DNA from: Neisseria subflava | GTDB lineage: Bacteria > Pseudomonadota > Gammaproteobacteria > Burkholderiales > Neisseriaceae | Assembly: GCF_003044935.1 (NCBI RefSeq) | Contig: NZ_POXP01000001.1 | Span: 620,001 to 684,000, forward strand | Direction of reading: 5' to 3' | Length of the DNA: 64,000 nucleotides | Part shown: one piece after another, positions 1 to 64,000 of the stretch | How positions within the stretch are numbered: position 1 is the stretch's first letter | Layout of the letters: each line of letters opens with the position of its first letter | Program-made: the position numbers and the translations under genes | The notes under the pieces: model-generated | Databases searched by the model: none | Seen by the model: only the letters and a program-made list of their open reading frames with translations | What the model was told of the DNA's origin: nothing

Positions 1-857
1 AATGCCTTGCCAAAATGCGTTTCCGATTGAAAACCGACCGAGAGCGCAACCGATAAAACCGAATCCGCCGTCTGTTTCAATAATAATGCCCCATGTTGCA
101 AGCGAATACTGTTAACAAAGGCGTGCGGGCTTGTTCCCGTCTGCTGCTTAAATACTCGCATCAACTGGGCGCGAGATAAGTTGGCAATCACGGTCATTTT
201 CTCGATATTCCATTCCTCTTCCGGCTTATCCACTACTGCCTGAAGCAAATTCCGCAAACGTTTGTCCTGCCAACCATTCAGTAAACCGCTTAATTGCGCT
301 TCCCCATTTTTCTCCAGGCTGGCTCGAAGTAGAAATACCAACAACACCGAAGCCAATGCGTTCACAACCGCTACCGAGCCGGACAAAGCCTGACCGCTCT
401 CATATTGCAACAATGCCACCAAATACTGTAAAGAAGGATCGTTGATATTCAGCAAAACTGTGTCAGGCAGCCCTGCCATAATATCCGCCTGAGCTTCATA
501 TTCAAACCGCGCGCAGAAAAGATGCAAAGCCGCATCTCCTCCTGCATGACTCTGCTTGACTTTAAATGCGCCTTTTTTACTCGTCAGCACGCTGACACTG
601 AAATTTTCACAACTGCTGTCGCTGCTCAAAGTATGCCCTACGCTGCGCGGGAAAAAAATGACATCCCCCGCACTCAGCAGCCTGGCCTCTTGCTCCCCAT
701 CAATTCGGATATAACCTGAACCGGCAGTTACGATATGTACCAAACCATGCGCACGCTTTGGCTCATGCCGCACATACCACTCCCCCCGAAAAAGACATTG
801 AACATCCACACTGCCTTTTACCTGCGCCAATTCGACCAGCCTATCCAAAATATCCAT
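1..857 (-). CDS. AraC-family transcriptional regulator (partial, C-terminus cut by window)
   Basis: The reading frame is open on the minus strand from the ATG at 857 to the window edge, about 285 codons, so the C-terminal end is missing. The N-terminal two-thirds look like the cupin-type sensor domain found in AraC regulators of the cupin_6 group (motif HIVTAGSGYIRIDGE near residue 45). The C-terminal part is an AraC helix-turn-helix pair, with NIEKMTVIANLSRAQLMRVF and then TGTSPHAFVNSIRL, and ends in the second helix at QSETHFGKA. It is divergent from the CMD-domain gene at 992, with 134 bp between the starts. That arrangement is common for regulators of this family and suggests the CMD gene as its target. 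The ligand is unknown. Confidence 0.85.
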   Translation of the reverse strand, partial: MDILDRLVELAQVKGSVDVQCLFRGEWYVRHEPKRAHGLVHIVTAGSGYIRIDGEQEARLLSAGDVIFFPRSVGHTLSSDSSCENFSVSVLTSKKGAFKVKQSHAGGDAALHLFCARFEYEAQADIMAGLPDTVLLNINDPSLQYLVALLQYESGQALSGSVAVVNALASVLLVFLLRASLEKNGEAQLSGLLNGWQDKRLRNLLQAVVDKPEEEWNIEKMTVIANLSRAQLMRVFKQQTGTSPHAFVNSIRLQHGALLLKQTADSVLSVALSVGFQSETHFGKA

Positions 858-911
858 AGTGTTAGTGTTTTTTACCAATAAATGAGATGTTTTGACGATT
901 TTATTCTTCCA

Positions 912-925
912 ATTATTGCAATAAT
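912..925. promoter_or_regulatory. Perfect 14-bp palindrome in divergent AraC/CMD intergenic region
   Basis: ATTATTGCAATAAT is a perfect palindrome lying between the two divergent starts (857 and 992). It is a possible operator for the AraC-type regulator or another dimeric repressor. AraC proteins more often bind direct repeats, so assignment to this regulator is uncertain. Confidence 0.3.
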
Positions 926-991
926 ACACACACCAAACACAAACGGATAGGATTTTTTATCTTATCCACTCACATTAAGAAAGGACATATC

Positions 992-1327
992 ATGTTTAAA
1001 GACTGGCCTGAACATACCGCCTTGGTAAAAAAAGCATTCGGCGAACTGGGTAAAAACCATCCTAAAATGCTGCAAGCCTACGGCGCACTGGATCAAGCAG
1101 CCGCTGCCGAAGCACTGGATGCCAAAACACGCGAACTGATCGCCATTGCCGTTGCCATTACCACGCGTTGCGAAAGCTGCATCAGCGTGCATGCAGCCGC
1201 CGCAGCCAAAGCTGGGGCAACCGAAAGTGAAATCGCCGGCGCATTGGCCACTGCTATCGCCCTGAACGCTGGTGCCGCTTATACCTACGCTTTACGCGCT
1301 TTGGAAGCAGTAGAAACCCAACGCTAA
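992..1327 (+). CDS. Carboxymuconolactone decarboxylase / AhpD-like protein
   Basis: A 111-residue CMD-family protein. The redox/active-site signature is CESCISVHAAAA at about residues 59-70, a CxxC followed by His as in AhpD-like alkylhydroperoxidases, preceded by the conserved KTRELIAIAVAI helix. A good ribosome site (AAGAAAGGA) sits seven bases before the ATG. The family comprises small, all-helical cytoplasmic oligomers with peroxidase or decarboxylase activity. The CxxC points to thiol-dependent peroxide reduction, but the substrate cannot be read from sequence. It stands alone, divergent from the AraC regulator, and is followed by a DUS hairpin terminator. Confidence 0.85.
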   Translation: MFKDWPEHTALVKKAFGELGKNHPKMLQAYGALDQAAAAEALDAKTRELIAIAVAITTRCESCISVHAAAAAKAGATESEIAGALATAIALNAGAAYTYALRALEAVETQR

Positions 1328-1341
1328 TCGGTTTGTAAAAT

Positions 1342-1380
1342 CAGGCCGTCTGAAAGCCGACTCCCCTTTCAGACGGCCTG
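1342..1380. terminator. DUS inverted-repeat terminator
   Basis: Inverted pair of AGGCCGTCTGAA with an extended stem (arms 1342-1356 and 1366-1380) just downstream of the CMD gene. Confidence 0.7.
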
Positions 1381-1439
1381 ATGAAATGCTAAACTGATAA
1401 AGTTATCATATTGTTTTCTGTCTAATAGGAGATTGAACC

Positions 1440-1808
1440 ATGAAGAAACTGCTGACCGCCGTACTTTTTGCCGCCACTATTGCCACTCCTTTGGCCGCTT
1501 CCGCAGCCTCTATGCTAAAAGTTGAAAAAAGCGCGGCACAACCTGCAAAAGCAAAAGGCGTTTGGATTGATGTCCGCTCTGCCGAAGAATTTAAAGAAGG
1601 CCATTTGCAAGGTGCACTCAATATTCCGCACGATCAAATCGTTGACCGCATCAAATCCGTTAGCCCGGATAAAAACGCACCGGTCAACCTCTACTGCCGC
1701 AGCGGCCGCCGTGCAGAAGCCGCGCTGACTGAGCTGAAAAAAGCCGGCTACACCAACGTAACCAACCATGGCGGTTATGAAGACTTGGTGAAAAAAGGTT
1801 TGAAATAA
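1440..1808 (+). CDS. Periplasmic rhodanese-domain protein
   Basis: A 122-residue protein with a cleavable signal peptide (MKKLLTAVLFAATIATPLAASA) followed by a single rhodanese domain: VWIDVRSAEEFKEGHLQGALNIPHDQI and the active loop YCRSGRRAEAAL with the catalytic Cys near residue 89. It is built like PspE, an exported thiosulfate:cyanide sulfurtransferase. An AGGAG ribosome site precedes the ATG. It is a single-gene unit closed by a hairpin. The in vivo sulfur donor and acceptor are unknown. Confidence 0.88.
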   Translation: MKKLLTAVLFAATIATPLAASAASMLKVEKSAAQPAKAKGVWIDVRSAEEFKEGHLQGALNIPHDQIVDRIKSVSPDKNAPVNLYCRSGRRAEAALTELKKAGYTNVTNHGGYEDLVKKGLK

Positions 1809-1824
1809 ACCTAGTTGATTTTAA

Positions 1825-1856
1825 AAAGGCCGTCTGAAACTTTTCAGACGGCCTTT
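1825..1856. terminator. Bidirectional DUS terminator between convergent genes
   Basis: AAAGGCCGTCTGAAA and its reverse complement separated by a very short loop, between the rhodanese gene (+) and the cupin gene (-). A/T tracts on both sides suit termination in either direction. Confidence 0.8.
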
Positions 1857-1863
1857 ATTGCCA

Positions 1864-2202
1864 TTACAGACAGCAACTTCCAAATCTCAAACGTTTGCTG
1901 AGACCGGTTTCGTGAATCAATTGTTTGATAACCAAAATATTGGTGTTATCGGCCAAGGCGCGAATGCTGTGTGCTTCCATCGGCTCAAAACGGATAACTT
2001 GTAAGCCTTCGGTTTGCAAAACTTCGTCCACCGTTTTGATTTCAGCTTTGCCGTTTAAAACCAAAAGCAAAATAATCGCATCCGCCTCATATGCCGGAAT
2101 TTCATTATTCTTCTGCAGTGAAAGCTGAACAATCTCCTGATTGCCGTCTGAAGCAATCACGCCGCCCAATAAAGCTTTGGGGTCTAACTCATAATGTTTC
2201 AT
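1864..2202 (-). CDS. Small cupin-fold protein
   Basis: 112 residues when started at the ATG at 2202, which has an AAAGGA ribosome site eight bases upstream. The frame extends further upstream without a credible start signal. The sequence reads as a small single-domain cupin (IPAYEADAIILLLVLNGKAEIKT, then EGLQVIRFEPMEAHSIRALADNT), but the usual metal-binding His cluster is not complete, so it may not bind metal. The C-terminus ends GSCCL. It is divergent from surE, with 98 bp between starts. Function unknown. Confidence 0.7.
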   Translation of the reverse strand: MKHYELDPKALLGGVIASDGNQEIVQLSLQKNNEIPAYEADAIILLLVLNGKAEIKTVDEVLQTEGLQVIRFEPMEAHSIRALADNTNILVIKQLIHETGLSKRLRFGSCCL

Positions 2203-2300
2203 TATTATCCTTTCCGCCCAAACGTTGCCGATTCGTGGACAATCGCTCAAGCAAACCAGTACAATACCGCCCATCTTACCGATAGACACAATATTGTCAC

Positions 2301-3056
2301 ATGAACATATTAATCTCAAACGACGATGGTTATCTTGCGCCCGGTTTGGCAGTTTTGGCAAGAGTGTGTGCAGAATTTGCCAATGTCAGGGTGGTTGCGC
2401 CCGAACGCGATCGTAGCGGCGTCAGCAATTCCCTGACTTTAGACCGTCCTTTACAACTGAAACAGGCGGAAAACGGGTTTTACTATGTGAATGGTACGCC
2501 CACCGACTGTATTCATGTCGGCCAACACGCCCTTGCCGATTTCAAACCCGACTTAGTTTTATCCGGCATTAACAACGGCGCGAACATGGGCGACGATACG
2601 CTTTATTCCGGTACGGTTGCCGCCGCGACGGAAGCCTATTTAATGGGCATTCCCGCTATTGCTTTCTCGCTCGCAGATTCCAGCGGCCGTTATTGGGAAA
2701 CTGCGGAAAAAGCCGCTTGGATACTGCTTTCCTACTTTCTCAAACGCCCTATTTCCGAACCCATCTTATGGAATATCAATATCCCAGCCGTCGCACCTGA
2801 GGATATCCAAGGCATAAAAATTACACGGCTCGGCCGCCGTCATCATGAACAAAGCATTGTTCCCATGTATAATCCACGTGGCGAACAAATTTATTGGATT
2901 GGGCCGGTAGGCGATGTTTCCGACAGCGAAGAAGGTACCGACTTTGGCGAATGCGCGTCCGGCTTCATCACGATTACCCCCCTGCAAGTCGATTTGACTG
3001 CCTACGGACAAATGGAGCAAACCGCTTCCTTTTGGTCAGAAATCCCTGCGCCTTAA
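2301..3056 (+). CDS. surE: 5'/3'-nucleotidase SurE
   Basis: A full-length 251-residue SurE. The metal ligands of the family are in place: D8 and D9 in [12 protein letters not shown]39 in [10 protein letters not shown], and N91 in [22 protein letters not shown]. SurE is a cytoplasmic metal-dependent phosphatase of nucleoside monophosphates and short polyphosphates, linked to stationary-phase survival. It is followed 93 bp later by nlpD, preserving the classical surE-nlpD neighbourhood but without pcm or rpoS, which fits Neisseria. Confidence 0.96.
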
Positions 3057-3149
3057 CAGTCCCTAACAGCCGAACACTTGAGAAACAAGCATATTTTTAT
3101 TATGATATGCCCCGACGAGAACAATTACCCGAATACGAAAGTCATTAAC

Positions 3150-4055
3150 ATGTTGAAAAAAAGTGTATCTTATGCCGGATCGGCAGCTTTGGTTTTATTA
3201 CTTGCAGCCTGTGCCAGCCAACAACCGGCTCCTGTAGTCGTCGGCACACAAAGCGGTGGTTCAACAACAAGCTCTACCGCTGACAATCCTTACGGTGCAG
3301 CGCCTTACAATACCAACACCAGCCCAGCGGCAGATGCTCCATACACTCCGCCGGCAAGTACACCTGCTCCAACGTACAACAGCGGCAGCACCGGCACTTA
3401 CACGCCTTCTTATGCGCCTGTTGATATAAATGCAGCGACACATACCGTTGTTCGTGGTGATACCGTTTACAACATCTCCAAACGCTACAACATTACCCAA
3501 GACAATCTGCGTGCATGGAATAACTTGGCCGACAACACCATCAGCATTGGTCAAACCCTGCGCGTGAAACCTGAAGGCTACGTTGCACCTGCAGCTTCTG
3601 CAAGCAAACCTTCTACGCCAACAACTACTGCTCCGACTCCAAGCACTCCTGCCAATACACCAACCGTGTCTACCGGCAGCAGCCGCAACGTCAGCGGCAT
3701 CACATGGCAGCGTCCGACTACCGGTAACGTTATCGCCAACTTCGGCGGCAGCAACAAAGGTGTGGATATCGCCGGTACGCAAGGTCAGCCTGTTGTTGCA
3801 GCGGCAGACGGTAAAGTCGTTTACGCAGGCTCAGGCTTGCGTGGTTACGGCAACTTGGTCATCATCCAACACAACTCCTCATTCTTGAGCGCATACGGCC
3901 ACAACCAACGCCTGCTGGTCAATGAAAACCAAACCGTTAAACGCGGTCAAACCATTGCGCATATGGGTAATACCGATGCATCTCGTACCCAGTTGCACTT
4001 TGAAATCCGTCAAAACGGCAAACCGGTCAATCCGGCAAATTATGTTGCCTTCTAA
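3150..4055 (+). CDS. nlpD: LysM/M23-domain lipoprotein NlpD (amidase activator)
   Basis: A 301-residue lipoprotein. I chose the ATG at 3150 because it places a lipoprotein signal (LVLLLAAC, Cys about residue 21) at the N-terminus; the frame stays open further upstream. A long Ser/Thr/Pro-rich linker leads to a LysM domain ([17 protein letters not shown]), a second Pro/Thr linker, then a LytM/M23 domain. In the M23 fold the first metal site reads NKGVDIAG rather than HxGxD and the last reads QLHFEI rather than HxH. It is therefore catalytically degenerate, like E. coli NlpD, and expected to activate the AmiC amidase in cell separation rather than cleave peptidoglycan itself. Confidence 0.92.
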
Positions 4056-4082
4056 GCTGATTCAAGCAACCTAATTTCAATT

Positions 4083-4117
4083 CAATCCCTGCCTAAATGT
4101 CATTTAGGTAGGGATTG
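4083..4117 (+). terminator. Intrinsic terminator after nlpD (non-DUS)
   Basis: CAATCCCTGCCTAAATG pairs with CATTTAGGTAGGGATTG across a one-base loop centre, followed by TTT. It is one of the few hairpins here not made from uptake sequences. It lies 16 bp before the start of the next gene. Confidence 0.75.
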
Positions 4118-4133
4118 TTTGCACCGGTTTCCC

Positions 4134-5657
4134 ATGAAATTTCATCTTCCTCTTCTTTATACCCTGCTATTGGGCGGTTGCACCGCGTTTTTGCCATCAT
4201 TGGACGAACGCACCCAAAGCAGTTATCTTGACATCCCTTCAACGCCGCGACTGGACAGTGCCTTAGGTATTCCTTCTACCCCCTCCAAGGCCGATATTTC
4301 CCATATCTATCTGCTGAACGATGCCCATGAAGCCTTTGTCGCCCGTGCCGCCCTGATTGAATCCGCCGACCATACTCTTGATTTGCAGTACTATATCTGG
4401 CACAACGACATCTCCGGCAAGCTTTTGTTCAACCTGATTCATCGCGCGGCCGAACGCGGCGTCCGTGTGCGTTTGCTTCTGGACGACAACAACACCAACG
4501 GCATGGATGATCTCCTGTTGGCACTCGACAATCATCCCAATATCGAAGTTCGTCTGTTTAATCCCTTTATTTTCAGAAAATGGCGTGCACTCGGCTACGT
4601 TGCCGACTTTCCGCGGCTTAACCGCCGAATGCACAACAAATCGTTTACCGCCGACAACCGTGCCACCATTTTAGGCGGACGCAATATCGGCGACGAATAT
4701 TTTAAGGTTAACGACGATACCATTTTTGCCGACCTCGATATCCTCGCCACAGGGCGCGTCGTAACCGAAGTGTCCCAAGACTTCGACCGCTATTGGGCAA
4801 GCCACTCCGCCTACAACGCGACCAGCATCATCAAACGAGGAAACCTGCAAAAAGGATTGGCAGAACTCGATTACACCGACCAAGATAAAAACCAAACGCT
4901 TATACGCTACCGTCAAAGCATCGAACACTCCAACCTCTATCAAAAAATGCAGAGCAACCTTATGGAATGGCAAAGCGTCAGCACACGCTTGATCAGCGAC
5001 GACCCGGCCAAAGGCTTAGACCGTGACCGGCATAAACCGCCTATTTCCGAACGCCTGCAAGATGCCCTCAAGCAACCCGAAAAAAGCGTTTACCTTGTCT
5101 CGCCCTATTTTGTACCCACAAAATCGGGCGTTAAGGCCATAAAAAAGCTGATTCACAACGGCGTAGACGTTACCGTCCTGACCAACTCCCTCCAGGCGAC
5201 CGACGTTGCCGCCGTCCATTCCGGCTACGTCAAATACCGCAAGCCCTTGCTTAAAGCCGGGGTCAAACTATACGAGCTCCAGCCAAACCACGCCGTTCCG
5301 ACCTCCAAAGACCGCGGCTTGACCGGTAGCTCCGCCACCAGCTTGCATGCCAAAACATTCATCGTGGACGAGAAACGAATTTTCATCGGCTCATTCAACC
5401 TCGACCCACGCTCCGCACGGCTCAATACCGAAATGGGTGTTGTCATCGAAAGCCCCGAAATCGCAGGCCAAATGCAGCGAACCCTCGTTACGACCACCCC
5501 AAACTACGCCTATCAGGTAACGCTTGGCAATTACAATAAACTATACTGGTATGACCCAAGCGAAAAACGAACTTACGCACAAGAACCAGAAGCCAAATTC
5601 TGGAAACGGGTTACTTCAAAAATCCTGTCCATCCTGCCCATAGAAGGATTATTATAG
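4134..5657 (+). CDS. Phospholipase D-family lipoprotein (ClsC-like cardiolipin synthase)
   Basis: 507 residues from the ATG at 4134, which gives a lipobox (LLLGGC, Cys about residue 15); an upstream TTG is less likely. Two PLD (HKD) motifs are present: MHNKSFTADNRATILGGRNIGDEYF near residue 165 and LHAKTFIVDEKRIFIGSFNLDPRS near 405. The layout resembles YmdC/ClsC, which condenses phosphatidylglycerol with phosphatidylethanolamine to make cardiolipin. A general phospholipase D role is the alternative. The lipoprotein anchor places it in the envelope. It is followed, after one DUS copy, by an NlpC/P60 lipoprotein. Confidence 0.85.
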   Translation: MKFHLPLLYTLLLGGCTAFLPSLDERTQSSYLDIPSTPRLDSALGIPSTPSKADISHIYLLNDAHEAFVARAALIESADHTLDLQYYIWHNDISGKLLFNLIHRAAERGVRVRLLLDDNNTNGMDDLLLALDNHPNIEVRLFNPFIFRKWRALGYVADFPRLNRRMHNKSFTADNRATILGGRNIGDEYFKVNDDTIFADLDILATGRVVTEVSQDFDRYWASHSAYNATSIIKRGNLQKGLAELDYTDQDKNQTLIRYRQSIEHSNLYQKMQSNLMEWQSVSTRLISDDPAKGLDRDRHKPPISERLQDALKQPEKSVYLVSPYFVPTKSGVKAIKKLIHNGVDVTVLTNSLQATDVAAVHSGYVKYRKPLLKAGVKLYELQPNHAVPTSKDRGLTGSSATSLHAKTFIVDEKRIFIGSFNLDPRSARLNTEMGVVIESPEIAGQMQRTLVTTTPNYAYQVTLGNYNKLYWYDPSEKRTYAQEPEAKFWKRVTSKILSILPIEGLL

Positions 5658-5669
5658 AGGCCGTCTGAA
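5658..5669 (+). repeat. Single DNA uptake sequence (AG-DUS)
   Basis: AGGCCGTCTGAA without an inverted partner, directly after the stop codon of the PLD-family gene. Confidence 0.85.
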
Positions 5670-5700
5670 AACATAAATCATGCGGCCGGAGGAATTCATC

Positions 5701-6234
5701 ATGTCTCGACTCATCTGCAAAACCCTATTTGTTTGTACTACCTGCCTATTGTTGGCCTCTTGCGGCACCACCGGCAAACACAAATCCCACAAGCCGCAAA
5801 CAACCGCCAGAAAAGTCCAACCCGTCCGTATTTCCCATATCGACCGCACCCAAGGTTCGCAGGAATTGATGCTTCACAGCCTAGGCCTGATCGGCACGCC
5901 CTACAAATGGGGCGGCAGCACCACAGCCACAGGCTTTGACTGCAGCGGCATGATCCAATTCGTCTATAAAAACGCCCTCAACGTCAATCTGCCACGCACC
6001 GCGCGCGATATGGCCGCAGCCAGCCGTAAAATTTCCGATGACAAATTAAAAGCCGGCGATCTGGTCTTTTTCAATACCGGCGGCGCACACAAATATTCCC
6101 ATGTCGGCCTCTACATCGGCAACGGCGAATTCATCCACGCCCCCAGCAGCGGCAAAACCATCAAAACTGAAAAACTTTCCACTCCGTTTTACGCCAAAAA
6201 CTATTTGGGTGCGCATACTTTTTTTACTGAATAA
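5701..6234 (+). CDS. NlpC/P60-family lipoprotein endopeptidase
   Basis: 177 residues from the ATG at 5701, chosen for its strong GGAGGAAT ribosome site; an upstream ATG at 5680 lacks one. Lipobox LLLASC places the acylated Cys at residue 21. The NlpC/P60 domain fills the C-terminal part with a complete catalytic set: C81 in FDCSGMIQFVY, H134 in YSHVGLYIG and H146 in FIHAPSSG. This is the Spr/MepS type, an outer-membrane-anchored peptidoglycan DL-endopeptidase that opens the mesh for growth. The exact cut site is inferred from family only. Confidence 0.9.
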   Translation: MSRLICKTLFVCTTCLLLASCGTTGKHKSHKPQTTARKVQPVRISHIDRTQGSQELMLHSLGLIGTPYKWGGSTTATGFDCSGMIQFVYKNALNVNLPRTARDMAAASRKISDDKLKAGDLVFFNTGGAHKYSHVGLYIGNGEFIHAPSSGKTIKTEKLSTPFYAKNYLGAHTFFTE

Positions 6235-6247
6235 ATCAAGGCCGTCT

Positions 6248-6278
6248 GAAAGGTATCGCTACATCATCGATACCTTTC
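6248..6278 (+). terminator. Probable terminator after NlpC/P60 gene
   Basis: GAAAGGTATCG and CGATACCTTTC form an 11-bp stem around a nine-base loop. A single AG-DUS (6239-6250) overlaps its left edge. No long T tract follows, so termination efficiency is uncertain. Confidence 0.5.
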
Positions 6279-6407
6279 AATCTATTGCTGATGAGTCAAG
6301 CTTGATTACAAGATAAGCCCATGCAAAAATTTACCCATAACAAAGCAATAGTAAAATAACACTCAGTTTTAAAAGCTTAAATCATCTTTCGCCCTGTCAT
6401 TTTGTAA

Positions 6408-7340
<933 letters not shown>

Positions 7341-7353
7341 TTTTACCTATAAG

Positions 7354-7406
7354 AGGCCGTCTGAAAAGCGATTCTCACTGGTTGAGACTACCTTTTCAGA
7401 CGGCCT
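7354..7406 (+). terminator. DUS hairpin after hemF
   Basis: AGGCCGTCTGAAAAG and CTTTTCAGACGGCCT enclose a 23-base loop, followed by TTG. Confidence 0.6.
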
Positions 7407-7529
7407 TTGCTTCAATTGCTTTGAATTTGCATACCTTTGCCTATCATGCTGTTTCATCTCTATAGAGTTTTTGAGACAATGCGCCCATATAAAAATCACC
7501 TCACAAACCACACTAAAAAGGAATAATCG

Positions 7530-8369
7530 GTGAAACGCATTTTCTTATTTATCGCAACCAATATCGCAGTTCTGGTTGTCATCCGTATTATTTTGGCCAT
7601 CTTGGGTATCAACAGTACCGACCAAGTCGGCAGCCTGTTGGCTTATTCCGCAGTAGTCGGCTTCAGCGGCTCGATTGTCTCTTTGCTGATGTCGAAAACC
7701 ATCGCCAAACATTCGGTCGGCGCCGTCGTCATCGACCAGCCCCAAAGCGAAGAAGAAGCTTGGCTGTTGGCAACTGTTGAAGCGCAAGCCCGCCAATGGA
7801 ATCTGAAAACGCCCGAAGTAGCCATTTACGACTCCCCAGATCCTAATGCCTTTGCAACCGGCGCGACCAAAAACAGCTCGCTCATCGCTGTCAGCACCGG
7901 CCTGCTCGACCACATGACCCGCGATGAAGTCGAAGCCGTTTTGGCGCATGAAATGGCACACGTCGGCAACGGCGATATGGTAACGCTGACACTGATTCAA
8001 GGTATTGTGAATACTTTTGTTGTCTTCTTGGCGCGTATTGTTTCCAGCATGGTGGCGCGCAACAATGACGGCAATACGTCGCAAGGTACATATTTCATGG
8101 TCAGCATGATATTGCAGATCGTATTCGGCTTCCTCGCCAGCATCATCGTGATGTGGTTTAGCCGCCAACGCGAATACCGCGCCGATGCGGGTGCTGCAAA
8201 ACTGGTGGGCGCGCCGAAAATGATTGCCGCCCTGCAACGCTTGAAAGGCAACCCCAGCGATTTGCCGCAAACCATGACGGCAATGGGCATTGCCAGCGAT
8301 GCCAAAGACTCTTGGTTCAGTACCCATCCTTCTTTGGATAACCGCATCAGCCATTTGAAAAACCGCTAA
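7530..8369 (+). CDS. htpX: Membrane protease HtpX
   Basis: A 279-residue M48 metalloprotease with a GTG start at 7530 behind an AAAAGGAATAATCG ribosome site. Two N-terminal membrane helices (residues 5-25 and 35-55) precede the cytoplasmic zinc motif HEMAH (140-144), with two more helices at about 150-170 and 190-210. The third zinc ligand is expected at the Glu of [12 protein letters not shown]. HtpX degrades misfolded inner-membrane proteins alongside FtsH. It is a single-gene unit ending in a bidirectional hairpin. Confidence 0.96.
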
Positions 8370-8381
8370 TCGAAAAATATC

Positions 8382-8413
8382 AGGCCGTCTGAAACATCCA
8401 TTTCAGACGGCCT
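8382..8413. terminator. Bidirectional DUS terminator htpX/hpnC
   Basis: Inverted AGGCCGTCTGAAA pair with a six-base loop and a following T tract, between convergent genes. Confidence 0.8.
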
Positions 8414-8417
8414 TTTT

Positions 8418-9233
8418 TTATTTCTTCATCAAAGCCCGTTTGATGATAATCATCCAGTCTTTCTTATCCAACAGCGGCCGCTGGTTAAACACATCATATT
8501 TGCAACCGTCCAGCTTCTGCAAAATCAACTGACCGCCGACAATAATCATGCGCAGCTCAAAACCGATTCGTCCTTTGAGGGTTTTGCCCAACGGCGATCC
8601 GGCCTTCAGCATTTGAAAAGCACGTTGGCACTCGTGCGCCATCAGTCGTTGAAAAGCAAAGTCGGCTTTGCCGGCCGCAATCTGCTCTTCGCTGACTTTG
8701 AACTTCTGCAAATCTTCCTGAGGGATGTACACGCGACCTTTCTGCCAATCTACCGCCACATCCTGCCAGAAATTAATCAGCTGTAAGGCAGTACAAATGC
8801 CGTCGCTTTGCGCCATGCTCACTTCATCGGTTTGCCCGTACAAATGCAGCATAATGCGCCCCACCGGATTGGCGGACAAGCGGCAATAGGCAATCAATTC
8901 GCCAAAGTTTTCATAACGGGTTTTGAGCACATCCTGACTGAACGCCGCCAGCAAATCATAAAACGGCTGCAACGGCAATTGAAACGGCTCAATCGCTTCG
9001 TTGTACAAACGCTGCATCAATGCCGTTTGCGGTTTCCCGCCTTGTGCAATGCGGTCTAACTCTGCCTTCAGCTCATCCAGTTGGCGCAGGCGTTCGGCTG
9101 CTTCGGCATTACCTTCGTCGGCAATATCGTCCGCCGTCCGTGCAAAAGCGTAAACGGCGTGAATCGGCTTGCGCAAACGGCGCGGCAGCACAATGGAGCC
9201 GACAGGGAAGTTTTCGTAATGATTGACTGACAT
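8418..9233 (-). CDS. hpnC: HpnC-type squalene/phytoene synthase family protein
   Basis: 271 residues of the trans-isoprenyl diphosphate synthase head-to-head family. Aspartate-rich motifs are intact: ADDIADE (D35, D39) and NFWQDVAVDWQKGRVYIP (D158, D162). The N-terminal block ENFPVGSIVLPRRLRKPIHAVYAFARTADD is typical of HpnC, which converts hydroxysqualene-pathway intermediates toward squalene together with HpnD and HpnE. No hpnD, hpnE or squalene-hopene cyclase lies in this window, so the product is open: squalene, or a carotenoid precursor if a dehydrosqualene-type route exists. It is a single-gene unit. Confidence 0.85.
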   Translation of the reverse strand: MSVNHYENFPVGSIVLPRRLRKPIHAVYAFARTADDIADEGNAEAAERLRQLDELKAELDRIAQGGKPQTALMQRLYNEAIEPFQLPLQPFYDLLAAFSQDVLKTRYENFGELIAYCRLSANPVGRIMLHLYGQTDEVSMAQSDGICTALQLINFWQDVAVDWQKGRVYIPQEDLQKFKVSEEQIAAGKADFAFQRLMAHECQRAFQMLKAGSPLGKTLKGRIGFELRMIIVGGQLILQKLDGCKYDVFNQRPLLDKKDWMIIIKRALMKK

Positions 9234-9271
9234 GGGGAATCCGAAAATTTAAATAAAATGTTTTTGCTGAC

Positions 9272-9296
9272 AGGCCGTCTGAAATTCAGACGGCCT
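9272..9296 (-). terminator. DUS palindrome carrying the tadA stop codon
   Basis: AGGCCGTCTGAA and its complement form a 25-bp palindrome around a single central base. The tadA stop TGA (9288-9286) is the TGA of the DUS, so the gene ends inside its own terminator arm. Confidence 0.75.
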
Positions 9297-10008
9297 TACG
9301 TTTGGCCGCAAAGAAATCCTGCAATACGCTTTGGCATTCTCCTGCCAATATGCCGCCTAAAATTGCGGTATGCTTATTCAAACGTTTGTCGGCAAACAAA
9401 TCGACCACGCTGCCTGCCGCACCGGTTTTAGCTTCGGCTGCACCATAAATCACGCGCCCGACCCGTGCCTGTATCAAGGCAGATGCGCACATGGAACAAG
9501 GCTCTAAGGTAATGTACACGTCACAATCTTCCAAACGGTAGTTTTGTAAGGCTTTGCCGGCAGCGGCAAGCGCATTGATTTCGGCATGATGGCTGACATT
9601 GTGGTCGCCAATGCAGGTATTGTGTGCCGTTGCGATTGCCTTGCCTTGATATACGATGACCGCGCCAACGGGGACTTCGCCCAATGCCGCCGATTGTCTG
9701 GCCTGTTCTATCGCCAGCCGCATAAAGGTTTCCATATCGTTTTGCGAAGGAAAAACGGCAACAGGCGGATGGTTTTTCAAGGTCTTGCCCAGCTCCGTCT
9801 TTCTCTCCTCGGAAATATGCCGGACATCCACTCCTGAAACTAACGCATCCAGTTGCCACAAGGTGCTTTTGGTTACGGTCAAACCAGATGCTTTCAGCAA
9901 TAGAAATGCGCGGACTGCGCCGATTTCCTGTAAATCTTCCAGTGAACAAATACCCAATTCTTTTAGCGCGGCCAATGTTTTAGGGGCAAGTGGTGGCGTA
10001 GTCAGCAT
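9286..10008 (-). CDS. tadA: tRNA(A34) adenosine deaminase with N-terminal TfoX-C-like domain
   Basis: 240 residues. The C-terminal ~150 form a TadA deaminase: zinc/catalytic HAE (H141, E143) and PCSMC (C171, C174), with the E. coli-like block EVPVGAVIV. It makes inosine at the wobble position of tRNA-Arg(ACG). The first ~80 residues (TPPLAPKTLAALKELGICSLEDLQEIGAVRAFLLLK) resemble the TfoX C-terminal / helix-hairpin-helix domain. That extension is absent from the ~165-residue E. coli TadA and could help grip the tRNA. The gene starts three bases after miaA stops, so two anticodon-modification enzymes share a transcript. Confidence 0.93.
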   Translation of the reverse strand: MLTTPPLAPKTLAALKELGICSLEDLQEIGAVRAFLLLKASGLTVTKSTLWQLDALVSGVDVRHISEERKTELGKTLKNHPPVAVFPSQNDMETFMRLAIEQARQSAALGEVPVGAVIVYQGKAIATAHNTCIGDHNVSHHAEINALAAAGKALQNYRLEDCDVYITLEPCSMCASALIQARVGRVIYGAAEAKTGAAGSVVDLFADKRLNKHTAILGGILAGECQSVLQDFFAAKRKAV

Positions 10009-10011
10009 GGA

Positions 10012-10953
10012 TTATTCCTGAAAATGCTGACGCGCCAAGGCTAAGGCCGTCTGAACATAATCGCTGTCTGCGTAAGGATCTAACGTGTGCGCCAAAGGAA
10101 TTTTCCGCAACCAGGTCAACTGGCGTTTGGCAAGCTGGCGCGTGGCGACAATGCCTTTTTCGACAAAGGTGTCATAATCGGTTTCGCCTTCGAGATAATC
10201 CCAAGCCTGACGGTAGCCCACGCAGCGCATAGACGGCATATCCGCATGCAGTTGCGGATAATCGCGGCGTAAGGCGTGCATTTCATCAAGGAAACCGTGT
10301 TCCAGCATATTTAAAAAGCGTTTTTCGATTTGGCGATGCAACAAATGACGGTCTTCGGGAATCAGGGCAACCGTGCATAAATCCAATAAGGGCGCAGCCT
10401 GCTTCTGCTCCGTAAAATGTTCACTCAAAGGCTTACCGGTCAGAAGATAGACTTCCAAAGCGCGTTCAATACGCTGGCTGTCATTGGCTTTCAGACGGCC
10501 TGCTGTAATCGGGTCAACTTCCTGCAAACGGCGATATAGGCCTGCTAGACCGTGTTCGTTTTTTTCTGCCTGAAGCTGTGCGCGCACTGCCGCATCCGCG
10601 CTAGGTAAGTCGTTCAAACCTTCCGTCAGCGCGTGGAAATACATCATCGTACCGCCGACAATCAGCGGATAGCAACCGCGCGCATGTATTTCGTTCACCA
10701 AGCGCACGCAGTCGCCGACAAAATCCGCCGCGCTGTAACTTTCCAGCGGCGAGATAATATCAATCAAATGATGCGGTACGGCGGCAAGCTCTTCGGCAGT
10801 CGGCTTGGCCGTGCCGATGTCCATGCCGCGATACACCAGTGCGGAATCCAAACTGATGATTTCCACCGGCAAAGATTGGGCAATATTTAAGGCCAGTGCG
10901 GTTTTACCGCCGGCGGTCGGGCCGAGTACGGCGAAGGCTTTGAGCGCGTTCAT
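10012..10953 (-). CDS. miaA: tRNA dimethylallyltransferase MiaA
   Basis: 313 residues with a P-loop GPTAGGKTAL at 11-20 and the family blocks EIISLDSALVYRGMDIGTAKP, HHLIDI, FVGDCVRLV and GTMMYFHALTEGL. The enzyme adds the dimethylallyl group to A37 of tRNAs reading UNN codons. It is first gene of a miaA-tadA pair. An AG-DUS lies inside the gene in the frame that encodes GRLK. Confidence 0.97.
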   Translation of the reverse strand: MNALKAFAVLGPTAGGKTALALNIAQSLPVEIISLDSALVYRGMDIGTAKPTAEELAAVPHHLIDIISPLESYSAADFVGDCVRLVNEIHARGCYPLIVGGTMMYFHALTEGLNDLPSADAAVRAQLQAEKNEHGLAGLYRRLQEVDPITAGRLKANDSQRIERALEVYLLTGKPLSEHFTEQKQAAPLLDLCTVALIPEDRHLLHRQIEKRFLNMLEHGFLDEMHALRRDYPQLHADMPSMRCVGYRQAWDYLEGETDYDTFVEKGIVATRQLAKRQLTWLRKIPLAHTLDPYADSDYVQTALALARQHFQE

Positions 10954-11009
10954 AAGAAAACGGAAAAATTAAAAATGCAATTATAGCAAACCCGTGCAGA
11001 CCATATTTC

Positions 11010-11077
11010 AGGCCGTCTGAAACATTTGCCCTACATTATCAAAAGCGTTACACTTGCTGCGCCGTTTCAGACGGCCT
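11010..11077. repeat. Inverted DUS pair with long spacer
   Basis: AGGCCGTCTGAAAC and GTTTCAGACGGCCT lie 40 bases apart between the divergent miaA and bioB genes. Neither gene ends here, so this is an uptake-sequence pair rather than an obvious terminator. Confidence 0.7.
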
Positions 11078-11170
11078 TTTATATTGATTTCAAACCTGCT
11101 GCTGCCGTCATTGCGCCGTCAGTCAAGCCGTCAGTGACACTGCGTCGCTGTAAACACGAAAGAACACACT

Positions 11171-12223
11171 ATGACCGTATCTCCCGTAGCCTTGCGCCGT
11201 CAAACCGAGCGCAAGCCGCATCCGACTGCACGTTATTGGAAAAAATGCGATGTCGAGGCTTTGTTTGGACTGCCTTTCCTCGACCTCGTTTTCCAAGCCG
11301 CCGAAATCCACCGCCAAAACTTCAACCCGCGCGAAATCCAGCTTTCCACCCTGCTCTCCATCAAAACCGGCGGTTGCCCTGAAGACTGCGCCTACTGCCC
11401 GCAATCGGCACACCACAACACCAATCTAGGCAAAGAGCAGATGATGGATGTGGACGAAATCGTCGAAAAAGCCAAAATTGCCCAATCTCGTGGCGCCAGC
11501 CGTTTCTGCATGGGCGCGGCATGGCGCGGCCCTAAGCCCAAAGACGTGGCCGTCGTTTCCGAAATCATCAGCGCGGTGAAAGGCTTGGGCATGGAAGTAT
11601 GCGGCACATTCGGCATGCTTGAGGACGGCATGGCTGAAGACTTCAAAAAAGCCGGCCTGGACTACTACAACCACAACCTCGACACCGACCCCGAACGCTA
11701 CAACGACATCATCCACACCCGCAAACACGAAGACCGCATGGATACTTTGGGCAAAGTCCGCAATGCCGGTTTGAAAGTCTGCTGCGGCGGCATCGTCGGC
11801 ATGAACGAAACCCGTGCCGAACGCGCCGGCCTGATTGCCAGCCTTGCCAACCTAGACCCTCAGCCCGAAAGCGTGCCGATTAACCAGTTGGTTAAAGTAG
11901 AAGGCACGCCGCTGGCCGATGCCGAAGATTTGGACTGGACGGAATTTGTCCGCACCATCGCCGTCGCGCGCATTACCATGCCGCACAGCTACGTCCGCCT
12001 GTCCGCTGGCCGCAGCAATATGCCTGAATCCATGCAGGCCATGTGTTTCATGGCTGGCGCAAACTCGATTTTCTACGGCGACAAGCTGCTGACTACGGGC
12101 AATCCGGACGAAGACGGCGACCGCCTGCTGATGGAAAAATTGAATTTGTATCCGCTGCGCTTTGAATTGGAAGAAGAATACAAAGCCGCGCAGGAAACGC
12201 CTAAAATCAAAGTCGACTATTAA
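11171..12223 (+). CDS. bioB: Biotin synthase BioB
   Basis: A 350-residue radical-SAM enzyme with the cluster motif C69-x3-C73-x2-C76 ([11 protein letters not shown]) and the BioB blocks [43 protein letters not shown] and SAGRSNM. It inserts sulfur into dethiobiotin, using a [4Fe-4S] cluster for SAM cleavage and a [2Fe-2S] cluster as sulfur donor. The N-terminus is about 10 residues longer than usual. It stands alone; other bio genes are not nearby. Confidence 0.97.
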
Positions 12224-12233
12224 CTGTCATGAT

Positions 12234-12268
12234 AAAAGGCCGTCTGAAACTTTTTCAGACGGCCTTTT
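12234..12268. terminator. Bidirectional DUS terminator
   Basis: AAAAGGCCGTCTGAAA paired with its complement around a tiny loop, followed by TTTT, between convergent bioB and the deaminase gene. Confidence 0.8.
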
Positions 12269-12272
12269 ATTG

Positions 12273-13343
<1,071 letters not shown>

Positions 13344-13357
13344 TGACCATTTACCTG

Positions 13358-14137
13358 TTAAAAACCATTTTCCATCATGATTTCGCCGGGGATGCGGTTG
13401 CGGTGCATAGCGTAGCCCAAATCCATCAGGGCTTGGAAAGTATCTTTGACCATTGCCGGATTGCCACAGACCATAAAGCGCGTATCGGCCTTGGTGAACT
13501 TGAAGCCGACTTTTTCTTCCAAGCCGCCATTCTTCAGCAATTCAGGAATCCGTTTGCCACTCAATGCGCCTTCCGTTTCCTCTCGCGTGGTAACCGGAAC
13601 AAAAGTGAATTTATGGAAATATTCTTCAATCAGCGGATGCTCTTTTAAATCGGCAAGGCGCTGGTTGAAAATCAACTCATCGGCGTAAGAGACGGAATGC
13701 GCCAAAACCAAACGGTCGAAACGCTGCCAAATTTCAGGCTGCTCGATAATGGAGAGGAAAGGCGCAATGCCTGAACCCGTGCAGAGCATGACCAAATCTT
13801 TGCCATCGAGGAAACGCTCGGGCAAGAGGAAACCGGTAGCCGTTTTATCCAGCAAAATGGTATCGCCCTCTTTCATTGCAGCAAAACGCGCCGACATCGG
13901 GCCGCCTTCGATTAACACCGCGAAATACTCAAGCGTATCGGCGTATTCGGCAGACACGACAGAATACGCGCGCCAAATAAAGCCCTCGCCGTCACGGAAA
14001 CCAAGGCGAGAAAACTGCCCTGCCGAAAAACGGTAGGACTCAGGGCGGCTGATGGCAAAAGTCATCAACTTAGGCGTATGGTGTTTGATCCACAAGACTT
14101 TTTCTTCGGTAAACTTGGCTTCTGGAGAAGCTGCCAT
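13358..14137 (-). CDS. fpr: Ferredoxin/flavodoxin-NADP+ reductase
   Basis: 259 residues: an FAD-binding barrel with RAYSVVSAEYADTLEYF around residues 55-70 and an NADP domain with MLCTGSGIAPFLS (about 117-129) and RFMVCGNPAMVKDT. The C-terminus GEIMMENGF is typical of bacterial subclass I FNR. It transfers electrons between NADPH and ferredoxin or flavodoxin, feeding iron-sulfur and radical-SAM enzymes such as BioB. It has its own hairpin. Confidence 0.94.
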   Translation of the reverse strand: MAASPEAKFTEEKVLWIKHHTPKLMTFAISRPESYRFSAGQFSRLGFRDGEGFIWRAYSVVSAEYADTLEYFAVLIEGGPMSARFAAMKEGDTILLDKTATGFLLPERFLDGKDLVMLCTGSGIAPFLSIIEQPEIWQRFDRLVLAHSVSYADELIFNQRLADLKEHPLIEEYFHKFTFVPVTTREETEGALSGKRIPELLKNGGLEEKVGFKFTKADTRFMVCGNPAMVKDTFQALMDLGYAMHRNRIPGEIMMENGF

Positions 14138-14194
14138 AATAGGTTTCCTTGATATTCGGTATCAGTTTCAAATAGGGCTTATTATAAAGATTCA

Positions 14195-14231
14195 AAAGGC
14201 CGTCTGAAATATTTATTTTCAGACGGCCTTT
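14195..14231 (-). terminator. DUS hairpin after META-domain gene
   Basis: AAAGGCCGTCTGAAA with its complement, loop of about nine bases, T tract on the transcribed strand. Confidence 0.7.
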
Positions 14232-14235
14232 AAGA

Positions 14236-14679
14236 TTATTCACGGCGCAAACGGATGCTGATGCCTTTTTGTTCCAAAATCAAATCTTTACCGTCAAAAC
14301 GATAGTTCCATACGCTTTGTTTGCACAAAAACGCATCTTCCAGCTTCATGTCTTCACACAGCATCATGCTTACCGCAATATGACCAAAATCAATTTTGTC
14401 CGAACCAATCGTATTGGCTTGGAACATCATACCGTTGCAACCCATCTTGCCATACGCCTTAGGCATCTCGCTCAAATCCAGATAGGCATCAGTACCGGCC
14501 AAATCTTTTTCGGTGAATTTATTGAAAGCAACAACACGCCATTTGGCGGCTAAAGTGGGTTGCGCAGCTTGTTGAGTTTGTACCTGCGCTTTAGAGGCTT
14601 GTTCAGGCTGAGATGCTGAAGGAGATGTACAAGCTGCCAAAACTACCATACTCATCAATGCACCGAATAATGTTTTCAT
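14236..14679 (-). CDS. META-domain (HslJ-like) lipoprotein
   Basis: 147 residues from the ATG at 14679, which gives a lipobox VVLAAC (Cys about 17); the frame also opens 14 codons earlier but without a signal peptide. A Gln/Ala/Ser linker leads to a META/DUF306 domain: WRVVAFN near residue 47, KMGCNGMMFQANTIG in the middle and MMLCEDMKLEDAFL near 110. Family members such as HslJ are outer-membrane lipoproteins connected to heat shock or novobiocin resistance. The molecular role is unknown. Confidence 0.85.
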   Translation of the reverse strand: MKTLFGALMSMVVLAACTSPSASQPEQASKAQVQTQQAAQPTLAAKWRVVAFNKFTEKDLAGTDAYLDLSEMPKAYGKMGCNGMMFQANTIGSDKIDFGHIAVSMMLCEDMKLEDAFLCKQSVWNYRFDGKDLILEQKGISIRLRRE

Positions 14680-14700
14680 ATCTATTCCTTTGTTATTGCT

Positions 14701-14741
14701 AAAGGCCGTCTGAAAAACCATTCATCTTCAGACGACCTTTA
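14701..14741 (-). terminator. Hybrid DUS hairpin (AG-DUS paired with AG-mucDUS-like copy)
   Basis: One arm is AGGCCGTCTGAA. The other, read on the minus strand, is AGGTCGTCTGAA, giving a G-T mismatch in the stem. It lies downstream of the PLP-enzyme gene. Confidence 0.65.
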
Positions 14742-14749
14742 AGCCTTAT

Positions 14750-15907
14750 TTACAAAGTCGTATCCAATGCTTTGGAAATATCGTTCCAAATATCGTCAAC
14801 GTCTTCAATACCGACAGAGAAACGCAGCAGGCCGACTTTGATGCCCATTTCCATTTTCACATCATGCGGCACGCCGCTGTGGGATTGGGAATAGCAATGG
14901 TTGACCAGACTTTCCACACCGCCGAGGCTGGAAGCCATTTTGACCAGTTGCATGTTTTTAATCACGCTATTGGCCGCTTCACGCGTATCGTTTTTGAGAT
15001 AAACCGTAACCACGCCGCCGATGCCTTTGGGCATTTGTGCTTGGGCGAGTTCGTAATGTTCGTGCGACGGCAGGCCAGGATAGAACACTTTTTCAATGGC
15101 AGGATGGGCTTCCAAACGGCGCGCGATTTCGAGTGTGTTTTGGCAATGGGCGTTCATGCGCAAGGCCAACGTTTTAATACCGCGCAACACCAGCCAGCAG
15201 TCCATCGGACCTGCAATCGCGCCGGTATGAACCATCATGTCGTGCAAAGGCTGCGCCAGCTCTTTGGTTTTGGCAACGACTACACCCATCAATACGTCGG
15301 AATGGCCGCACAAATATTTGGTAGCGGAATGGAATACAAAATCGCAACCCATATCCAACGGCTGTTGCAGATACGGCGTGGCAAAGGTGTTGTCGATGCC
15401 GACCAGCGCACCGGCCGCTTTGGCTTTTGCGGCAAGCGCTTTGATGTCTACCAAGCGCAAAAGCGGATTGGACGGCGTTTCCAGCCAAACCAGTTTGACA
15501 TTGTGTGCTTTGAGCAGCTCGTCCAGATTATCCGGATTGCCCAAATCGGCAAAAACAACGTTTACACCCCATTTTTGATAAACATCGACCAATAAATCAT
15601 AAGCGCCGCCGTAAATATCGGCGACTGCGACAATGGTATCGCCCGGGCGCAGGAAAGTGCGCCACACGGCATCAATCCCCGCCATGCCGCTGGAAAACGC
15701 AAAACCGGCCGCACCATGCTCCAAATCGGCAACAGTGTCTTCCAAGACCTGACGGGTCGGGTTGCTCAGGCGCGAGTAGCGGTAAGGCACATTTTCGCCA
15801 ATCTCGTGCAACGCAAACATACTGTTTTGATAAATCGGCGGCATCAGCGCACGGTTGTGTTCGTCGCAATCGTAGCTGGAATGGATGGCTTTCGTGGCGA
15901 ATTTCAT
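14750..15907 (-). CDS. Cystathionine gamma-synthase / beta-lyase family PLP enzyme
   Basis: 385 residues from the ATG at 15907 (MKFATKAIHSSYDCDEH). Cys/Met-metabolism PLP family with Tyr motif PYRYSRLSNPTR, GAAGFAFSSGMAGIDAV, GVDNTF-like GIDNTFATPYLQQP, and the PLP lysine in FHSATKYLCGHSD. The C-terminal specificity loop reads SLGGVESLVNHCYSQSHSG. It takes part in transsulfuration between cysteine and methionine. Sequence alone does not decide between gamma-synthase and beta-lyase. Single-gene unit. Confidence 0.88.
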   Translation of the reverse strand: MKFATKAIHSSYDCDEHNRALMPPIYQNSMFALHEIGENVPYRYSRLSNPTRQVLEDTVADLEHGAAGFAFSSGMAGIDAVWRTFLRPGDTIVAVADIYGGAYDLLVDVYQKWGVNVVFADLGNPDNLDELLKAHNVKLVWLETPSNPLLRLVDIKALAAKAKAAGALVGIDNTFATPYLQQPLDMGCDFVFHSATKYLCGHSDVLMGVVVAKTKELAQPLHDMMVHTGAIAGPMDCWLVLRGIKTLALRMNAHCQNTLEIARRLEAHPAIEKVFYPGLPSHEHYELAQAQMPKGIGGVVTVYLKNDTREAANSVIKNMQLVKMASSLGGVESLVNHCYSQSHSGVPHDVKMEMGIKVGLLRFSVGIEDVDDIWNDISKALDTTL

Positions 15908-16086
15908 TTGGTCTCTGCCTATCATAGATGTGAATAATCGAAGATTTTATCACTATCTGAAAAATAGAAACAATCAATGCAGGCGGATAAAGCAAGTGAT
16001 ATAATCTCGCATTTGCAAATCGGCCGACACGAGCCGATTCCCTCCACACGCATCTCAACAATCCTATCATGAAGGACATACCACGC

Positions 16087-16860
16087 ATGAACGCCATTGC
16101 AGACGTGCAATCCAGCCGCGATTTACGCAACCTGCCGATTAATCAGGTCGGCATCAAAGACCTGCGCTTTCCAATCTCGCTCAAAAGCAAAGAGGGTGAA
16201 CAATCCACCGTCGCCCGCCTGACCATGACGGTTTTCCTGCCTGCCGACCAAAAAGGCACGCATATGTCGCGCTTTGTCGCTCTGATGGAAAAACAAACCG
16301 ATGCTTTGGATTTCGATACGCTGCACAAGCTGACCGCCGATATGGTTGCCCTGCTAGATTCGCATTCCGGCAAAATCAGCGTTACCTTCCCATTTTTCCG
16401 CAAGAAAAGTGCACCTGTCTCCGGCATCCAATCGCTGCTTGACTATGATGTTACCCTGACCGGCGAAATTAAAAACGGTACATACAGCCACAGCCTGAAA
16501 GTGATGGTTCCGGTTACTTCATTGTGTCCGTGTTCCAAAGAAATTTCCCAATACGGCGCGCACAACCAACGTTCGCATGTGACGGTCAGTCTGATTGCGA
16601 ATGCGGATGTAGGCATTGAAGAAATCATCGATTACGTTGAAGCACAAGCAAGCTGCCAGCTCTACGGTTTGCTCAAACGCCCTGACGAAAAGTATGTAAC
16701 GGAAAAAGCATACGAAAATCCGAAGTTTGTCGAAGACATGGTTCGTGATGTGGCCACGGTGTTAATTGCAGACAAACGCATCGAATCATTCGTCGTCGAA
16801 AGCGAAAACTTCGAATCGATACACAACCATTCCGCTTACGCTTATATCGCTTATCCTTAA
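16087..16860 (+). CDS. folE2: GTP cyclohydrolase FolE2 (type IB)
   Basis: 257 residues from the ATG at 16087, preceded by AAGGA; an in-frame ATG at 16069 has no ribosome site. It is the type IB fold, with blocks [18 protein letters not shown] and the metal/catalytic region [24 protein letters not shown]. It makes 7,8-dihydroneopterin triphosphate, the first step of folate synthesis. The N. gonorrhoeae enzyme of this type has been studied structurally. FolE2 works with metals other than zinc, which suits a host-associated bacterium under zinc limitation. No Zur site is evident to me upstream. Confidence 0.95.
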
Positions 16861-16880
16861 AAGCCGAGCCGAATAGAAAC

Positions 16881-16911
16881 AAAGGCCGTCTGAACATTTC
16901 AGACGGCCTTT
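16881..16911 (+). terminator. DUS hairpin after folE2
   Basis: AAAGGCCGTCTGAA and TTCAGACGGCCTTT with a three-base loop. Confidence 0.8.
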
Positions 16912-17078
16912 GGCATAGATTGAACGATAACATGAGACTATCGGTCATATATGGGCAACCCTATTTCGATATAATTCAAAAGCATTAGATTTCTCTCGCA
17001 ATATTTAACATAAATTAAGCCGATTGTTTTCCCCATCATTTATAATGACGGTTTCTCAACGGCATATCCGTGGATATT

Positions 17079-18884
17079 ATGAAAAAATTCCTTTATTTCC
17101 TCATTGCATTTTTAGGCTTGAGCAGCTTCGCATTCGCAGTAGATGCCAATGATTTACTGCCCCCCGAGCAAGCCTTTGTACCTCAAGTCAATGTATCCGA
17201 CCAAGGCATCAGCGTGCAGTTCAAAATCGCTGACGGCTACTATATGTACCAGTCCAAAATCGTTGCAGCGACCAATCCTGACAAAGTCTTGGCCGAACCC
17301 AAATTCAGCAAAGGCGAAGAAAAAGAAGACGAATTCTTCGGCAAACAAACGGTTTACCACCATACCGCACAGGTTGACCTGCCTTACAAACAAGCCGCGC
17401 CGCAATACAAACTGACGCTGACTTATCAAGGCTGTGCCGAAGCCGGTGTGTGTTATCCGCCTGTGGATACCGAGTTTGACGTAAAAGGCAACGGGGTTTA
17501 CCAGCCGCAAAGCGACGAGCCGGTTTCTGCCAAAGACCGCTTTTTGCAACCGTCCGCCTCTTCAGACGGCCAAATGCCAACGCAACCCAGTACAAACAAT
17601 CCCGACAGCAGCCGCTTCAAGCTCTCTTGGGATACTTTAAACGCCAACCTGTTGGCGTTTTTTGTCGCAGGTTTGGGCTTAAGCTTTACCGCCTGTATGT
17701 ATCCGCTCCTGCCGATTGTTTCCAGCATTGTCGTGGGTGATAAAAAAGCCGGCAAAGGCCGCGCGTTCACCTTGTCGATGGTGTATGTACAAGGCTTGGC
17801 ATTGACCTATACCTTGGTCGGCGTGATTGCCGGTTTGACCGGTGCGCTGTTGACTGTATGGCTGCAACAGCCTTGGGTTGTGCTTGCCGCCGCCGCGTTG
17901 ATGGTAGTACTGGCAATGTCCATGTTCGGCCTCTTCAATATCCAGCTGCCCAACTCCGTCCAATCCTATTTCCAAAACCAAAGCAACAAACTCTCCGGCG
18001 GCAAAATCATTTCCGTCTTCATCATGGGTATTTTATCCGCCCTGATTGTCGGCCCTTGCGTTGCGCCTCCGCTGGCATTTGCTTTGGGCTATATCGGTCA
18101 GACCGGCGATGCCGTATTGGGCGGTCTGGCGCTTTATGTCTTGGCACTCGGCACCGGCGTACCGCTCATCATCATCGGTACATTCGGCGGCCATATCCTG
18201 CCTAAAGCAGGCGACTGGATGAACGGCATCAAATATGCATTCGGCTTCATCTTGCTGGCCGTTGCCGTATACCTTGCCACACCGCATCTGCCTTATTTCG
18301 CAGTAGTCGGTCTCTACACCTTACTGATGATTGTTCCCGCCCTGATGCTTTTGGCGAAATCCGGCAAACAAAAAGGCCGTCTGAAAACGGTTGCCGCCGT
18401 ATTGGGCTTTTTACTGCTGATTGGCAGCTCATGGTTTGGCTGGCAGAGCTTCAATAAACAAACCACCGCCCTGCACCACTTCTTAACGCTGGTTCCGCCA
18501 TCCGAAGCCGGACAAGAAACCGACCACGGTAAAATGTTTACCGATGTCGGCGAACTCAAAGCCGCTATGGATGCCGCCTTGAAAGCCGATCCAAGCAAGC
18601 CCGTGCTGATTGATTTCTACGCTGACTGGTGCGTATCCTGCAAAGAAATGGCCGCCTACACGCTCAACCAACCGCAGGTACACGAAGCAGTCGATATGCA
18701 GCGCTTCTTCCAAATCGACGTAACCGCCAACACTCCCGACCATCAGGCCTTACTGAAAGAATACGGCCTCTTCGGCCCTCCGGGCGTGTTTGTGGTCCAC
18801 GCCGACGGCAGTCATAGCGAACCCTTATTAGGCTTTGTCAAACCCGATGCATTCATTGAATGGTATCGCAAAAACGAGAAATAG
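17079..18884 (+). CDS. dsbD: Thiol:disulfide interchange protein DsbD
   Basis: 601 residues from the ATG at 17079 (GTG nine bases earlier is the alternative). A signal peptide ends near residue 20. The alpha domain has C119/C125 (YQGCAEAGVCYPP). Eight predicted membrane helices carry C206 (TACMYPLLP) and C327 (VGPCVAPPLA). The C-terminal thioredoxin domain has the pair C518/C521 (DWCVSCK). All three redox pairs are present, so it can pass electrons from cytoplasmic thioredoxin to periplasmic substrates, including cytochrome c maturation. A TATAAT at 17041-17046 is a likely -10 element. DUS copies inside the gene encode SSDGQ and KGRLK. Confidence 0.97.
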   Translation: MKKFLYFLIAFLGLSSFAFAVDANDLLPPEQAFVPQVNVSDQGISVQFKIADGYYMYQSKIVAATNPDKVLAEPKFSKGEEKEDEFFGKQTVYHHTAQVDLPYKQAAPQYKLTLTYQGCAEAGVCYPPVDTEFDVKGNGVYQPQSDEPVSAKDRFLQPSASSDGQMPTQPSTNNPDSSRFKLSWDTLNANLLAFFVAGLGLSFTACMYPLLPIVSSIVVGDKKAGKGRAFTLSMVYVQGLALTYTLVGVIAGLTGALLTVWLQQPWVVLAAAALMVVLAMSMFGLFNIQLPNSVQSYFQNQSNKLSGGKIISVFIMGILSALIVGPCVAPPLAFALGYIGQTGDAVLGGLALYVLALGTGVPLIIIGTFGGHILPKAGDWMNGIKYAFGFILLAVAVYLATPHLPYFAVVGLYTLLMIVPALMLLAKSGKQKGRLKTVAAVLGFLLLIGSSWFGWQSFNKQTTALHHFLTLVPPSEAGQETDHGKMFTDVGELKAAMDAALKADPSKPVLIDFYADWCVSCKEMAAYTLNQPQVHEAVDMQRFFQIDVTANTPDHQALLKEYGLFGPPGVFVVHADGSHSEPLLGFVKPDAFIEWYRKNEK

Positions 18885-18893
18885 CCGTCTATA

Positions 18894-18931
18894 AAAAGGC
18901 CGTCTGAAAACAGATTTTCAGACGGCCTTTT
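18894..18931. terminator. Bidirectional DUS terminator dsbD/lldD
   Basis: AAAAAGGCCGTCTGAAAA with complement and flanking T tract between convergent genes. Confidence 0.8.
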
Positions 18932-18945
18932 CTTATGTTTAAAAA

Positions 18946-20118
18946 TTAAAATTCATCTTGAGCCCAACGCGTAGAACGCAAAATGCTGGAATCCACATCT
19001 TGAATATTGCGGTGACCGGTAAACGCCATGGAAATATCCATTTCTTTATACAAGATTTCCAACGCACGGGTTACGCCTTCTTCACCATACGCACCCAAAC
19101 CATACAGGAACGCCCGGCCAATCATTGTACCTTTCGCACCCAAAGCCCAAGCCTTCAAAATATCCTGACCGCTGCGGATGCCGCTGTCCATCCAAACCTC
19201 GATGTCGCTGCCCACCGCGCTGACCACATCAGGTAAAGCCTTAATAGCAGACACAGTATCGTCAAGCTGACGGCCGCCATGATTGGAAACGACCAATGCG
19301 TCCGCGCCGCTTTTCGCTGCTTTTTCCGCATCTTCAGGTTCCATAATGCCTTTGATAATCAGCTTGCCGCCCCACAAATCTTTAATGCGCGCCACATCGT
19401 CCCAGCTCAGACGCGGGTCGAATTGTTCGGAAGTCCATGAAGACAGCGAAGACAAATCACCCACGTTTTTCGCATGACCGACAATATTGCGGAAAGTGCG
19501 GCGTTCCGTGTTCAGCATTTTCATACACCATTCTGGTTTGGTCGCCAAATTGATTAAATTGGCGATGGTTGGTTTCGGCGGCGCAGACAGGCCGTTTTTA
19601 ATGTCTTTGTGGCGTTGACCCAAAACCTGCAAATCGGCTGTCAATACCAAAGCCGAACATTTGGCATCCTTCGCACGCTTAATCAGGTTTTCCATAAACT
19701 CGCGGTCGCGCATCACATAAAGCTGAAACCAAAACGGCGAGCTGGTGTTTTCAGCCACATCTTCAATCGAACAAATAGACATGGTTGACAGCGTAAACGG
19801 AATACCAAATTTTTCCGCCGCCCGCGCCGCCAAGATTTCCCCATCAGCATGCGCCATACCTGTGAAACCTGTCGGCGCAATCGCTACCGGCATTTTCACA
19901 TCCTGCCCAATCATTTTGGTTTCGAGACTGCGTCCCTCCATATTAACCAATACCTTTTGGCGGAAACGGATGTCTTTGAAATCCGAAGTGTTTTCACGAT
20001 AAGTAGTTTCCGTCCAAGAGCCTGAGTCAATATAGTCATAAAACATACGCGGCATTTTACGTTTGGCAACAAGGCGCAAGTCTTCGATACAGGTTATTTT
20101 GCTTAAATCACATTTCAT
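18946..20118 (-). CDS. lldD: FMN-dependent L-lactate dehydrogenase LldD
   Basis: 390 residues of the alpha-hydroxy-acid oxidase family: MFYDYIDSGSWTE at the N-terminus, PVAIAPTGFTGM, WFQLYVMRDRE, and the active base H280 with R283 in VSNHGGRQLDD, followed by the FMN-phosphate motif DSGIRSGQDILKAWALGAKGTMIGRAF. It oxidises host L-lactate to pyruvate and passes electrons to the quinone pool at the inner membrane. Lactate is a main carbon source for Neisseria. Single-gene unit; no lactate permease or LldR-type regulator adjoins it. Confidence 0.96.
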   Translation of the reverse strand: MKCDLSKITCIEDLRLVAKRKMPRMFYDYIDSGSWTETTYRENTSDFKDIRFRQKVLVNMEGRSLETKMIGQDVKMPVAIAPTGFTGMAHADGEILAARAAEKFGIPFTLSTMSICSIEDVAENTSSPFWFQLYVMRDREFMENLIKRAKDAKCSALVLTADLQVLGQRHKDIKNGLSAPPKPTIANLINLATKPEWCMKMLNTERRTFRNIVGHAKNVGDLSSLSSWTSEQFDPRLSWDDVARIKDLWGGKLIIKGIMEPEDAEKAAKSGADALVVSNHGGRQLDDTVSAIKALPDVVSAVGSDIEVWMDSGIRSGQDILKAWALGAKGTMIGRAFLYGLGAYGEEGVTRALEILYKEMDISMAFTGHRNIQDVDSSILRSTRWAQDEF

Positions 20119-20404
20119 TGTCGATTGCCTCTGTTAAGGTAAAGATGGATGGTCAAGGCCGTCTGAACATTTCAAACACCTCATTATTTTACTCCATCAA
20201 AACAACTAAATTTTAAGAATAATTTTGATAATCTATATCAGTATCAATATTAAATCAAAACATTTTAACCCTGATATTTGTAGGGTTGATAGCCTTTTTT
20301 CAGACGGCCTTAAGTCCAAATTACAGAAAAATAAAGAAAATATTTTCCGATTTAAAAATCAGCCAATGCCACCATTTAAACAAACAATCAAACCGAGCCG
20401 CCAC
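20119..20404. other. AT-rich intergenic region between lldD and iscR
   Basis: Divergent promoter region. It contains one AG-DUS at 20156-20167 and one in the opposite orientation at 20299-20310, too far apart for a hairpin, with AT-rich sequence between. I see no coding frame. The lldD promoter should lie here, but I could not fix it. Confidence 0.6.
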
Positions 20405-20429
20405 ATACTTGACTGAAACACTCAGATAT
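20405..20429 (+). promoter_or_regulatory. Type 1 IscR-binding site
   Basis: The 25-bp site begins ATACTTGACT, has a GAAACA centre and ends CTCAGATAT. It matches the E. coli type 1 IscR consensus (ATASYYGACT...AGTCRRSTAT) at 23 of 25 positions by my count. It lies 49 bp before the iscR start and covers the predicted -35 element, as expected for autorepression by the [2Fe-2S] form. Confidence 0.75.
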
Positions 20430-20437
20430 TAGACAAT
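20409..20437 (+). promoter_or_regulatory. Predicted iscR promoter
   Basis: TTGACT (20409-20414), a 17-base spacer and GACAAT (20432-20437). The IscR box overlies the -35 and most of the spacer. Confidence 0.55.
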
Positions 20438-20477
20438 TCCCTCCACTAATAAAAACGCCCACACAGGCAACCACACC

Positions 20478-20924
20478 ATGAGACTGACTACCAAAGGGCG
20501 ATTTGCAGTAACCGCCATGATAGATTTGGCGATGAATGCGCAAACCGGTGCTGTCAAACTCAGTGCCATCAGCGAACGACAAAGCATATCGCTCTCCTAC
20601 CTCGAACAATTATTCAGCAAGCTGCGCCGTGCCGGATTGGTTGAAAGCCTACGCGGCCCCGGCGGAGGCTACATCCTTGCCGCTCCCGCCGAGCAAATCA
20701 ATATTGCACAAATCATCTCCGCAGCTGAAGACCGACTGGATGCCACACAATGCGGCAGCAAAGCAAACTGCCACCACGGCGCCCCCTGCCTGACCCATGA
20801 CCTTTGGGAAAACTTAAACAAAACCATCAATGATTACCTCAGTGGCGTTACGCTGCAAAGCATCATTGAACAAAAAAACTGCAGCGACAGCAGTCATGTC
20901 GTTACCTTTACACACATTCATTAA
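20478..20924 (+). CDS. iscR: Iron-sulfur cluster regulator IscR
   Basis: A 148-residue Rrf2-family regulator. Winged helix at the N-terminus (MRLTTKGRFAVTAMIDLA, then SLSYLEQLFSKLRRAGLVESLRGPGGGY). Cluster ligands C92, C98, C104 and H107 fall at the same positions as in E. coli IscR. It represses the isc operon when holding a [2Fe-2S] cluster. It is the first gene of the isc locus, and a matching type 1 site lies upstream. The gap to iscS is 51 bp. Confidence 0.97.
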   Translation: MRLTTKGRFAVTAMIDLAMNAQTGAVKLSAISERQSISLSYLEQLFSKLRRAGLVESLRGPGGGYILAAPAEQINIAQIISAAEDRLDATQCGSKANCHHGAPCLTHDLWENLNKTINDYLSGVTLQSIIEQKNCSDSSHVVTFTHIH

Positions 20925-20975
20925 ACCGACTTGCGGCGAAGACCGCAGGCAGATGACCAACCGAAAGAGCAAACC

Positions 20976-22190
20976 ATGACCGTCAAAACCCCCGTATACC
21001 TCGACTACGCCGCCACCACTCCCGTTGACCGCCGCGTTGCCGAAAAAATGATTCCCTACCTGTCCGATATTTTCGGCAACCCAGCTTCCAACAGCCACAG
21101 CTTCGGTTGGGAAGCAGAAGAAGCGGTAGAAAAAGCACGTGCAGACATCGCAGCCCTGATTAACGCCGACTCTAAAGAAATTGTTTTCACCAGCGGCGCA
21201 ACCGAGTCCAACAACCTCGCCATCAAAGGAGCGGCCCACTTCTACAAATCCAAAGGCAACCACCTCATCACCGTAAAAACCGAGCACAAAGCCGTACTCG
21301 ACACCATGCGCGAACTCGAACGCCAAGGTTACGAAGTAACTTATCTGGACGTACAAGAAAACGGTTTGGTTGATTTAGACGTACTGAAAGCCGCCATCCG
21401 CGAAGACACCATCCTCGTTTCCGTAATGTGGGTAAACAACGAAATCGGCGTGGTTCAAGATATTCCTGCCATCGGCGAAATCTGCCGCGAACGCAAAATC
21501 ATTTTCCACGTTGACGCAGCACAAGCATGCGGTAAAGTACCTGTCGACGTTGAAGCCGCCAAAGTTGATTTGCTGTCTATGTCCGGCCACAAAGTATACG
21601 GCCCTAAAGGCATCGGCGCCCTGTATGTACGCCGTAAACCACGCGTGCGCCTCGAAGCCCAAATGCACGGCGGCGGCCACGAGCGCGGTTTCCGTTCCGG
21701 CACATTGCCGACCCACCAAATCGTCGGCATGGGCGAAGCCTTCCGCATTGCCAAAGAAGAATTGGCACAAGACACTGCGCACTACTTGAAACTGCGCGAT
21801 ATCTTCCTCAAAGGTATCGAAGGTATCGAAGAAGTCTACATCAACGGCGACCTCGAACACCGTGCTCCGAACAACCTGAACGTCAGCTTCAACTTCGTCG
21901 AAGGCGAAAGCCTGATTATGGCAGTGAAAGAACTCGCCGTATCTAGCGGCTCCGCCTGTACTTCTGCCAGCCTTGAGCCAAGTTACGTCCTGCGCGCGCT
22001 CGGCCGCAACGACGAATTGGCGCACTCATCCCTGCGCATCACCTTCGGCCGCATGACCACCGAAGAAGAAGTGCAGTTCGCCGCAGAACTGATCAAATCC
22101 AAAATCGGTAAATTGCGCGAACTGTCGCCGCTGTGGGAAATGTTCAAAGACGGGATTGATTTGAACTCGATTGAATGGGCGGCGCATTAA
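20976..22190 (+). CDS. iscS: Cysteine desulfurase IscS
   Basis: 404 residues from the ATG at 20976 ([18 protein letters not shown]); the longer frame upstream is not expected to be translated. PLP lysine K206 ([10 protein letters not shown]) and the mobile-loop Cys C328 ([21 protein letters not shown]) are both present. It supplies sulfur from cysteine for IscU, tRNA thiolation and cofactors. It is the second gene of the isc operon. A hybrid DUS hairpin follows it, before the acidic small protein. Confidence 0.97.
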
Positions 22191-22201
22191 TCCGCATTTA
22201 T

Positions 22202-22242
22202 AAAAGGCCGTCTGAAAATCAATAAAACTTTTCAGACGACCT
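22202..22242 (+). terminator. Hybrid DUS hairpin in isc operon (attenuator-like)
   Basis: AAAAGGCCGTCTGAAAA against TTTTCAGACGACCT; the right arm is the AG-mucDUS-like AGGTCGTCTGAA. It sits inside the operon between iscS and iscU, so it may reduce rather than stop downstream transcription. Confidence 0.5.
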
Positions 22243-22308
22243 ATATATAGATTTCATTTGATCCCCTAGCCCCACTAAGGCATAACTTTCAGATTAAAGA
22301 CATAAACT

Positions 22309-22437
22309 ATGGACGAACAAGAACTCGACCTCGACAATCTCGACAACCTGCTTGAAGATTTTGACGGTGTTACCGTAGAAGGCGGCGTCGATTCAGAGAA
22401 TGATGACGGCTGCGAAGGTGGCGCATGCAAAATCTAA
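22309..22437 (+). CDS. Small acidic Cys-containing protein in isc operon
   Basis: An uninterrupted 42-codon frame between iscS and iscU. The protein starts MDEQELDLDNLDNLLEDF and ends CEGGACKI: very acidic (about 15 Asp/Glu against 1 Lys), with a C-x4-C pair three residues from the end. Only AG-poor sequence (AGATTAAAGAC) precedes the ATG, so the ribosome site is weak. Position and composition suggest an accessory of cluster assembly, for example a sulfur or iron carrier or a partner of IscS. I do not recognise a named family. Coding status rests on frame, context and composition. Confidence 0.6.
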   Translation: MDEQELDLDNLDNLLEDFDGVTVEGGVDSENDDGCEGGACKI

Positions 22438-22505
22438 ACTTCAGGCCGTCTGAATATTCGTAAACAAACCATTTACACCATTAAAAACACAAAGGAAACC
22501 ACATC

Positions 22506-22892
22506 ATGGCATACAGCGATAAAGTAATCGATCACTACGAAAATCCCCGCAACGTCGGTACTTTCGATAAAAACGACGAATCTGTCGGTACCGGCATGGT
22601 CGGTGCACCGGCCTGCGGTGACGTAATGCGTCTGCAAATCAAAGTAAACGATGAGGGTATTATTGAAGATGCAAAATTTAAAACTTACGGCTGCGGCTCC
22701 GCCATTGCTTCTTCCAGTTTGATTACCGAGTGGGTCAAAGGCAAAAGTCTGGATGACGCGCTGGCAATCAAAAACAGCGAAATCGCCGAAGAATTGGAAC
22801 TGCCCCCAGTGAAAATCCACTGCTCCATCTTGGCTGAAGATGCGGTAAAAGCAGCCGTTGCCGACTATCGCAAACGTCAGGAAAACAAATAA
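22506..22892 (+). CDS. iscU: Iron-sulfur scaffold IscU
   Basis: A 128-residue scaffold with the three cluster cysteines C37 (PACGD), C63 (YGCGSA) and C106 (IHCSILAEDA), the conserved H105, and the LPPVK motif (99-103) that HscA recognises. [2Fe-2S] clusters are assembled here with sulfur from IscS and released by HscA/HscB. AAAGGAAACC precedes the ATG. Confidence 0.98.
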   Translation: MAYSDKVIDHYENPRNVGTFDKNDESVGTGMVGAPACGDVMRLQIKVNDEGIIEDAKFKTYGCGSAIASSSLITEWVKGKSLDDALAIKNSEIAEELELPPVKIHCSILAEDAVKAAVADYRKRQENK

Positions 22893-23148
22893 CCGGATTC
22901 AGCATACCTTTGTCGGCAAGTTCTCTCAAGATTCCGGTGAGTCTTCGAGAAAAGCAAATCTAATGGTTTCCCCCCTCTTCTTTTGTGAGGCAAAACCAAC
23001 TGTGCAGAAACTTAATCATTTTGAAGTTGCTACCAAGTTTGGGACTATCTGCCAATCTATCCTCTCTTCCCCGCGGGAGAGGGTTAGGGAGAGGGAATAA
23101 CGCAGGCTTATATTTAGTCGTTATACCTGCAAAATCAAAGAAGACGAT
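22893..23148. other. Non-coding spacer between iscU and HhH remnant
   Basis: No convincing frame. It includes a GC-rich palindromic stretch at 23058-23096 and otherwise shows no signal I recognise. An intact operon would be expected to have only a short gap here. Confidence 0.5.
23058..23096. repeat. REP-like purine/pyrimidine palindrome
   Basis: CCTCTC (23061-23066) pairs with GAGAGG (23077-23082) around a CCCGCGGG core, followed by GGTTAGGGAGAGGG. The CCCTCTCCCTAACCC-type motif is a common intergenic repeat style in proteobacteria. It appears once in this window. Confidence 0.45.
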
Positions 23149-23391
23149 ATGCCTTTTACCGATGAAGAAATCCAATCCCTACTTGCTATCAAAGGAATAG
23201 GTAAAACCATATTGCAACGTTTGCAGCAAATGGGATTGATGATATTGCCACTCTGGCGGTTGCGGATTTAGACGATATTTTGGAACAGGGCGCACAATTA
23301 ACCGGCTCAACCTGTTAGAAAATAGTCCGCAGGCTAAAGCTGCTATTGCCGCCGCAATAGAGTGGGCAAAACAGCGTTTTCAGACGGCCTG
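23149..23391 (+). pseudogene. Decayed helix-hairpin-helix protein gene in isc operon
   Basis: An intact start (MPFTDEEIQSLLAIKGIGKT, with an HhH GIGK turn) continues to QQMG and then shifts frame; the original phase ends in TAG at 23271. Restoring one base near 23238 re-opens a matching frame (DDIATLAVADLDDILEQGAQ, TGSTC), which then meets a TAG at about 23317 and needs a second one-base correction to continue to AAIAAAIEWAKQRF and a TGA at 23391. Two frameshifts plus a nonsense codon indicate a dead gene. The repaired product would be about 80 residues, a small HhH protein I recall from meningococcal isc loci. Confidence 0.75.
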
Positions 23392-23462
23392 ATAGTTCAA
23401 GAGGCCGTCTGAAATAAAAAAGCAGACAAAACAGAAAGTGATCGCGAAATGAGGAAAAAAGC

Positions 23463-23783
23463 ATGATTACCATCACAGAAAACGCAGCCAAATACATCAA
23501 TAACTACCTGACCAAACGCGGCAAAGGATTGGGCGTGCGCTTGGGTGTGAAAACCAGCGGCTGCTCAGGCATGGCATACAACCTTGAATTTGTCGATGAA
23601 GCGAACGAGGACGACCTGATTTTCGAAGAACACGGCGCGCGCATTTATATCGACCCGAAAAGCTTAGTTTATCTGGACGGCACACAAGTCGATTACACCA
23701 AAGAAGGTTTGCAGGAAGGTTTCAAATTTGAAAATCCGAATGTCAAAGACTCTTGCGGCTGCGGCGAGAGCTTCCACGTTTAA
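23463..23783 (+). CDS. iscA: A-type iron-sulfur carrier IscA
   Basis: 106 residues. The three family cysteines are C34 ([13 protein letters not shown]), C98 and C100 ([11 protein letters not shown]). It carries [4Fe-4S] or iron to target apoproteins. It is the last plus-strand gene of the main isc block. The stop codon overlaps the stop of the convergent arfA, with a shared hairpin just beyond. Confidence 0.96.
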
Positions 23784-23965
23784 AATATAAAAAATGGCGG
23801 GAAAGTATCAAAACCATCCCGCCATTTTTTGGCTTCTTGTCTATTATAGCTACCCTTGCCTTTTCTTTTTCGTTCTACTTTGTGTCGGAATAAATCAGAT
23901 TTGACTAAGGCTTTTAAGGCATTGTCTCGTATTTTGCCTTTATTGTGTTGTACCTTACCGGTCAT
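23780..23965 (-). CDS. arfA: Alternative ribosome-rescue factor ArfA
   Basis: A 61-residue frame whose core [18 protein letters not shown] followed by [15 protein letters not shown] matches E. coli ArfA (KGQIKDNAIEALL...RVEKNKKGKGSYMRK). ArfA recruits RF2 to ribosomes stalled at the 3' end of mRNA lacking a stop codon, as a backup for tmRNA. AAGGA precedes the ATG at 23965. A terminator hairpin (23791-23830) lies inside the coding region, before the stop codon, so most transcripts should lack a stop. The peptide would then accumulate only when trans-translation fails. Antisense to its neighbours iscA and hscB. Confidence 0.9.
23791..23830. terminator. Terminator shared by iscA and (inside the ORF) arfA
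   Basis: AAAATGGCGGGA (23791-23802) pairs with TCCCGCCATTTTTT (23817-23830). For iscA it is an ordinary downstream terminator. For arfA the hairpin and T run fall upstream of the TAA at 23782-23780. Confidence 0.85.
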
Positions 23966-24044
23966 ATTGTTTTCCTTTCGTATAAACAGTTTCCGGATTA
24001 TATCGTAAAATAATCTTCTTCTTTAGATTTTTTCCTTTAATATC

Positions 24045-24545
24045 ATGTCTCAATACTTCAACCTCTTCCAGCTTGAGCCATCTTTCAATATTGATACCGA
24101 AGCACTCGAACAAAGCTATCGGGTTTTAGCTGCCCGTTTTCATCCCGATAAATTTGCTTCTGCTTCAGCTTTTGAGCAGAAACAAGCCGTTATGATGTCT
24201 TCTACAATTAATGATGCCTACCGCACATTAAAAAACCCTATTGATCGGGCCGCTTATCTCTTGAAAAGTCAAAATATCGATGCTGATGCACCTGAACACA
24301 CTTCGTTTTCACCAGAATTCCTCATGCAGCAGATGGAATGGCGGGAAACATTGATGGATGCACAAATGGAACAAAACCATGATGCCATCCGAGCACTGGA
24401 TCAAGAAATCCAAAAAGTACAAAGCAACCTATATCAAGATTTGCAACAAGCATTTGAACAACAGGATTATGAATCGGCCGCACAATGGGTGCGGCATGGG
24501 CGCTTTCTTAATAAACTTCGCAATGAGATTGCTTCAATCTTATAA
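24045..24545 (+). CDS. hscB: Fe-S co-chaperone HscB (Hsc20)
   Basis: 166 residues. N-terminal J domain with HPD at 33-35 (ARFHPDKFAS) and C-terminal three-helix IscU-binding bundle (FLMQQMEWRETL, AAQWVRHGRFLNKLRNEI). It delivers IscU to HscA. It is separated from iscA by the antisense arfA gene and probably has its own promoter. hscA and fdx do not follow, unlike in E. coli. Confidence 0.96.
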   Translation: MSQYFNLFQLEPSFNIDTEALEQSYRVLAARFHPDKFASASAFEQKQAVMMSSTINDAYRTLKNPIDRAAYLLKSQNIDADAPEHTSFSPEFLMQQMEWRETLMDAQMEQNHDAIRALDQEIQKVQSNLYQDLQQAFEQQDYESAAQWVRHGRFLNKLRNEIASIL

Positions 24546-24603
24546 AGTACATTGCTGTTACATTTACCTAAGTTTTATAGCAAATAATTTTATATGTAAA
24601 ACA

Positions 24604-24635
24604 AAAACCGTATCAGATTTATCTGATACGGTTTT
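24604..24635. terminator. Bidirectional terminator hscB/rplY (non-DUS)
   Basis: AAAACCGTATCAGA and TCTGATACGGTTTT form a 14-bp stem with A and T tracts on both sides, between convergent genes. Confidence 0.9.
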
Positions 24636-24652
24636 CTTATCTTAACTACCTA

Positions 24653-25225
24653 TTAGCGTTTTTTACCGGTAACAGTAGCAACAGCCAGGTTTTCGTTACG
24701 TTTCAGAGAAACGCTTTCAACACCTTCTGGCAATTTGATATCTGACAAGTGCAGAATGTCGCCGGCAACTACGGATGCACAATCCAGTTCCAAGAAAGCA
24801 GGAATGTTTGCAGGCAAAGCAACTACTTCAACAGAAGTGTTCAACAGAGATACACGACCACCTTGCAATTTAACAGCTTGAGAGTTTTCAGCGTTAACAA
24901 TGTGCAGAGGAACACGGATACGTACAACTTGGTCAGCTTTTACAGCTTGGAAGTCGATGTGTTGAACTTCACGACGGAATGGGTGCATTTGGAAGTCACG
25001 CACGATAACGTCTTTAGTTTCACCGTTCAAAGACAGTTTAATCAAAGCAGTATGGAAAGATTCTTTTTCCAATGCGTAGAATACAGTTTTGTGGTCTACA
25101 GCGATAGCAACAGGCTCTTGACCTTCACCGTACAGAATGCCAGGGATTTGGCCTTCGCGACGTAGGCGGCGGCTCGCACCAGTGCCTTGGGCTTCGCGAA
25201 CAGAGGCTTGAATTTCGTAAGTCAT
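24653..25225 (-). CDS. rplY: 50S ribosomal protein L25 (CTC family)
   Basis: 190 residues: N-terminal L25 5S rRNA-binding domain ([24 protein letters not shown]) and C-terminal TL5/CTC beta domain ([23 protein letters not shown]). It is downstream of prs on the same strand, 65 bp away. The prs-rplY pairing is typical of proteobacteria, but pth, which often follows, is missing here. Confidence 0.97.
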
Positions 25226-25290
25226 GTTTAATACTCCAATTTAGATAAAATCGTCGTCATCGGCCGCGACCAGCTTAAGACGACATCGGG

Positions 25291-26274
25291 TTATGGCAGC
25301 AACATGCCGCCAGTCATCACATCTTCATTGAAAAGATATGAGACGGATTCTTCATTGCTGATACGGCGTACCGTTTCAGCCAGCAAACCGGCAATGGTAA
25401 CTTGACGGATGCGTTCACATTTTTTAGCTGCTTCAGACAACGGAATCGTATCTGTTACAACTACTTGGTCAATTTCAGAAGAAGCAATTCGATTCACTGC
25501 TTCGCCGGAGAATACTGCATGGCTGGCGTATGCCAGTACACGATCTGCACCGCGCTCTTTCAGGGCAACAGCCGCTTTACACAAGGTGTTTGCCGTATCG
25601 ATCATATCATCTACGATCAAGCAAGTACGGCCTTGAATATCGCCAATGATGTTCATCACTTCAGCCACATTGGCTTTAGGACGACGCTTGTCGATAATAG
25701 CCAAATCAGCATTTAAAGATTTAGCAACAGCACGTGCACGTACAACACCACCGATATCAGGGCTGACAACAGTCAGGTTCTCAATGCGCTGTTGTTTAAT
25801 ATCGTTCAATAAAATCGGGGTAGCGTAAATATTATCTACCGGAATATCGAAGAAACCTTGAATTTGGTCGGCATGTAAGTCAACAGTCAATACGCGGTCG
25901 ATACCTGCTGAGTACAACATATTTGCTACCAATTTAGCAGAAATCGGTACACGAACAGAGCGAGGACGACGATCTTGACGCGCATAGCCAAAGTAAGGAA
26001 TCGCGGCAGTAATACGACCAGCAGAAGCACGTTTGAGTGCATCAGCCATAGTCAAAATTTCCATCAGGTTGTCATTGGTAGGCGCGCAGGTAGGTTGCAA
26101 AATAAACACATCGCGACCACGCACATTTTCCAACAATTCAATGGCTACTTCGCCATCAGAGAATTTGGAAACAGTGGCTTCACCGAGTGAAATATCCAAA
26201 TGTTTGACAACACGTTGCGCCAATTCCGGATTTGCATTACCGGTAAACACCATTAAACTGTCATAAGCAGCCAT
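25291..26274 (-). CDS. prs: Ribose-phosphate pyrophosphokinase
   Basis: 327 residues from the ATG at 26274, preceded by AGGTGAAGAT; an upstream ATG at 26316 would add 14 residues without a better site. PRPP synthetase hallmarks: the ATP region [32 protein letters not shown], the metal/ATP-binding [11 protein letters not shown], and the PRPP loop [18 protein letters not shown]. It makes PRPP for nucleotide, His and Trp synthesis. It follows the tRNA-Gln cluster in a conserved betaproteobacterial order. Confidence 0.97.
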
Positions 26275-26416
26275 ATCTTCACCTGATTCTAGATTTGATT
26301 TACGCGCAGAAAACATTACGCTTCCCTTCGCCCTATGTCTAAGACACTAATCACGCGATTATACGCGTAAAGACGGGTAAAAAAAAGTTTTTCAGCGTTA
26401 TTTCGCTCTGAGCGTA

Positions 26417-26447
26417 AAAAAGCGTGTAAGAAAACTTACACGCTTTT
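26417..26447 (-). terminator. Terminator of tRNA-Gln cluster
   Basis: AAAAGCGTGTAAG and CTTACACGCTTTT with a four-base loop and a T-rich tract on the minus strand, just past the third tRNA. Confidence 0.85.
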
Positions 26448-26450
26448 ATT

Positions 26451-26526
26451 TGGCTGGGGAGGAAGGATTCGAACCTTCGCATGCTGGAATCAAAATCCAG
26501 TGTCTTAACCGCTTGACGACTCCCCA
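26451..26526 (-). tRNA. tRNA-Gln (TTG), copy 3 in transcription order
   Basis: 76 bases including an encoded CCA. Acceptor TGGGGAG/CTCCCCA, anticodon arm CTGGA-TTTTGAT-TCCAG with anticodon TTG, T arm AAGG-TTCGAAT-CCTT, discriminator G. Identical to the two neighbouring copies. Confidence 0.95.
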
Positions 26527-26537
26527 ATAAAGGGTGT

Positions 26538-26613
26538 TGGCTGGGGAGGAAGGATTCGAACCTTCGCATGCTGGAATCAAAATCCAGTGTCTTAACCGCT
26601 TGACGACTCCCCA
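26538..26613 (-). tRNA. tRNA-Gln (TTG), copy 2
   Basis: Same 76-base sequence; spacers to neighbours are 11 and 10 bases, so the three must be cut from one precursor. Confidence 0.95.
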
Positions 26614-26623
26614 ACAAAGGGTT

Positions 26624-26699
26624 TGGCTGGGGAGGAAGGATTCGAACCTTCGCATGCTGGAATCAAAATCCAGTGTCTTAACCGCTTGACGACTCCCCA
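26624..26699 (-). tRNA. tRNA-Gln (TTG), copy 1
   Basis: Same 76-base sequence; its 5' end lies five bases after the ispE stop codon, so it is probably co-transcribed with lolB-ispE and released by RNase P. Confidence 0.95.
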
Positions 26700-26704
26700 A
26701 CTTA

Positions 26705-27553
26705 CTAAATCATATGATACAGCGGATGAACATCTAATCCTTCCACACAATAAGCTTCATATGATTGAGAAACCTGTTGGTAAATTGTATGTGCTTTTTG
26801 ATGAGATTTACTTGCTATAAACAAACAAGCCCCGGAACCAGTCATTAATGCATGACCATATTGGGATAACTCAATATAAGCCTTCCAAACTTCAGGATAT
26901 TCCTGAAACACAACCGCCTGCATATCATTTTGAAACGGCTGTAACGATTGGAAAGTCGGCATTATGCTGGGTTTGGAATCCCGTGTCAAGCCTTCATGCG
27001 CAAAAATTTTAGCTGTTGCCACATGAACGGGGGGCTTAACGATAACATACCATTGTTTAGGGACATCTATTTCAGCCAGCTTCTCGCCTACGCCTTTGGC
27101 AAAAGCACTTCTTCCAAAAATAAAAAAAGGAACATCCGCACCAAGACTTACACCTAAATCAATCAGTTGCTGCCTGCTCAAACCGCATTGCCACCATTGG
27201 TTTAAAACCATTAAGACTGTGGCTGCATCGGAGCTGCCGCCGCCTAAACCTCCGCCGGTCGGAATCACTTTATCCAACCAGATTTCAACGCCGTTCGGTA
27301 CGCTTGCATATGGTAGTAATAATTTAGCCGCCCGATAAGTCAAGTCCTGTTCGGGCTCAAGTCCTTCGACCGGCGTATGCAGAATAATTTGCCCATCGGT
27401 ACGCATTTTCAGATGAACGGTATCATATAAACCGATCAAACAGAAAATACTTTCCAAATTATGATAACCGTCGCTCCTGCGGCCGGTAATCCTCAAATCC
27501 AAATTTAATTTAGCCGGCGCAGGAAAGGCTTGGATTTCCTCTGAAACAGACAT
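26705..27553 (-). CDS. ispE: 4-diphosphocytidyl-2-C-methylerythritol kinase IspE
   Basis: 282 residues from the ATG at 27553, which has AGAGGAT upstream. GHMP kinase with [20 protein letters not shown] at the N-terminus and the ATP loop [13 protein letters not shown] at about 100-112, then [25 protein letters not shown] with the catalytic Asp. Fourth step of the MEP isoprenoid pathway. It follows lolB by eight bases, forming lolB-ispE-tRNA-Gln. Confidence 0.96.
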
Positions 27554-27561
27554 GACATCCT

Positions 27562-28146
27562 CTATTTGCGTGCTGCGCATCGGGTTTGTCCATTCTTATC
27601 CAAAGAGTGGTTTACTGTATCGAACACCAAGCGGATATTAAACTTGGCATTCTCAAGTTGAAGCGTTTTGGGCTGTCCTGAACTATTTAAAGTACGCGAT
27701 ATCGTCCAGTCAAACTGCTCCAGACGGCCATCAGGCAGAATTTTGTATGGCGCATTGGCAACGCGTTTACCATCTGCCCAAATATGCAAATATTGAACCG
27801 GCAAAGCAAAGCCCAAAAGCTGTCTGCTCAATTCCTCAGCCGTTTCCGCCTGATAAACCTTACCCTTACTGTCTACTGCCAATACGCCTTCGCTGTCTTG
27901 ACACAGCTGGCCTACGGTATTGCCCAACGGTGTATTCACATCAATGGTTTGAACCGCGTTCTGATAAGTCCAGTTGAAATTGGCATAAGAGCCTTTTCCT
28001 TCCACTTTGACAGCCAATCGGCCATCCGCACTAAAATCCTGCACCTGCTCTGCTGCTTGCCAACTGTTTTGCTGAGGAAAGTTTGGCTGCGCACAAGCGG
28101 CTAAAAGCAATAAGGCTGCAACCGATGATATTTGTTTTAAATTCAT
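27562..28146 (-). CDS. lolB: Outer-membrane lipoprotein receptor LolB
   Basis: 194 residues with lipobox LLLLAAC (Cys 18) and a LolB-like body: [38 protein letters not shown] and [17 protein letters not shown]. It takes lipoproteins from LolA and inserts them in the outer membrane. The TPR lipoprotein-like gene upstream, ispE and tRNA-Gln downstream, is the usual betaproteobacterial layout. Confidence 0.94.
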
Positions 28147-28160
28147 GGATATTCCTTCAT

Positions 28161-28195
28161 AGGCCGTCTGAAATCAAACACTTTTCAGACGGCCT
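28161..28195 (-). terminator. DUS hairpin between TPR gene and lolB
   Basis: AGGCCGTCTGAAA with complement, loop of about 10 bases; may separate the two transcripts. Confidence 0.55.
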
Positions 28196-28202
28196 TTGAG
28201 TT

Positions 28203-30065
28203 TTATTTGTGTTTTTGAGTATGCGGTTTGCTGGGCGTTATACCGAATTTGGACATTGTCTCTTTTAATACTCGGAGATTGCTTCCGCGTTTCAAACCGT
28301 CATTCCAGATTTCTTTGGCCTTGTTTTGGTCGCCAAGTGTCCATAGGACTTCGCCCAAATGCGCGGCAACTTCGGCTTCAGGTTCTTTTTCATAGGCATA
28401 TTGGATATACGGCAAAGCTGTTTGTGCATCGCCTTTAAGATAATAAGCCCAGCCTACACTATCATTAATGGCTGCGCTTTCCGGCTCCATTTGATAGGCC
28501 GTCTGAACCATTTTGAATGCCTCGTCCAAATCCTTGCCGCTTGACAACAAGGTATAGCCCAAAGCATTCCAACCGTGCGGATTATCCGGATACAGCTCTA
28601 CCACACGGCGTAAATCGGCAATCGCCTTGCCTGGCTGATTCAGCTTCTCATAAACCATCGAACGTTGATACAGTACATTGGCAAGCAGCTCAGGAGAAGC
28701 TTGGGTTTTCAAGGATTTTTCGGTAGAACTTACCAAGCTATTTAAAGCATTCAACGATTCTTGAAGATTGGTATTTTTAGACAATACGAACAAAGCCGTA
28801 TTCAACAAATCACTGGCTTCAAAATAACGTCCTCTTTGCTCGGGCATTTTTTGTGCGCGTTGCACCAAAGCCCAAGCCTCTTTATGGTTGCCCTGTTTGG
28901 CTTCGATGGAGGCGGCCAAAATGGTTTTATCAAACGTATAAGCCGTAGCCGTGACCTTGGCCAGCCATTGTTTGGCTTTGGCAAAATCCTCGGCATCATT
29001 ATAAGAAATCGCGCCAATCAACGCCGCACGGCTGCGCTGCTCTTCCGTACCGGCTTTATAAGCCTTTTCCAGATAACTGTTTACCGCAGAAATATTTTCC
29101 GTCTTGCTGGCGGACAATAAGGCGGCCTGAATATACAAATCAGGGTTTGGATTTTCTTCCAACAAAGTCTGCAAACGCTTAAAAGCCTTATCATTTTGGC
29201 CATGGGCGATCAAATTGGCGATATCCAATTCCTGCCAAATCGGAGATAAGGTTTTGGTGTCTGTCTCTTTGAAAAAGCCGTCCAGAATATCAGGATGCCG
29301 TTGCGCCATCAGACGCAGGGTAACAAAAGTCGGCGGCAGAATTTCGTTGTCCAACTTGGCCAATCGCTGCAATGCCGCAATGGCGTGTTTCTTTTGACCG
29401 TCTTTTGCACTAAAAATTGCATCCGCAATCGCCGCTTCTGGAAAGTCTTTATAATTCAATGCTGTTTTATGTACTTGCTTGACCGCATCGCTGGTCAGAT
29501 TCGGCTGTTGGGCTGCGGTTTGTGCCAAAAGCAGGAACACGCGCTTTTGCTCGTCTTCACTACCGCCGGCAATCACCTTGTCCAATCCGCTCAAGTTCTT
29601 ATCGGCTTTGCCCAGCAGCAAATTGCGCAACCAAGTCATGCGCTTTTGTGTTTCACCAGGCTCCGGCTCGATTTCGCGCCATTTTTGGTAAATGGCCTCA
29701 GCCTGTTCAAATGCGTTTAAAGAAACCGCCATCTCCAAAGCGCGTTCGGCCACTTCGGGAGATTTAGTGCGATGCAACGTCAAAATATAAGTAAACAGTG
29801 CAGAGGCGGCATCACCCTTTTGCAGAGCCAGTTCTGAATTTAACAAAGTGAAAACCTGCGAGGTGCGGTTTTGTATACCCAACAGACGTATCCGCTCCTG
29901 CTCACGCTCTTCGGGAGAAAAACGGTCGGCACGGCTTTTCTTTTTGATAATCTTAGCCGATTCAAAAACAACCTTTGAATCGCCGGGCGCGGCAAAAGTT
30001 TGTGCAGCGAACAACATCATGACAGCCGCAGCTGCTACTTGAATACGGGATGGGGAAAACAACAT
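28203..30065 (-). CDS. Exported tetratricopeptide-repeat protein
   Basis: 620 residues from the ATG at 30065, with AAGGAT upstream and a signal peptide ending near AAQTFAAPG. The body is a long alpha solenoid of TPR units; clear repeats include ALEMAVSLNAFEQAEAIYQKWREIEP, QPGKAIADLRRVVELYPDNPHGWNALGYTLL and AINDSVGWAYYLKGDAQTALPYIQYAYEKEP. It sits upstream of lolB, as many betaproteobacterial TPR proteins do. A periplasmic scaffold role in envelope biogenesis is likely, but no partner is known to me. Confidence 0.85.
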   Translation of the reverse strand: MLFSPSRIQVAAAAVMMLFAAQTFAAPGDSKVVFESAKIIKKKSRADRFSPEEREQERIRLLGIQNRTSQVFTLLNSELALQKGDAASALFTYILTLHRTKSPEVAERALEMAVSLNAFEQAEAIYQKWREIEPEPGETQKRMTWLRNLLLGKADKNLSGLDKVIAGGSEDEQKRVFLLLAQTAAQQPNLTSDAVKQVHKTALNYKDFPEAAIADAIFSAKDGQKKHAIAALQRLAKLDNEILPPTFVTLRLMAQRHPDILDGFFKETDTKTLSPIWQELDIANLIAHGQNDKAFKRLQTLLEENPNPDLYIQAALLSASKTENISAVNSYLEKAYKAGTEEQRSRAALIGAISYNDAEDFAKAKQWLAKVTATAYTFDKTILAASIEAKQGNHKEAWALVQRAQKMPEQRGRYFEASDLLNTALFVLSKNTNLQESLNALNSLVSSTEKSLKTQASPELLANVLYQRSMVYEKLNQPGKAIADLRRVVELYPDNPHGWNALGYTLLSSGKDLDEAFKMVQTAYQMEPESAAINDSVGWAYYLKGDAQTALPYIQYAYEKEPEAEVAAHLGEVLWTLGDQNKAKEIWNDGLKRGSNLRVLKETMSKFGITPSKPHTQKHK

Positions 30066-30240
30066 AACTATCCTTTTTGAGAACCTGCCGGCATTTTCAG
30101 ACGGCCTAAGCACTTGCAGAACAGATGCAAAGCTTTATTTATCATTCAGGCATAACTGTAACACACGCACCCTATTTTGTTGACACGGTAACCGTAAACC
30201 TTGTGTAATCCTCATCTGCATAAAACGATCAGTGCCAAAA

Positions 30241-30846
30241 ATGAATACCGACCACCTTATCCACTTCCTAACTCAAGCTTCACGCTTCAGCAGCCGTATG
30301 CAAGCAGAGCGCAATCAATTATTTACCGCCCACACGGTCAAAGAAGCTGCCGTTTTGGTCGGCATTGTCTTGTATGAAGGAGCGTGGCAAATTTTACTGA
30401 CCAAAAGGGCCGAGACCTTAAGGCAACACACTGGACAAATCGCCTTTGCCGGTGGCCGCAAAGATACCCAAGACGACAGCCTAACGGCAACGGCGTTAAG
30501 AGAAGCTTATGAAGAAACCGCCATTCCGATTACCGCATGGCAGACTTTTGCGCCGCTACCCTTTTATGACACGCCTTCCGGCTACCGTGTTACGCCTGTT
30601 CCGGCAATTTGCACCCAGTCCGTCAACCCAAAAGCCAATCCCGACGAAGTAGCTGAAATTTTTTATCTGCCTTTGGATTTCGCCTTAAACCTGCAAAACT
30701 ACACATTCCGTCAGCTTCATCACAACAATCAAACCCTCGCCCTCCCCGCCCTGCCTTTCCGACACTACGACATCTGGGGGCTGACAGCAATCATCCTATA
30801 TGGACTGGCAGAACGTTATCAGCAATATTGCCAAGCTTTTAAATAA
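30241..30846 (+). CDS. NUDIX hydrolase, CoA pyrophosphatase type (NudL-like)
   Basis: 201 residues from the ATG at 30241 (a GTG three codons earlier is possible; neither has a strong ribosome site). The UPF0035-type lead-in ILLTKRAETLRQHTGQIAFAGG is followed by the NUDIX box GRKDTQDDS...ALREAYEET. These features define the group that cleaves CoA to phosphopantetheine and 3',5'-ADP. Single-gene unit, convergent with cysG. Confidence 0.88.
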   Translation: MNTDHLIHFLTQASRFSSRMQAERNQLFTAHTVKEAAVLVGIVLYEGAWQILLTKRAETLRQHTGQIAFAGGRKDTQDDSLTATALREAYEETAIPITAWQTFAPLPFYDTPSGYRVTPVPAICTQSVNPKANPDEVAEIFYLPLDFALNLQNYTFRQLHHNNQTLALPALPFRHYDIWGLTAIILYGLAERYQQYCQAFK

Positions 30847-30850
30847 GGCA

Positions 30851-30881
30851 AGGCCGTCTGAAACCAATGTTTAGACGGCCT
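30851..30881. terminator. Imperfect DUS hairpin
   Basis: AGGCCGTCTGAAAC against GTTTAGACGGCCT; one arm has lost the C of TTTCAGACGG. Lies between convergent genes. Confidence 0.55.
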
Positions 30882-30898
30882 GATTTAATCAATTTTCT

Positions 30899-32296
30899 TT
30901 ATGCGGCTTCTTCGAAATATTCGACACCTTCTCCGAACCATTTCATCTCATTGCGCAGGGCAACCACTTCGCCAATCACCATTAAAGCTGGACGATCTGC
31001 TTCGGCAGCCAGCAAGCCCAAATCTTTCAGACGGCCTGTCCGCACGGTTTGATTCGGTAAAGTCCCATTGGAAATCACGGCAACAGGTGTAGAAGGCTGC
31101 CTGCCATAAGCCATCAGTTTTTCCGCAATCTCAGCCGCTTTAAGTGTGCCCATATAGATTACCAGCGTTTGACGGCTTAAAGCCAAAGTCTGCCAATCAG
31201 GCTGATTGCCCTCGTGTTTGCTGTGGCCGGTTACAAATAAAGCACTTTGTGCACAATCGCGATGGGTTAACGGAATACCGGCATAAGCAGTAGCTCCAAG
31301 TGCAGCAGTAATGCCCGGCACAATGCGGTAAGCGATTCCAGCTTGATGCAGGGTTTGCACTTCCTCCCCACCACGTCCGAACACAAAAGGATCGCCGCCT
31401 TTCAACCTTACCACGCGCTCGCCTTTTTGAGCGTGCTCAACCAATAGACGGTTGGTTTCTTCCTGCTGGACATGGTGCGCACCGGCGCGTTTACCCACGC
31501 TGATTTTCACCGCATCTTTGCGTACCATCGCCAAAATTTCATCCGACACCAAAGCATCGTAAAACACGGTATCCGCAGCCTGAATCGCCTGCAAAGCATG
31601 TATGGTCAGCAAGCCCGGATCTCCCGGCCCTGCCCCCACCAAAACCACTTCGCCGCCAAACGGCGTTTCCCGGTTTAACTGCGTGATCAATTCACGTTCC
31701 GCCGCCTCGATATTGTTTTGAGCTGCAAAAATACTGAAACGGCTGTCGAACAACTTCTCCCAAAAATAACGGCGTTGTTCGACATTATTCAGCGCTTGCT
31801 TAACCTTTGTGCGCCATTTGCCGGCAATACGCGCCATCGTGCCCGTATGCAGCGGAATCAATGTCTCAATAATCTGCCGCCATTTACGCGCCAATACAGG
31901 CGCAGTACCGCCGCTGGATATGGCGATCTTCAACGGTCCCCTATCCACCACGGCAGGTACGATAAACGAACACAAGTCCGCCGTATCCACCGTATTACAC
32001 AATTTTGCCCGTCGTTCCGCCGCTTCAAAAACACTGTGGTTAAACACGTCGTCATCCGTCGCCGCAATAACAAAATACACCTCGTCCAACATGGCTTCTT
32101 CAAACAAGCCGCCCAGCCAAACTATTTTCCCTTCAGCCGCCCATTGCTGAAACTGCGGATTCAGAGTTTCCGCAACAACGCGCACGCGCGCTCCGGCAGA
32201 TAACAGGCTTTCCGCCTTGCGCTCGGCAACCTTACCCGCACCTGCCAGTAAAACAGGACGGTCTCTCAAATCGGCAAACAAAGGATAATGGCTCAT
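30899..32296 (-). CDS. cysG: Siroheme synthase CysG (trifunctional)
   Basis: 465 residues. N-terminal precorrin-2 dehydrogenase/ferrochelatase (LLAGAGKVAERKAESLLSAGARVRVVA, residues 1-~210, with SSGGTAPVLARKWRQ) and C-terminal uroporphyrinogen methyltransferase (VVLVGAGPGDPGLLTIHALQAI, RLKGGDPFVFGRGGEE, GITAALGATAYAGIPLTHR). It makes siroheme for sulfite and nitrite reductases. No cys sulfate-assimilation genes flank it here. An internal DUS encodes TGRLK. Confidence 0.97.
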   Translation of the reverse strand: MSHYPLFADLRDRPVLLAGAGKVAERKAESLLSAGARVRVVAETLNPQFQQWAAEGKIVWLGGLFEEAMLDEVYFVIAATDDDVFNHSVFEAAERRAKLCNTVDTADLCSFIVPAVVDRGPLKIAISSGGTAPVLARKWRQIIETLIPLHTGTMARIAGKWRTKVKQALNNVEQRRYFWEKLFDSRFSIFAAQNNIEAAERELITQLNRETPFGGEVVLVGAGPGDPGLLTIHALQAIQAADTVFYDALVSDEILAMVRKDAVKISVGKRAGAHHVQQEETNRLLVEHAQKGERVVRLKGGDPFVFGRGGEEVQTLHQAGIAYRIVPGITAALGATAYAGIPLTHRDCAQSALFVTGHSKHEGNQPDWQTLALSRQTLVIYMGTLKAAEIAEKLMAYGRQPSTPVAVISNGTLPNQTVRTGRLKDLGLLAAEADRPALMVIGEVVALRNEMKWFGEGVEYFEEAA

Positions 32297-32589
32297 GGTC
32301 GTGTTCTTGCTTTATCAATGATTGTCCGCCGATATTAAAGGCCGTCTGAAAAAATAGGAAAGAATGGTTTCTGATTTTCTTATGGTGTTTGGTTATATAC
32401 CTGCCACAACAAAATAAGTTATAGCGGCAAACACAAAACAGAAGCAGAAAATTTCAAAATAAACGATTAGGAGATAGTGCAACAATATAAAAATTCATTT
32501 TTTCACAAATAAATTGCGCCTTCTTCATTTTTCAGACGGCCTTTGCCTGCGTATAATATCGTTTTGTCTACAATTTGAAATCCTAACCA
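32297..32589. other. AT-rich divergent intergenic region cysG/aroA
   Basis: Holds one AG-DUS next to cysG (32339-32350), one inverted copy at about 32531-32542, and the aroA promoter. No coding frame seen. Confidence 0.6.
32529..32557 (+). promoter_or_regulatory. Predicted aroA promoter
   Basis: Perfect TATAAT at 32552-32557 with TTTTCA 17 bases upstream. A DUS copy forms most of the spacer. Confidence 0.55.
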
Positions 32590-33882
32590 ATGACCGAATC
32601 CATCCGCCTGCCCGCTTCTACACTCAAGCCTTCCACCGTTGCCCTGCCCGGTTCCAAAAGCATCAGCAACCGCACGCTACTCTTGGCCGCACTCTCCGAC
32701 AATGTTTGCGAAATCCATTCTTTGCTCAAATCCGATGATACCGACCGAATGCTTGAAGCACTCGACAAACTCGGTGTGCAAATTGAATCTTTACCTGAAG
32801 GCCGTCTGAAAGTTCATGGCACCGGTGGCCGCTTTCCCAACTCAACCGCCGATTTGTTTTTAGGCAATGCCGGTACGGCATTCCGCCCTTTGACTGCCGC
32901 GCTTGCCGTTTTAGGTGGCGACTATCATCTGCATGGTGTGCCGCGTATGCACGAACGCCCCATTGGCGATTTGGTGGATGCGTTGCGCATTGCAGGCGCG
33001 GACGTACAATATCTGGGCAATGAAAACTATCCGCCGCTTCAGATCGGCAAACGCCAAGACAACGGCCAGCGCGTTATTCCGATCAAAGGCAATGTTTCCA
33101 GCCAATTCCTGACCGCCCTGTTGATGGCTTTGCCCCTAACCGGACAAGCATTTGAAATCCACATGGTAGGCGAGTTGATTTCCAAACCTTATATCGACAT
33201 CACGCTCAAGCTGATGGCGCAGTTCGGTGTGAACATCATTAATGAAGACTACCGTGTATTTAAAATCCCGGCCGGTGCCAAATATCATGCGCCCGAACAT
33301 TTATATGTAGAAGGCGATGCATCCAGCGCGTCTTATTTCTTGGGCGCAGGCCTGATTGCGGGTACACCCATCCGCGTAACCGGTATCGGCGCACACAGCA
33401 TCCAAGGCGACGTTGCCTTCGCACGCGAACTGGAGAAAATCGGTGCAGATGTGATTTGGGGCGAAAATTTTGTTGAAATTTCCCGCCCTATCGAGCGCAA
33501 GATTCAGGCTTTTGATTTGGATGCCAACCATATTCCTGATGCAGCCATGACTCTGGCCATTATTGCACTGGCCACCAAACAGCCCTGCACCCTGCGCAAT
33601 ATCGGCTCATGGCGCGTCAAAGAAACCGACCGTATCGCCGCCATGGCAACCGAGCTGCGCAAACTGGGGGCTGAAGTCGTTGAAGAAGCCGAAGCCATCC
33701 ATATTACGCCGACCGAAACACTTATCCCCGATGCCATCATCGATACTTACGACGACCACCGCATGGCCATGTGTTTCTCGCTGGTTTCGCTTTTGGGTGT
33801 TCCCATCATCATCAACGACCCGAAATGTACGCATAAAACTTTCCCCAACTATTTCCAAGTTTTTGCATCATTGACCAACTGA
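32590..33882 (+). CDS. aroA: 3-phosphoshikimate 1-carboxyvinyltransferase (EPSP synthase)
   Basis: 430 residues with [18 protein letters not shown] at the N-terminus, [28 protein letters not shown], and the C-terminal block [21 protein letters not shown] and [11 protein letters not shown]. It joins PEP to shikimate-3-phosphate in aromatic synthesis. The PEP-loop reads [10 protein letters not shown], typical of the class I sensitive enzymes. Stands alone. Confidence 0.97.
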
Positions 33883-33898
33883 TTGATTATTCAAAGTT

Positions 33899-33945
33899 TC
33901 AGACGGCCTGTTGCATACAAAAAACACAGACCGTCTGAAAAATAA
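33899..33945 (+). repeat. Degenerate DUS inverted pair
   Basis: TTTCAGACGGCCTG followed by CAGACCGTCTGAAA; the second copy reads AGACCGTCTGAA rather than AGGCCGTCTGAA. Possible weak terminator of aroA upstream of recA. Confidence 0.5.
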
Positions 33946-34029
33946 AAATAAAACTATACTTTTTCTTAATTTATGCGATAATAGCTAAATAAATTCTTAG
34001 CGATTCATATTTCCTTTCGGAGAGAAAAC

Positions 34030-35076
34030 ATGTCAGACGAAAAAAGCAAAGCCTTAGCCGCCGCCCTTGCCCAAATCGAAAAAAACTTCGGCAAAGGCTC
34101 CATCATGAAAATGGACGGCAGCCAACAGGAAGAAAACCTTGATGTTATTTCCACCGGCTCCCTCGGCGTGGACTTGGCACTCGGCGTTGGCGGTCTGCCC
34201 CGCGGCCGCGTGGTTGAAATTTTCGGCCCGGAATCCTCCGGTAAAACCACACTCTGTCTCGAAGCCATTGCCCAATGCCAAAAAAATGGCGGCATCTGTG
34301 CATTCATCGATGCCGAGCATGCTTTTGACCCGATTTACGCCCGCAAACTCGGTGTAAAAGTCGAAGAACTCTATCTCTCCCAACCGGATACCGGCGAACA
34401 GGCATTGGAAATCTGCGATACATTGGTACGCTCAGGCGGTATCGATATGGTTGTTGTCGACTCCGTAGCCGCACTTGTGCCTAAAGCCGAGATCGAAGGC
34501 GAAATGGGCGACAGCCATGTCGGCCTACAAGCCCGCCTCATGAGCCAAGCCCTGCGCAAACTGACCGGCCACATCAAACGCACCAATACATTGGTTGTTT
34601 TCATTAACCAAATCCGTATGAAAATCGGTGTGATGTTCGGCAGCCCTGAAACCACGACCGGCGGTAACGCGCTCAAATTCTATGCCTCTGTCCGCCTCGA
34701 CATCCGCCGTACCGGTCAGATTAAAAAAGGCGATGACGTTATTGGTAACGAAACCAAAGTCAAAGTCATCAAAAACAAAGTTGCGCCTCCATTCCGTCAA
34801 GCCGAATTCGATATTCTTTACGGCGAAGGCATCAGCTGGGAAGGCGAATTGATCGACTTGGGCGTCAAACATGACATCGTTGAAAAATCCGGTGCATGGT
34901 ACAGCTACAACGGCGCAAAAATCGGCCAAGGTAAAGACAATGTACGCGTTTGGCTGAAAGAAAACCCTGATATCGCCAACGAAATCGATGCCAAAATCCG
35001 TGCGGCAGTCGGTATCAATGTCGATATTACCGAAGGCAAATTGGACGATACCGACGGAGAACGTCCTGAGGAATAA
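34030..35076 (+). CDS. recA: Recombinase RecA
   Basis: 348 residues, complete RecA: Walker [10 protein letters not shown] (66-74), Walker B region [42 protein letters not shown] loop 2 region [28 protein letters not shown], and an acidic tail ending [10 protein letters not shown]. It acts in homologous recombination, pilin variation and natural transformation. A GGAGAG ribosome site precedes the ATG. No LexA box is visible, in keeping with Neisseria. Confidence 0.98.
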
Positions 35077-35111
35077 GCCTGTTTGAAATAAAAGGTTAAA
35101 AAAGACCAAAT

Positions 35112-35159
35112 AAAGGCCGTCTGATATCCGACCATTAATCGGATTTCAGACGGCCTTTT
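35112..35159. terminator. Extended DUS terminator recA/S-formylglutathione hydrolase
   Basis: A 19-bp stem (AAAGGCCGTCTGATATCCG vs its near complement) with one mismatch: the left DUS ends GAT instead of GAA. Convergent position with flanking A/T tracts. Confidence 0.8.
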
Positions 35160-35171
35160 ATTCAATACTGC

Positions 35172-36020
35172 TTAAAGCCCTAATGCCTGAGCGTGAAACT
35201 CAATATGCGAATCGATAAAGCTGGCAATAAAGAAATAGTTATGCCCATAGCCCGGACGTACTTTATATTGGATATTGAAACCTTTTTCTCGTGCGGAGCG
35301 GACAAACCCTTCCGGTTGCAGGACTTCAGGATACAAAGCATCTTCACTGCCGACATCAATCAAAACAGGCAATTTATGCGAGGCCGTCTGAAGCAGCTCT
35401 GTACTGTCATAGCGTTTCCACGTTTCCACGTTTTGGCCCAAATAAGCCGAAAACGCCTGCCTGCCGCCTTCCGTATCGATAGGATGACATAAAGGCGCAA
35501 AGGCTGAAACCGCAGCATATCGGCCGGGATGCTTCAAAGCCAACTGCAGCGCACCATGCCCGCCCATGCTGAAACCTGCAATGCTGCGCTCTTGCGTTAC
35601 CGGAAAATGATGCTCGATCAAATCAGGCAATTCTTGGCTGATATAGCTTTCCATTTGGTAATGCTGCGCCCAAGGTGCTTCAGTTGCATTGACATAAAAT
35701 CCGGCGCCCTGTCCAAGATAATGTTCCTCACTGTCGGCAACATGCCGACCGCGTGGCGAGGTATCCGGGAAAACCACGATAATATTCCATTGCGCCGCAA
35801 AACGTTGGATCCCGCTTTGTTGAACCAATTCAGAACCATCGCTATTTAAGCCGGAAAGAAAATATAAAACAGGCGCGGGATAGCCTTTTAAGACTTGTGG
35901 CGGCAGATAGACATCAAATACCATATCCGTCCGGCAGGTTTGAGAAAAATGGCGGTACCGTTCCTGATACCCGTTAAACATCTTTCTGCGTTCCAGCAAA
36001 TGCAATTCTGAATTTTTCAT
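35172..36020 (-). CDS. fghA: S-formylglutathione hydrolase
   Basis: A 282-residue esterase D. Catalytic triad S151 (AGFSMGGHGAL), D227 (DVGSEDALYPE) and H260 (GYGHNYFF). It hydrolyses S-formylglutathione to formate and glutathione, the last step of glutathione-dependent formaldehyde detoxification; the meningococcal counterpart is called EstD. Here it is next to recA, not with adhC or nmlR. Its 5' region contains a long hairpin. Confidence 0.93.
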   Translation of the reverse strand: MKNSELHLLERRKMFNGYQERYRHFSQTCRTDMVFDVYLPPQVLKGYPAPVLYFLSGLNSDGSELVQQSGIQRFAAQWNIIVVFPDTSPRGRHVADSEEHYLGQGAGFYVNATEAPWAQHYQMESYISQELPDLIEHHFPVTQERSIAGFSMGGHGALQLALKHPGRYAAVSAFAPLCHPIDTEGGRQAFSAYLGQNVETWKRYDSTELLQTASHKLPVLIDVGSEDALYPEVLQPEGFVRSAREKGFNIQYKVRPGYGHNYFFIASFIDSHIEFHAQALGL

Positions 36021-36516
36021 TTTATTCCTTGTAAGGAAACAACAATGAGCAGAATGTTAGCGCAAAACCTGCTCATCGTGTTGTTGCCCCATCTTTTTAA
36101 GGCAACCCAATCTGCTTTAAACAAGGCTTGCCAATCATGCGAAATCATTACGCCGACAGCATTTAAAATCTATACACAATCTCTGTGGATAAATCTGTTG
36201 ATAAGCTTTGGGTAATCGTAAAATTTTCTTTAGGAACAAACCAAGTCTTAAATTGACTAAAATTTAATCAAATAAAATATAATAAAATCAAGTGGTTATA
36301 TTTATAAGATTTTACTATAATCATACAGTGAAAATTTATAGGTAAAACAAGGTTATGCGGCTTTGTGCATAAATTAGGGTTGACATCCCTAAAAATCACC
36401 CCGAATCAAAAGCTGCGTAAAACAACGGCCGATTTCATCAGATGCCATTCAAAAGACACGCGGCCATACATTTTGCGTTACAATACGCACTTATTTTTAA
36501 GAAAGAAAAATACGCC
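36021..36516. other. Intergenic region between fghA and proS
   Basis: 496 bases, low GC. Holds a long stem-loop at 36037-36084 (fghA leader side), a 100-base AT-rich core around 36230-36330 with repeated AAAATA/TAAAAT runs, and a TTGACA at 36380-36385 without a good -10 partner. No credible coding frame. A structured 5' leader for proS is possible but I cannot show one. Confidence 0.5.
36037..36084 (-). promoter_or_regulatory. Stem-loop in fghA leader
   Basis: AACAACAATGAGCAG and CTGCTCATCGTGTTGTT pair except for a two-base bulge, with a 16-base loop. In the fghA mRNA it would end 17 bases before the start codon. May be a regulatory leader or an operator. Confidence 0.35.
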
Positions 36517-38229
36517 ATGAAAGCCTCCCAGTTCTTCATTTCTACCCTTAAAGAAGCCCCTGCCGAAGCCGCACTTGCCAGCCACAAGCTGATGATTCGT
36601 GCCGGCTTGATCAAAGCCAACGCATCCGGTCTTTATACTTGGATGCCGATGGGTCTGCGCGTATTGCGCAAAGTTGAAAATATCGTGCGTGAAGAAATGG
36701 CCCGCGCGGGTAGCGTGGAGCTGCTGATGCCGGTGGTACAACCTGCCGAACTGTGGCAGGAATCCGGTCGCTGGGAATTTTATGGTAAAGAACTGCTGCG
36801 CCTGAAAGACCGTCATGACCGCGATTTCTGTATGGGTCCGACTTGCGAAGAAGTCATTGCCGACATCGTGCGCAAAGAAGTCAACAGCTACAAACAACTG
36901 CCAAAAAACTTTTACCACATCCAAACCAAATTCCGCGATGAAGTACGTCCGCGCTTCGGTGTGATGCGCGCGCGCGAGTTCGTCATGAAAGATGCTTATT
37001 CCTTCCATGCCGACTATGCCTCGCTTCAGACGACCTATCAAGATATGTACGACGCTTATTGCCGTATCTTCACCCGTTTGGGTTTAGAATTCCGTCCTGT
37101 TGCCGCGGATACCGGCAGCATCGGCGGTACCGGCTCTCACGAATTCCAAGTATTGGCTGAAAGCGGCGAAGACGTTATTGCATATAGCGACACTTCCGAT
37201 TACGCCGCCAATATCGAGCTGGCGCCGACTTTGCCGCTTAAAGGCGAACGCGCCGCTGCTCAGGCCGAGTTGACCAAAGTACATACGCCAAACGTCAAAA
37301 CCATTGAGTCTTTGGTTGAATTCCTCAATATTCCGGTTGAACAAACCCTTAAATCCATCGTGGTCGAAGGCGAAAACGAAGGCGAACTTGTTCTGTTGCT
37401 GTTGCGTGGCGACCATGAATTTAACGATATTAAGGCAGAAAAACTGGCCGGCGTGAAATCACCACTGACCATGGCAAGCCCTGCCGCGATTATTGAACAG
37501 TTCGGCGCAAACGGTGGCTCTCTCGGCCCTGTCAGCTTCAACGGTAAAGTCTATGCGGATTTCGCTACCGAAAAAGGCGCAGATTGGGTTATCGGCGCGA
37601 ACGAAGACGACTACCACTATACCGGCTTCAACTTCGGCCGAGATGCTGACGAGCCTGAATTTGTCGATTTGCGTAATGTCATCGAAGGCGATATCAGCCC
37701 CGACGAACAAGGCCGTCTGAAACTGGCGCGCGGTATTGAAGTCGGCCATGTCTTCCAATTGCGCGACAAATATACCCAAGCCATGAATGTCAGCTTCTTG
37801 GACAATAACGGCAAATCCCAAATCATGGAAATGGGCTGCTACGGTATCGGTATTACCCGCGTTGTGGCCGCCGCCATCGAACAAAACAACGACGAAAAAG
37901 GCATTGTTTGGACCAAAGCAATGGCGCCGTTTGAAGTCGTTATCGTGCCGATGAACTACAAAAAATCAGACGCCGTGCGCGAAGCCGCTGACAAAATCTA
38001 TGCCGAGCTTTTGGCTGCCGGTGCGGATGTATTGTTGGATGACCGCGATGAACGTGCGGGCGTATTGCTGAATGACTCTGAGCTGTTGGGTATTCCTCAC
38101 CGCATCGTGATCGGCGATCGCGCATTGAAAGAAGGCAATGTCGAATATGCCGAGCGCCGTGACAATCAGGCTCAAGCCGTTGCGGTATCAGAAGTTGTCG
38201 CCAAGGTTTTGGCCGCATTGAACGCTTAA
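36517..38229 (+). CDS. proS: Prolyl-tRNA synthetase
   Basis: 570 residues from the ATG at 36517 ([20 protein letters not shown]). Prokaryote-type ProRS: class II motif 2 [26 protein letters not shown], an inserted YbaK-like editing domain (about residues 230-390; [28 protein letters not shown]), motif 3 [17 protein letters not shown], and a C-terminal anticodon domain. An internal DUS encodes QGRLK, and an AG-mucDUS-like copy (CTTCAGACGACCT, near 37025) lies in the coding region. Confidence 0.97.
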
Positions 38230-38244
38230 GTCTTTTCAATAATG

Positions 38245-38288
38245 AAAAGGCCGTCTGAAACTGATTATTTCGTTTCAGACGGCCTTTT
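38245..38288. terminator. Bidirectional DUS terminator proS/pflA
   Basis: AAAAGGCCGTCTGAAAC and GTTTCAGACGGCCTTTTT with a nine-base loop. Confidence 0.8.
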
Positions 38289-38294
38289 TCTGTT

Positions 38295-39101
38295 TTAATA
38301 AATAATGTTTTTTCCGTAGCTCTCTAATATTTCTTTGATTTTCAAAATGGTTTCTTTAGGCGGCGGATGTACCCCTTTTAACTTGTATTCATCGCCGCAC
38401 AAAGCCCATTTATGTGCGCCCAATTCGTGATACGGCAAAAGCTCGACCATTTCGACATTATCCATATCACCGATAAACTCGCCCAATAAATGCGCTGAAC
38501 GCTCATCATCGGTATAGCCTGGAACAACCACATAACGAATCCGCGTCGGCTGATTGCGTTCGGCAAGATAGCGCGCGAATTTCAGCGTTTTGGTATTAGG
38601 GATACCGACAAGCACTTTATGAATTTCAGGATCGATTTGTTTTAAGTCGAGCATGACCAAATTGGTATGATCGAGCAAATCATCCAAAATCGAATCATAG
38701 TGCAAAGCATAGCCATTGCTGTCGAGACAGGTATGAATATCGTGTTCCCGACAGGCCGTAAACCAATCGCGTACAAACTCATATTGCAATAACGGCTCGC
38801 CGCCTGTTGCCGTTACGCCTCCGCCTGTCGCACGCAGATAATGACGATAGGTCATGACCTGCTTCATCACAGTTGCCACGTCTAATTCCTGCGCCTGCTC
38901 GGTATGGAGATCCCATGTGTCGCGATTATGGCAATAAAGACAACGCATCAGGCAACCTTGCAAAAAGAGCACGTAGCGCAAACCCGGACCATCGACAGCG
39001 CCGCAAGATTCAATCGAATGAATAATGCCTTTGCCGTTATAGTGACGGTGGCCAAGGTTTTTCAGTTCCGGCTCGGGAGTGATGGCAAAAGTCGTGGACA
39101 T
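38295..39101 (-). CDS. pflA: Pyruvate formate-lyase activating enzyme
   Basis: 268 residues from the ATG at 39101 ([13 protein letters not shown]); the frame runs further upstream through a DUS. Radical-SAM cluster [15 protein letters not shown] (C-x3-C-x2-C), then [15 protein letters not shown] and LDSNGYA. It installs the glycyl radical on PflB under anoxia. It follows pflB by 139 bp with a DUS hairpin between, so expression may be uneven. Confidence 0.95.
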
Positions 39102-39148
39102 AATGTTCGGCTCAAAAATAATTTTGCTGATGTGAATTGTACGATAAT

Positions 39149-39178
39149 AAAGGCCGTCTGAACATTTCAGACGGCCTT
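39149..39178 (-). terminator. DUS hairpin between pflB and pflA
   Basis: AAAGGCCGTCTGAA and TTCAGACGGCCTT with a three-base loop; could attenuate pflA. Confidence 0.55.
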
Positions 39179-39240
39179 GGAGCTTTGTTTCAAAACAAAC
39201 CAAATGCAAATTTAACTTCTGGTTTGTTTCGCCACCCGGA

Positions 39241-41526
39241 TTACATGGTTTCTGTGAACGTACGGGTAATCACGTCAAGCTGTTGTTCGCGGGTCAACGA
39301 GTTGAAGCGAACCGCATAACCGGACACACGAATGGTCAACTGCGGATATTTCTCCGGATTGTGCATCGCATCTTCCAAAGTCTCGCGATTCAAAACGTTG
39401 ACGTTCAAGTGTTGACCACCTTCCAAAATACCGTCTTCATGGTGAAAATAACCGTCCATCAAACCGGCAAGGTTGCGTTCGCGAGAATGCTCGTCTTTAC
39501 CCAACGCGCCAGGAATAATGGAGAAGGTATAAGAAATACCGTCTTTTGCAAACTCAAATGGCAGTTTGGCTACGGAAGTCAATGAAGCGACTGCACCGTT
39601 GACGTCACGGCCGTGCATCGGATTTGCACCCGGACCAAACGGAGCGCCTGCACGGCGGCCGTCTGGAGTATTACCGGTTTTCTTACCGTAAACAACGTTG
39701 GAGGTAATAGTCAGTACGGACTGAGTCGGAGTGGCGTTGCGGTAAGTTTTGTGGGTTGCCACTTTTTTCATGAAGCGTTCAACCAAATCGCAGGCGATAT
39801 CGTCAACGCGGTCGTCGTTGTTACCAAATTGTGGGTATTCGCCTTCGATTTCGAAGTCAACGGCAATGCCATTTTCATCACGAATCGGTTTTACTTTGGC
39901 GTATTTAATGGCAGACAAAGAGTCGGCAGCCACAGACAGACCGGCGATACCACATGCCATCGTACGGATCACATCACGGTCATGCAATGCCATCAATGCA
40001 GCTTCGTAGCTGTATTTGTCGTGCATGTAGTGAATGATGTTCAGCGCGGTAACGTATTGGGTTGCCAACCAATCCATGAATTTGTCCATGCGCTCAAAGA
40101 CAGTGTCGTAGTCCAAAACTTCGTCCATAATCGGCTCGGTTTTCGGACCAACTTGCTCTTTAGATTTCTCGTCCACGCCGCCGTTGATTGCGTACAGCAG
40201 AGTTTTAGCCAAGTTAGCACGTGCGCCGAAGAACTGCATTTGTTTGCCGACCACCATCGGGCTGACGCAGCAGGCAATGGCGTAGTCGTCGCTATTGAAG
40301 TCAGGGCGCATCAAATCGTCGTTTTCGTATTGGATGGACGAAGTATCGATGGATACTTTGGCGCAGAATTCTTTAAAGCCTTGCGGCAGTTGTTCTGACC
40401 ACAATACAGTGATGTTTGGCTCAGGAGACGGGCCCATGTTGTACAGGGTATGCAGCACGCGGAAGTTGGTGCGTGTTACCAAGGTACGGCCGTCCAAACC
40501 CATACCGCCGATAGATTCGGTTGCCCAAATCGGGTCGCCGGAGAAGAGTTGGTCGTATTCCGGCGTACGCAGGAAACGGACCATACGCAGTTTCATCACC
40601 AAGTGGTCAATGAATTCTTGCGCTTGGGTTTCGGTAATCACACCGTTTTTCAGGTCGCGTTCGATGTAAATATCCAAGAATGAAGATACACGGCCGAAGG
40701 ACATCGCTGCGCCGTTTTGAGATTTAACGGCAGCGAGGTAGGCAAAGTAAGTCCATTGGATGGCTTCTTGTGCATTTTTTGCAGGGCCGGAAATGTCGTA
40801 GCCGTAAGAAGCCGCCATTTCTTTCATTTGACCCAAGGCTTTGTATTGTTCGTTGATTTCTTCACGACGGCGGATCACTTCTTCCAAGTCCACACCGTTT
40901 TCCAAATCGGCTTGCAGTGAGTTGAACTGGTTGAGTTTGTCTTTCATCAAGAAGTCGATACCGTACAATGCAACACGACGGTAGTCGCCGATAATACGGC
41001 CGCGGCCATAAGCATCCGGCAGGCCGGTAATCACACCTGATTTACGGCAGCGGCGGATGTCGGGCGTATAAACGTCAAATACGCCTTGGTTGTGGGTTTT
41101 GCGATATTTGGTGAAAATTTCGCTGACTTCAGGATTCAATTCAACGTTGTACACTTTGCACGCATCTTGTACCATTTTCAAACCGCCAAACGGCATGATA
41201 GAGCGTTTCAAAGGCTCGTCTGTTTGCAGGCCGACGATGGTTTCCAAATCTTTGTCGATATAGCCTGGAGCATGGCTGGTAATACCGGATACGATTTGCG
41301 CGTCGATTTTATACGGCTCATGCGTACGGTTTTCAACCTTGATGCCTTCCATCACTTCCGCCCACAGTTTGGTTGTGGCTTCGGTTGCTGGTGCCAAGAA
41401 AGAGGCATCGCCTTCATATGGCATGTAGTTTTTTTGAATAAAATCGCGGACATCTACGTTGGTTTCCCAGTTGCCACCGACAAAACCTTCCCAAGCGGCT
41501 GGACGTTGCTGAACATCATTTGACAT
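39241..41526 (-). CDS. pflB: Pyruvate formate-lyase (formate C-acetyltransferase)
   Basis: 761 residues, full length for PflB. The paired active-site cysteines are in [16 protein letters not shown] (about residue 417) and the glycyl-radical site is the Gly of [14 protein letters not shown] near residue 735. It converts pyruvate and CoA to acetyl-CoA and formate. It needs PflA, encoded next. An FNR-type site lies 115 bp upstream. This suggests real fermentative capacity, which I do not associate with pathogenic neisseriae. Confidence 0.97.
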
Positions 41527-41640
41527 ATCAAGCTCCTAATTTTATTGAAAATATAGACTGTAAATTTTCTGAAAGGATAACATCAATACCCATTTATTTA
41601 CAGGGGTTTTTATGAAATAAAATTACAGATTTGGTTTTTC

Positions 41641-41654
41641 TTGATTTACGTCAA
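41641..41654 (-). promoter_or_regulatory. FNR/ANR-type site upstream of pflB
   Basis: TTGATTTACGTCAA matches the consensus TTGAT-N4-ATCAA with one mismatch. Its centre at 41647.5 would be -41.5 relative to a start near 41606, and a TTTCAT-like -10 sits at the right distance on the minus strand. This is the class II activation geometry. Confidence 0.65.
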
Positions 41655-41724
41655 TGAGAATAATTGTTACTTAGCACTACATCTCACTTTCCAAACATTC
41701 GTACTTAAAAACAGCGTAAAATAC

Positions 41725-41768
41725 AAAATTCAGCCCTGAAGACAGGTGTTCTTCAGGGCTGAATTTTT
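41725..41768. terminator. Strong non-DUS hairpin between purA and pflB
   Basis: AAAATTCAGCCCTGAAG and CTTCAGGGCTGAATTTTT form a 17-bp stem with a nine-base loop. It insulates pflB from purA readthrough. Confidence 0.85.
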
Positions 41769-41782
41769 ATTGCATTTTATAT

Positions 41783-41814
41783 AAAAGGCCGTCTGAAAAT
41801 TCAGACGGCCTTTT
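41783..41814 (-). terminator. DUS terminator of hisZ-purA
   Basis: AAAAGGCCGTCTGAA and TTCAGACGGCCTTTT with a two-base loop, 15 bases past the purA stop. Confidence 0.8.
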
Positions 41815-41828
41815 ATTCACTTCATCAA

Positions 41829-43133
<1,305 letters not shown>

Positions 43134-43170
43134 CTAACCTTATTTCAGATACAAAATTTCAAAATAAAAC

Positions 43171-44328
43171 TTAATCGTTCAAAGCGATTACTTTCCAAAC
43201 GCCGTCTACCTGTTTCAGACGGCCTGTAACCTCTTCCGAACCGTTATAGCCGATACCGTAATCGATAACGACACATTGTCCCTGTTCGCGCAAAGCATCT
43301 ACCGCTTCATGAGCCGCAGGCATGTCTTTTACATCGACAGCCACCACGGATTCCCGTCCGATAGCAGGAAGGCGGCCGATAAAGCTGCGCAAATCAAAAC
43401 TGAATCCGGCCGCAGGACGCGCGCGTCCGAAGTATCCGCCCAATCCATCATAACGGCCGCCGCGTGCCACGGCATCATGACGGTTTGAACCATAAGCCGC
43501 GTAAAGCAAACCGGTGTGGTAATTGTCAACGCGCAGTTCCGACAAATCGATATGCACTTTTTGATTTGGAAACGCATCGCATACCGCCTGCAATTCATCC
43601 AAGGCCGCACTGACTGCGGACAATTCCGGTAATTTTTCTCTAGCCACAGTCAGCACTTCATGACCACCGTACAGTCGGGGCAACAATGAAAACGCTTTTG
43701 CCCACATGCCATCAAGTTTCCACTCTTTGACCAACTGGCTGACAGCCTCAGCATCCTTGTCCTGCATCGATGACAGCAGGGTTGCCGATTGCTGCTCATC
43801 CAAATGCGCGGCATTTGCTAAAGCACGGAATACGCCGATATGGCCTAATGAAAGCAAAACTTCGCCCATATCGGCAATCTTCATGCTTTTCAGCATCAAA
43901 TCAATCAATTCGATATCCGCTTCAATGCCTTCCAAGCCGTACATTTCCGCACCCGCCTGCAAAGGCTCGCGCATATTGAGCAATCCATCAGGACGCGCAT
44001 GAAGCACCGAACCGGCATAGCATAAACGGTTGATGCCTTGGTTGGCAGAAAGCAAGTGGGCATCAATACGCGCAACCTGCGGCGTTATATCCGCGCGGAT
44101 ACCGAGCTGGCGGCCGCTAAGCTGATCGACGACCAAAATAGTTTTCAAAGACAAACCGGCATCGATATGTGTCAATAAGGAATGGCTGTATTCCATCAAT
44201 GGCGGTTGCACCAATTCATAACCATGCACGCGGAACAAAGCCAACAGCTGCTCACGGGCGCTTTCCAGTTGTCGGGCATTGGTCGGTAACACGTCGGCAA
44301 CGTGTTCAGGAAGCTGCCAAGACTTCAT
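43171..44328 (-). CDS. hisZ: ATP phosphoribosyltransferase regulatory subunit HisZ
   Basis: 385 residues, histidyl-tRNA-synthetase-like but without aminoacylation: LPEHVADVLPTNARQLE, RADITPQVARIDAH and RYDGLGGYFGRARPAAGFSFDLR. It forms the complex with short-form HisG and controls the first step of histidine synthesis. It heads the hisZ-purA pair and lies downstream of a 111-bp inverted-repeat element. The internal DUS encodes TGRLK. Confidence 0.95.
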   Translation of the reverse strand: MKSWQLPEHVADVLPTNARQLESAREQLLALFRVHGYELVQPPLMEYSHSLLTHIDAGLSLKTILVVDQLSGRQLGIRADITPQVARIDAHLLSANQGINRLCYAGSVLHARPDGLLNMREPLQAGAEMYGLEGIEADIELIDLMLKSMKIADMGEVLLSLGHIGVFRALANAAHLDEQQSATLLSSMQDKDAEAVSQLVKEWKLDGMWAKAFSLLPRLYGGHEVLTVAREKLPELSAVSAALDELQAVCDAFPNQKVHIDLSELRVDNYHTGLLYAAYGSNRHDAVARGGRYDGLGGYFGRARPAAGFSFDLRSFIGRLPAIGRESVVAVDVKDMPAAHEAVDALREQGQCVVIDYGIGYNGSEEVTGRLKQVDGVWKVIALND

Positions 44329-44576
44329 GAGAATCTACCTCTGTTTTTTTTGTAAACATAAAGGGCTGCTTAAATTTAAAACCAAATCAGCCTGACGACT
44401 GAAATTTTCCTGAATGCGTCAACGGCAAATCCGATGCGGCTTCAACAAAACTGATTTTAAATTTAAACAGCCCCTAAGTAACGGCTTCAAACCGTCGAGT
44501 TATTAAAATCAGACTTTACCATATTAAAACGAATTTTGCACCCTGTTTACAGAGAGCGTAAAAAAACATTAAAAAC
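44329..44576. other. Intergenic region upstream of hisZ with long inverted repeat
   Basis: Between bamD (ending 44653) and hisZ (starting 44328), both on the minus strand. It contains a 111-bp inverted-repeat element and AT-rich sequence likely to hold the hisZ promoter. No coding frame. Confidence 0.6.
44363..44473. repeat. Long imperfect inverted repeat (MITE-like or structured leader)
   Basis: Left arm GGGCTGCTTAAATTTAAAAC (44363-44382, continuing to ATCAG at 44390) pairs with the right arm at 44451-44473 (CTGATTTTAAA...CAGCCC); the arms differ by a five-base insertion and one substitution. The 60-base interior contains a smaller TGACG/CGTCA pair. No uptake sequence, coding frame or clear target duplication. 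Confidence 0.6.
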
Positions 44577-44627
44577 AAAGGCCGTCTGAAAACCAAATGC
44601 ATAGCTGCATCATTTTCAGACGGCCTT
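44577..44627 (-). terminator. DUS terminator of bamD
   Basis: AAAGGCCGTCTGAAAA and TTTTCAGACGGCCTT, with an inner ATGCA/TGCAT hairpin continuing the stem. Confidence 0.8.
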
Positions 44628-44652
44628 AATTCATGCCTGAACAACCCGACGC

Positions 44653-45456
44653 TTAGCGCCAGTAACGCCACCAAGGCATATCGTCAGATCGCCATTCGTG
44701 TTGCAAGAACGGGCTTTGCGGGAAGTTGGTTTCCAAAACACGGCGTGTATCAGCAGCCAGTTGCGGCTTGTCTAGTTTTTTGTATGCCAATTCCATCATC
44801 GCCAAAGCTTCTTCGACGTAACGTGTATTTTGGTAACGGCTGACAATTTTTTGCGCACGGTTGGCCGCTGCGACATAAGCACCGCGTTTCATGTAATAAC
44901 GCGCCACAGATATCTCGTTACCACCTAAAGCGTCCACCAGCTTGGCCATACGCTCGGTTGCATCGGCAGCGTATTTGCTGTTTGGATAACGTTGAACCAA
45001 CTCGGCAAACGCCTGATAAGCATCGCGGTTGGCTTTCGGGTCGCGGTCGGACCAGTCTTGGGAAGCCAGCTTGTTCAAGAAAGACTGGTCTTCGTTAAAC
45101 AGAACCAAACCTTTCAAGTACAGCGCGTAGTCCATATTCGGATGTTGCGGATGATGGCGTTGGAAGCGCGCAATGGCAGCCAAGGCTTTTTCCGGCTCAT
45201 CGTCTTTATAATAGGCATACGCCGTATCCAACTGAGACTGCTGGGCATAGCGGCCGTTTGGAAAACGGGATTCTAAAATTTCGTATAACTTGACAGCTCG
45301 CGTATAATTGTTGCTGTTCAATTCGTCTTGCGCTTCGGCATAAAGCTTTTCCACACTCCAATCTTGAGTAATTTGGGCGTCTTTATCGATTGTGCCTTTA
45401 TTTGCGCAGGCACTCAGTGCCAAACCTAAAGAAACTACTAAAAGAATTTTTTTCAT
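44653..45456 (-). CDS. bamD: Outer-membrane assembly lipoprotein BamD (ComL)
   Basis: 267 residues, lipobox LALSAC (Cys 17). TPR-like repeats: NNYTRAVKLYEILESRFPNGRYAQQSQLDTAYAYYK and AFAELVQRYPNSKYAADATERM, ending with a Trp-rich tail. Essential partner of BamA in inserting beta-barrel proteins; named ComL in Neisseria for its link to competence. AAGGAAG lies eight bases before the ATG. Its start codon (45456-45454) overlaps the rluD start on the other strand. Confidence 0.95.
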   Translation of the reverse strand: MKKILLVVSLGLALSACANKGTIDKDAQITQDWSVEKLYAEAQDELNSNNYTRAVKLYEILESRFPNGRYAQQSQLDTAYAYYKDDEPEKALAAIARFQRHHPQHPNMDYALYLKGLVLFNEDQSFLNKLASQDWSDRDPKANRDAYQAFAELVQRYPNSKYAADATERMAKLVDALGGNEISVARYYMKRGAYVAAANRAQKIVSRYQNTRYVEEALAMMELAYKKLDKPQLAADTRRVLETNFPQSPFLQHEWRSDDMPWWRYWR

Positions 45457-46579
45457 GCAGAATACTTCCTTTGATAACGAAGCCGATTATAGCGATGATT
45501 TAGACTTTCCGTCATCCCCTGAAACAGAAAGTTGTGTTAATTTGACCGTTCCGCTCGAAATGGCGGGCGGAAGGCTGGATGCTGTATTGGCCAAACTCAT
45601 GCCCGACTACTCGCGCAGCCGCCTGAGTTCGTGGATTAAAGAGGGTGCAGTCATTGTAAACGATAAGCCTGCTCAACCCAAAGATAAAATGATAGGCGGT
45701 GAATTGATTGCCGTTACGGTACGTCCGAGCGAAGAAAACCTTGCGTTCACACCTGAACCGATGGATTTGGACATTATTTATGAAGACGATACCGTCATCG
45801 TCATTAACAAACCGGCTGGATTGGTCGTCCATCCTGCCGCAGGCAACTGGAGCGGCACCCTGCTCAACGGCCTGTTGGCGCATTGTCCCGAATTAAGCCA
45901 AGTACCACGTGCGGGCATCGTACACCGTTTGGACAAAGAAACCAGCGGCCTGATGGTGATCGCCAAGACCCTGCCGGCGCAAAACTCACTGGTTCAACAG
46001 CTTCAAGAGCGCACAGTCAAACGCATTTACCGCGCAGTCGCCAACGGCATTGTTCCTTTCGACGGCAAAATCGAAACCCAAATCGGCCGCGATCCGCACA
46101 ACCGCCTGAAAATGGCAGTCGTCAAATTCGGCGGCAAACCTGCCATTACCCACGTCAAAGTGTTGGAACGTTACCTGGCGCACAGCTACATCGAATGCTC
46201 GCTCGAAACCGGCCGCACGCACCAAATCCGCGTTCATATGCGCGAAGCCAACCATCCGCTGGCCGCCGATCCTGTTTACGGCAACCTGCGCCATCCATGC
46301 AGCGATGCGGTTAAAGAAGCCATCAAAGCCCTCGGCGCGCGCCAAGCCCTGCATGCCTACCGCTTGAGCTTTGTACACCCAAAAACCGGCGAAACCGTTT
46401 CCTTTGAAGCGCCTATGCCTGACGATATGTACCACCTGCTCTCCGTCCTGCGTCTGGAAGCCGGTTTGGATTCGTCCCTAAGCAACGAGGAAGAATGGCA
46501 AGAGAAATTCGGCATGGACGATGATGATGATTGGAATGAAGACGACTACGATGTCGAAGTCGTTTATGTAAGGGATTAA
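45455..46579 (+). CDS. rluD: 23S rRNA pseudouridine synthase RluD
   Basis: 374 residues from the ATG at 45455. S4 domain (GGRLDAVLAKLMPDYSRSRLSSWIKEGAVIVN) then catalytic D160 in HRLDKETSGLMVIAKT, with RTHQIRVHMREANHPLAADPVYG. Modifies helix 69 of 23S rRNA. It has an added N-terminal acidic stretch of ~30 residues and a highly acidic C-terminal tail (DDDDDWNEDDYD). The start overlaps the bamD start by two bases, so its promoter and ribosome site must lie inside bamD. Confidence 0.94.
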   Translation: MQNTSFDNEADYSDDLDFPSSPETESCVNLTVPLEMAGGRLDAVLAKLMPDYSRSRLSSWIKEGAVIVNDKPAQPKDKMIGGELIAVTVRPSEENLAFTPEPMDLDIIYEDDTVIVINKPAGLVVHPAAGNWSGTLLNGLLAHCPELSQVPRAGIVHRLDKETSGLMVIAKTLPAQNSLVQQLQERTVKRIYRAVANGIVPFDGKIETQIGRDPHNRLKMAVVKFGGKPAITHVKVLERYLAHSYIECSLETGRTHQIRVHMREANHPLAADPVYGNLRHPCSDAVKEAIKALGARQALHAYRLSFVHPKTGETVSFEAPMPDDMYHLLSVLRLEAGLDSSLSNEEEWQEKFGMDDDDDWNEDDYDVEVVYVRD

Positions 46580-46587
46580 ACCCATAG

Positions 46588-46626
46588 TTTCAGACGGCCT
46601 AAAATATTATTTGAGGCCGTCTGAAA
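46588..46626 (+). terminator. Inverted DUS pair between rluD and pgeF
   Basis: TTTCAGACGGCCT and AGGCCGTCTGAAA with a 13-base spacer; outward-facing orientation compared with most pairs here. Confidence 0.55.
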
Positions 46627-46661
46627 TCAATCCGTTCCAATATTTCAGCGATTTAAAGATT

Positions 46662-47432
46662 ATGAAAACCATCACAGATACCCTAAACCTCGCCCCGCAA
46701 GGCAAGAACTTTTTGACTGCCGACTGGCCTGCCCCTGCCAATGTTAAAACGCTTATTACCACGCGCAACGGCGGTGTCAGCGAAGGTGTGTACCGTAGCC
46801 TGAATGTCGGTTCGCACGTCGGCGACAATCTGGAAGCCGTGCTCCGCAACCGCGAAATCGTACAGGAACAAGTCGGCCTGCCCGTTGCCTACCTCAATCA
46901 AATCCACAGCACCATTGTTGTGAACGCAGCTGAAGCGTTAGGCAATACGCCCGACGCCGATGCCTCGGTTGATACGACGGGTACGGTCGCCTGCGCTTCA
47001 ATGACTGCCGATTGCCTGCCTGTCTTGTTTTGCGACAAAGTAGGGACCGTTGTTGCGGCAGCTCATGCAGGTTGGCGCGGTTTGGCTGGCGGCGTTTTGC
47101 AAAACACCATTGCGGCAATGAATGTCGAGCCGCTGGAAATCATGGCCTATCTCGCGCCTGCCATCGGCCCTGATGCGTTTGAGGTGGGACAAGATGTATT
47201 TGATGCGTTTTGCACACCTATGCCGGAAGCTGTCGATGCGTTTGAAGACATCGGCGGCGGCAAATACCTTGCCGACATTTACGCTTTGGCGCGCATAATT
47301 CTGCACCGCGAAGGCGTGAACATGATTTATGGCGGTACCCATTGCACCGTCTTGGAACGCGATACTTTCTTCTCCTACCGCCGCGACGGGCAAACCGGCC
47401 GCATGGTCAGCCTGATTTGGTTGGAAAAATAA
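46662..47432 (+). CDS. pgeF: Peptidoglycan-editing factor PgeF (laccase-domain, YfiH)
   Basis: 256 residues from the ATG at 46662. Metal ligands H82 (LNQIHS), C118 (TADCLPVLF) and H135 (AAHAGWRGLAGG). The family acts on misincorporated serine-type muropeptides and has nucleoside-phosphorylase-like or laccase-like activity in other reports. rluD-pgeF is a conserved pair next to bamD. Confidence 0.92.
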   Translation: MKTITDTLNLAPQGKNFLTADWPAPANVKTLITTRNGGVSEGVYRSLNVGSHVGDNLEAVLRNREIVQEQVGLPVAYLNQIHSTIVVNAAEALGNTPDADASVDTTGTVACASMTADCLPVLFCDKVGTVVAAAHAGWRGLAGGVLQNTIAAMNVEPLEIMAYLAPAIGPDAFEVGQDVFDAFCTPMPEAVDAFEDIGGGKYLADIYALARIILHREGVNMIYGGTHCTVLERDTFFSYRRDGQTGRMVSLIWLEK

Positions 47433-47452
47433 GATTTTCGCCATCAAAGACA

Positions 47453-47494
47453 AGGCCGTCTGAAATACTTTCCGTTTACAGTTTCAGACGGCCT
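47453..47494 (+). terminator. DUS hairpin after pgeF
   Basis: AGGCCGTCTGAAA and TTTCAGACGGCCT with a loop of about 15 bases. Confidence 0.65.
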
Positions 47495-47552
47495 AAACAT
47501 TATTCGTTATAATCCGACGATACCGTAACCGGTTTCAACGAAGGAATATCCA

Positions 47553-48032
47553 ATGAAAAAAATCCTATTGCCTGCACTCGCCCTCTTGCTTGCCTCTTGC
47601 GGTTTCCACCTGAAAGGCACTGGTGTGACTTCTCAGCCGCTGCCTTATCAGAACTGGCATGTAGAAGGCGGAGCCGTCATGCAAAAAGCGCTGGAAAATG
47701 CCTTACGCCGTGCCGACGGCCATCCGGTTAGCGAAGCCGAATCACAAATCACCCTGCGCGTTGTCGACTTTCAAAAACGCCGTGACATCTACACCATCAC
47801 CCGCGCCGCCGCAATCAATGAATACCTGCTAGCCATGACTGTCAAAGCCCAAGCCTTCCGCAACGGCGAGCCGGTTGGCGAACCGATGGAAGTCAAGGTT
47901 CACCGCACCATGGACTACGCCGACAGCGAAGTTTTGGGCAAACAGGAAGAGGAAGAAACCATTTGGTCTGAAATGCGCATCGATGCTGCAGATCAAATCG
48001 TCCGCCGCCTGACTTTCCTGAAGGCGCAATAA
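47553..48032 (+). CDS. lptE: LPS-assembly lipoprotein LptE
   Basis: 159 residues, lipobox LLLASC (Cys 16), body GFHLKGTGVTSQPLPYQNWHVEGG and QFKRRDIYTITRAAAINEYLL-type strand region. It plugs the LptD barrel that places lipo-oligosaccharide in the outer membrane. The stop TAA overlaps the ATG of holA by one base, the usual lptE-holA arrangement. Confidence 0.92.
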   Translation: MKKILLPALALLLASCGFHLKGTGVTSQPLPYQNWHVEGGAVMQKALENALRRADGHPVSEAESQITLRVVDFQKRRDIYTITRAAAINEYLLAMTVKAQAFRNGEPVGEPMEVKVHRTMDYADSEVLGKQEEEETIWSEMRIDAADQIVRRLTFLKAQ

Positions 48033-49033
48033 TGGCTGCCGCGCCCATTGAGAGCCTGCGCCCCGATACGCCGCTCAAACCGTTGTACATCATCCACGGC
48101 GAAGAGGATTTGTTGCGCATCGAGGCTTTGGATACGCTGCGCGCAGCCGCAAAAAAACAAGGTTATCTCAACCGCGAAGTCTATACCGCCGAAAACAATT
48201 TTGACTGGAACGAGCTGTTGCAAAGTGCCGGCAGCGCAGGTTTGTTTGCCGATTTGAAACTGCTGGAAATCCACATTCCCAACGGCAAACCCGGCAAAAA
48301 CGGAGGGGATGCCCTGCAAACCTTCGCCGAACGCCTGCCCGAAGATACGGTTACGCTCATCCTACTGCCCAAGCTTGAAAAAGCGCAAATCCAGTCCAAA
48401 TGGTTTTCCGCATTGGCAGGCAAAGGCATCGTCTTAGAAGCCAAAGCCGTTGCGCCACATGCTTTGCCGCAATGGATACAGGGCCGTCTTAAACAGCAGG
48501 GTTTGGATATCGAGCCTGAAGCACTCGCCCTTTTTGCCGAGCGCGTCGAAGGCAATCTTTTGGCCGCCCGTCAGGAAATCGAAAAACTCGCCCTGCTCCA
48601 TCCTCAAGGCCATTTAATCAATATTGCCGACGCAGAAGCCGCAGTTGCTACCGTCGCCCGCTTCGACGTATTCCAACTGTCAGGCGCATGGATGAAAGGC
48701 GATGCCCTGCGCGTTTCCCGTTTGCTGGACGGTTTGGAAGAAGAAGGCGAAGAGCCGGTTTTGCTGTTGTGGGCGGTTGCCGAAGACATCCGCACCCTAA
48801 TCCGCCTCACTGCCGCACTCAAGCAAGGCCAAAACATCCAAAGCCTGCGCAACAGCCTGCGCTTATGGGGCGACAAGCAGACCCTTGCACCGATGGCGGC
48901 CAAACGCATTTCCATCAACCGCCTGCTCGACGCGCTCAAAACCTGCGCCAAAATCGACCGCATCATCAAAGGCGCGGAAGAAGGCGATGCATGGACCGAG
49001 TTCAAACAACTCGTTACTTCGTTGGCCGCTTGA
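48032..49033 (+). CDS. holA: DNA polymerase III delta subunit HolA
   Basis: 333 residues. N-terminal AAA+-like region IIHGEEDLLRIEALDTLRAAA and C-terminal block ARFDVFQLSGAWMKGDALRVSRLLDGLEEEGEEPVLLLWAVAEDIR. It opens the beta clamp inside the clamp loader. The start overlaps the lptE stop, so translation is probably coupled. Confidence 0.95.
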   Translation: MAAAPIESLRPDTPLKPLYIIHGEEDLLRIEALDTLRAAAKKQGYLNREVYTAENNFDWNELLQSAGSAGLFADLKLLEIHIPNGKPGKNGGDALQTFAERLPEDTVTLILLPKLEKAQIQSKWFSALAGKGIVLEAKAVAPHALPQWIQGRLKQQGLDIEPEALALFAERVEGNLLAARQEIEKLALLHPQGHLINIADAEAAVATVARFDVFQLSGAWMKGDALRVSRLLDGLEEEGEEPVLLLWAVAEDIRTLIRLTAALKQGQNIQSLRNSLRLWGDKQTLAPMAAKRISINRLLDALKTCAKIDRIIKGAEEGDAWTEFKQLVTSLAA

Positions 49034-49115
49034 AACCGTTGCCTCGCGTCAAGAAACTTGCACGCAATACGCCCCAAAAACAGAAAATACTGTAAAATAG
49101 CGTAAACTTAAATTC

Positions 49116-49147
49116 AGGCCGTCTGAACCTCGCATTTCAGACGGCCT
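49116..49147 (+). terminator. DUS hairpin after holA
   Basis: AGGCCGTCTGAA and TTCAGACGGCCT with a seven-base loop. Confidence 0.7.
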
Positions 49148-49179
49148 CTTCCAGCAAAAAACAAGGAAACACCAACCAT

Positions 49180-49599
49180 ATGGATAATAAAACCAAACTT
49201 CGCATCGGCGGTCTGGCCCTGCTGACCACTGCCGTATTAAGCCTCATCATCGTTCTGATCGTCGATTCATGGCCGCTGGCCATCCTGTTGTCCGTCATCA
49301 TCGTAGCCGCTGCTGCAGGCGGTTTCGTTTGGACTTCACGCCGTCAGCAACGCCAATTCCTCGAGCGCCTGAAAAAATTCGACATCGATCCGGAAAAAGG
49401 CCGTATCAACGAAGCCAACCTGCGCCGCATGTACCACAGTGGCGGTCAACATCAAAAAGACGCGATTACCTTGGTTTGCCTGTCGCAAAAATGTTCCGTT
49501 GACGAAGCGCACGCCATCTTCAAAAAACGTCCGACCCGTCAGGAAATGAACCAAATGGCTGCCCAACAGGCACGCGGTCAAAAACGTCCACATCGCTAA
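49180..49599 (+). CDS. Small two-helix membrane protein, unknown function
   Basis: 139 residues. Two adjacent membrane segments (about 10-30 and 33-52), then a basic cytoplasmic part with RRQQRQFLERLKKFDIDPEKGRINEANLRRMY, a short Cys pair (LVCLSQKCSV) and an Arg/Lys-rich tail. An AAGGAAAC site precedes the ATG. I do not recognise the family. Its position after holA and separate hairpins suggest a monocistronic gene. Codon choice is like the neighbours, so it appears real. Confidence 0.75.
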   Translation: MDNKTKLRIGGLALLTTAVLSLIIVLIVDSWPLAILLSVIIVAAAAGGFVWTSRRQQRQFLERLKKFDIDPEKGRINEANLRRMYHSGGQHQKDAITLVCLSQKCSVDEAHAIFKKRPTRQEMNQMAAQQARGQKRPHR

Positions 49600-49611
49600 T
49601 CCCGACAGTAA

Positions 49612-49650
49612 CAGGCCGTCTGAACATCCCACTCCGTTTCAGACGGCCTG
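49612..49650 (+). terminator. DUS hairpin
   Basis: CAGGCCGTCTGAA and TTTCAGACGGCCTG with a loop of about 12 bases, followed by TTTTT. Confidence 0.75.
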
Positions 49651-49690
49651 TTTTTATTTCCATCAAACCCATTTCCGTTTCCATCGCATT

Positions 49691-50215
49691 ATGACCCGTC
49701 TTCCCACTGCCCCTCTCAAACGCCGCCTTGCCGCACTGGTTTACGAACTTCTGCTGACCGGCGCCGTGACCAGCATTGCTGCCCTTGCAGCCGGCATTGT
49801 CGCCATCTTTCTCAATCCCGTTTCCACGCGCCTGTCCATGCTGACAACCTGTCTGATTCTGTTCTACGCATGGTGGCTCTACTTCCGCGCCAACTGGCAC
49901 AAAAAAGGCCAAACCCTCGCCATGCAGACATGGAAAATCGGCTTAGCCGATAAAAACGATACCCAGCCGCAACTGCCGCAACTGCGCCTGCGCTTTATTT
50001 GGGCTAGCATTTTTATTGTCTTCATTCCCCTATTTGCCTACGCCGGATTGCGTCATCTGCTCAATATACCGCCCAAAGGCGCATTCGGCGCCGCGCTTAT
50101 TTGGCTCATCCTACCATGGGGCTTTGCCCTGTTCCATCCCGACCGCCAGTTCCTCTATGACTTCTTGGCCGGAACAAGGCTGGTGGATTTAAATCAGAAG
50201 AAAACAAACGAATAA
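49691..50215 (+). CDS. RDD-family membrane protein
   Basis: 174 residues, RDD domain with KRRLAALVYELLLTGAV at the start and three to four membrane segments; a conserved Lys-Gly-Gln-Thr-Leu step (HKKGQTLAMQTWKIGLAD) in the middle. Family members are small inner-membrane proteins, some proposed as Na+/H+ antiporters; no function can be set here. Convergent with the ketosynthase operon, separated by a DUS terminator. Confidence 0.85.
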   Translation: MTRLPTAPLKRRLAALVYELLLTGAVTSIAALAAGIVAIFLNPVSTRLSMLTTCLILFYAWWLYFRANWHKKGQTLAMQTWKIGLADKNDTQPQLPQLRLRFIWASIFIVFIPLFAYAGLRHLLNIPPKGAFGAALIWLILPWGFALFHPDRQFLYDFLAGTRLVDLNQKKTNE

Positions 50216-50247
50216 AATTCGCAAGCATCTCAAGCCCTAAATGAAAT

Positions 50248-50288
50248 AAAGGCCGTCTGAAACTCAAGATAAGTTTCAGACGGCCTTT
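50248..50288. terminator. Bidirectional DUS terminator, left border of APE-like locus
   Basis: AAAGGCCGTCTGAAAC and GTTTCAGACGGCCTTT with a nine-base loop between the RDD gene and the ketosynthase. Confidence 0.8.
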
Positions 50289-50309
50289 AATCATGAAATC
50301 AAGCGATGA

Positions 50310-51545
50310 TTATTCTTGCCAACGTTTGAACACCAGCGAAGTATTGACGCCGCCAAAAGCAAAGTTATTGCTGACCACATAATCTGTTTGAATCTCACGT
50401 CCGCCCGTTTGAATATAATCCACCTTGCCGCAACGCGGATCGATGTTTTCCAAATTGACGGTCGGCGCAAACCAACCATTGTTCATCATTTCAATGGTAA
50501 ACCAGGCTTCCAATGCGCCGCACGCGCCGAGTGTATGACCAAGGTAGCTTTTTTGCGAACTCATCGGTATAAAACCAAACACCGCTTCAGTAGCCAATGT
50601 TTCGGCAATATCGCCTTTTTCGGTCGCCGTACCGTGGCCGCTGACATAGCCGACTTTATCAGGCGTAATACCGGCGTCTTTCAGCGCAAGCTCCATACAT
50701 TTTTGCATGGTCTCTTTTTGCGGTTGGGTAACGTGGCTACCGTCGCTGTTGGCACCATAGCCGACGAGTTCGGCATAGATTTTCGCACCGCGCGCACGGG
50801 CGTGTTCCAATTCTTCCAATACGAAAATGCCTGCGCCTTCGCCGATGACCAAGCCGTCTCGAGCGTTGTCGTAAGGGCGCGGCGTCAGCTCAGGCTCGCC
50901 GTTACGGCGGCTGGCGGCATAAAGTGAATCGAAAACATAAACTTCGGACGGACAAAATTCTTCGCCGCCGCCGGCCAGCATCATATCAATCAGGCCGTAT
51001 TTAATCGCTTCGTAGGCATAACCAATGCCTTGGCTGCCGGAAGAACACGCGCTCGAAGTCGGGATAATGCGGCCTTTCAAACCGAAGAAAATGCCAATAT
51101 TGGCGGCAGTCGTATGCGGCATCATACGCACATAAGTATTGGCGTTGAAATTGCGCGATGTGCCTGTTATCAAAAGTTCGCCCATATCGCCGATGTCTTT
51201 GGTGCTGCCGACAGACGAACCGCACGCCACGCCCATACGGCCGTCTGTAATGCTTTCATCACCCAGCAAACCCGCATCCGTCAAGGCTTGCTCCGCCGCA
51301 TCGACACACAAATGCGATACGCGACCCATGCTTCTAAGCTGCTTGCGCGTCCAGTGTTCGGGAGGAGAATAGCCTTCAATCGGAGCACCCAGTTGCGCTT
51401 CCAATTCAGGAAAGCGTCCGCTCCAGTCCATGTATTTGACCGCGTTTTTTTCGGCTTTAAAGGCCGTCTGAATACTTTGCCAATCACGGCCGAAAGCGGT
51501 AATACCGCCGATACCTGTTACAACGACTCTTCTAGTATTCAACAC
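50310..51545 (-). CDS. Beta-ketoacyl-ACP synthase (ApeO-like)
   Basis: A 411-residue FabF-fold ketosynthase with a complete Cys-His-His set: C167 (TSSACSSGSQGIG), H304 (SGHGTATEKGD) and H337 (LGHTLGACGALEAW). It resembles the ketosynthases of aryl-polyene and xanthomonadin loci rather than the housekeeping FabF, which normally sits in a fab cluster. Last gene of the minus operon dehydratase-ketoreductase-ketosynthase; it overlaps the ketoreductase by seven bases. Expected to extend the polyene chain on the acyl carrier protein, probably as a heterodimer with the short ketosynthase-like protein at 52932. Confidence 0.88.
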   Translation of the reverse strand: MLNTRRVVVTGIGGITAFGRDWQSIQTAFKAEKNAVKYMDWSGRFPELEAQLGAPIEGYSPPEHWTRKQLRSMGRVSHLCVDAAEQALTDAGLLGDESITDGRMGVACGSSVGSTKDIGDMGELLITGTSRNFNANTYVRMMPHTTAANIGIFFGLKGRIIPTSSACSSGSQGIGYAYEAIKYGLIDMMLAGGGEEFCPSEVYVFDSLYAASRRNGEPELTPRPYDNARDGLVIGEGAGIFVLEELEHARARGAKIYAELVGYGANSDGSHVTQPQKETMQKCMELALKDAGITPDKVGYVSGHGTATEKGDIAETLATEAVFGFIPMSSQKSYLGHTLGACGALEAWFTIEMMNNGWFAPTVNLENIDPRCGKVDYIQTGGREIQTDYVVSNNFAFGGVNTSLVFKRWQE

Positions 51546-52267
51546 AAACCTCCGTTCACAGCAATCACTTGGCGCGTAATGTACGCCGCTTTTTCATCCA
51601 TCAAAAAGCGCACCGCATGCGCCACTTCCTCAGGCAATCCCATACGCGCGGCAGGGACGGCCTTTAAAATTTCTTCGACAGGTACGTTCTCATCGATAAT
51701 ATCGGTATCGATAAGACCCGGTGCCACGCAGTTGACGGTAATGTTACGTTTTGCCAACTCAACCGCCAAGGCTTTTGCCGCGCCGATCAAACCCGCTTTG
51801 GACGCGCTGTAATTGACCTGACCACGATTGCCCGTCAAACCGGACACCGACGCCATGCACACAATCCGTCCGGCTTTTCGGCGGCGGATCATCGGCATGG
51901 TCAAAGGGTGCAACACATTATAAAAACCGTCCAAATTAGTACGCAGCACCAAGTCCCAATCATCATCTGTAAACGCAGGAAACGCATTGTCGCGCGTCAG
52001 CCCGGCATTCAGTACCACGCCGTAATATGTGCCGTTTGCCTCAATGTCGGCAGTCAAAATTTCTCGGCAGGCTTCGCGGTCGGACACGTCAAACTGCAAC
52101 ACGCGCGCATTTCTACCCAATGCACGGATTTCTTCTGCAACAGCTTCTGCTTCATCGCGACGGCTGCGGCAGTGGACGACAATATCAAAGCCGTCCTGAG
52201 CCAAACCAAGCGCGACGGCTTTGCCGATACCGCGATTAGACCCTGTAATTAAAATAGTTTCACTCAT
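51539..52267 (-). CDS. 3-ketoacyl-ACP reductase (FabG/ApeQ-like)
   Basis: 242 residues from the ATG at 52267 (MSETILITGSNRGIGKAVA). Short-chain dehydrogenase with S140, Y153 and K157 (VNYSASKAG) and the cofactor motif TGSNRGIG. It reduces the beta-keto group after each extension. Overlaps the ketosynthase start by seven bases, indicating coupled translation. Confidence 0.88.
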   Translation of the reverse strand: MSETILITGSNRGIGKAVALGLAQDGFDIVVHCRSRRDEAEAVAEEIRALGRNARVLQFDVSDREACREILTADIEANGTYYGVVLNAGLTRDNAFPAFTDDDWDLVLRTNLDGFYNVLHPLTMPMIRRRKAGRIVCMASVSGLTGNRGQVNYSASKAGLIGAAKALAVELAKRNITVNCVAPGLIDTDIIDENVPVEEILKAVPAARMGLPEEVAHAVRFLMDEKAAYITRQVIAVNGGLC

Positions 52268-52288
52268 ACGTTTTCTCACTATATCGAC

Positions 52289-52322
52289 AGGCCGTCTGAA
52301 TCTTTGTCTTTTCAGACGGCCT
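52289..52322 (-). terminator. DUS hairpin within the minus APE operon
   Basis: AGGCCGTCTGAA and TTCAGACGGCCT with a loop of about 10 bases between the dehydratase and the ketoreductase. Confidence 0.55.
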
Positions 52323-52332
52323 TGTAAACGGT

Positions 52333-52821
52333 TTAAATGATTTGACCGTCTTTCGGACTGTACACATTTAAAGAAGCTTTTGCCAGCAAACCGTCCGGCG
52401 GCAACAGATGCTTCACATCTTCCGGCGCATCCGTCCAGCGCAACTCGCAATCAAATACGCCCATGCCGCCCAAATCCTGAATGGACACATGCGCCCTGAC
52501 TTCCAGCTCAGTACCGACAGGCACGGAATCGGCAAACAAATCCAGCTTGCGCGTTCCCAATAAAAAACCCAAACGGACAGGCTCTCCAGCCTTTAAAGCC
52601 TCAATGCCTGCAAACGCGCCTATGCCCTGCGCCATCAATTCCATATAAGCCATAGACGGCAACACACCATCCTGCAGCAAAATATGCTTGTCGCCAACCG
52701 GCGCACGGCAAACCGTGTAGTCATCGCCAAATTCTTTCACACAATCGATTAGCACCATATGTCCGCTGTGCGGAAGCAGCGAAGTCACATCATAAATCGG
52801 GGCACTCGGTATTGAAGGCAT
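52333..52821 (-). CDS. Hotdog-fold 3-hydroxyacyl-ACP dehydratase (ApeP-like)
   Basis: 162 residues. FabA/FabZ-like start LLPHSGHMVLIDCVKEFGDDY with the expected catalytic His (H18) and the helix LPSMAYMELMAQGIGAF carrying E61. Matches the ApeP type in aryl-polyene loci, which works with a second dehydratase (ApeI-type). A homologous ApeI-type domain is fused to the ligase at 56390. First gene of the minus operon. Confidence 0.82.
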   Translation of the reverse strand: MPSIPSAPIYDVTSLLPHSGHMVLIDCVKEFGDDYTVCRAPVGDKHILLQDGVLPSMAYMELMAQGIGAFAGIEALKAGEPVRLGFLLGTRKLDLFADSVPVGTELEVRAHVSIQDLGGMGVFDCELRWTDAPEDVKHLLPPDGLLAKASLNVYSPKDGQII

Positions 52822-52931
52822 AAAATGTCATCCGGGAATAAATTACGTTACAATATGCATTATAACAGAGCCTAGCTTTTACTAACCCATTTCATTACAA
52901 TGTATGAAAATGTAAAACATTGAAAGACATC

Positions 52932-53693
52932 ATGCCTCAAAACGTTTGCCGTTTCAGCTTCAATATCGCCGCATGGCAGGCCTCCTCCAGCAAAATCAGT
53001 ACGCCGGAGCAATGGCAGGACTGGGCGCAGGGAAAACTCGATACCGCATCCCTGCCGGAGTGCAAACCCGCGCTCTCCTTTTTGCCGCCTATGCAACGCC
53101 GCCGCTTGGGAAAAGCGGCACGCTTGGTTTGTGATGCTGCATGGAATCTGGCCGACCAATATCCTGAAAGTGTACCGGTTTACGTTTCGCACGACGGCGA
53201 AAGCAACCGCAGCTTTGAATTATGGCAAGAGCTTTTGAACACGCATACCGTCTCGCCGACCTCATTCGGCCTGTCCGTCCACAACGCAACGATTGGGCAA
53301 TGGTCGATGTTGCGTAAAGACATGAGCGAGCATACCGCGTTGGCCGTTGCCGCCGATTCCTTTGAAACCGCGCTGACCGAGGCATTTGCGCTTTTACAAG
53401 ACGGCGCGCCATCTGTTTTAGTAATTGTCGCCGATGATCCGTTGTCTGAAGACTATCCCGTCTTGGCTACCCGTGCGCCGTTTGCCTATGCATTGGCACT
53501 GGTCATCACAAAAGGCGAAGACTATACCTTAAGCTTGGAAACCACATCTGAAAGGCCGTCTGAAAATCCTAACGATACAACAGTCGAGCCCTATTGGAGC
53601 AGCTTGGAGTGGGTACGCTTCCTGCTTTCAGACGGCCGACAACACACGCAACACTATATCGGTAGAAACTGGCACTGGCAGAAAAACGCATGA
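52932..53693 (+). CDS. Truncated ketosynthase-like protein (ApeC / chain-length-factor type)
   Basis: 253 residues from the ATG at 52932 (a TTG four codons earlier is possible). It matches the N-terminal ketosynthase half only (PF13723-like): FLPPMQRRRLGKAARLVCDAA, VYVSHDGESNRSFELW and the region SFGLSVHNATIGQWSML, where an active ketosynthase would carry the catalytic Cys; none is present here. Such short ketosynthases occur in aryl-polyene loci as partner of the true ketosynthase. Two DUS copies interrupt the C-terminal part (ERPSENP and LSDGR). Its stop overlaps the next start (ATGA). Confidence 0.82.
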   Translation: MPQNVCRFSFNIAAWQASSSKISTPEQWQDWAQGKLDTASLPECKPALSFLPPMQRRRLGKAARLVCDAAWNLADQYPESVPVYVSHDGESNRSFELWQELLNTHTVSPTSFGLSVHNATIGQWSMLRKDMSEHTALAVAADSFETALTEAFALLQDGAPSVLVIVADDPLSEDYPVLATRAPFAYALALVITKGEDYTLSLETTSERPSENPNDTTVEPYWSSLEWVRFLLSDGRQHTQHYIGRNWHWQKNA

Positions 53694-54448
53694 AGACTTT
53701 AGACTATTTCCGTCGCTTTTTTGCCACACTCTTCGGCTTTATCCTTTTCGGCGTTGCAGGCGTATTGTTCAAAATCGCACTTTTGCCCTATACGCTCAAA
53801 TCGACCAAAGGCGACATCAAACGTCAACTTGAAGCAAGGCGCATGATAGGCAAAGTTTGGCGTTTCTTCGTCGGCTACCTGCAATGGTCAGGCGTATTGA
53901 GCGTCCGCTTCAACGGCTTGGAAAAACTCGGCAGGCCCGGCCAGCTTATTCTTGCCAACCATCCCTCGCTTTTGGATGTCGTCTTGCTGATCAGCCATTA
54001 TTCGGAGCCAAACGTACTGGTTAAAAAAGACCTGTTGCACAACCCCAGCATGAAAAGCCAGATTATCGCTTCAGGCTACATCCCCAACGATGAAAGTATG
54101 GAAATGCTGGAAGAAATCGATGCCGTGTTCAAAAGTGGGCAAAGCCTACTAATTTTTCCCGAAGGCACCCGCACAGGTTGGGACGGACAGGTTAAAATGC
54201 ACCGTGGCGCCGTATCACTCGGTTTGCGCAGTGCATCAGTCATCACGCCCGTGTGCATCAAGATGACGCCGCCCAATTTTAAAAAGGGGCAGCCGTGGTA
54301 CAAAATCCCGCCACAAAAAATTCATTATGAAATTACCGTCGGCGACGACATCCTGCCGGAAGAATGGCTGGCAGAAAAACCCCTGCCCATCGCCGCACGC
54401 CGTTTAAACGAATACCTGCAAGACTATTTTACAAGGAAAACCACATGA
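53690..54448 (+). CDS. Lysophospholipid/1-acyl-glycerol-phosphate-type acyltransferase
   Basis: 252 residues of the PlsC family: NHPSLLD (H91, D96) and FPEGTRTG near residue 161, after an N-terminal membrane segment at about 10-32. The gene is placed as in aryl-polyene loci, where the acyltransferase is thought to load or transfer the product to a lipid. It overlaps both neighbours by the ATGA type, so the ketosynthase-like protein, acyltransferase and first ACP are tightly coupled. Confidence 0.87.
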   Translation: MKTLDYFRRFFATLFGFILFGVAGVLFKIALLPYTLKSTKGDIKRQLEARRMIGKVWRFFVGYLQWSGVLSVRFNGLEKLGRPGQLILANHPSLLDVVLLISHYSEPNVLVKKDLLHNPSMKSQIIASGYIPNDESMEMLEEIDAVFKSGQSLLIFPEGTRTGWDGQVKMHRGAVSLGLRSASVITPVCIKMTPPNFKKGQPWYKIPPQKIHYEITVGDDILPEEWLAEKPLPIAARRLNEYLQDYFTRKTT

Positions 54449-54705
54449 GCAATTTAGAAAACCAAATCAAACAATTAATCATCGACAGCTTGGGCTTGGA
54501 AGACATTACTGTTGCCGACATCGGCAGCGAAGATCCGCTTTTCGGCGACGACGGCCTGGGTCTGGATTCGGTTGATGCATTGGAACTTGGTTTGGCCGTA
54601 CAAAAAACCTTCGGCTTCCAGCTCGACGGTGAAAACGACAACCTGCGCGAAAACTTCGCCAACGTCAAAACACTGGCCGAGTTCGTCAAGAGCCGCCAAG
54701 CATAA
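54445..54705 (+). CDS. Acyl carrier protein 1 (APE-like locus)
   Basis: 86 residues with the phosphopantetheine site LGLDSVDALELG (S42). Start ATG overlaps the acyltransferase stop. Distinct from the housekeeping AcpP: DIGSEDPLFGDDGLG before the serine. One of two ACPs in the locus, as in the ApeE/ApeF pair. Confidence 0.9.
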   Translation: MSNLENQIKQLIIDSLGLEDITVADIGSEDPLFGDDGLGLDSVDALELGLAVQKTFGFQLDGENDNLRENFANVKTLAEFVKSRQA

Positions 54706-54717
54706 GGGAGAGAGAAG

Positions 54718-54966
54718 ATGACCGAACAAGAAGTACGCGCCCTGCTGACCGATGCACTAGTTAACCTGTTTGAAATCGAACCGGAACGCATCAAACCCGA
54801 AACCAACCTCTACGAAGATTTGGAAATCGACAGCATCGACGCCATCGACCTTATCGACCACATCAAACGCGAAACCGGCCGCAAACTGCAAGCCGAAGAC
54901 TTCCGCAATGTGCGTACCGTAGAAGACGTGGTTCAAGCGGTTTTGAAAGTACAACAAGATTCCTGA
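54718..54966 (+). CDS. Acyl carrier protein 2 (APE-like locus)
   Basis: 82 residues, site YEDLEIDSIDAIDL (S39). AGGGAGAG ribosome site six bases upstream. The serine environment (EIDSID) resembles ApeF-type carriers rather than AcpP (ELDSLDTV). Confidence 0.9.
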   Translation: MTEQEVRALLTDALVNLFEIEPERIKPETNLYEDLEIDSIDAIDLIDHIKRETGRKLQAEDFRNVRTVEDVVQAVLKVQQDS

Positions 54967-54986
54967 TTCCGCTTTGAATCAGCATA

Positions 54987-55026
54987 TTTTCAGACGGCCT
55001 TGTCAATCGGCAAGGCCGTCTGAAAA
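54987..55026 (+). terminator. Inverted DUS hairpin within the plus APE arm
   Basis: TTTTCAGACGGCCTTG and CAAGGCCGTCTGAAAA with a loop of about eight bases. Confidence 0.65.
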
Positions 55027-55038
55027 TCAATCACAACC

Positions 55039-55578
55039 ATGAAAATATTAGGAAAACTCCTACTAGCCCTCGCCAGTCTTGCCTATCCGCTCCTATGGTA
55101 TTACGGCAGGGAAAACGGCGCATTTTTCTGGCTTGCAGCGGCTATGTGTGTGTTATGGCTGATACGCGCCGCCATGCCGCAAACTACAGCACAACGCATT
55201 ACGGCGATTATCCTTGCTACTTTTTTTGCAGCGGTACTGGTTTTCAGACGGCCTGACTCGATGTATTGGTATCCTGTCGCCGTCAACGCACTGATGCTTA
55301 CCGTTTTCGGTGGTAGCCTGTTTGCCAAACAAACCGTTATCGAACGCCTCGCCCGACTGCAACACCCCGATTTGCCGCCCGAAGGCGTGCGCCACACTCG
55401 GCGCGTTACGCAAATCTGGTGCGCCTTCTTCATTTTCAACGGCGCAACCGCCGCCATTTTGGCTGGCTTGCAATATTACGACTGGTGGGCGGCTTATACG
55501 GGCATCGTGTCTTATGTGTTAATGGGAATCTTATTTGCCGGAGAGTGGATTTATCGGAAATTGGTTTTGAAGGTTTAA
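55039..55578 (+). CDS. COG4648-like multi-pass membrane protein
   Basis: 179 residues with five or six membrane segments, aromatic-rich (YPLLWYYGRENGAFFWLAAAMC). This type of small membrane protein accompanies many aryl-polyene loci (ApeG-like), role unknown. A DUS lies in the frame encoding VFRRPDS, showing that the uptake sequence has been absorbed into the protein. Confidence 0.75.
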   Translation: MKILGKLLLALASLAYPLLWYYGRENGAFFWLAAAMCVLWLIRAAMPQTTAQRITAIILATFFAAVLVFRRPDSMYWYPVAVNALMLTVFGGSLFAKQTVIERLARLQHPDLPPEGVRHTRRVTQIWCAFFIFNGATAAILAGLQYYDWWAAYTGIVSYVLMGILFAGEWIYRKLVLKV

Positions 55579-55618
55579 ACCATTAAAAATATTTCATCAA
55601 TTAGACGAATAACCATAA

Positions 55619-56374
55619 ATGAAAAAAATTATCCTATTTACTCTGATTTCCTTCATATTTACCGCATGTTCTTCGACATCTAAAACGCCTTTATCTCCTG
55701 AAGAAAAGGCAGAAGCCGAATACAAGAAAAATTATACGGAAGTTGCCAGCCATACCATCAAAACGCGCTCGGGAAACCTGACCGTCATTGACCGAATACA
55801 CAATCGTTATTCTGACGATACTACAGCCAGCAGCATGAATTTGATGATTATTCGGAAATCCAATACGGTAAAAGCAAGGGCTGCACAAACAGCCGCATTT
55901 ACAGCAACTTTTGCATTATTCATTCTTGCCGGTAGTAGCGGTCATATTGCATATGAAGGCCCTGACCTGCTGGGCAAACACAGTTTAAGCGGGAAGCCCA
56001 TTAAACCGAATTTTGCGAATCCTGTTTTTGAACAATTCTCCCCCAAAGTTCTCGATTGGGCGGCAAAACGGTCATTTAAAAGCAATAGTGCCAATAAAAA
56101 ACTATTTGTCCAACCGGGCCGTTTCTATTTGGTTTATGAAAAATTTAATAAACGAGACCGATTCTTTCTAAACAATGAAGTCAGCCTTTTGGTAGACGGA
56201 CAAAGTGGCAAAACCGATCGCTTACTCCATTGTTTCAAAAGAAGTGAAAGCCATTCATTGGAAGAATGGCAAGCAAATGATTACGAATTGGTACGCCAAA
56301 CGACAAATAAACAATACGATGAATGCTTGGCCCAATTCAAAGAAGATACCAAGGCAAATACATCAAAATTATAA
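55619..56374 (+). CDS. Lipoprotein of unknown function inside the locus
   Basis: 251 residues, lipobox FIFTAC (Cys 17) then a Ser/Thr linker; the middle has a hydrophobic stretch (AAQTAAFTATFALFILAGSSG) and the C-terminal part is charged. Base composition is more AT-rich than the neighbours, and the gene contains no DUS. I see no family match and no APE component of this shape. It looks like an insertion between the membrane protein and the ligase; an envelope role is only an inference from the lipobox. Confidence 0.7.
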   Translation: MKKIILFTLISFIFTACSSTSKTPLSPEEKAEAEYKKNYTEVASHTIKTRSGNLTVIDRIHNRYSDDTTASSMNLMIIRKSNTVKARAAQTAAFTATFALFILAGSSGHIAYEGPDLLGKHSLSGKPIKPNFANPVFEQFSPKVLDWAAKRSFKSNSANKKLFVQPGRFYLVYEKFNKRDRFFLNNEVSLLVDGQSGKTDRLLHCFKRSESHSLEEWQANDYELVRQTTNKQYDECLAQFKEDTKANTSKL

Positions 56375-56389
56375 AACCTTAGAACCATC

Positions 56390-58093
56390 ATGCACCTAAC
56401 CCGAATCCTATCCTCCGATCTACCCCAACACGACCTTATCGCCGCCCATCCGAATTGGACGCGTGCTGATTTCAACCGTGCGGTTTTTCATCTGTCAGGC
56501 CGTCTGAAACAGGCAGACGTGCAAACTGCCGCGTTGTGGTTTGACGATGCCGCGCTGTTTGCCTGTGCCGTGTTGGCAGTGTGGCATTCTGGCGGAAAGG
56601 TTTTATTATTGCCCAATTTGGCGCAAGACAATTTGGAGTGGGGAAAAACGGCAGAAGCGTTTTTAACGGATTCAACAGATAAAAAGCTGTCTTCAGACGG
56701 CCTGAACATTTGGCACTTGCCTGATGTATTGACTCAAACAGAATCGGAAGGACTGAGCACCTATCCTGAAAACCATCTGATTCCCGACCATGCCGAAGCA
56801 TGGCTGAAAACATCAGGATCCAGCGGTGAAGCGCAAATTATTGTGAAAACCGCCGCGCAAATGCAGGCAGAAGCCCTGACTTTGGCAAATACGCTGCCAT
56901 TTGGACAACACGGTGAAACCGTGATCGGCAGCGTGATTCCGCAGCATCTTTACGGCTTCACATTCCGCTTCGCACTCGCGTTGACAATGGGTTGGACTAT
57001 GGAGCGACAGCAGGCGGTTTATCCGGAAAACCTGCTTTCCAGCACAGCCGCACATGATAAAGTGGTTTGGATTGCCAGTCCGGCCGTACTCAACCGCTTG
57101 GGTGAAAACCGCAACTGGCAAAGTATCGGCCATAAAATTGCAGGCATTGTCTCGGCTGGCGGCGCATTGCCCGCAGCCACGGCGGATTTGCTGCAACAGG
57201 CTGCCGTCCGCCCGTTTGAAGTTTATGGCAGTACCGAAACCGGCGTGATTGCCTCACGTTGCGAACGCCAAGAATGGCAGCCTTTCGAAGGCGTGGAAAT
57301 CGGACAAAACGAAGAAGGCGCACTGTGGGCTTCTTCGCCTTGGTCGCCCGAGCGCCGCCAAACAGCCGATTTGATCGAGCCGCAAGATGACGGTTTTCTG
57401 TTACTCGGTCGTCAAGACCGCATTATTAAATTTGAGGACAAACGCGTGTCGCTGACCCAAATCGAACACGAACTTTTACAACACCCTTGGATTGCCGACG
57501 CCCACTGCGGCCGTCATCCGCAGCATCAACGCATTGCCATATGGGCAGCATTGAACGCAGACGGTATCGCCGCCTTGCGCGAAAAAGGCCGTGCTGCGGT
57601 TGCCGATACGCTCAAACGCCATCTGGCCGCCACGCAGGACACCATTGCCCTGCCGCGTTACTGGCGTTTTACCGACAACCTGCCACGTAATGCCCAAGCC
57701 AAAATCGCTGCGGCGGATTTTCAGACGGCCTTTACCGTTGCCCAAACTTCGCCCGTTTGGTCGAAAACATCATCTGACGATGAAACCAATACTGAAACTT
57801 TTATCGGGCGCGTGCCTTTGGATTTGGTTTATTTCGGTGGCCATTTTGCCACCTTCCCGCTGGTTCCCGGCGTGGTCGAGCTGCAATGGGTGCGCAACCT
57901 GATCGCGCCCAAGCTATGGGGCAAACAGCGTGTCATCCGCATCGAAAATCTAAAATATCAGCAGTTTATCCGTCCTCATGATGAAGTGTCGGTAGAGCTG
58001 AAATTTGATGAAGGTAAAAATAAACTAAGCTTTAAAATCAACAACGGAGAGCATCCGTGTGCATCAGGACGGATTGTATTTGAGGCCGTCTGA
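56390..58093 (+). CDS. Fused AMP-dependent aryl/acyl ligase and ApeI-type dehydratase
   Basis: 567 residues. Residues 1-~450 form an ANL-superfamily ligase: TSGSSGEAQ (141-149), YGSTETGVIAS, then LLGRQDRIIKFEDKRVSLTQIEHEL and the KIAAADF-type C-terminal Lys region. From ~470 a separate hotdog domain begins (TFIGRVPLDLVYFGGHFATFPLVPGVVELQW), with its His at 485. In E. coli the two activities are ApeH and ApeI, separate proteins. The ligase would activate the aromatic starter, the hotdog domain dehydrate the intermediates. Several DUS copies lie in the gene, and the stop is the TGA of a DUS. Confidence 0.85.
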   Translation: MHLTRILSSDLPQHDLIAAHPNWTRADFNRAVFHLSGRLKQADVQTAALWFDDAALFACAVLAVWHSGGKVLLLPNLAQDNLEWGKTAEAFLTDSTDKKLSSDGLNIWHLPDVLTQTESEGLSTYPENHLIPDHAEAWLKTSGSSGEAQIIVKTAAQMQAEALTLANTLPFGQHGETVIGSVIPQHLYGFTFRFALALTMGWTMERQQAVYPENLLSSTAAHDKVVWIASPAVLNRLGENRNWQSIGHKIAGIVSAGGALPAATADLLQQAAVRPFEVYGSTETGVIASRCERQEWQPFEGVEIGQNEEGALWASSPWSPERRQTADLIEPQDDGFLLLGRQDRIIKFEDKRVSLTQIEHELLQHPWIADAHCGRHPQHQRIAIWAALNADGIAALREKGRAAVADTLKRHLAATQDTIALPRYWRFTDNLPRNAQAKIAAADFQTAFTVAQTSPVWSKTSSDDETNTETFIGRVPLDLVYFGGHFATFPLVPGVVELQWVRNLIAPKLWGKQRVIRIENLKYQQFIRPHDEVSVELKFDEGKNKLSFKINNGEHPCASGRIVFEAV

Positions 58094-58129
58094 ATATACC
58101 TATTAACTTTTTAGTGGAAAACCAACAAT

Positions 58130-59218
58130 ATGCAACTCTTCCCTGCCCTAGAACAACGCTATTCCCACGAACACCAGTCTGCAGGCGAGGCTCAACGTCT
58201 GGCTCAAGAAATCGCTTTTGCACCGATTGTGTTCCAAGTTTCCCGCCTGATGGTGAAATTTGGCATTCTGGACTTGCTGAACGACCATCCAGACGGCCTC
58301 ACTCAAGCCGAAATCGCAGAAAAAGCGCAAATCAGCAACTACGCGGCACAAGTCCTGCTGGAAGCTTCACTGTCTATCGGCACTGTCTTGACTCGCGACA
58401 ACCGCTATTTCATCAGCAAGGCCGGTTGGTTTGTCCTCAAAGACAAAATGGCCCGCGTCAACATGGATTTCACGCAGGAAATCTGCTACCAAGGCATGTT
58501 TGATTTGGAGAAAACCCTGCAAACCGGCAAGCCCGAAGGCCTGAAAGTATTCGGCGACTGGCCGACCATTTACGAAGGCTTGTCTTCATTGCCAAGCATC
58601 GCGCAGGAAAAATGGTTTGCATTCGACCATTATTATTCCGATAACTCCTTCGCCGAAGCACTGAACACCGTGTTCGCCAAACCGGTTAAAAAACTGCTCG
58701 ATGTCGGCGGCAATACCGGCCGCTGGGCGGAGCAATGCGTCAACCACAATGCCGAAGTCGAAGTAACCATCATGGATCTGCCGCAACAAATCGGCTTGAT
58801 GCGTGAAGCGACCAAAGGCAAAAACGGTGCGGACCGTATCCACGCCCATCCGGCCAACCTGCTTGATCCTGAGATTCCGTTCCCAACCGGTTTTGACGCG
58901 ATTTGGATGAGCCAATTCCTAGACTGTTTTACCGAAGAACAAGCCACCAGCATTCTTCAACGCGCCGCTGCTTCTATGAGCGAAAACACCAGCCTCTACA
59001 TTATGGAGCCTTTCTGGGACAGACAACGCTACGAAACCGCCGCCTACTGCCTGACCATGACCAGCCTGTATTTCACTGCCATGGCCAACGGCAACAGCAA
59101 AATCTTCCACTCTGAAGACCTGATCCGTTGCGTTGGAAAAGCCGGATTGAAAGTAGCGGAAATTTCAGACGGCATCGGCCGCGGCCACAGCATCTTGCGC
59201 TGCGTTAAGGCTGTCTGA
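58130..59218 (+). CDS. SAM-dependent methyltransferase (ApeB-like)
   Basis: 362 residues. Winged-helix dimerisation part at the N-terminus (LDLLNDHPDGLTQAEIAEKAQIS), then the SAM domain with LLDVGGNTGRWAEQ near residue 190 and IMDLPQQIGLMRE. It belongs to the class I O-methyltransferase type. In aryl-polyene loci a methyltransferase of this kind is thought to methylate the aryl head. Its own stop is AAGGCTGTCTGA, a degenerate DUS. Confidence 0.85.
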   Translation: MQLFPALEQRYSHEHQSAGEAQRLAQEIAFAPIVFQVSRLMVKFGILDLLNDHPDGLTQAEIAEKAQISNYAAQVLLEASLSIGTVLTRDNRYFISKAGWFVLKDKMARVNMDFTQEICYQGMFDLEKTLQTGKPEGLKVFGDWPTIYEGLSSLPSIAQEKWFAFDHYYSDNSFAEALNTVFAKPVKKLLDVGGNTGRWAEQCVNHNAEVEVTIMDLPQQIGLMREATKGKNGADRIHAHPANLLDPEIPFPTGFDAIWMSQFLDCFTEEQATSILQRAAASMSENTSLYIMEPFWDRQRYETAAYCLTMTSLYFTAMANGNSKIFHSEDLIRCVGKAGLKVAEISDGIGRGHSILRCVKAV

Positions 59219-59243
59219 ACATCATCTTTTAAATCCTAAAAAG

Positions 59244-59284
59244 AAACCGACTCCAACAGCCATTTTGGCTATCGGGGTCGGTTT
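59244..59284. terminator. Non-DUS terminator, right border of APE-like locus
   Basis: AAACCGACTCC and GGGGTCGGTTT form the outer stem and GCCA/TGGC the inner part, followed by a T-rich run; between the convergent methyltransferase and cytochrome genes. Confidence 0.7.
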
Positions 59285-59308
59285 GTTTTAGGTATCAGCC
59301 TTAATGCA

Positions 59309-59965
59309 TCAGCCGCGCAACATCCATACTGCGTACACTAACGCAATCGCCACCACCAAAGCGGCAAGCAGTTGTCCCACTCTGGCCAACTTAGGCTGCT
59401 TGGCATCGATGGTTTTAAAGCCGCTCATCATCGGCGTAATCAAATCCTGTTTTTTCACAAAGCGATACAGCAAAACAGCCGCGATATGTACGCCCGCCAA
59501 AACAGCTAAAGCATTAAAGAAATTGACATGGATTTTTCGCGCCAGCGTACCGGCGTGTTCGCTGACCAAATGATTCAAAAAGCCGGAATTGGTAAACGTA
59601 TTTTCATCAGCGGCAAATAAGCCTGTGGCCGTCTGAAAAACCAAGGCAGCCAATAAAGCGATGACCATCAGCGCGCCCAAAGGATTGTGGCCGACCAATT
59701 CGTTTTCAGACATTTGGCCTTGCGTGTAGCGGCGGATTTCGGAAAACGGACGCACAAATTGGCTGAATTTTGCCGTATCGCTGCCCCATATCCCCCAGCA
59801 CAAGCGGAAAACCACCAACGCCAGCATCAACAAGCCGCCGCGCAAGTGCCATACCAGCATATCGCCGCCTTGGGTTGCGCTGTACCACATAAATCCCATT
59901 AATAACACCAAGAGCCAATGGAACAGGCGCGTAGGTGCGTCCCAAACTTTTATTTTTTGCTTCAT
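59309..59965 (-). CDS. Cytochrome b561-family protein
   Basis: 218 residues with four to five membrane helices and conserved His for haem: FHWLLVLLMGFMWY, WHLRGGLLMLALVVFRLCWG, GHNPLGALMVIALLAALVFQTATG and VHIAAVLLYRF. This is the bacterial b561 / Ni-Fe hydrogenase b-type family that carries electrons across the inner membrane. Usually paired with a cytochrome c; none is adjacent. An internal DUS encodes VFQTAT. Confidence 0.85.
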   Translation of the reverse strand: MKQKIKVWDAPTRLFHWLLVLLMGFMWYSATQGGDMLVWHLRGGLLMLALVVFRLCWGIWGSDTAKFSQFVRPFSEIRRYTQGQMSENELVGHNPLGALMVIALLAALVFQTATGLFAADENTFTNSGFLNHLVSEHAGTLARKIHVNFFNALAVLAGVHIAAVLLYRFVKKQDLITPMMSGFKTIDAKQPKLARVGQLLAALVVAIALVYAVWMLRG

Positions 59966-60018
59966 TACCTTTTACTTTCTGATTTAAAATTAAATTTCTT
60001 ATCTTGGAAGGTTACGCC

Positions 60019-60900
60019 ATGCAGCCCATCTACACGCTTCCCGAATCGCTTCAAGCTTTTCAGACGGCCTTAGCATTTCCCGACGTATTCCGCCCCCGCG
60101 CCCAAAAATCACACAAAGGCACATACGGCACGCTTGCCATTATCGGCGGCGCAACGGGAATGAGCGGCGCGGTGGTTCTGGCAGCCACAGCCGCGATGTA
60201 TCAAGGATGCGGCAAGGTTTGGGCAGGTTTCAACCAAGCCACTCTGCCTTTTGCCATTATTCCGGAACGCCCTGAAATCATGCTCGCCACTGCGGCCCAA
60301 CTGATGGAGCGCAACGATGTCAGCGCGCGGGTAATCGGCTGCGGCTTTGGCTTGGACGGATTATCAGAGCAGCTTCTGCTCCAAATCCTGTCGACACACC
60401 ATGACCAGCCTTTATTGCTCGATGCAGATGCTTTGACACTGCTCGCCCGTTCTTCCGAATTGGCCGAACGCCTCAAATCGTACAAACATATCGTCCTGAC
60501 ACCTCATCCGGCAGAAGCTGCACGCCTACTCGGTACCGATACCCAATCAGTTCAAGTCGACAGACGAAAAGCCGTAACCGAAATCAGCCAAAAATATGGC
60601 GCGACTGTCGTATTGAAAGGCCATCATACATTGGTGGCCACGGCAGACGGCATAGTCTATACCAACACCAGCGGCAATGCCGGTTTGGCCACCGCCGGCA
60701 GCGGCGATGTCTTGAGCGGCATTATCGGCAGCCTGCTGGCACAAGGCATTCCAGTATTCCAAGCCGCCTGCGCAGGCGTATGGCTGCACGGAGCGGCAGC
60801 CGATGTCATCAAACACAGCAGCCAAATCGAAACCGGTATGCTCGCCGGAGAAATCGCACCTGCCGCCCGATGGCTGCGCAATATTTTATCAAAAGAGTAA
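60019..60900 (+). CDS. nnrD: ADP-dependent NAD(P)H-hydrate dehydratase NnrD
   Basis: 293 residues from the ATG at 60019, with GGAAGG upstream; a TTG five codons earlier is less likely. Ribokinase-like with [41 protein letters not shown] and [22 protein letters not shown] (catalytic Asp in GSGDVL). Repairs hydrated NAD(P)H. The epimerase NnrE is often fused upstream; here the dehydratase stands alone. A DUS inside the N-terminus encodes AFQTALAF. Confidence 0.93.
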
Positions 60901-60927
60901 TACTGTCTATATCATAAATACAAATTG

Positions 60928-60967
60928 CAGGCCGTCTGAAAATCAATCTCTATTTTCAGACGGCCTG
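60928..60967 (+). terminator. DUS hairpin after nnrD
   Basis: CAGGCCGTCTGAAAAT and ATTTTCAGACGGCCTG-type arms with a loop of about eight bases. Confidence 0.75.
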
Positions 60968-61017
60968 GTTTATTTTTAAGTCATTTTGCAAATTAAGGTT
61001 AAGGCGTGTATCCTTGA

Positions 61018-61998
<981 letters not shown>

Positions 61999-62012
61999 AC
62001 GTCTTTAATCAT

Positions 62013-62047
62013 AAGGCCGTCTGAACAGATTCCGTTCAGACGGCCTT
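62013..62047. terminator. Bidirectional DUS terminator
   Basis: AAGGCCGTCTGAAC and GTTCAGACGGCCTT with a loop of about seven bases, between convergent ASBT-type and yceI genes. Confidence 0.8.
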
Positions 62048-62067
62048 TATTTTGAAATCAAGCAGGA

Positions 62068-62631
62068 TTATTGTTTTACTGCTTCGATTTGGATATTGAT
62101 GTTAACTTTTTTGCTCATACCGGCACTTACCAAATAATCCAAGCCCCATTTGGTACGGTCGATGGTGGTGCTGAAGTCGCCGCCGCACGCTTCTGCTTTT
62201 GCCATCGGGCTTTGGTAGCAGTTGAATTTGTCGGCTTTGAGTTTTACCGGCGCAGTTTTGCCGTTCATGGTCAGATTGCCGTCAACGGAAAGCAGTTTTT
62301 TGCCGTTGAAATTGAATTTGGTGGATACAAAACGGATTTCAGGGTATTTGTCTGCATTGAAAATATCGGCAGATTTCAAATGTTGAGTAAAGCGATCTGA
62401 ACCGGTTTGCAGTTTGGACAAAGGCAATACGATATCGACTGAGCCTTGGCGTTTGGCACGATCAAATTCCAAATTGCCGGTCAAACCATAAATACCGCCG
62501 ACGTTGGTGCTGGTGTTGAAATGGTCGATGGCAAAGCGGGCATTGGCATGAAATTCGTCCACTTTATAAACAGCGGCAGACGCAGCAGAAGCCAACATGG
62601 CCGAACACAATGCAAACATGATTTTTTTCAT
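62068..62631 (-). CDS. YceI-family periplasmic lipid-binding protein
   Basis: 187 residues with a cleavable signal (MKKIMFALCSAMLASAASA) and the lipocalin-like YceI barrel: YKVDEFHANARFAIDHFNTSTNVGGIYGLTGNLEFD, RFTQHLKSADIFNADKYPEIRFVST and TIDRTKWGLDYLVSAGMSKKVNINIQIEAVKQ. YceI proteins bind polyisoprenoids or related lipids in the periplasm. Usually linked to cytochrome b561 genes; here one lies 2 kb away. Confidence 0.9.
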   Translation of the reverse strand: MKKIMFALCSAMLASAASAAVYKVDEFHANARFAIDHFNTSTNVGGIYGLTGNLEFDRAKRQGSVDIVLPLSKLQTGSDRFTQHLKSADIFNADKYPEIRFVSTKFNFNGKKLLSVDGNLTMNGKTAPVKLKADKFNCYQSPMAKAEACGGDFSTTIDRTKWGLDYLVSAGMSKKVNINIQIEAVKQ

Positions 62632-62822
62632 CGTCTTATCCTTAGAAATGTGAGAAGTTCCCTATCATATCACTTTTTGATGCCAACATCTTTTGCAAAT
62701 GAGAAAGACAACGTTTCATCCTAAGAAAACTTCAGGCCATCCGAAGAAGTGAGCAGCAAATTCAGGTGAAGCAAATACAGTTTAGTTTTATTACAAAATA
62801 GCGTGCTTCATCGCTCGTAATT

Positions 62823-62835
62823 GGTATAAAATACC
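62823..62835 (+). promoter_or_regulatory. Palindrome over possible ilvD -10
   Basis: GGTATAAAATACC, a perfect 13-bp palindrome containing TATAAA, 75 bp before ilvD. Could be the -10 region with an overlapping operator. Confidence 0.35.
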
Positions 62836-62909
62836 GAGTTATTTCTACAACGGGCCGCCAACCAACCAGCCTATTTCAGACGGCCTCAGCATAAAACAAA
62901 GGAACAAAA

Positions 62910-64000
62910 ATGCCTGAATACCGCTCCAAAACCTCTACCCACGGCCGCAATATGGCAGGCGCGCGCGCATTGTGGCGTGCAACCGGCGTCATGGAAACCG
63001 ACTTCGGCAAACCGATTATCGCCATTGCCAACTCCTTCACCCAATTCGTCCCAGGCCATGTGCACCTGCACAACATGGGTCAACTGGTTGCCCGTGAAAT
63101 CGAAAAAGCCGGCGGCATTGCCAAAGAATTCAACACCATCGCCATTGACGACGGTATCGCCATGGGCCACAGCGGTATGCTCTACTCCCTGCCCAGCCGC
63201 GACCTGATTGCCGACTCCATCGAATACATGGTCAACGCCCACTGCGCCGACGCGCTGGTGTGCATTTCCAACTGCGACAAAATCACCCCGGGCATGCTGA
63301 TTGCCGCCATGCGCCTGAACATTCCGACCATCTTCGTTTCCGGCGGCCCGATGGAAGCCGGTAAAGTTATCGGCGTGGCCAATATTCAGCCCGAACGCCG
63401 TTTGGACTTGATTGACGCCATGATCGAATCGGCAGACGACAATATCAGCGACAAACAAGTCGAAGAAGTCGAACAAAACGCCTGCCCGACTTGCGGCTCC
63501 TGCTCCGGCATGTTTACCGCCAACTCCATGAACTGTCTGACCGAAGCACTCGGCCTTTCCCTGCCGGGCAACGGTTCATACTTGGCGACCCACGCAGGCC
63601 GCAAAGAATTGTTCCTCGAAGCCGGCCGCATGATTGTCGAAATCACCAAACGCTACTACGAGCAGGACGACGAAACCGTATTGCCGCGCAGCATTGCCAC
63701 TAAAAAAGCGTTTGAAAACGCCATGACCATGGACATCGCCATGGGCGGCTCTACCAATACCATTTTGCACCTGTTGGCCGTTGCCAACGAAGCCGGTGTC
63801 GATTTCAAAATGGCCGACATCGACCGCCTGAGTCGCGTTGTACCTTGTATCTGCAAAACCGCGCCAAACAACCACGATTACTACATGGAAGACGTGCATC
63901 GCGCCGGCGGTATCTTCGCCATCCTGAAAGAATTGGACAAAGCAGGCAAACTGCACACCGACGTGTACACCATTCACGCGCCGACCCTGAAAGACGCGAT
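62910..64000 (+). CDS. ilvD: Dihydroxy-acid dehydratase (partial, 3' end cut)
   Basis: At least 363 codons from the ATG at 62910 behind AAAGGAAC; the window ends within the gene (normal length about 615). IlvD blocks [71 protein letters not shown] and the cluster cysteines in [20 protein letters not shown] [4Fe-4S]/[2Fe-2S] enzyme of branched-chain amino-acid synthesis that depends on the isc system encoded earlier in this window. Confidence 0.96.

What the first reader, a model, noticed from the sequence alone, without database searches (positions are those of the whole stretch)
50310..59218. Aryl-polyene-like pigment locus split over two strands
Ketosynthase, ketoreductase and dehydratase on the minus strand face a short ketosynthase-like protein, PlsC-type acyltransferase, two ACPs, a COG4648-like membrane protein, a ligase-dehydratase fusion and a methyltransferase on the plus strand. 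By established knowledge of the aryl-polyene (APE) and xanthomonadin loci, this is the full chain-building set. It is absent from the typical pathogenic neisserial gene list as I know it, and it could explain yellow colonies of N. flavescens/subflava-type species, usually ascribed to carotenoids.
Basis: partly seen in the sequence, partly recalled or inferred. Interest (0 to 1): 0.8.

Follow-up and report, generated by a model that had tools for sequence, protein, structure and literature searches.

The report
Yellow-pigment pathway scattered in Neisseria
The window holds about half of the genes for a membrane pigment of the aryl-polyene kind in a commensal-type Neisseria, and the rest, including the partner of one of its enzymes, lies at distant places in the same genome.

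Summary
But this is not 'the full chain-building set'. The elongating ketosynthase ApeO, known partner of ApeC, lies 542 kb away with exporter ApeM, ApeN, ApeL and a halogenase-like enzyme. ApeJ and ApeK lie 22 kb downstream. A dialkylresorcinol set (DarA, DarB, DarH and others) sits on another contig. In some other Neisseria nearly all of it forms one block. Of 18 near-complete genomes with five marker genes, 6 hold them in one place and 12 do not (15 kb linking), in 7 arrangements. Ligase and exporter are kept or lost together (36 with, 10 without, 0 mixed), and most genes are under strong purifying selection. Best reading: a working, dispersed APE pathway, product probably esterified to a dialkylresorcinol. 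APE and resorcinol clusters in Neisseria were already in print; my searches found nothing on the break-up or a hybrid product. No pigment was measured.

The parts
50310..51545 (-). ApeR-like homodimer-type ketosynthase (411 aa), active-site SACSS and GHGT motifs
   Evidence: PRK09116 equivalog 719 bits; 56% to E. coli ApeR; PDB 4EWG, 7F27; motifs
51539..52270 (-). ApeQ-like ketoreductase (243 aa)
   Evidence: FabG2 385 bits; 56% to E. coli ApeQ
52333..52821 (-). ApeP-like dehydratase (162 aa)
   Evidence: PF22817 ApeP over cut-off; PDB 6QSR_B
52920..53693 (+). ApeC-like chain-length factor, half-length ketosynthase without the active-site cysteine motif; partner ApeO is outside the window
   Evidence: PF13723; PDB 6QSP_B 1.4e-23 and 7F28_A; 35% to E. 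coli ApeC; motif scan
53690..54448 (+). ApeD-like PlsC-type acyltransferase
   Evidence: PF01553; 32% to E. coli ApeD
54442..54705 (+). ApeE-like acyl carrier protein (DSVDA)
   Evidence: PRK09184 over cut-off; 51% to E. coli ApeE
54718..54966 (+). ApeF-like acyl carrier protein (DSIDA)
   Evidence: PRK05350 over cut-off; 57% to E. coli ApeF
55039..55578 (+). ApeG-like (COG4648-type) membrane protein
   Evidence: 41% to E. coli ApeG
55619..56374 (+). lipoprotein-like insert, no family over cut-off; in G000, G025 and G037, not found at that spot in G014 and G036
56390..58093 (+). ApeH-ApeI fusion: adenylating ligase plus dehydratase
   Evidence: PF00501 and PF22818 ApeI over cut-off; PDB 6QSR_A; 29% to ApeH, 33% to ApeI
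58130..59218 (+). ApeB/FlxJ-like methyltransferase, presumably of the aryl ring
   Evidence: NF053543 FlxJ family 625 bits, cut-off 560; 47% to E. coli ApeB

Best explanation
A working aryl-polyene (APE) pathway whose genes are dispersed over several chromosomal places. Inferred steps: the ApeH domain loads an aromatic starter acid on ACP ApeE; ApeR and the ApeO:ApeC heterodimer extend it with malonyl-ACP; ApeQ and the ApeI/ApeP dehydratases turn each unit into a conjugated double bond; ApeB methylates and perhaps the halogenase-like enzyme halogenates the ring; ApeK, ApeD and the two ApeJ-type enzymes release and attach the chain; ApeM, L, N and G export it to the outer membrane. This genome also has a dialkylresorcinol set (DarA, DarB and a DarH-family acyltransferase; DarA is in 23 of the 45 other genus genomes), so the likely end product here is an APE-dialkylresorcinol ester like arcuflavin or flexirubin. 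The cluster was probably once one block and was taken apart several times in the genus while the proteins kept working together in trans. Shown here: gene identities, places, open frames, selection, co-occurrence, variety of arrangements. Inferred: chemistry, product, direction of change, pigment.
For: Family and structure matches to APE proteins. 16 of 17 E. coli ape proteins other than ApeA have a BLAST counterpart in this genome; ApeN is placed by neighbourhood. One-place marker sets in G003, G006, G009, G011, G018, G021 and eight drafts. The remote KS matches ApeO best (43% to E. coli ApeO; PDB 6QSP_A at 2.3e-90), and the window protein matches its partner chain 6QSP_B. Against four close genomes most genes have dN/dS 0.00-0.14. 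Ligase and exporter are both present in 36, both absent in 10, discordant in 0 of 46 genomes; 7 of 7 independent pairs agree, p 0.016. The same split in four single-contig relatives. Precedent: Azoarcus BH72 needs two unlinked loci for its pigment arcuflavin and has a dar cluster (PMC3949708 passages). DarB 567 bits (cut-off 450) and DarH 501 bits (cut-off 300) in this genome. No CrtI-family desaturase over cut-off.
Against: No product, pigment spectrum or expression was seen. Source of the aromatic starter not found: no UbiC, and the chorismatase search was uninformative. G037, a close relative, has an in-frame stop in ApeP. The PPTase (dN/dS 0.19-0.39), the partner of the dar-type ketosynthase (0.23), DarA (0.19) and the lipoprotein insert (0.17-0.22) are under weaker constraint. 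The gene content of the one-block sets is not identical: ApeB was seen in the stretches of G004, G008, G009, G019, G022 and the window's kin but not in those of G002, G003, G005, G006, G011, G017, G018, G021, G033, G034, G038, G045. The tree rests on FabF and a visibly mosaic AlaS, so the number of break-ups is rough. The APE-DAR link is genetic inference; DarA is absent from 13 of the 36 ligase-bearing genomes.
Confidence: 0.78

Rival explanations
1. The scattered genes are relics of a cluster that fell apart and no longer makes anything in this genome.
For: Two genus members (G015, G020) do carry remains with stops and partial genes; one close relative has a stop in ApeP.
Against: The ape and dar genes found in the window genome are open; dN/dS against close kin is mostly 0.00-0.14; ligase and exporter are present or absent together in 46 of 46 genomes.
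Confidence: 0.1
2. The genes make a non-aryl polyunsaturated or modified fatty acid for the envelope, not an aryl-polyene pigment.
For: Most enzymes are fatty-acid-synthase-like; no aromatic-acid source was found.
Against: ApeC half-ketosynthase, ApeP, ApeI, FlxJ-family methyltransferase and an adenylating ligase are the APE-type set; the housekeeping FabF is separate at C2:247382-248623.
Confidence: 0.07
3. The yellow colour comes from carotenoids and the APE genes do something minor.
For: Terpene clusters are reported for Neisseria (PMC8549736 passages).
Against: No CrtI-family desaturase over cut-off in this genome; five hits at 21-26 bits covering 29-49 profile positions. Phytoene-synthase families were not searched.
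Confidence: 0.07
4. The scatter is an assembly artefact of a 9-contig genome.
For: The genome is a draft.
Against: The window locus, the ApeO-ApeM locus and the ApeJ-ApeK locus lie on one 1.17 Mb contig, and G014, G025, G036, G037, each one contig, show the same arrangement of the five markers.
Confidence: 0.01

Closest known systems
E. coli CFT073 ape cluster (apeA-apeR)
   Same: Of the 17 ape proteins other than ApeA, 16 have a BLAST counterpart in this genome, and ApeN has one by place and by Neisseria relatives
   Different: One run there (the cloned cluster is 15.5 kb, PMC8253772 passages); here over distant places; ApeH and ApeI fused; ApeJ in two genes; a halogenase-like enzyme and a PPTase added; no ApeA match in the stretches compared
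Arcuflavin pathway of Azoarcus sp. BH72 (PMC3949708)
   Same: APE set in two unlinked loci plus a dar cluster with DarA, DarB, ACP, ketosynthase, ABC transporter and BtrH-like protein (passages)
   Different: Here the set is in more pieces, and the genus shows one-block and several broken arrangements side by side; the product is unknown
Flexirubin pathway of Chitinophaga/Flavobacterium (PMC3992019, passages)
   Same: FlxJ-family methyltransferase, LolA2-like carrier (below cut-off), DarB, DarH-family acyltransferase; flexirubins vary in ring methylation and chlorination
   Different: Tyrosine ammonia-lyase was not looked for; starter unknown; halogenase-like enzyme is nearest to 3NIX, named only a flavoprotein
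Arylpolyene and resorcinol clusters predicted in Neisseria by genome mining (PMC6469967, PMC8549736, PMC11316581)
   Same: Same class of loci in the same genus (passages)
   Different: The passages seen name them as predicted clusters; they do not describe the scatter, the ApeO-ApeC separation or a hybrid product

Membership tests
Aryl-polyene (APE) pathway | ApeO:ApeC ketosynthase/chain-length-factor pair | tested here: met
   Both present, best PDB matches are the two chains of 6QSP; ApeO has TACTS, LHGT and TGHT motifs, ApeC lacks the Cys motif
Aryl-polyene (APE) pathway | ApeR, ApeQ, ApeP, ApeI, two ACPs, ApeH ligase | tested here: met
Aryl-polyene (APE) pathway | Export and attachment genes ApeD, G, J, K, L, M, N | tested here: met
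   ApeN by place and by its Neisseria relatives only; MMPL of ApeM is below Pfam's cut-off but matches E. coli ApeM at 7e-47
Aryl-polyene (APE) pathway | Genes in one contiguous cluster | tested here: not met
   hence not a member of the APE 'gene cluster' in the strict sense, though the pathway set is present
Aryl-polyene (APE) pathway | Aryl-polyene acid made, absorption near 430-460 nm | not testable with these tools
   needs culture and HPLC-MS
Flexirubin/arcuflavin type (APE-dialkylresorcinol ester) | DarA and DarB | tested here: met
   DarB 567 bits over cut-off 450, StlD structures 5GK0-2; DarA-like by 74% identity to the G011 neighbour of DarB, no family model over cut-off; the stricter DarB 'exception' model is not reached (453 of 550)
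Flexirubin/arcuflavin type (APE-dialkylresorcinol ester) | DarH-type acyltransferase for the ester | tested here: met
   NF053550 DarH 501 bits, cut-off 300; the role is taken from the model's name
Flexirubin/arcuflavin type (APE-dialkylresorcinol ester) | Ester product | not testable with these tools
   needs mass spectrometry
Flexirubin/arcuflavin type (APE-dialkylresorcinol ester) | Known aromatic starter source (tyrosine ammonia-lyase or XanB2-type enzyme) | tested here: inconclusive
   UbiC not found; chorismatase search rang nowhere, so uninformative; ammonia-lyase not searched
Carotenoid pathway | CrtI-family desaturase | tested here: not met
   no match over cut-off
Housekeeping fatty-acid synthesis | The window KS being the genome's FabF | tested here: not met
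   FabF is a separate gene at C2:247382-248623, 37% identical to the window KS

The most novel reading that the evidence does not exclude
Neisseria is a living series in which one pigment gene cluster was taken apart independently several times, down to the two halves of one enzyme heterodimer half a megabase apart, without loss of function; the pathway of the N. subflava-like lineage makes a ring-methylated, possibly halogenated aryl-polyene ester of a dialkylresorcinol, which would be a flexirubin/arcuflavin-type pigment of human throat commensals.
Probability: 0.45. Interest if true: 0.68.

Novelty: new variant of a known kind. Interest (0 to 1): 0.5.

Why it matters
Secondary-metabolite genes are usually thought to stay clustered because they are transferred and regulated together, and mining programs look for clusters. 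A pathway that is kept whole while its genes are repeatedly scattered would let one ask, within one genus, what clustering is for; and it means that a cluster finder sees a fragment. It also gives a testable genetic basis for the yellow colour of commensal Neisseria and suggests a flexirubin-type compound in the human throat flora.

Tried and rejected
Ordinary fab genes: rejected, FabF is elsewhere. Assembly artefact: rejected, four single-contig relatives agree. Carotenoid origin: no CrtI-family enzyme over cut-off. KS-C (the L009 ketosynthase) as an APE gene: dropped, since it follows DarA (I counted as KS-C the 23 genomes with a match at E 2.4e-44 or better; all 23 have DarA, which is in 24) and sits among dar genes in G011, G017 and G045. 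Its small partner gave no Pfam family, no NCBIfam family and no PDB match. The chorismatase search rang nowhere and says nothing. AlaS as a species marker is visibly mosaic, so the tree is weak; of the fetched FabF neighbourhood only FabF was conserved (43 of 44 genomes). The genome-contig scan gave only 3 loci. Paper searches for yellow Neisseria pigment and for carotenoid listed nothing relevant. Not done: a control for how often other gene sets of this size are scattered; structure prediction; search for ammonia-lyase or phytoene synthase.
Full report
What is in the window. The open frames at 50310-59218 are as described. Minus strand: ApeR-, ApeQ- and ApeP-like; plus strand: ApeC-, ApeD-, ApeE-, ApeF-, ApeG-like, an ApeH-ApeI fusion and an ApeB/FlxJ-like methyltransferase. 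With the 18 ape proteins of E. coli CFT073 as queries (region read; gene letters assigned from gene order and from Table 1 of PMC8253772, seen in part as passages), tblastn places R, Q, P, C, D, E, F, G, H, I and B in the window.

What is missing from the window. ApeC is half a ketosynthase; in solved structures it pairs with ApeO (6QSP, 7F28; PMC8358021, abstract and passages). The window genome (G000, the window being C1:620001-684000) has ApeO at C1:129939-131141, 542 kb from ApeC at C1:672920-673693. Next to ApeO lie an ApeN-like lipoprotein, an FAD enzyme of the halogenase kind, the MMPL-type exporter ApeM and a PPTase; ApeL (LolA-like) lies on the other side of an isocitrate dehydrogenase gene (named by eye). 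ApeJ, as two genes (glycosyltransferase and acyltransferase), and ApeK lie at C1:701188-703312. On contig C2 lie an ACP, a ketosynthase and a small partner (168189-170205), a DarH-family acyltransferase and an ABC transporter (within 173804-177819), and DarA and DarB (188753-191127). E. coli ApeA had no match in the stretches compared; in E. coli it is not needed for pigment (PMC8253772 passages).

The one-block version. In G011 the ape and dar genes occupy one stretch of about 24 kb, without ApeB; G003, G009, G018 and G021 have ape blocks with J and K inside, and G006 holds both sets in one stretch. So nearly all the scattered genes of the window genome have the same partners elsewhere. Content varies: ApeB was seen in the stretches of G004, G008, G009, G019, G022 and the window's kin, not in those of the 12 others listed in the Against line; the halogenase-like gene was seen in G003, G006, G011, G013, G017, G019, G022, G038 and the window's kin, not in the stretches of G002, G004, G005, G008, G009, G018, G021, G033, G034, G045. 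Whole genomes were not searched for these two.

How often it is scattered. Five markers (R, HI, M, O, J) were placed. The ligase is in 36 of 46 genus genomes; 30 of these 36 were classified, and I left six out because of fragmented or mixed assemblies or incomplete markers (G010, G023, G027, G030, G032, G035). With a linking distance of 15 kb, 14 of 30 hold the markers in one place and 16 do not; among genomes of at most two contigs, 6 and 12 of 18, with 7 different partitions. With distances from 10 to 100 kb the split count is 12-13 of 18 and the number of partitions 6-8. The label needs 6 changes on a FabF tree, where well-supported branches alone force at least 3, and 7 on a FabF+AlaS tree. 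AlaS is mosaic: G036 and G037 fall away from G000 although their ape proteins are mostly 97-99% identical. That the block came first is inferred from its presence in distant genus members and in E. coli; no control set of genes was measured.

Do the parts still work together. Against G014, G025, G036 and G037, dN/dS of ape genes at the window locus, the ApeO locus and the ApeJ locus is 0.00-0.14, except ApeP in G037 (0.22, with an in-frame stop), ApeF in G014 and G025 (0.29 on very few changes) and the PPTase (0.19-0.39). Of the dar-side genes, measured in G036 alone among close kin: ACP 0.09, KS 0.15, partner 0.23, DarA 0.19, DarB 0.02, ABC permease 0.09, DarH 0.02 over 79% of its length; the ABC ATPase was covered too little. 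Against the more distant G019 the genes compared give 0.02-0.19. Yardsticks: FabF 0.00-0.01, isocitrate dehydrogenase 0.02-0.05, HolA 0.00-0.07, the latter over 17-41% of its length in three of the four. Ligase and exporter occur together in 36 and are both absent in 10 of 46 genomes, never one alone (Fisher p 2.5e-10, which ignores kinship; 7 of 7 independent pairs, p 0.016); DarA (24) and the L009-type ketosynthase (23) agree in 45 of 46, the exception being the draft G032. G015 and G020 lack ligase, exporter and ApeJ acyltransferase and hold mostly broken or partial pieces of the rest, although R of G020 spans residues 25-406 without a stop.

Product. APE acids can be esterified to a dialkylresorcinol (flexirubin, arcuflavin). 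The window genome has DarB (over the StlD/DarB subfamily cut-off, below the stricter DarB model), a DarA-like protein and a DarH-family acyltransferase far over cut-off, a FlxJ-family methyltransferase, and an FAD enzyme with a WxWxIP motif and a lysine aligned with one in a known halogenase (that these mark halogenases is recalled). Its nearest solved relative, 3NIX, is named only a flavoprotein, so halogenation is a guess. Flexirubins vary in ring methylation and chlorination (PMC3992019 passages). UbiC is absent, the chorismatase search was uninformative, and ammonia-lyases were not searched, so the starter is open.

Colour. No CrtI-family desaturase over cut-off. The window's uptake sequence is the AG type (84 copies), linked in PMC7643975 (passages) to N. 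subflava, N. flavescens and N. elongata; that paper reports yellowish N. subflava isolates and an unpigmented N. cinerea isolate. G005, G009, G015 and G020 use the AT type in the stretches counted, which the paper links to N. meningitidis, N. gonorrhoeae, N. lactamica and N. cinerea; of these four genomes two carry one-place sets and two carry remains. They are unnamed, so no species is assigned.

What is known. APE and resorcinol clusters are already predicted in Neisseria (PMC6469967; PMC8549736; PMC11316581; passages of each); PMC8549736 states that MIBiG and NPAtlas held nothing from Neisseria at that date. Split APE loci have a precedent in Azoarcus, where both loci were needed for pigment (PMC3949708, passages). 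My searches for Neisseria with aryl polyene, dialkylresorcinol, yellow pigment and polyene, carotenoid, for flexirubin with arcuflavin or acyltransferase and for split APE clusters (20 of 48 listed) showed no report of the scatter or of a hybrid Neisseria pigment; apart from the papers named here with passages, I saw only titles and the starts of abstracts, and the library holds open-licence papers only.

Verdict. The scatter, its recurrence and the likely dialkylresorcinol link are the points worth a specialist's time; the pathway class is known.

Noticed in passing
55619-56374: Lipoprotein-like gene inserted between the ApeG and ligase genes; found in 3 of 5 close genomes (G000 included), dN/dS about 0.2; no family over cut-off.
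   Followed up: partly
26451-26699: Three tRNA-Gln (TTG) genes in tandem on the minus strand.
   Followed up: no
L069:8803-10729 (C1:692803-694729, just outside the window): PtuA and PtuB homologues of the Septu anti-phage defence system between alaS and the ApeJ/ApeK genes.
   Followed up: partly
L122:7803-8288 (G037): The ApeP gene of a close relative has one in-frame stop, while its other ape genes compared are open; described only.
   Followed up: partly
L186 (G020) and L187 (G015): Ruined APE clusters: partial or stop-bearing pieces of C, F, G, P, Q, R, O in two AT-DUS genomes.
   Followed up: partly
L136-L165, L166-L180: AlaS is mosaic across the genus: the middle of the protein is not covered by the match in 29 of 45 genomes, and close relatives differ.
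   Followed up: no
G000, whole genome: No UbiC-type chorismate lyase was found, so the source of 4-hydroxybenzoate, also needed for ubiquinone, is open.
   Followed up: no
L009:4190-4957: Small protein overlapping the dar-type ketosynthase gene, conserved beside it in several genomes, with no Pfam, NCBIfam or PDB match; perhaps a second chain-length-factor-like partner.
   Followed up: partly
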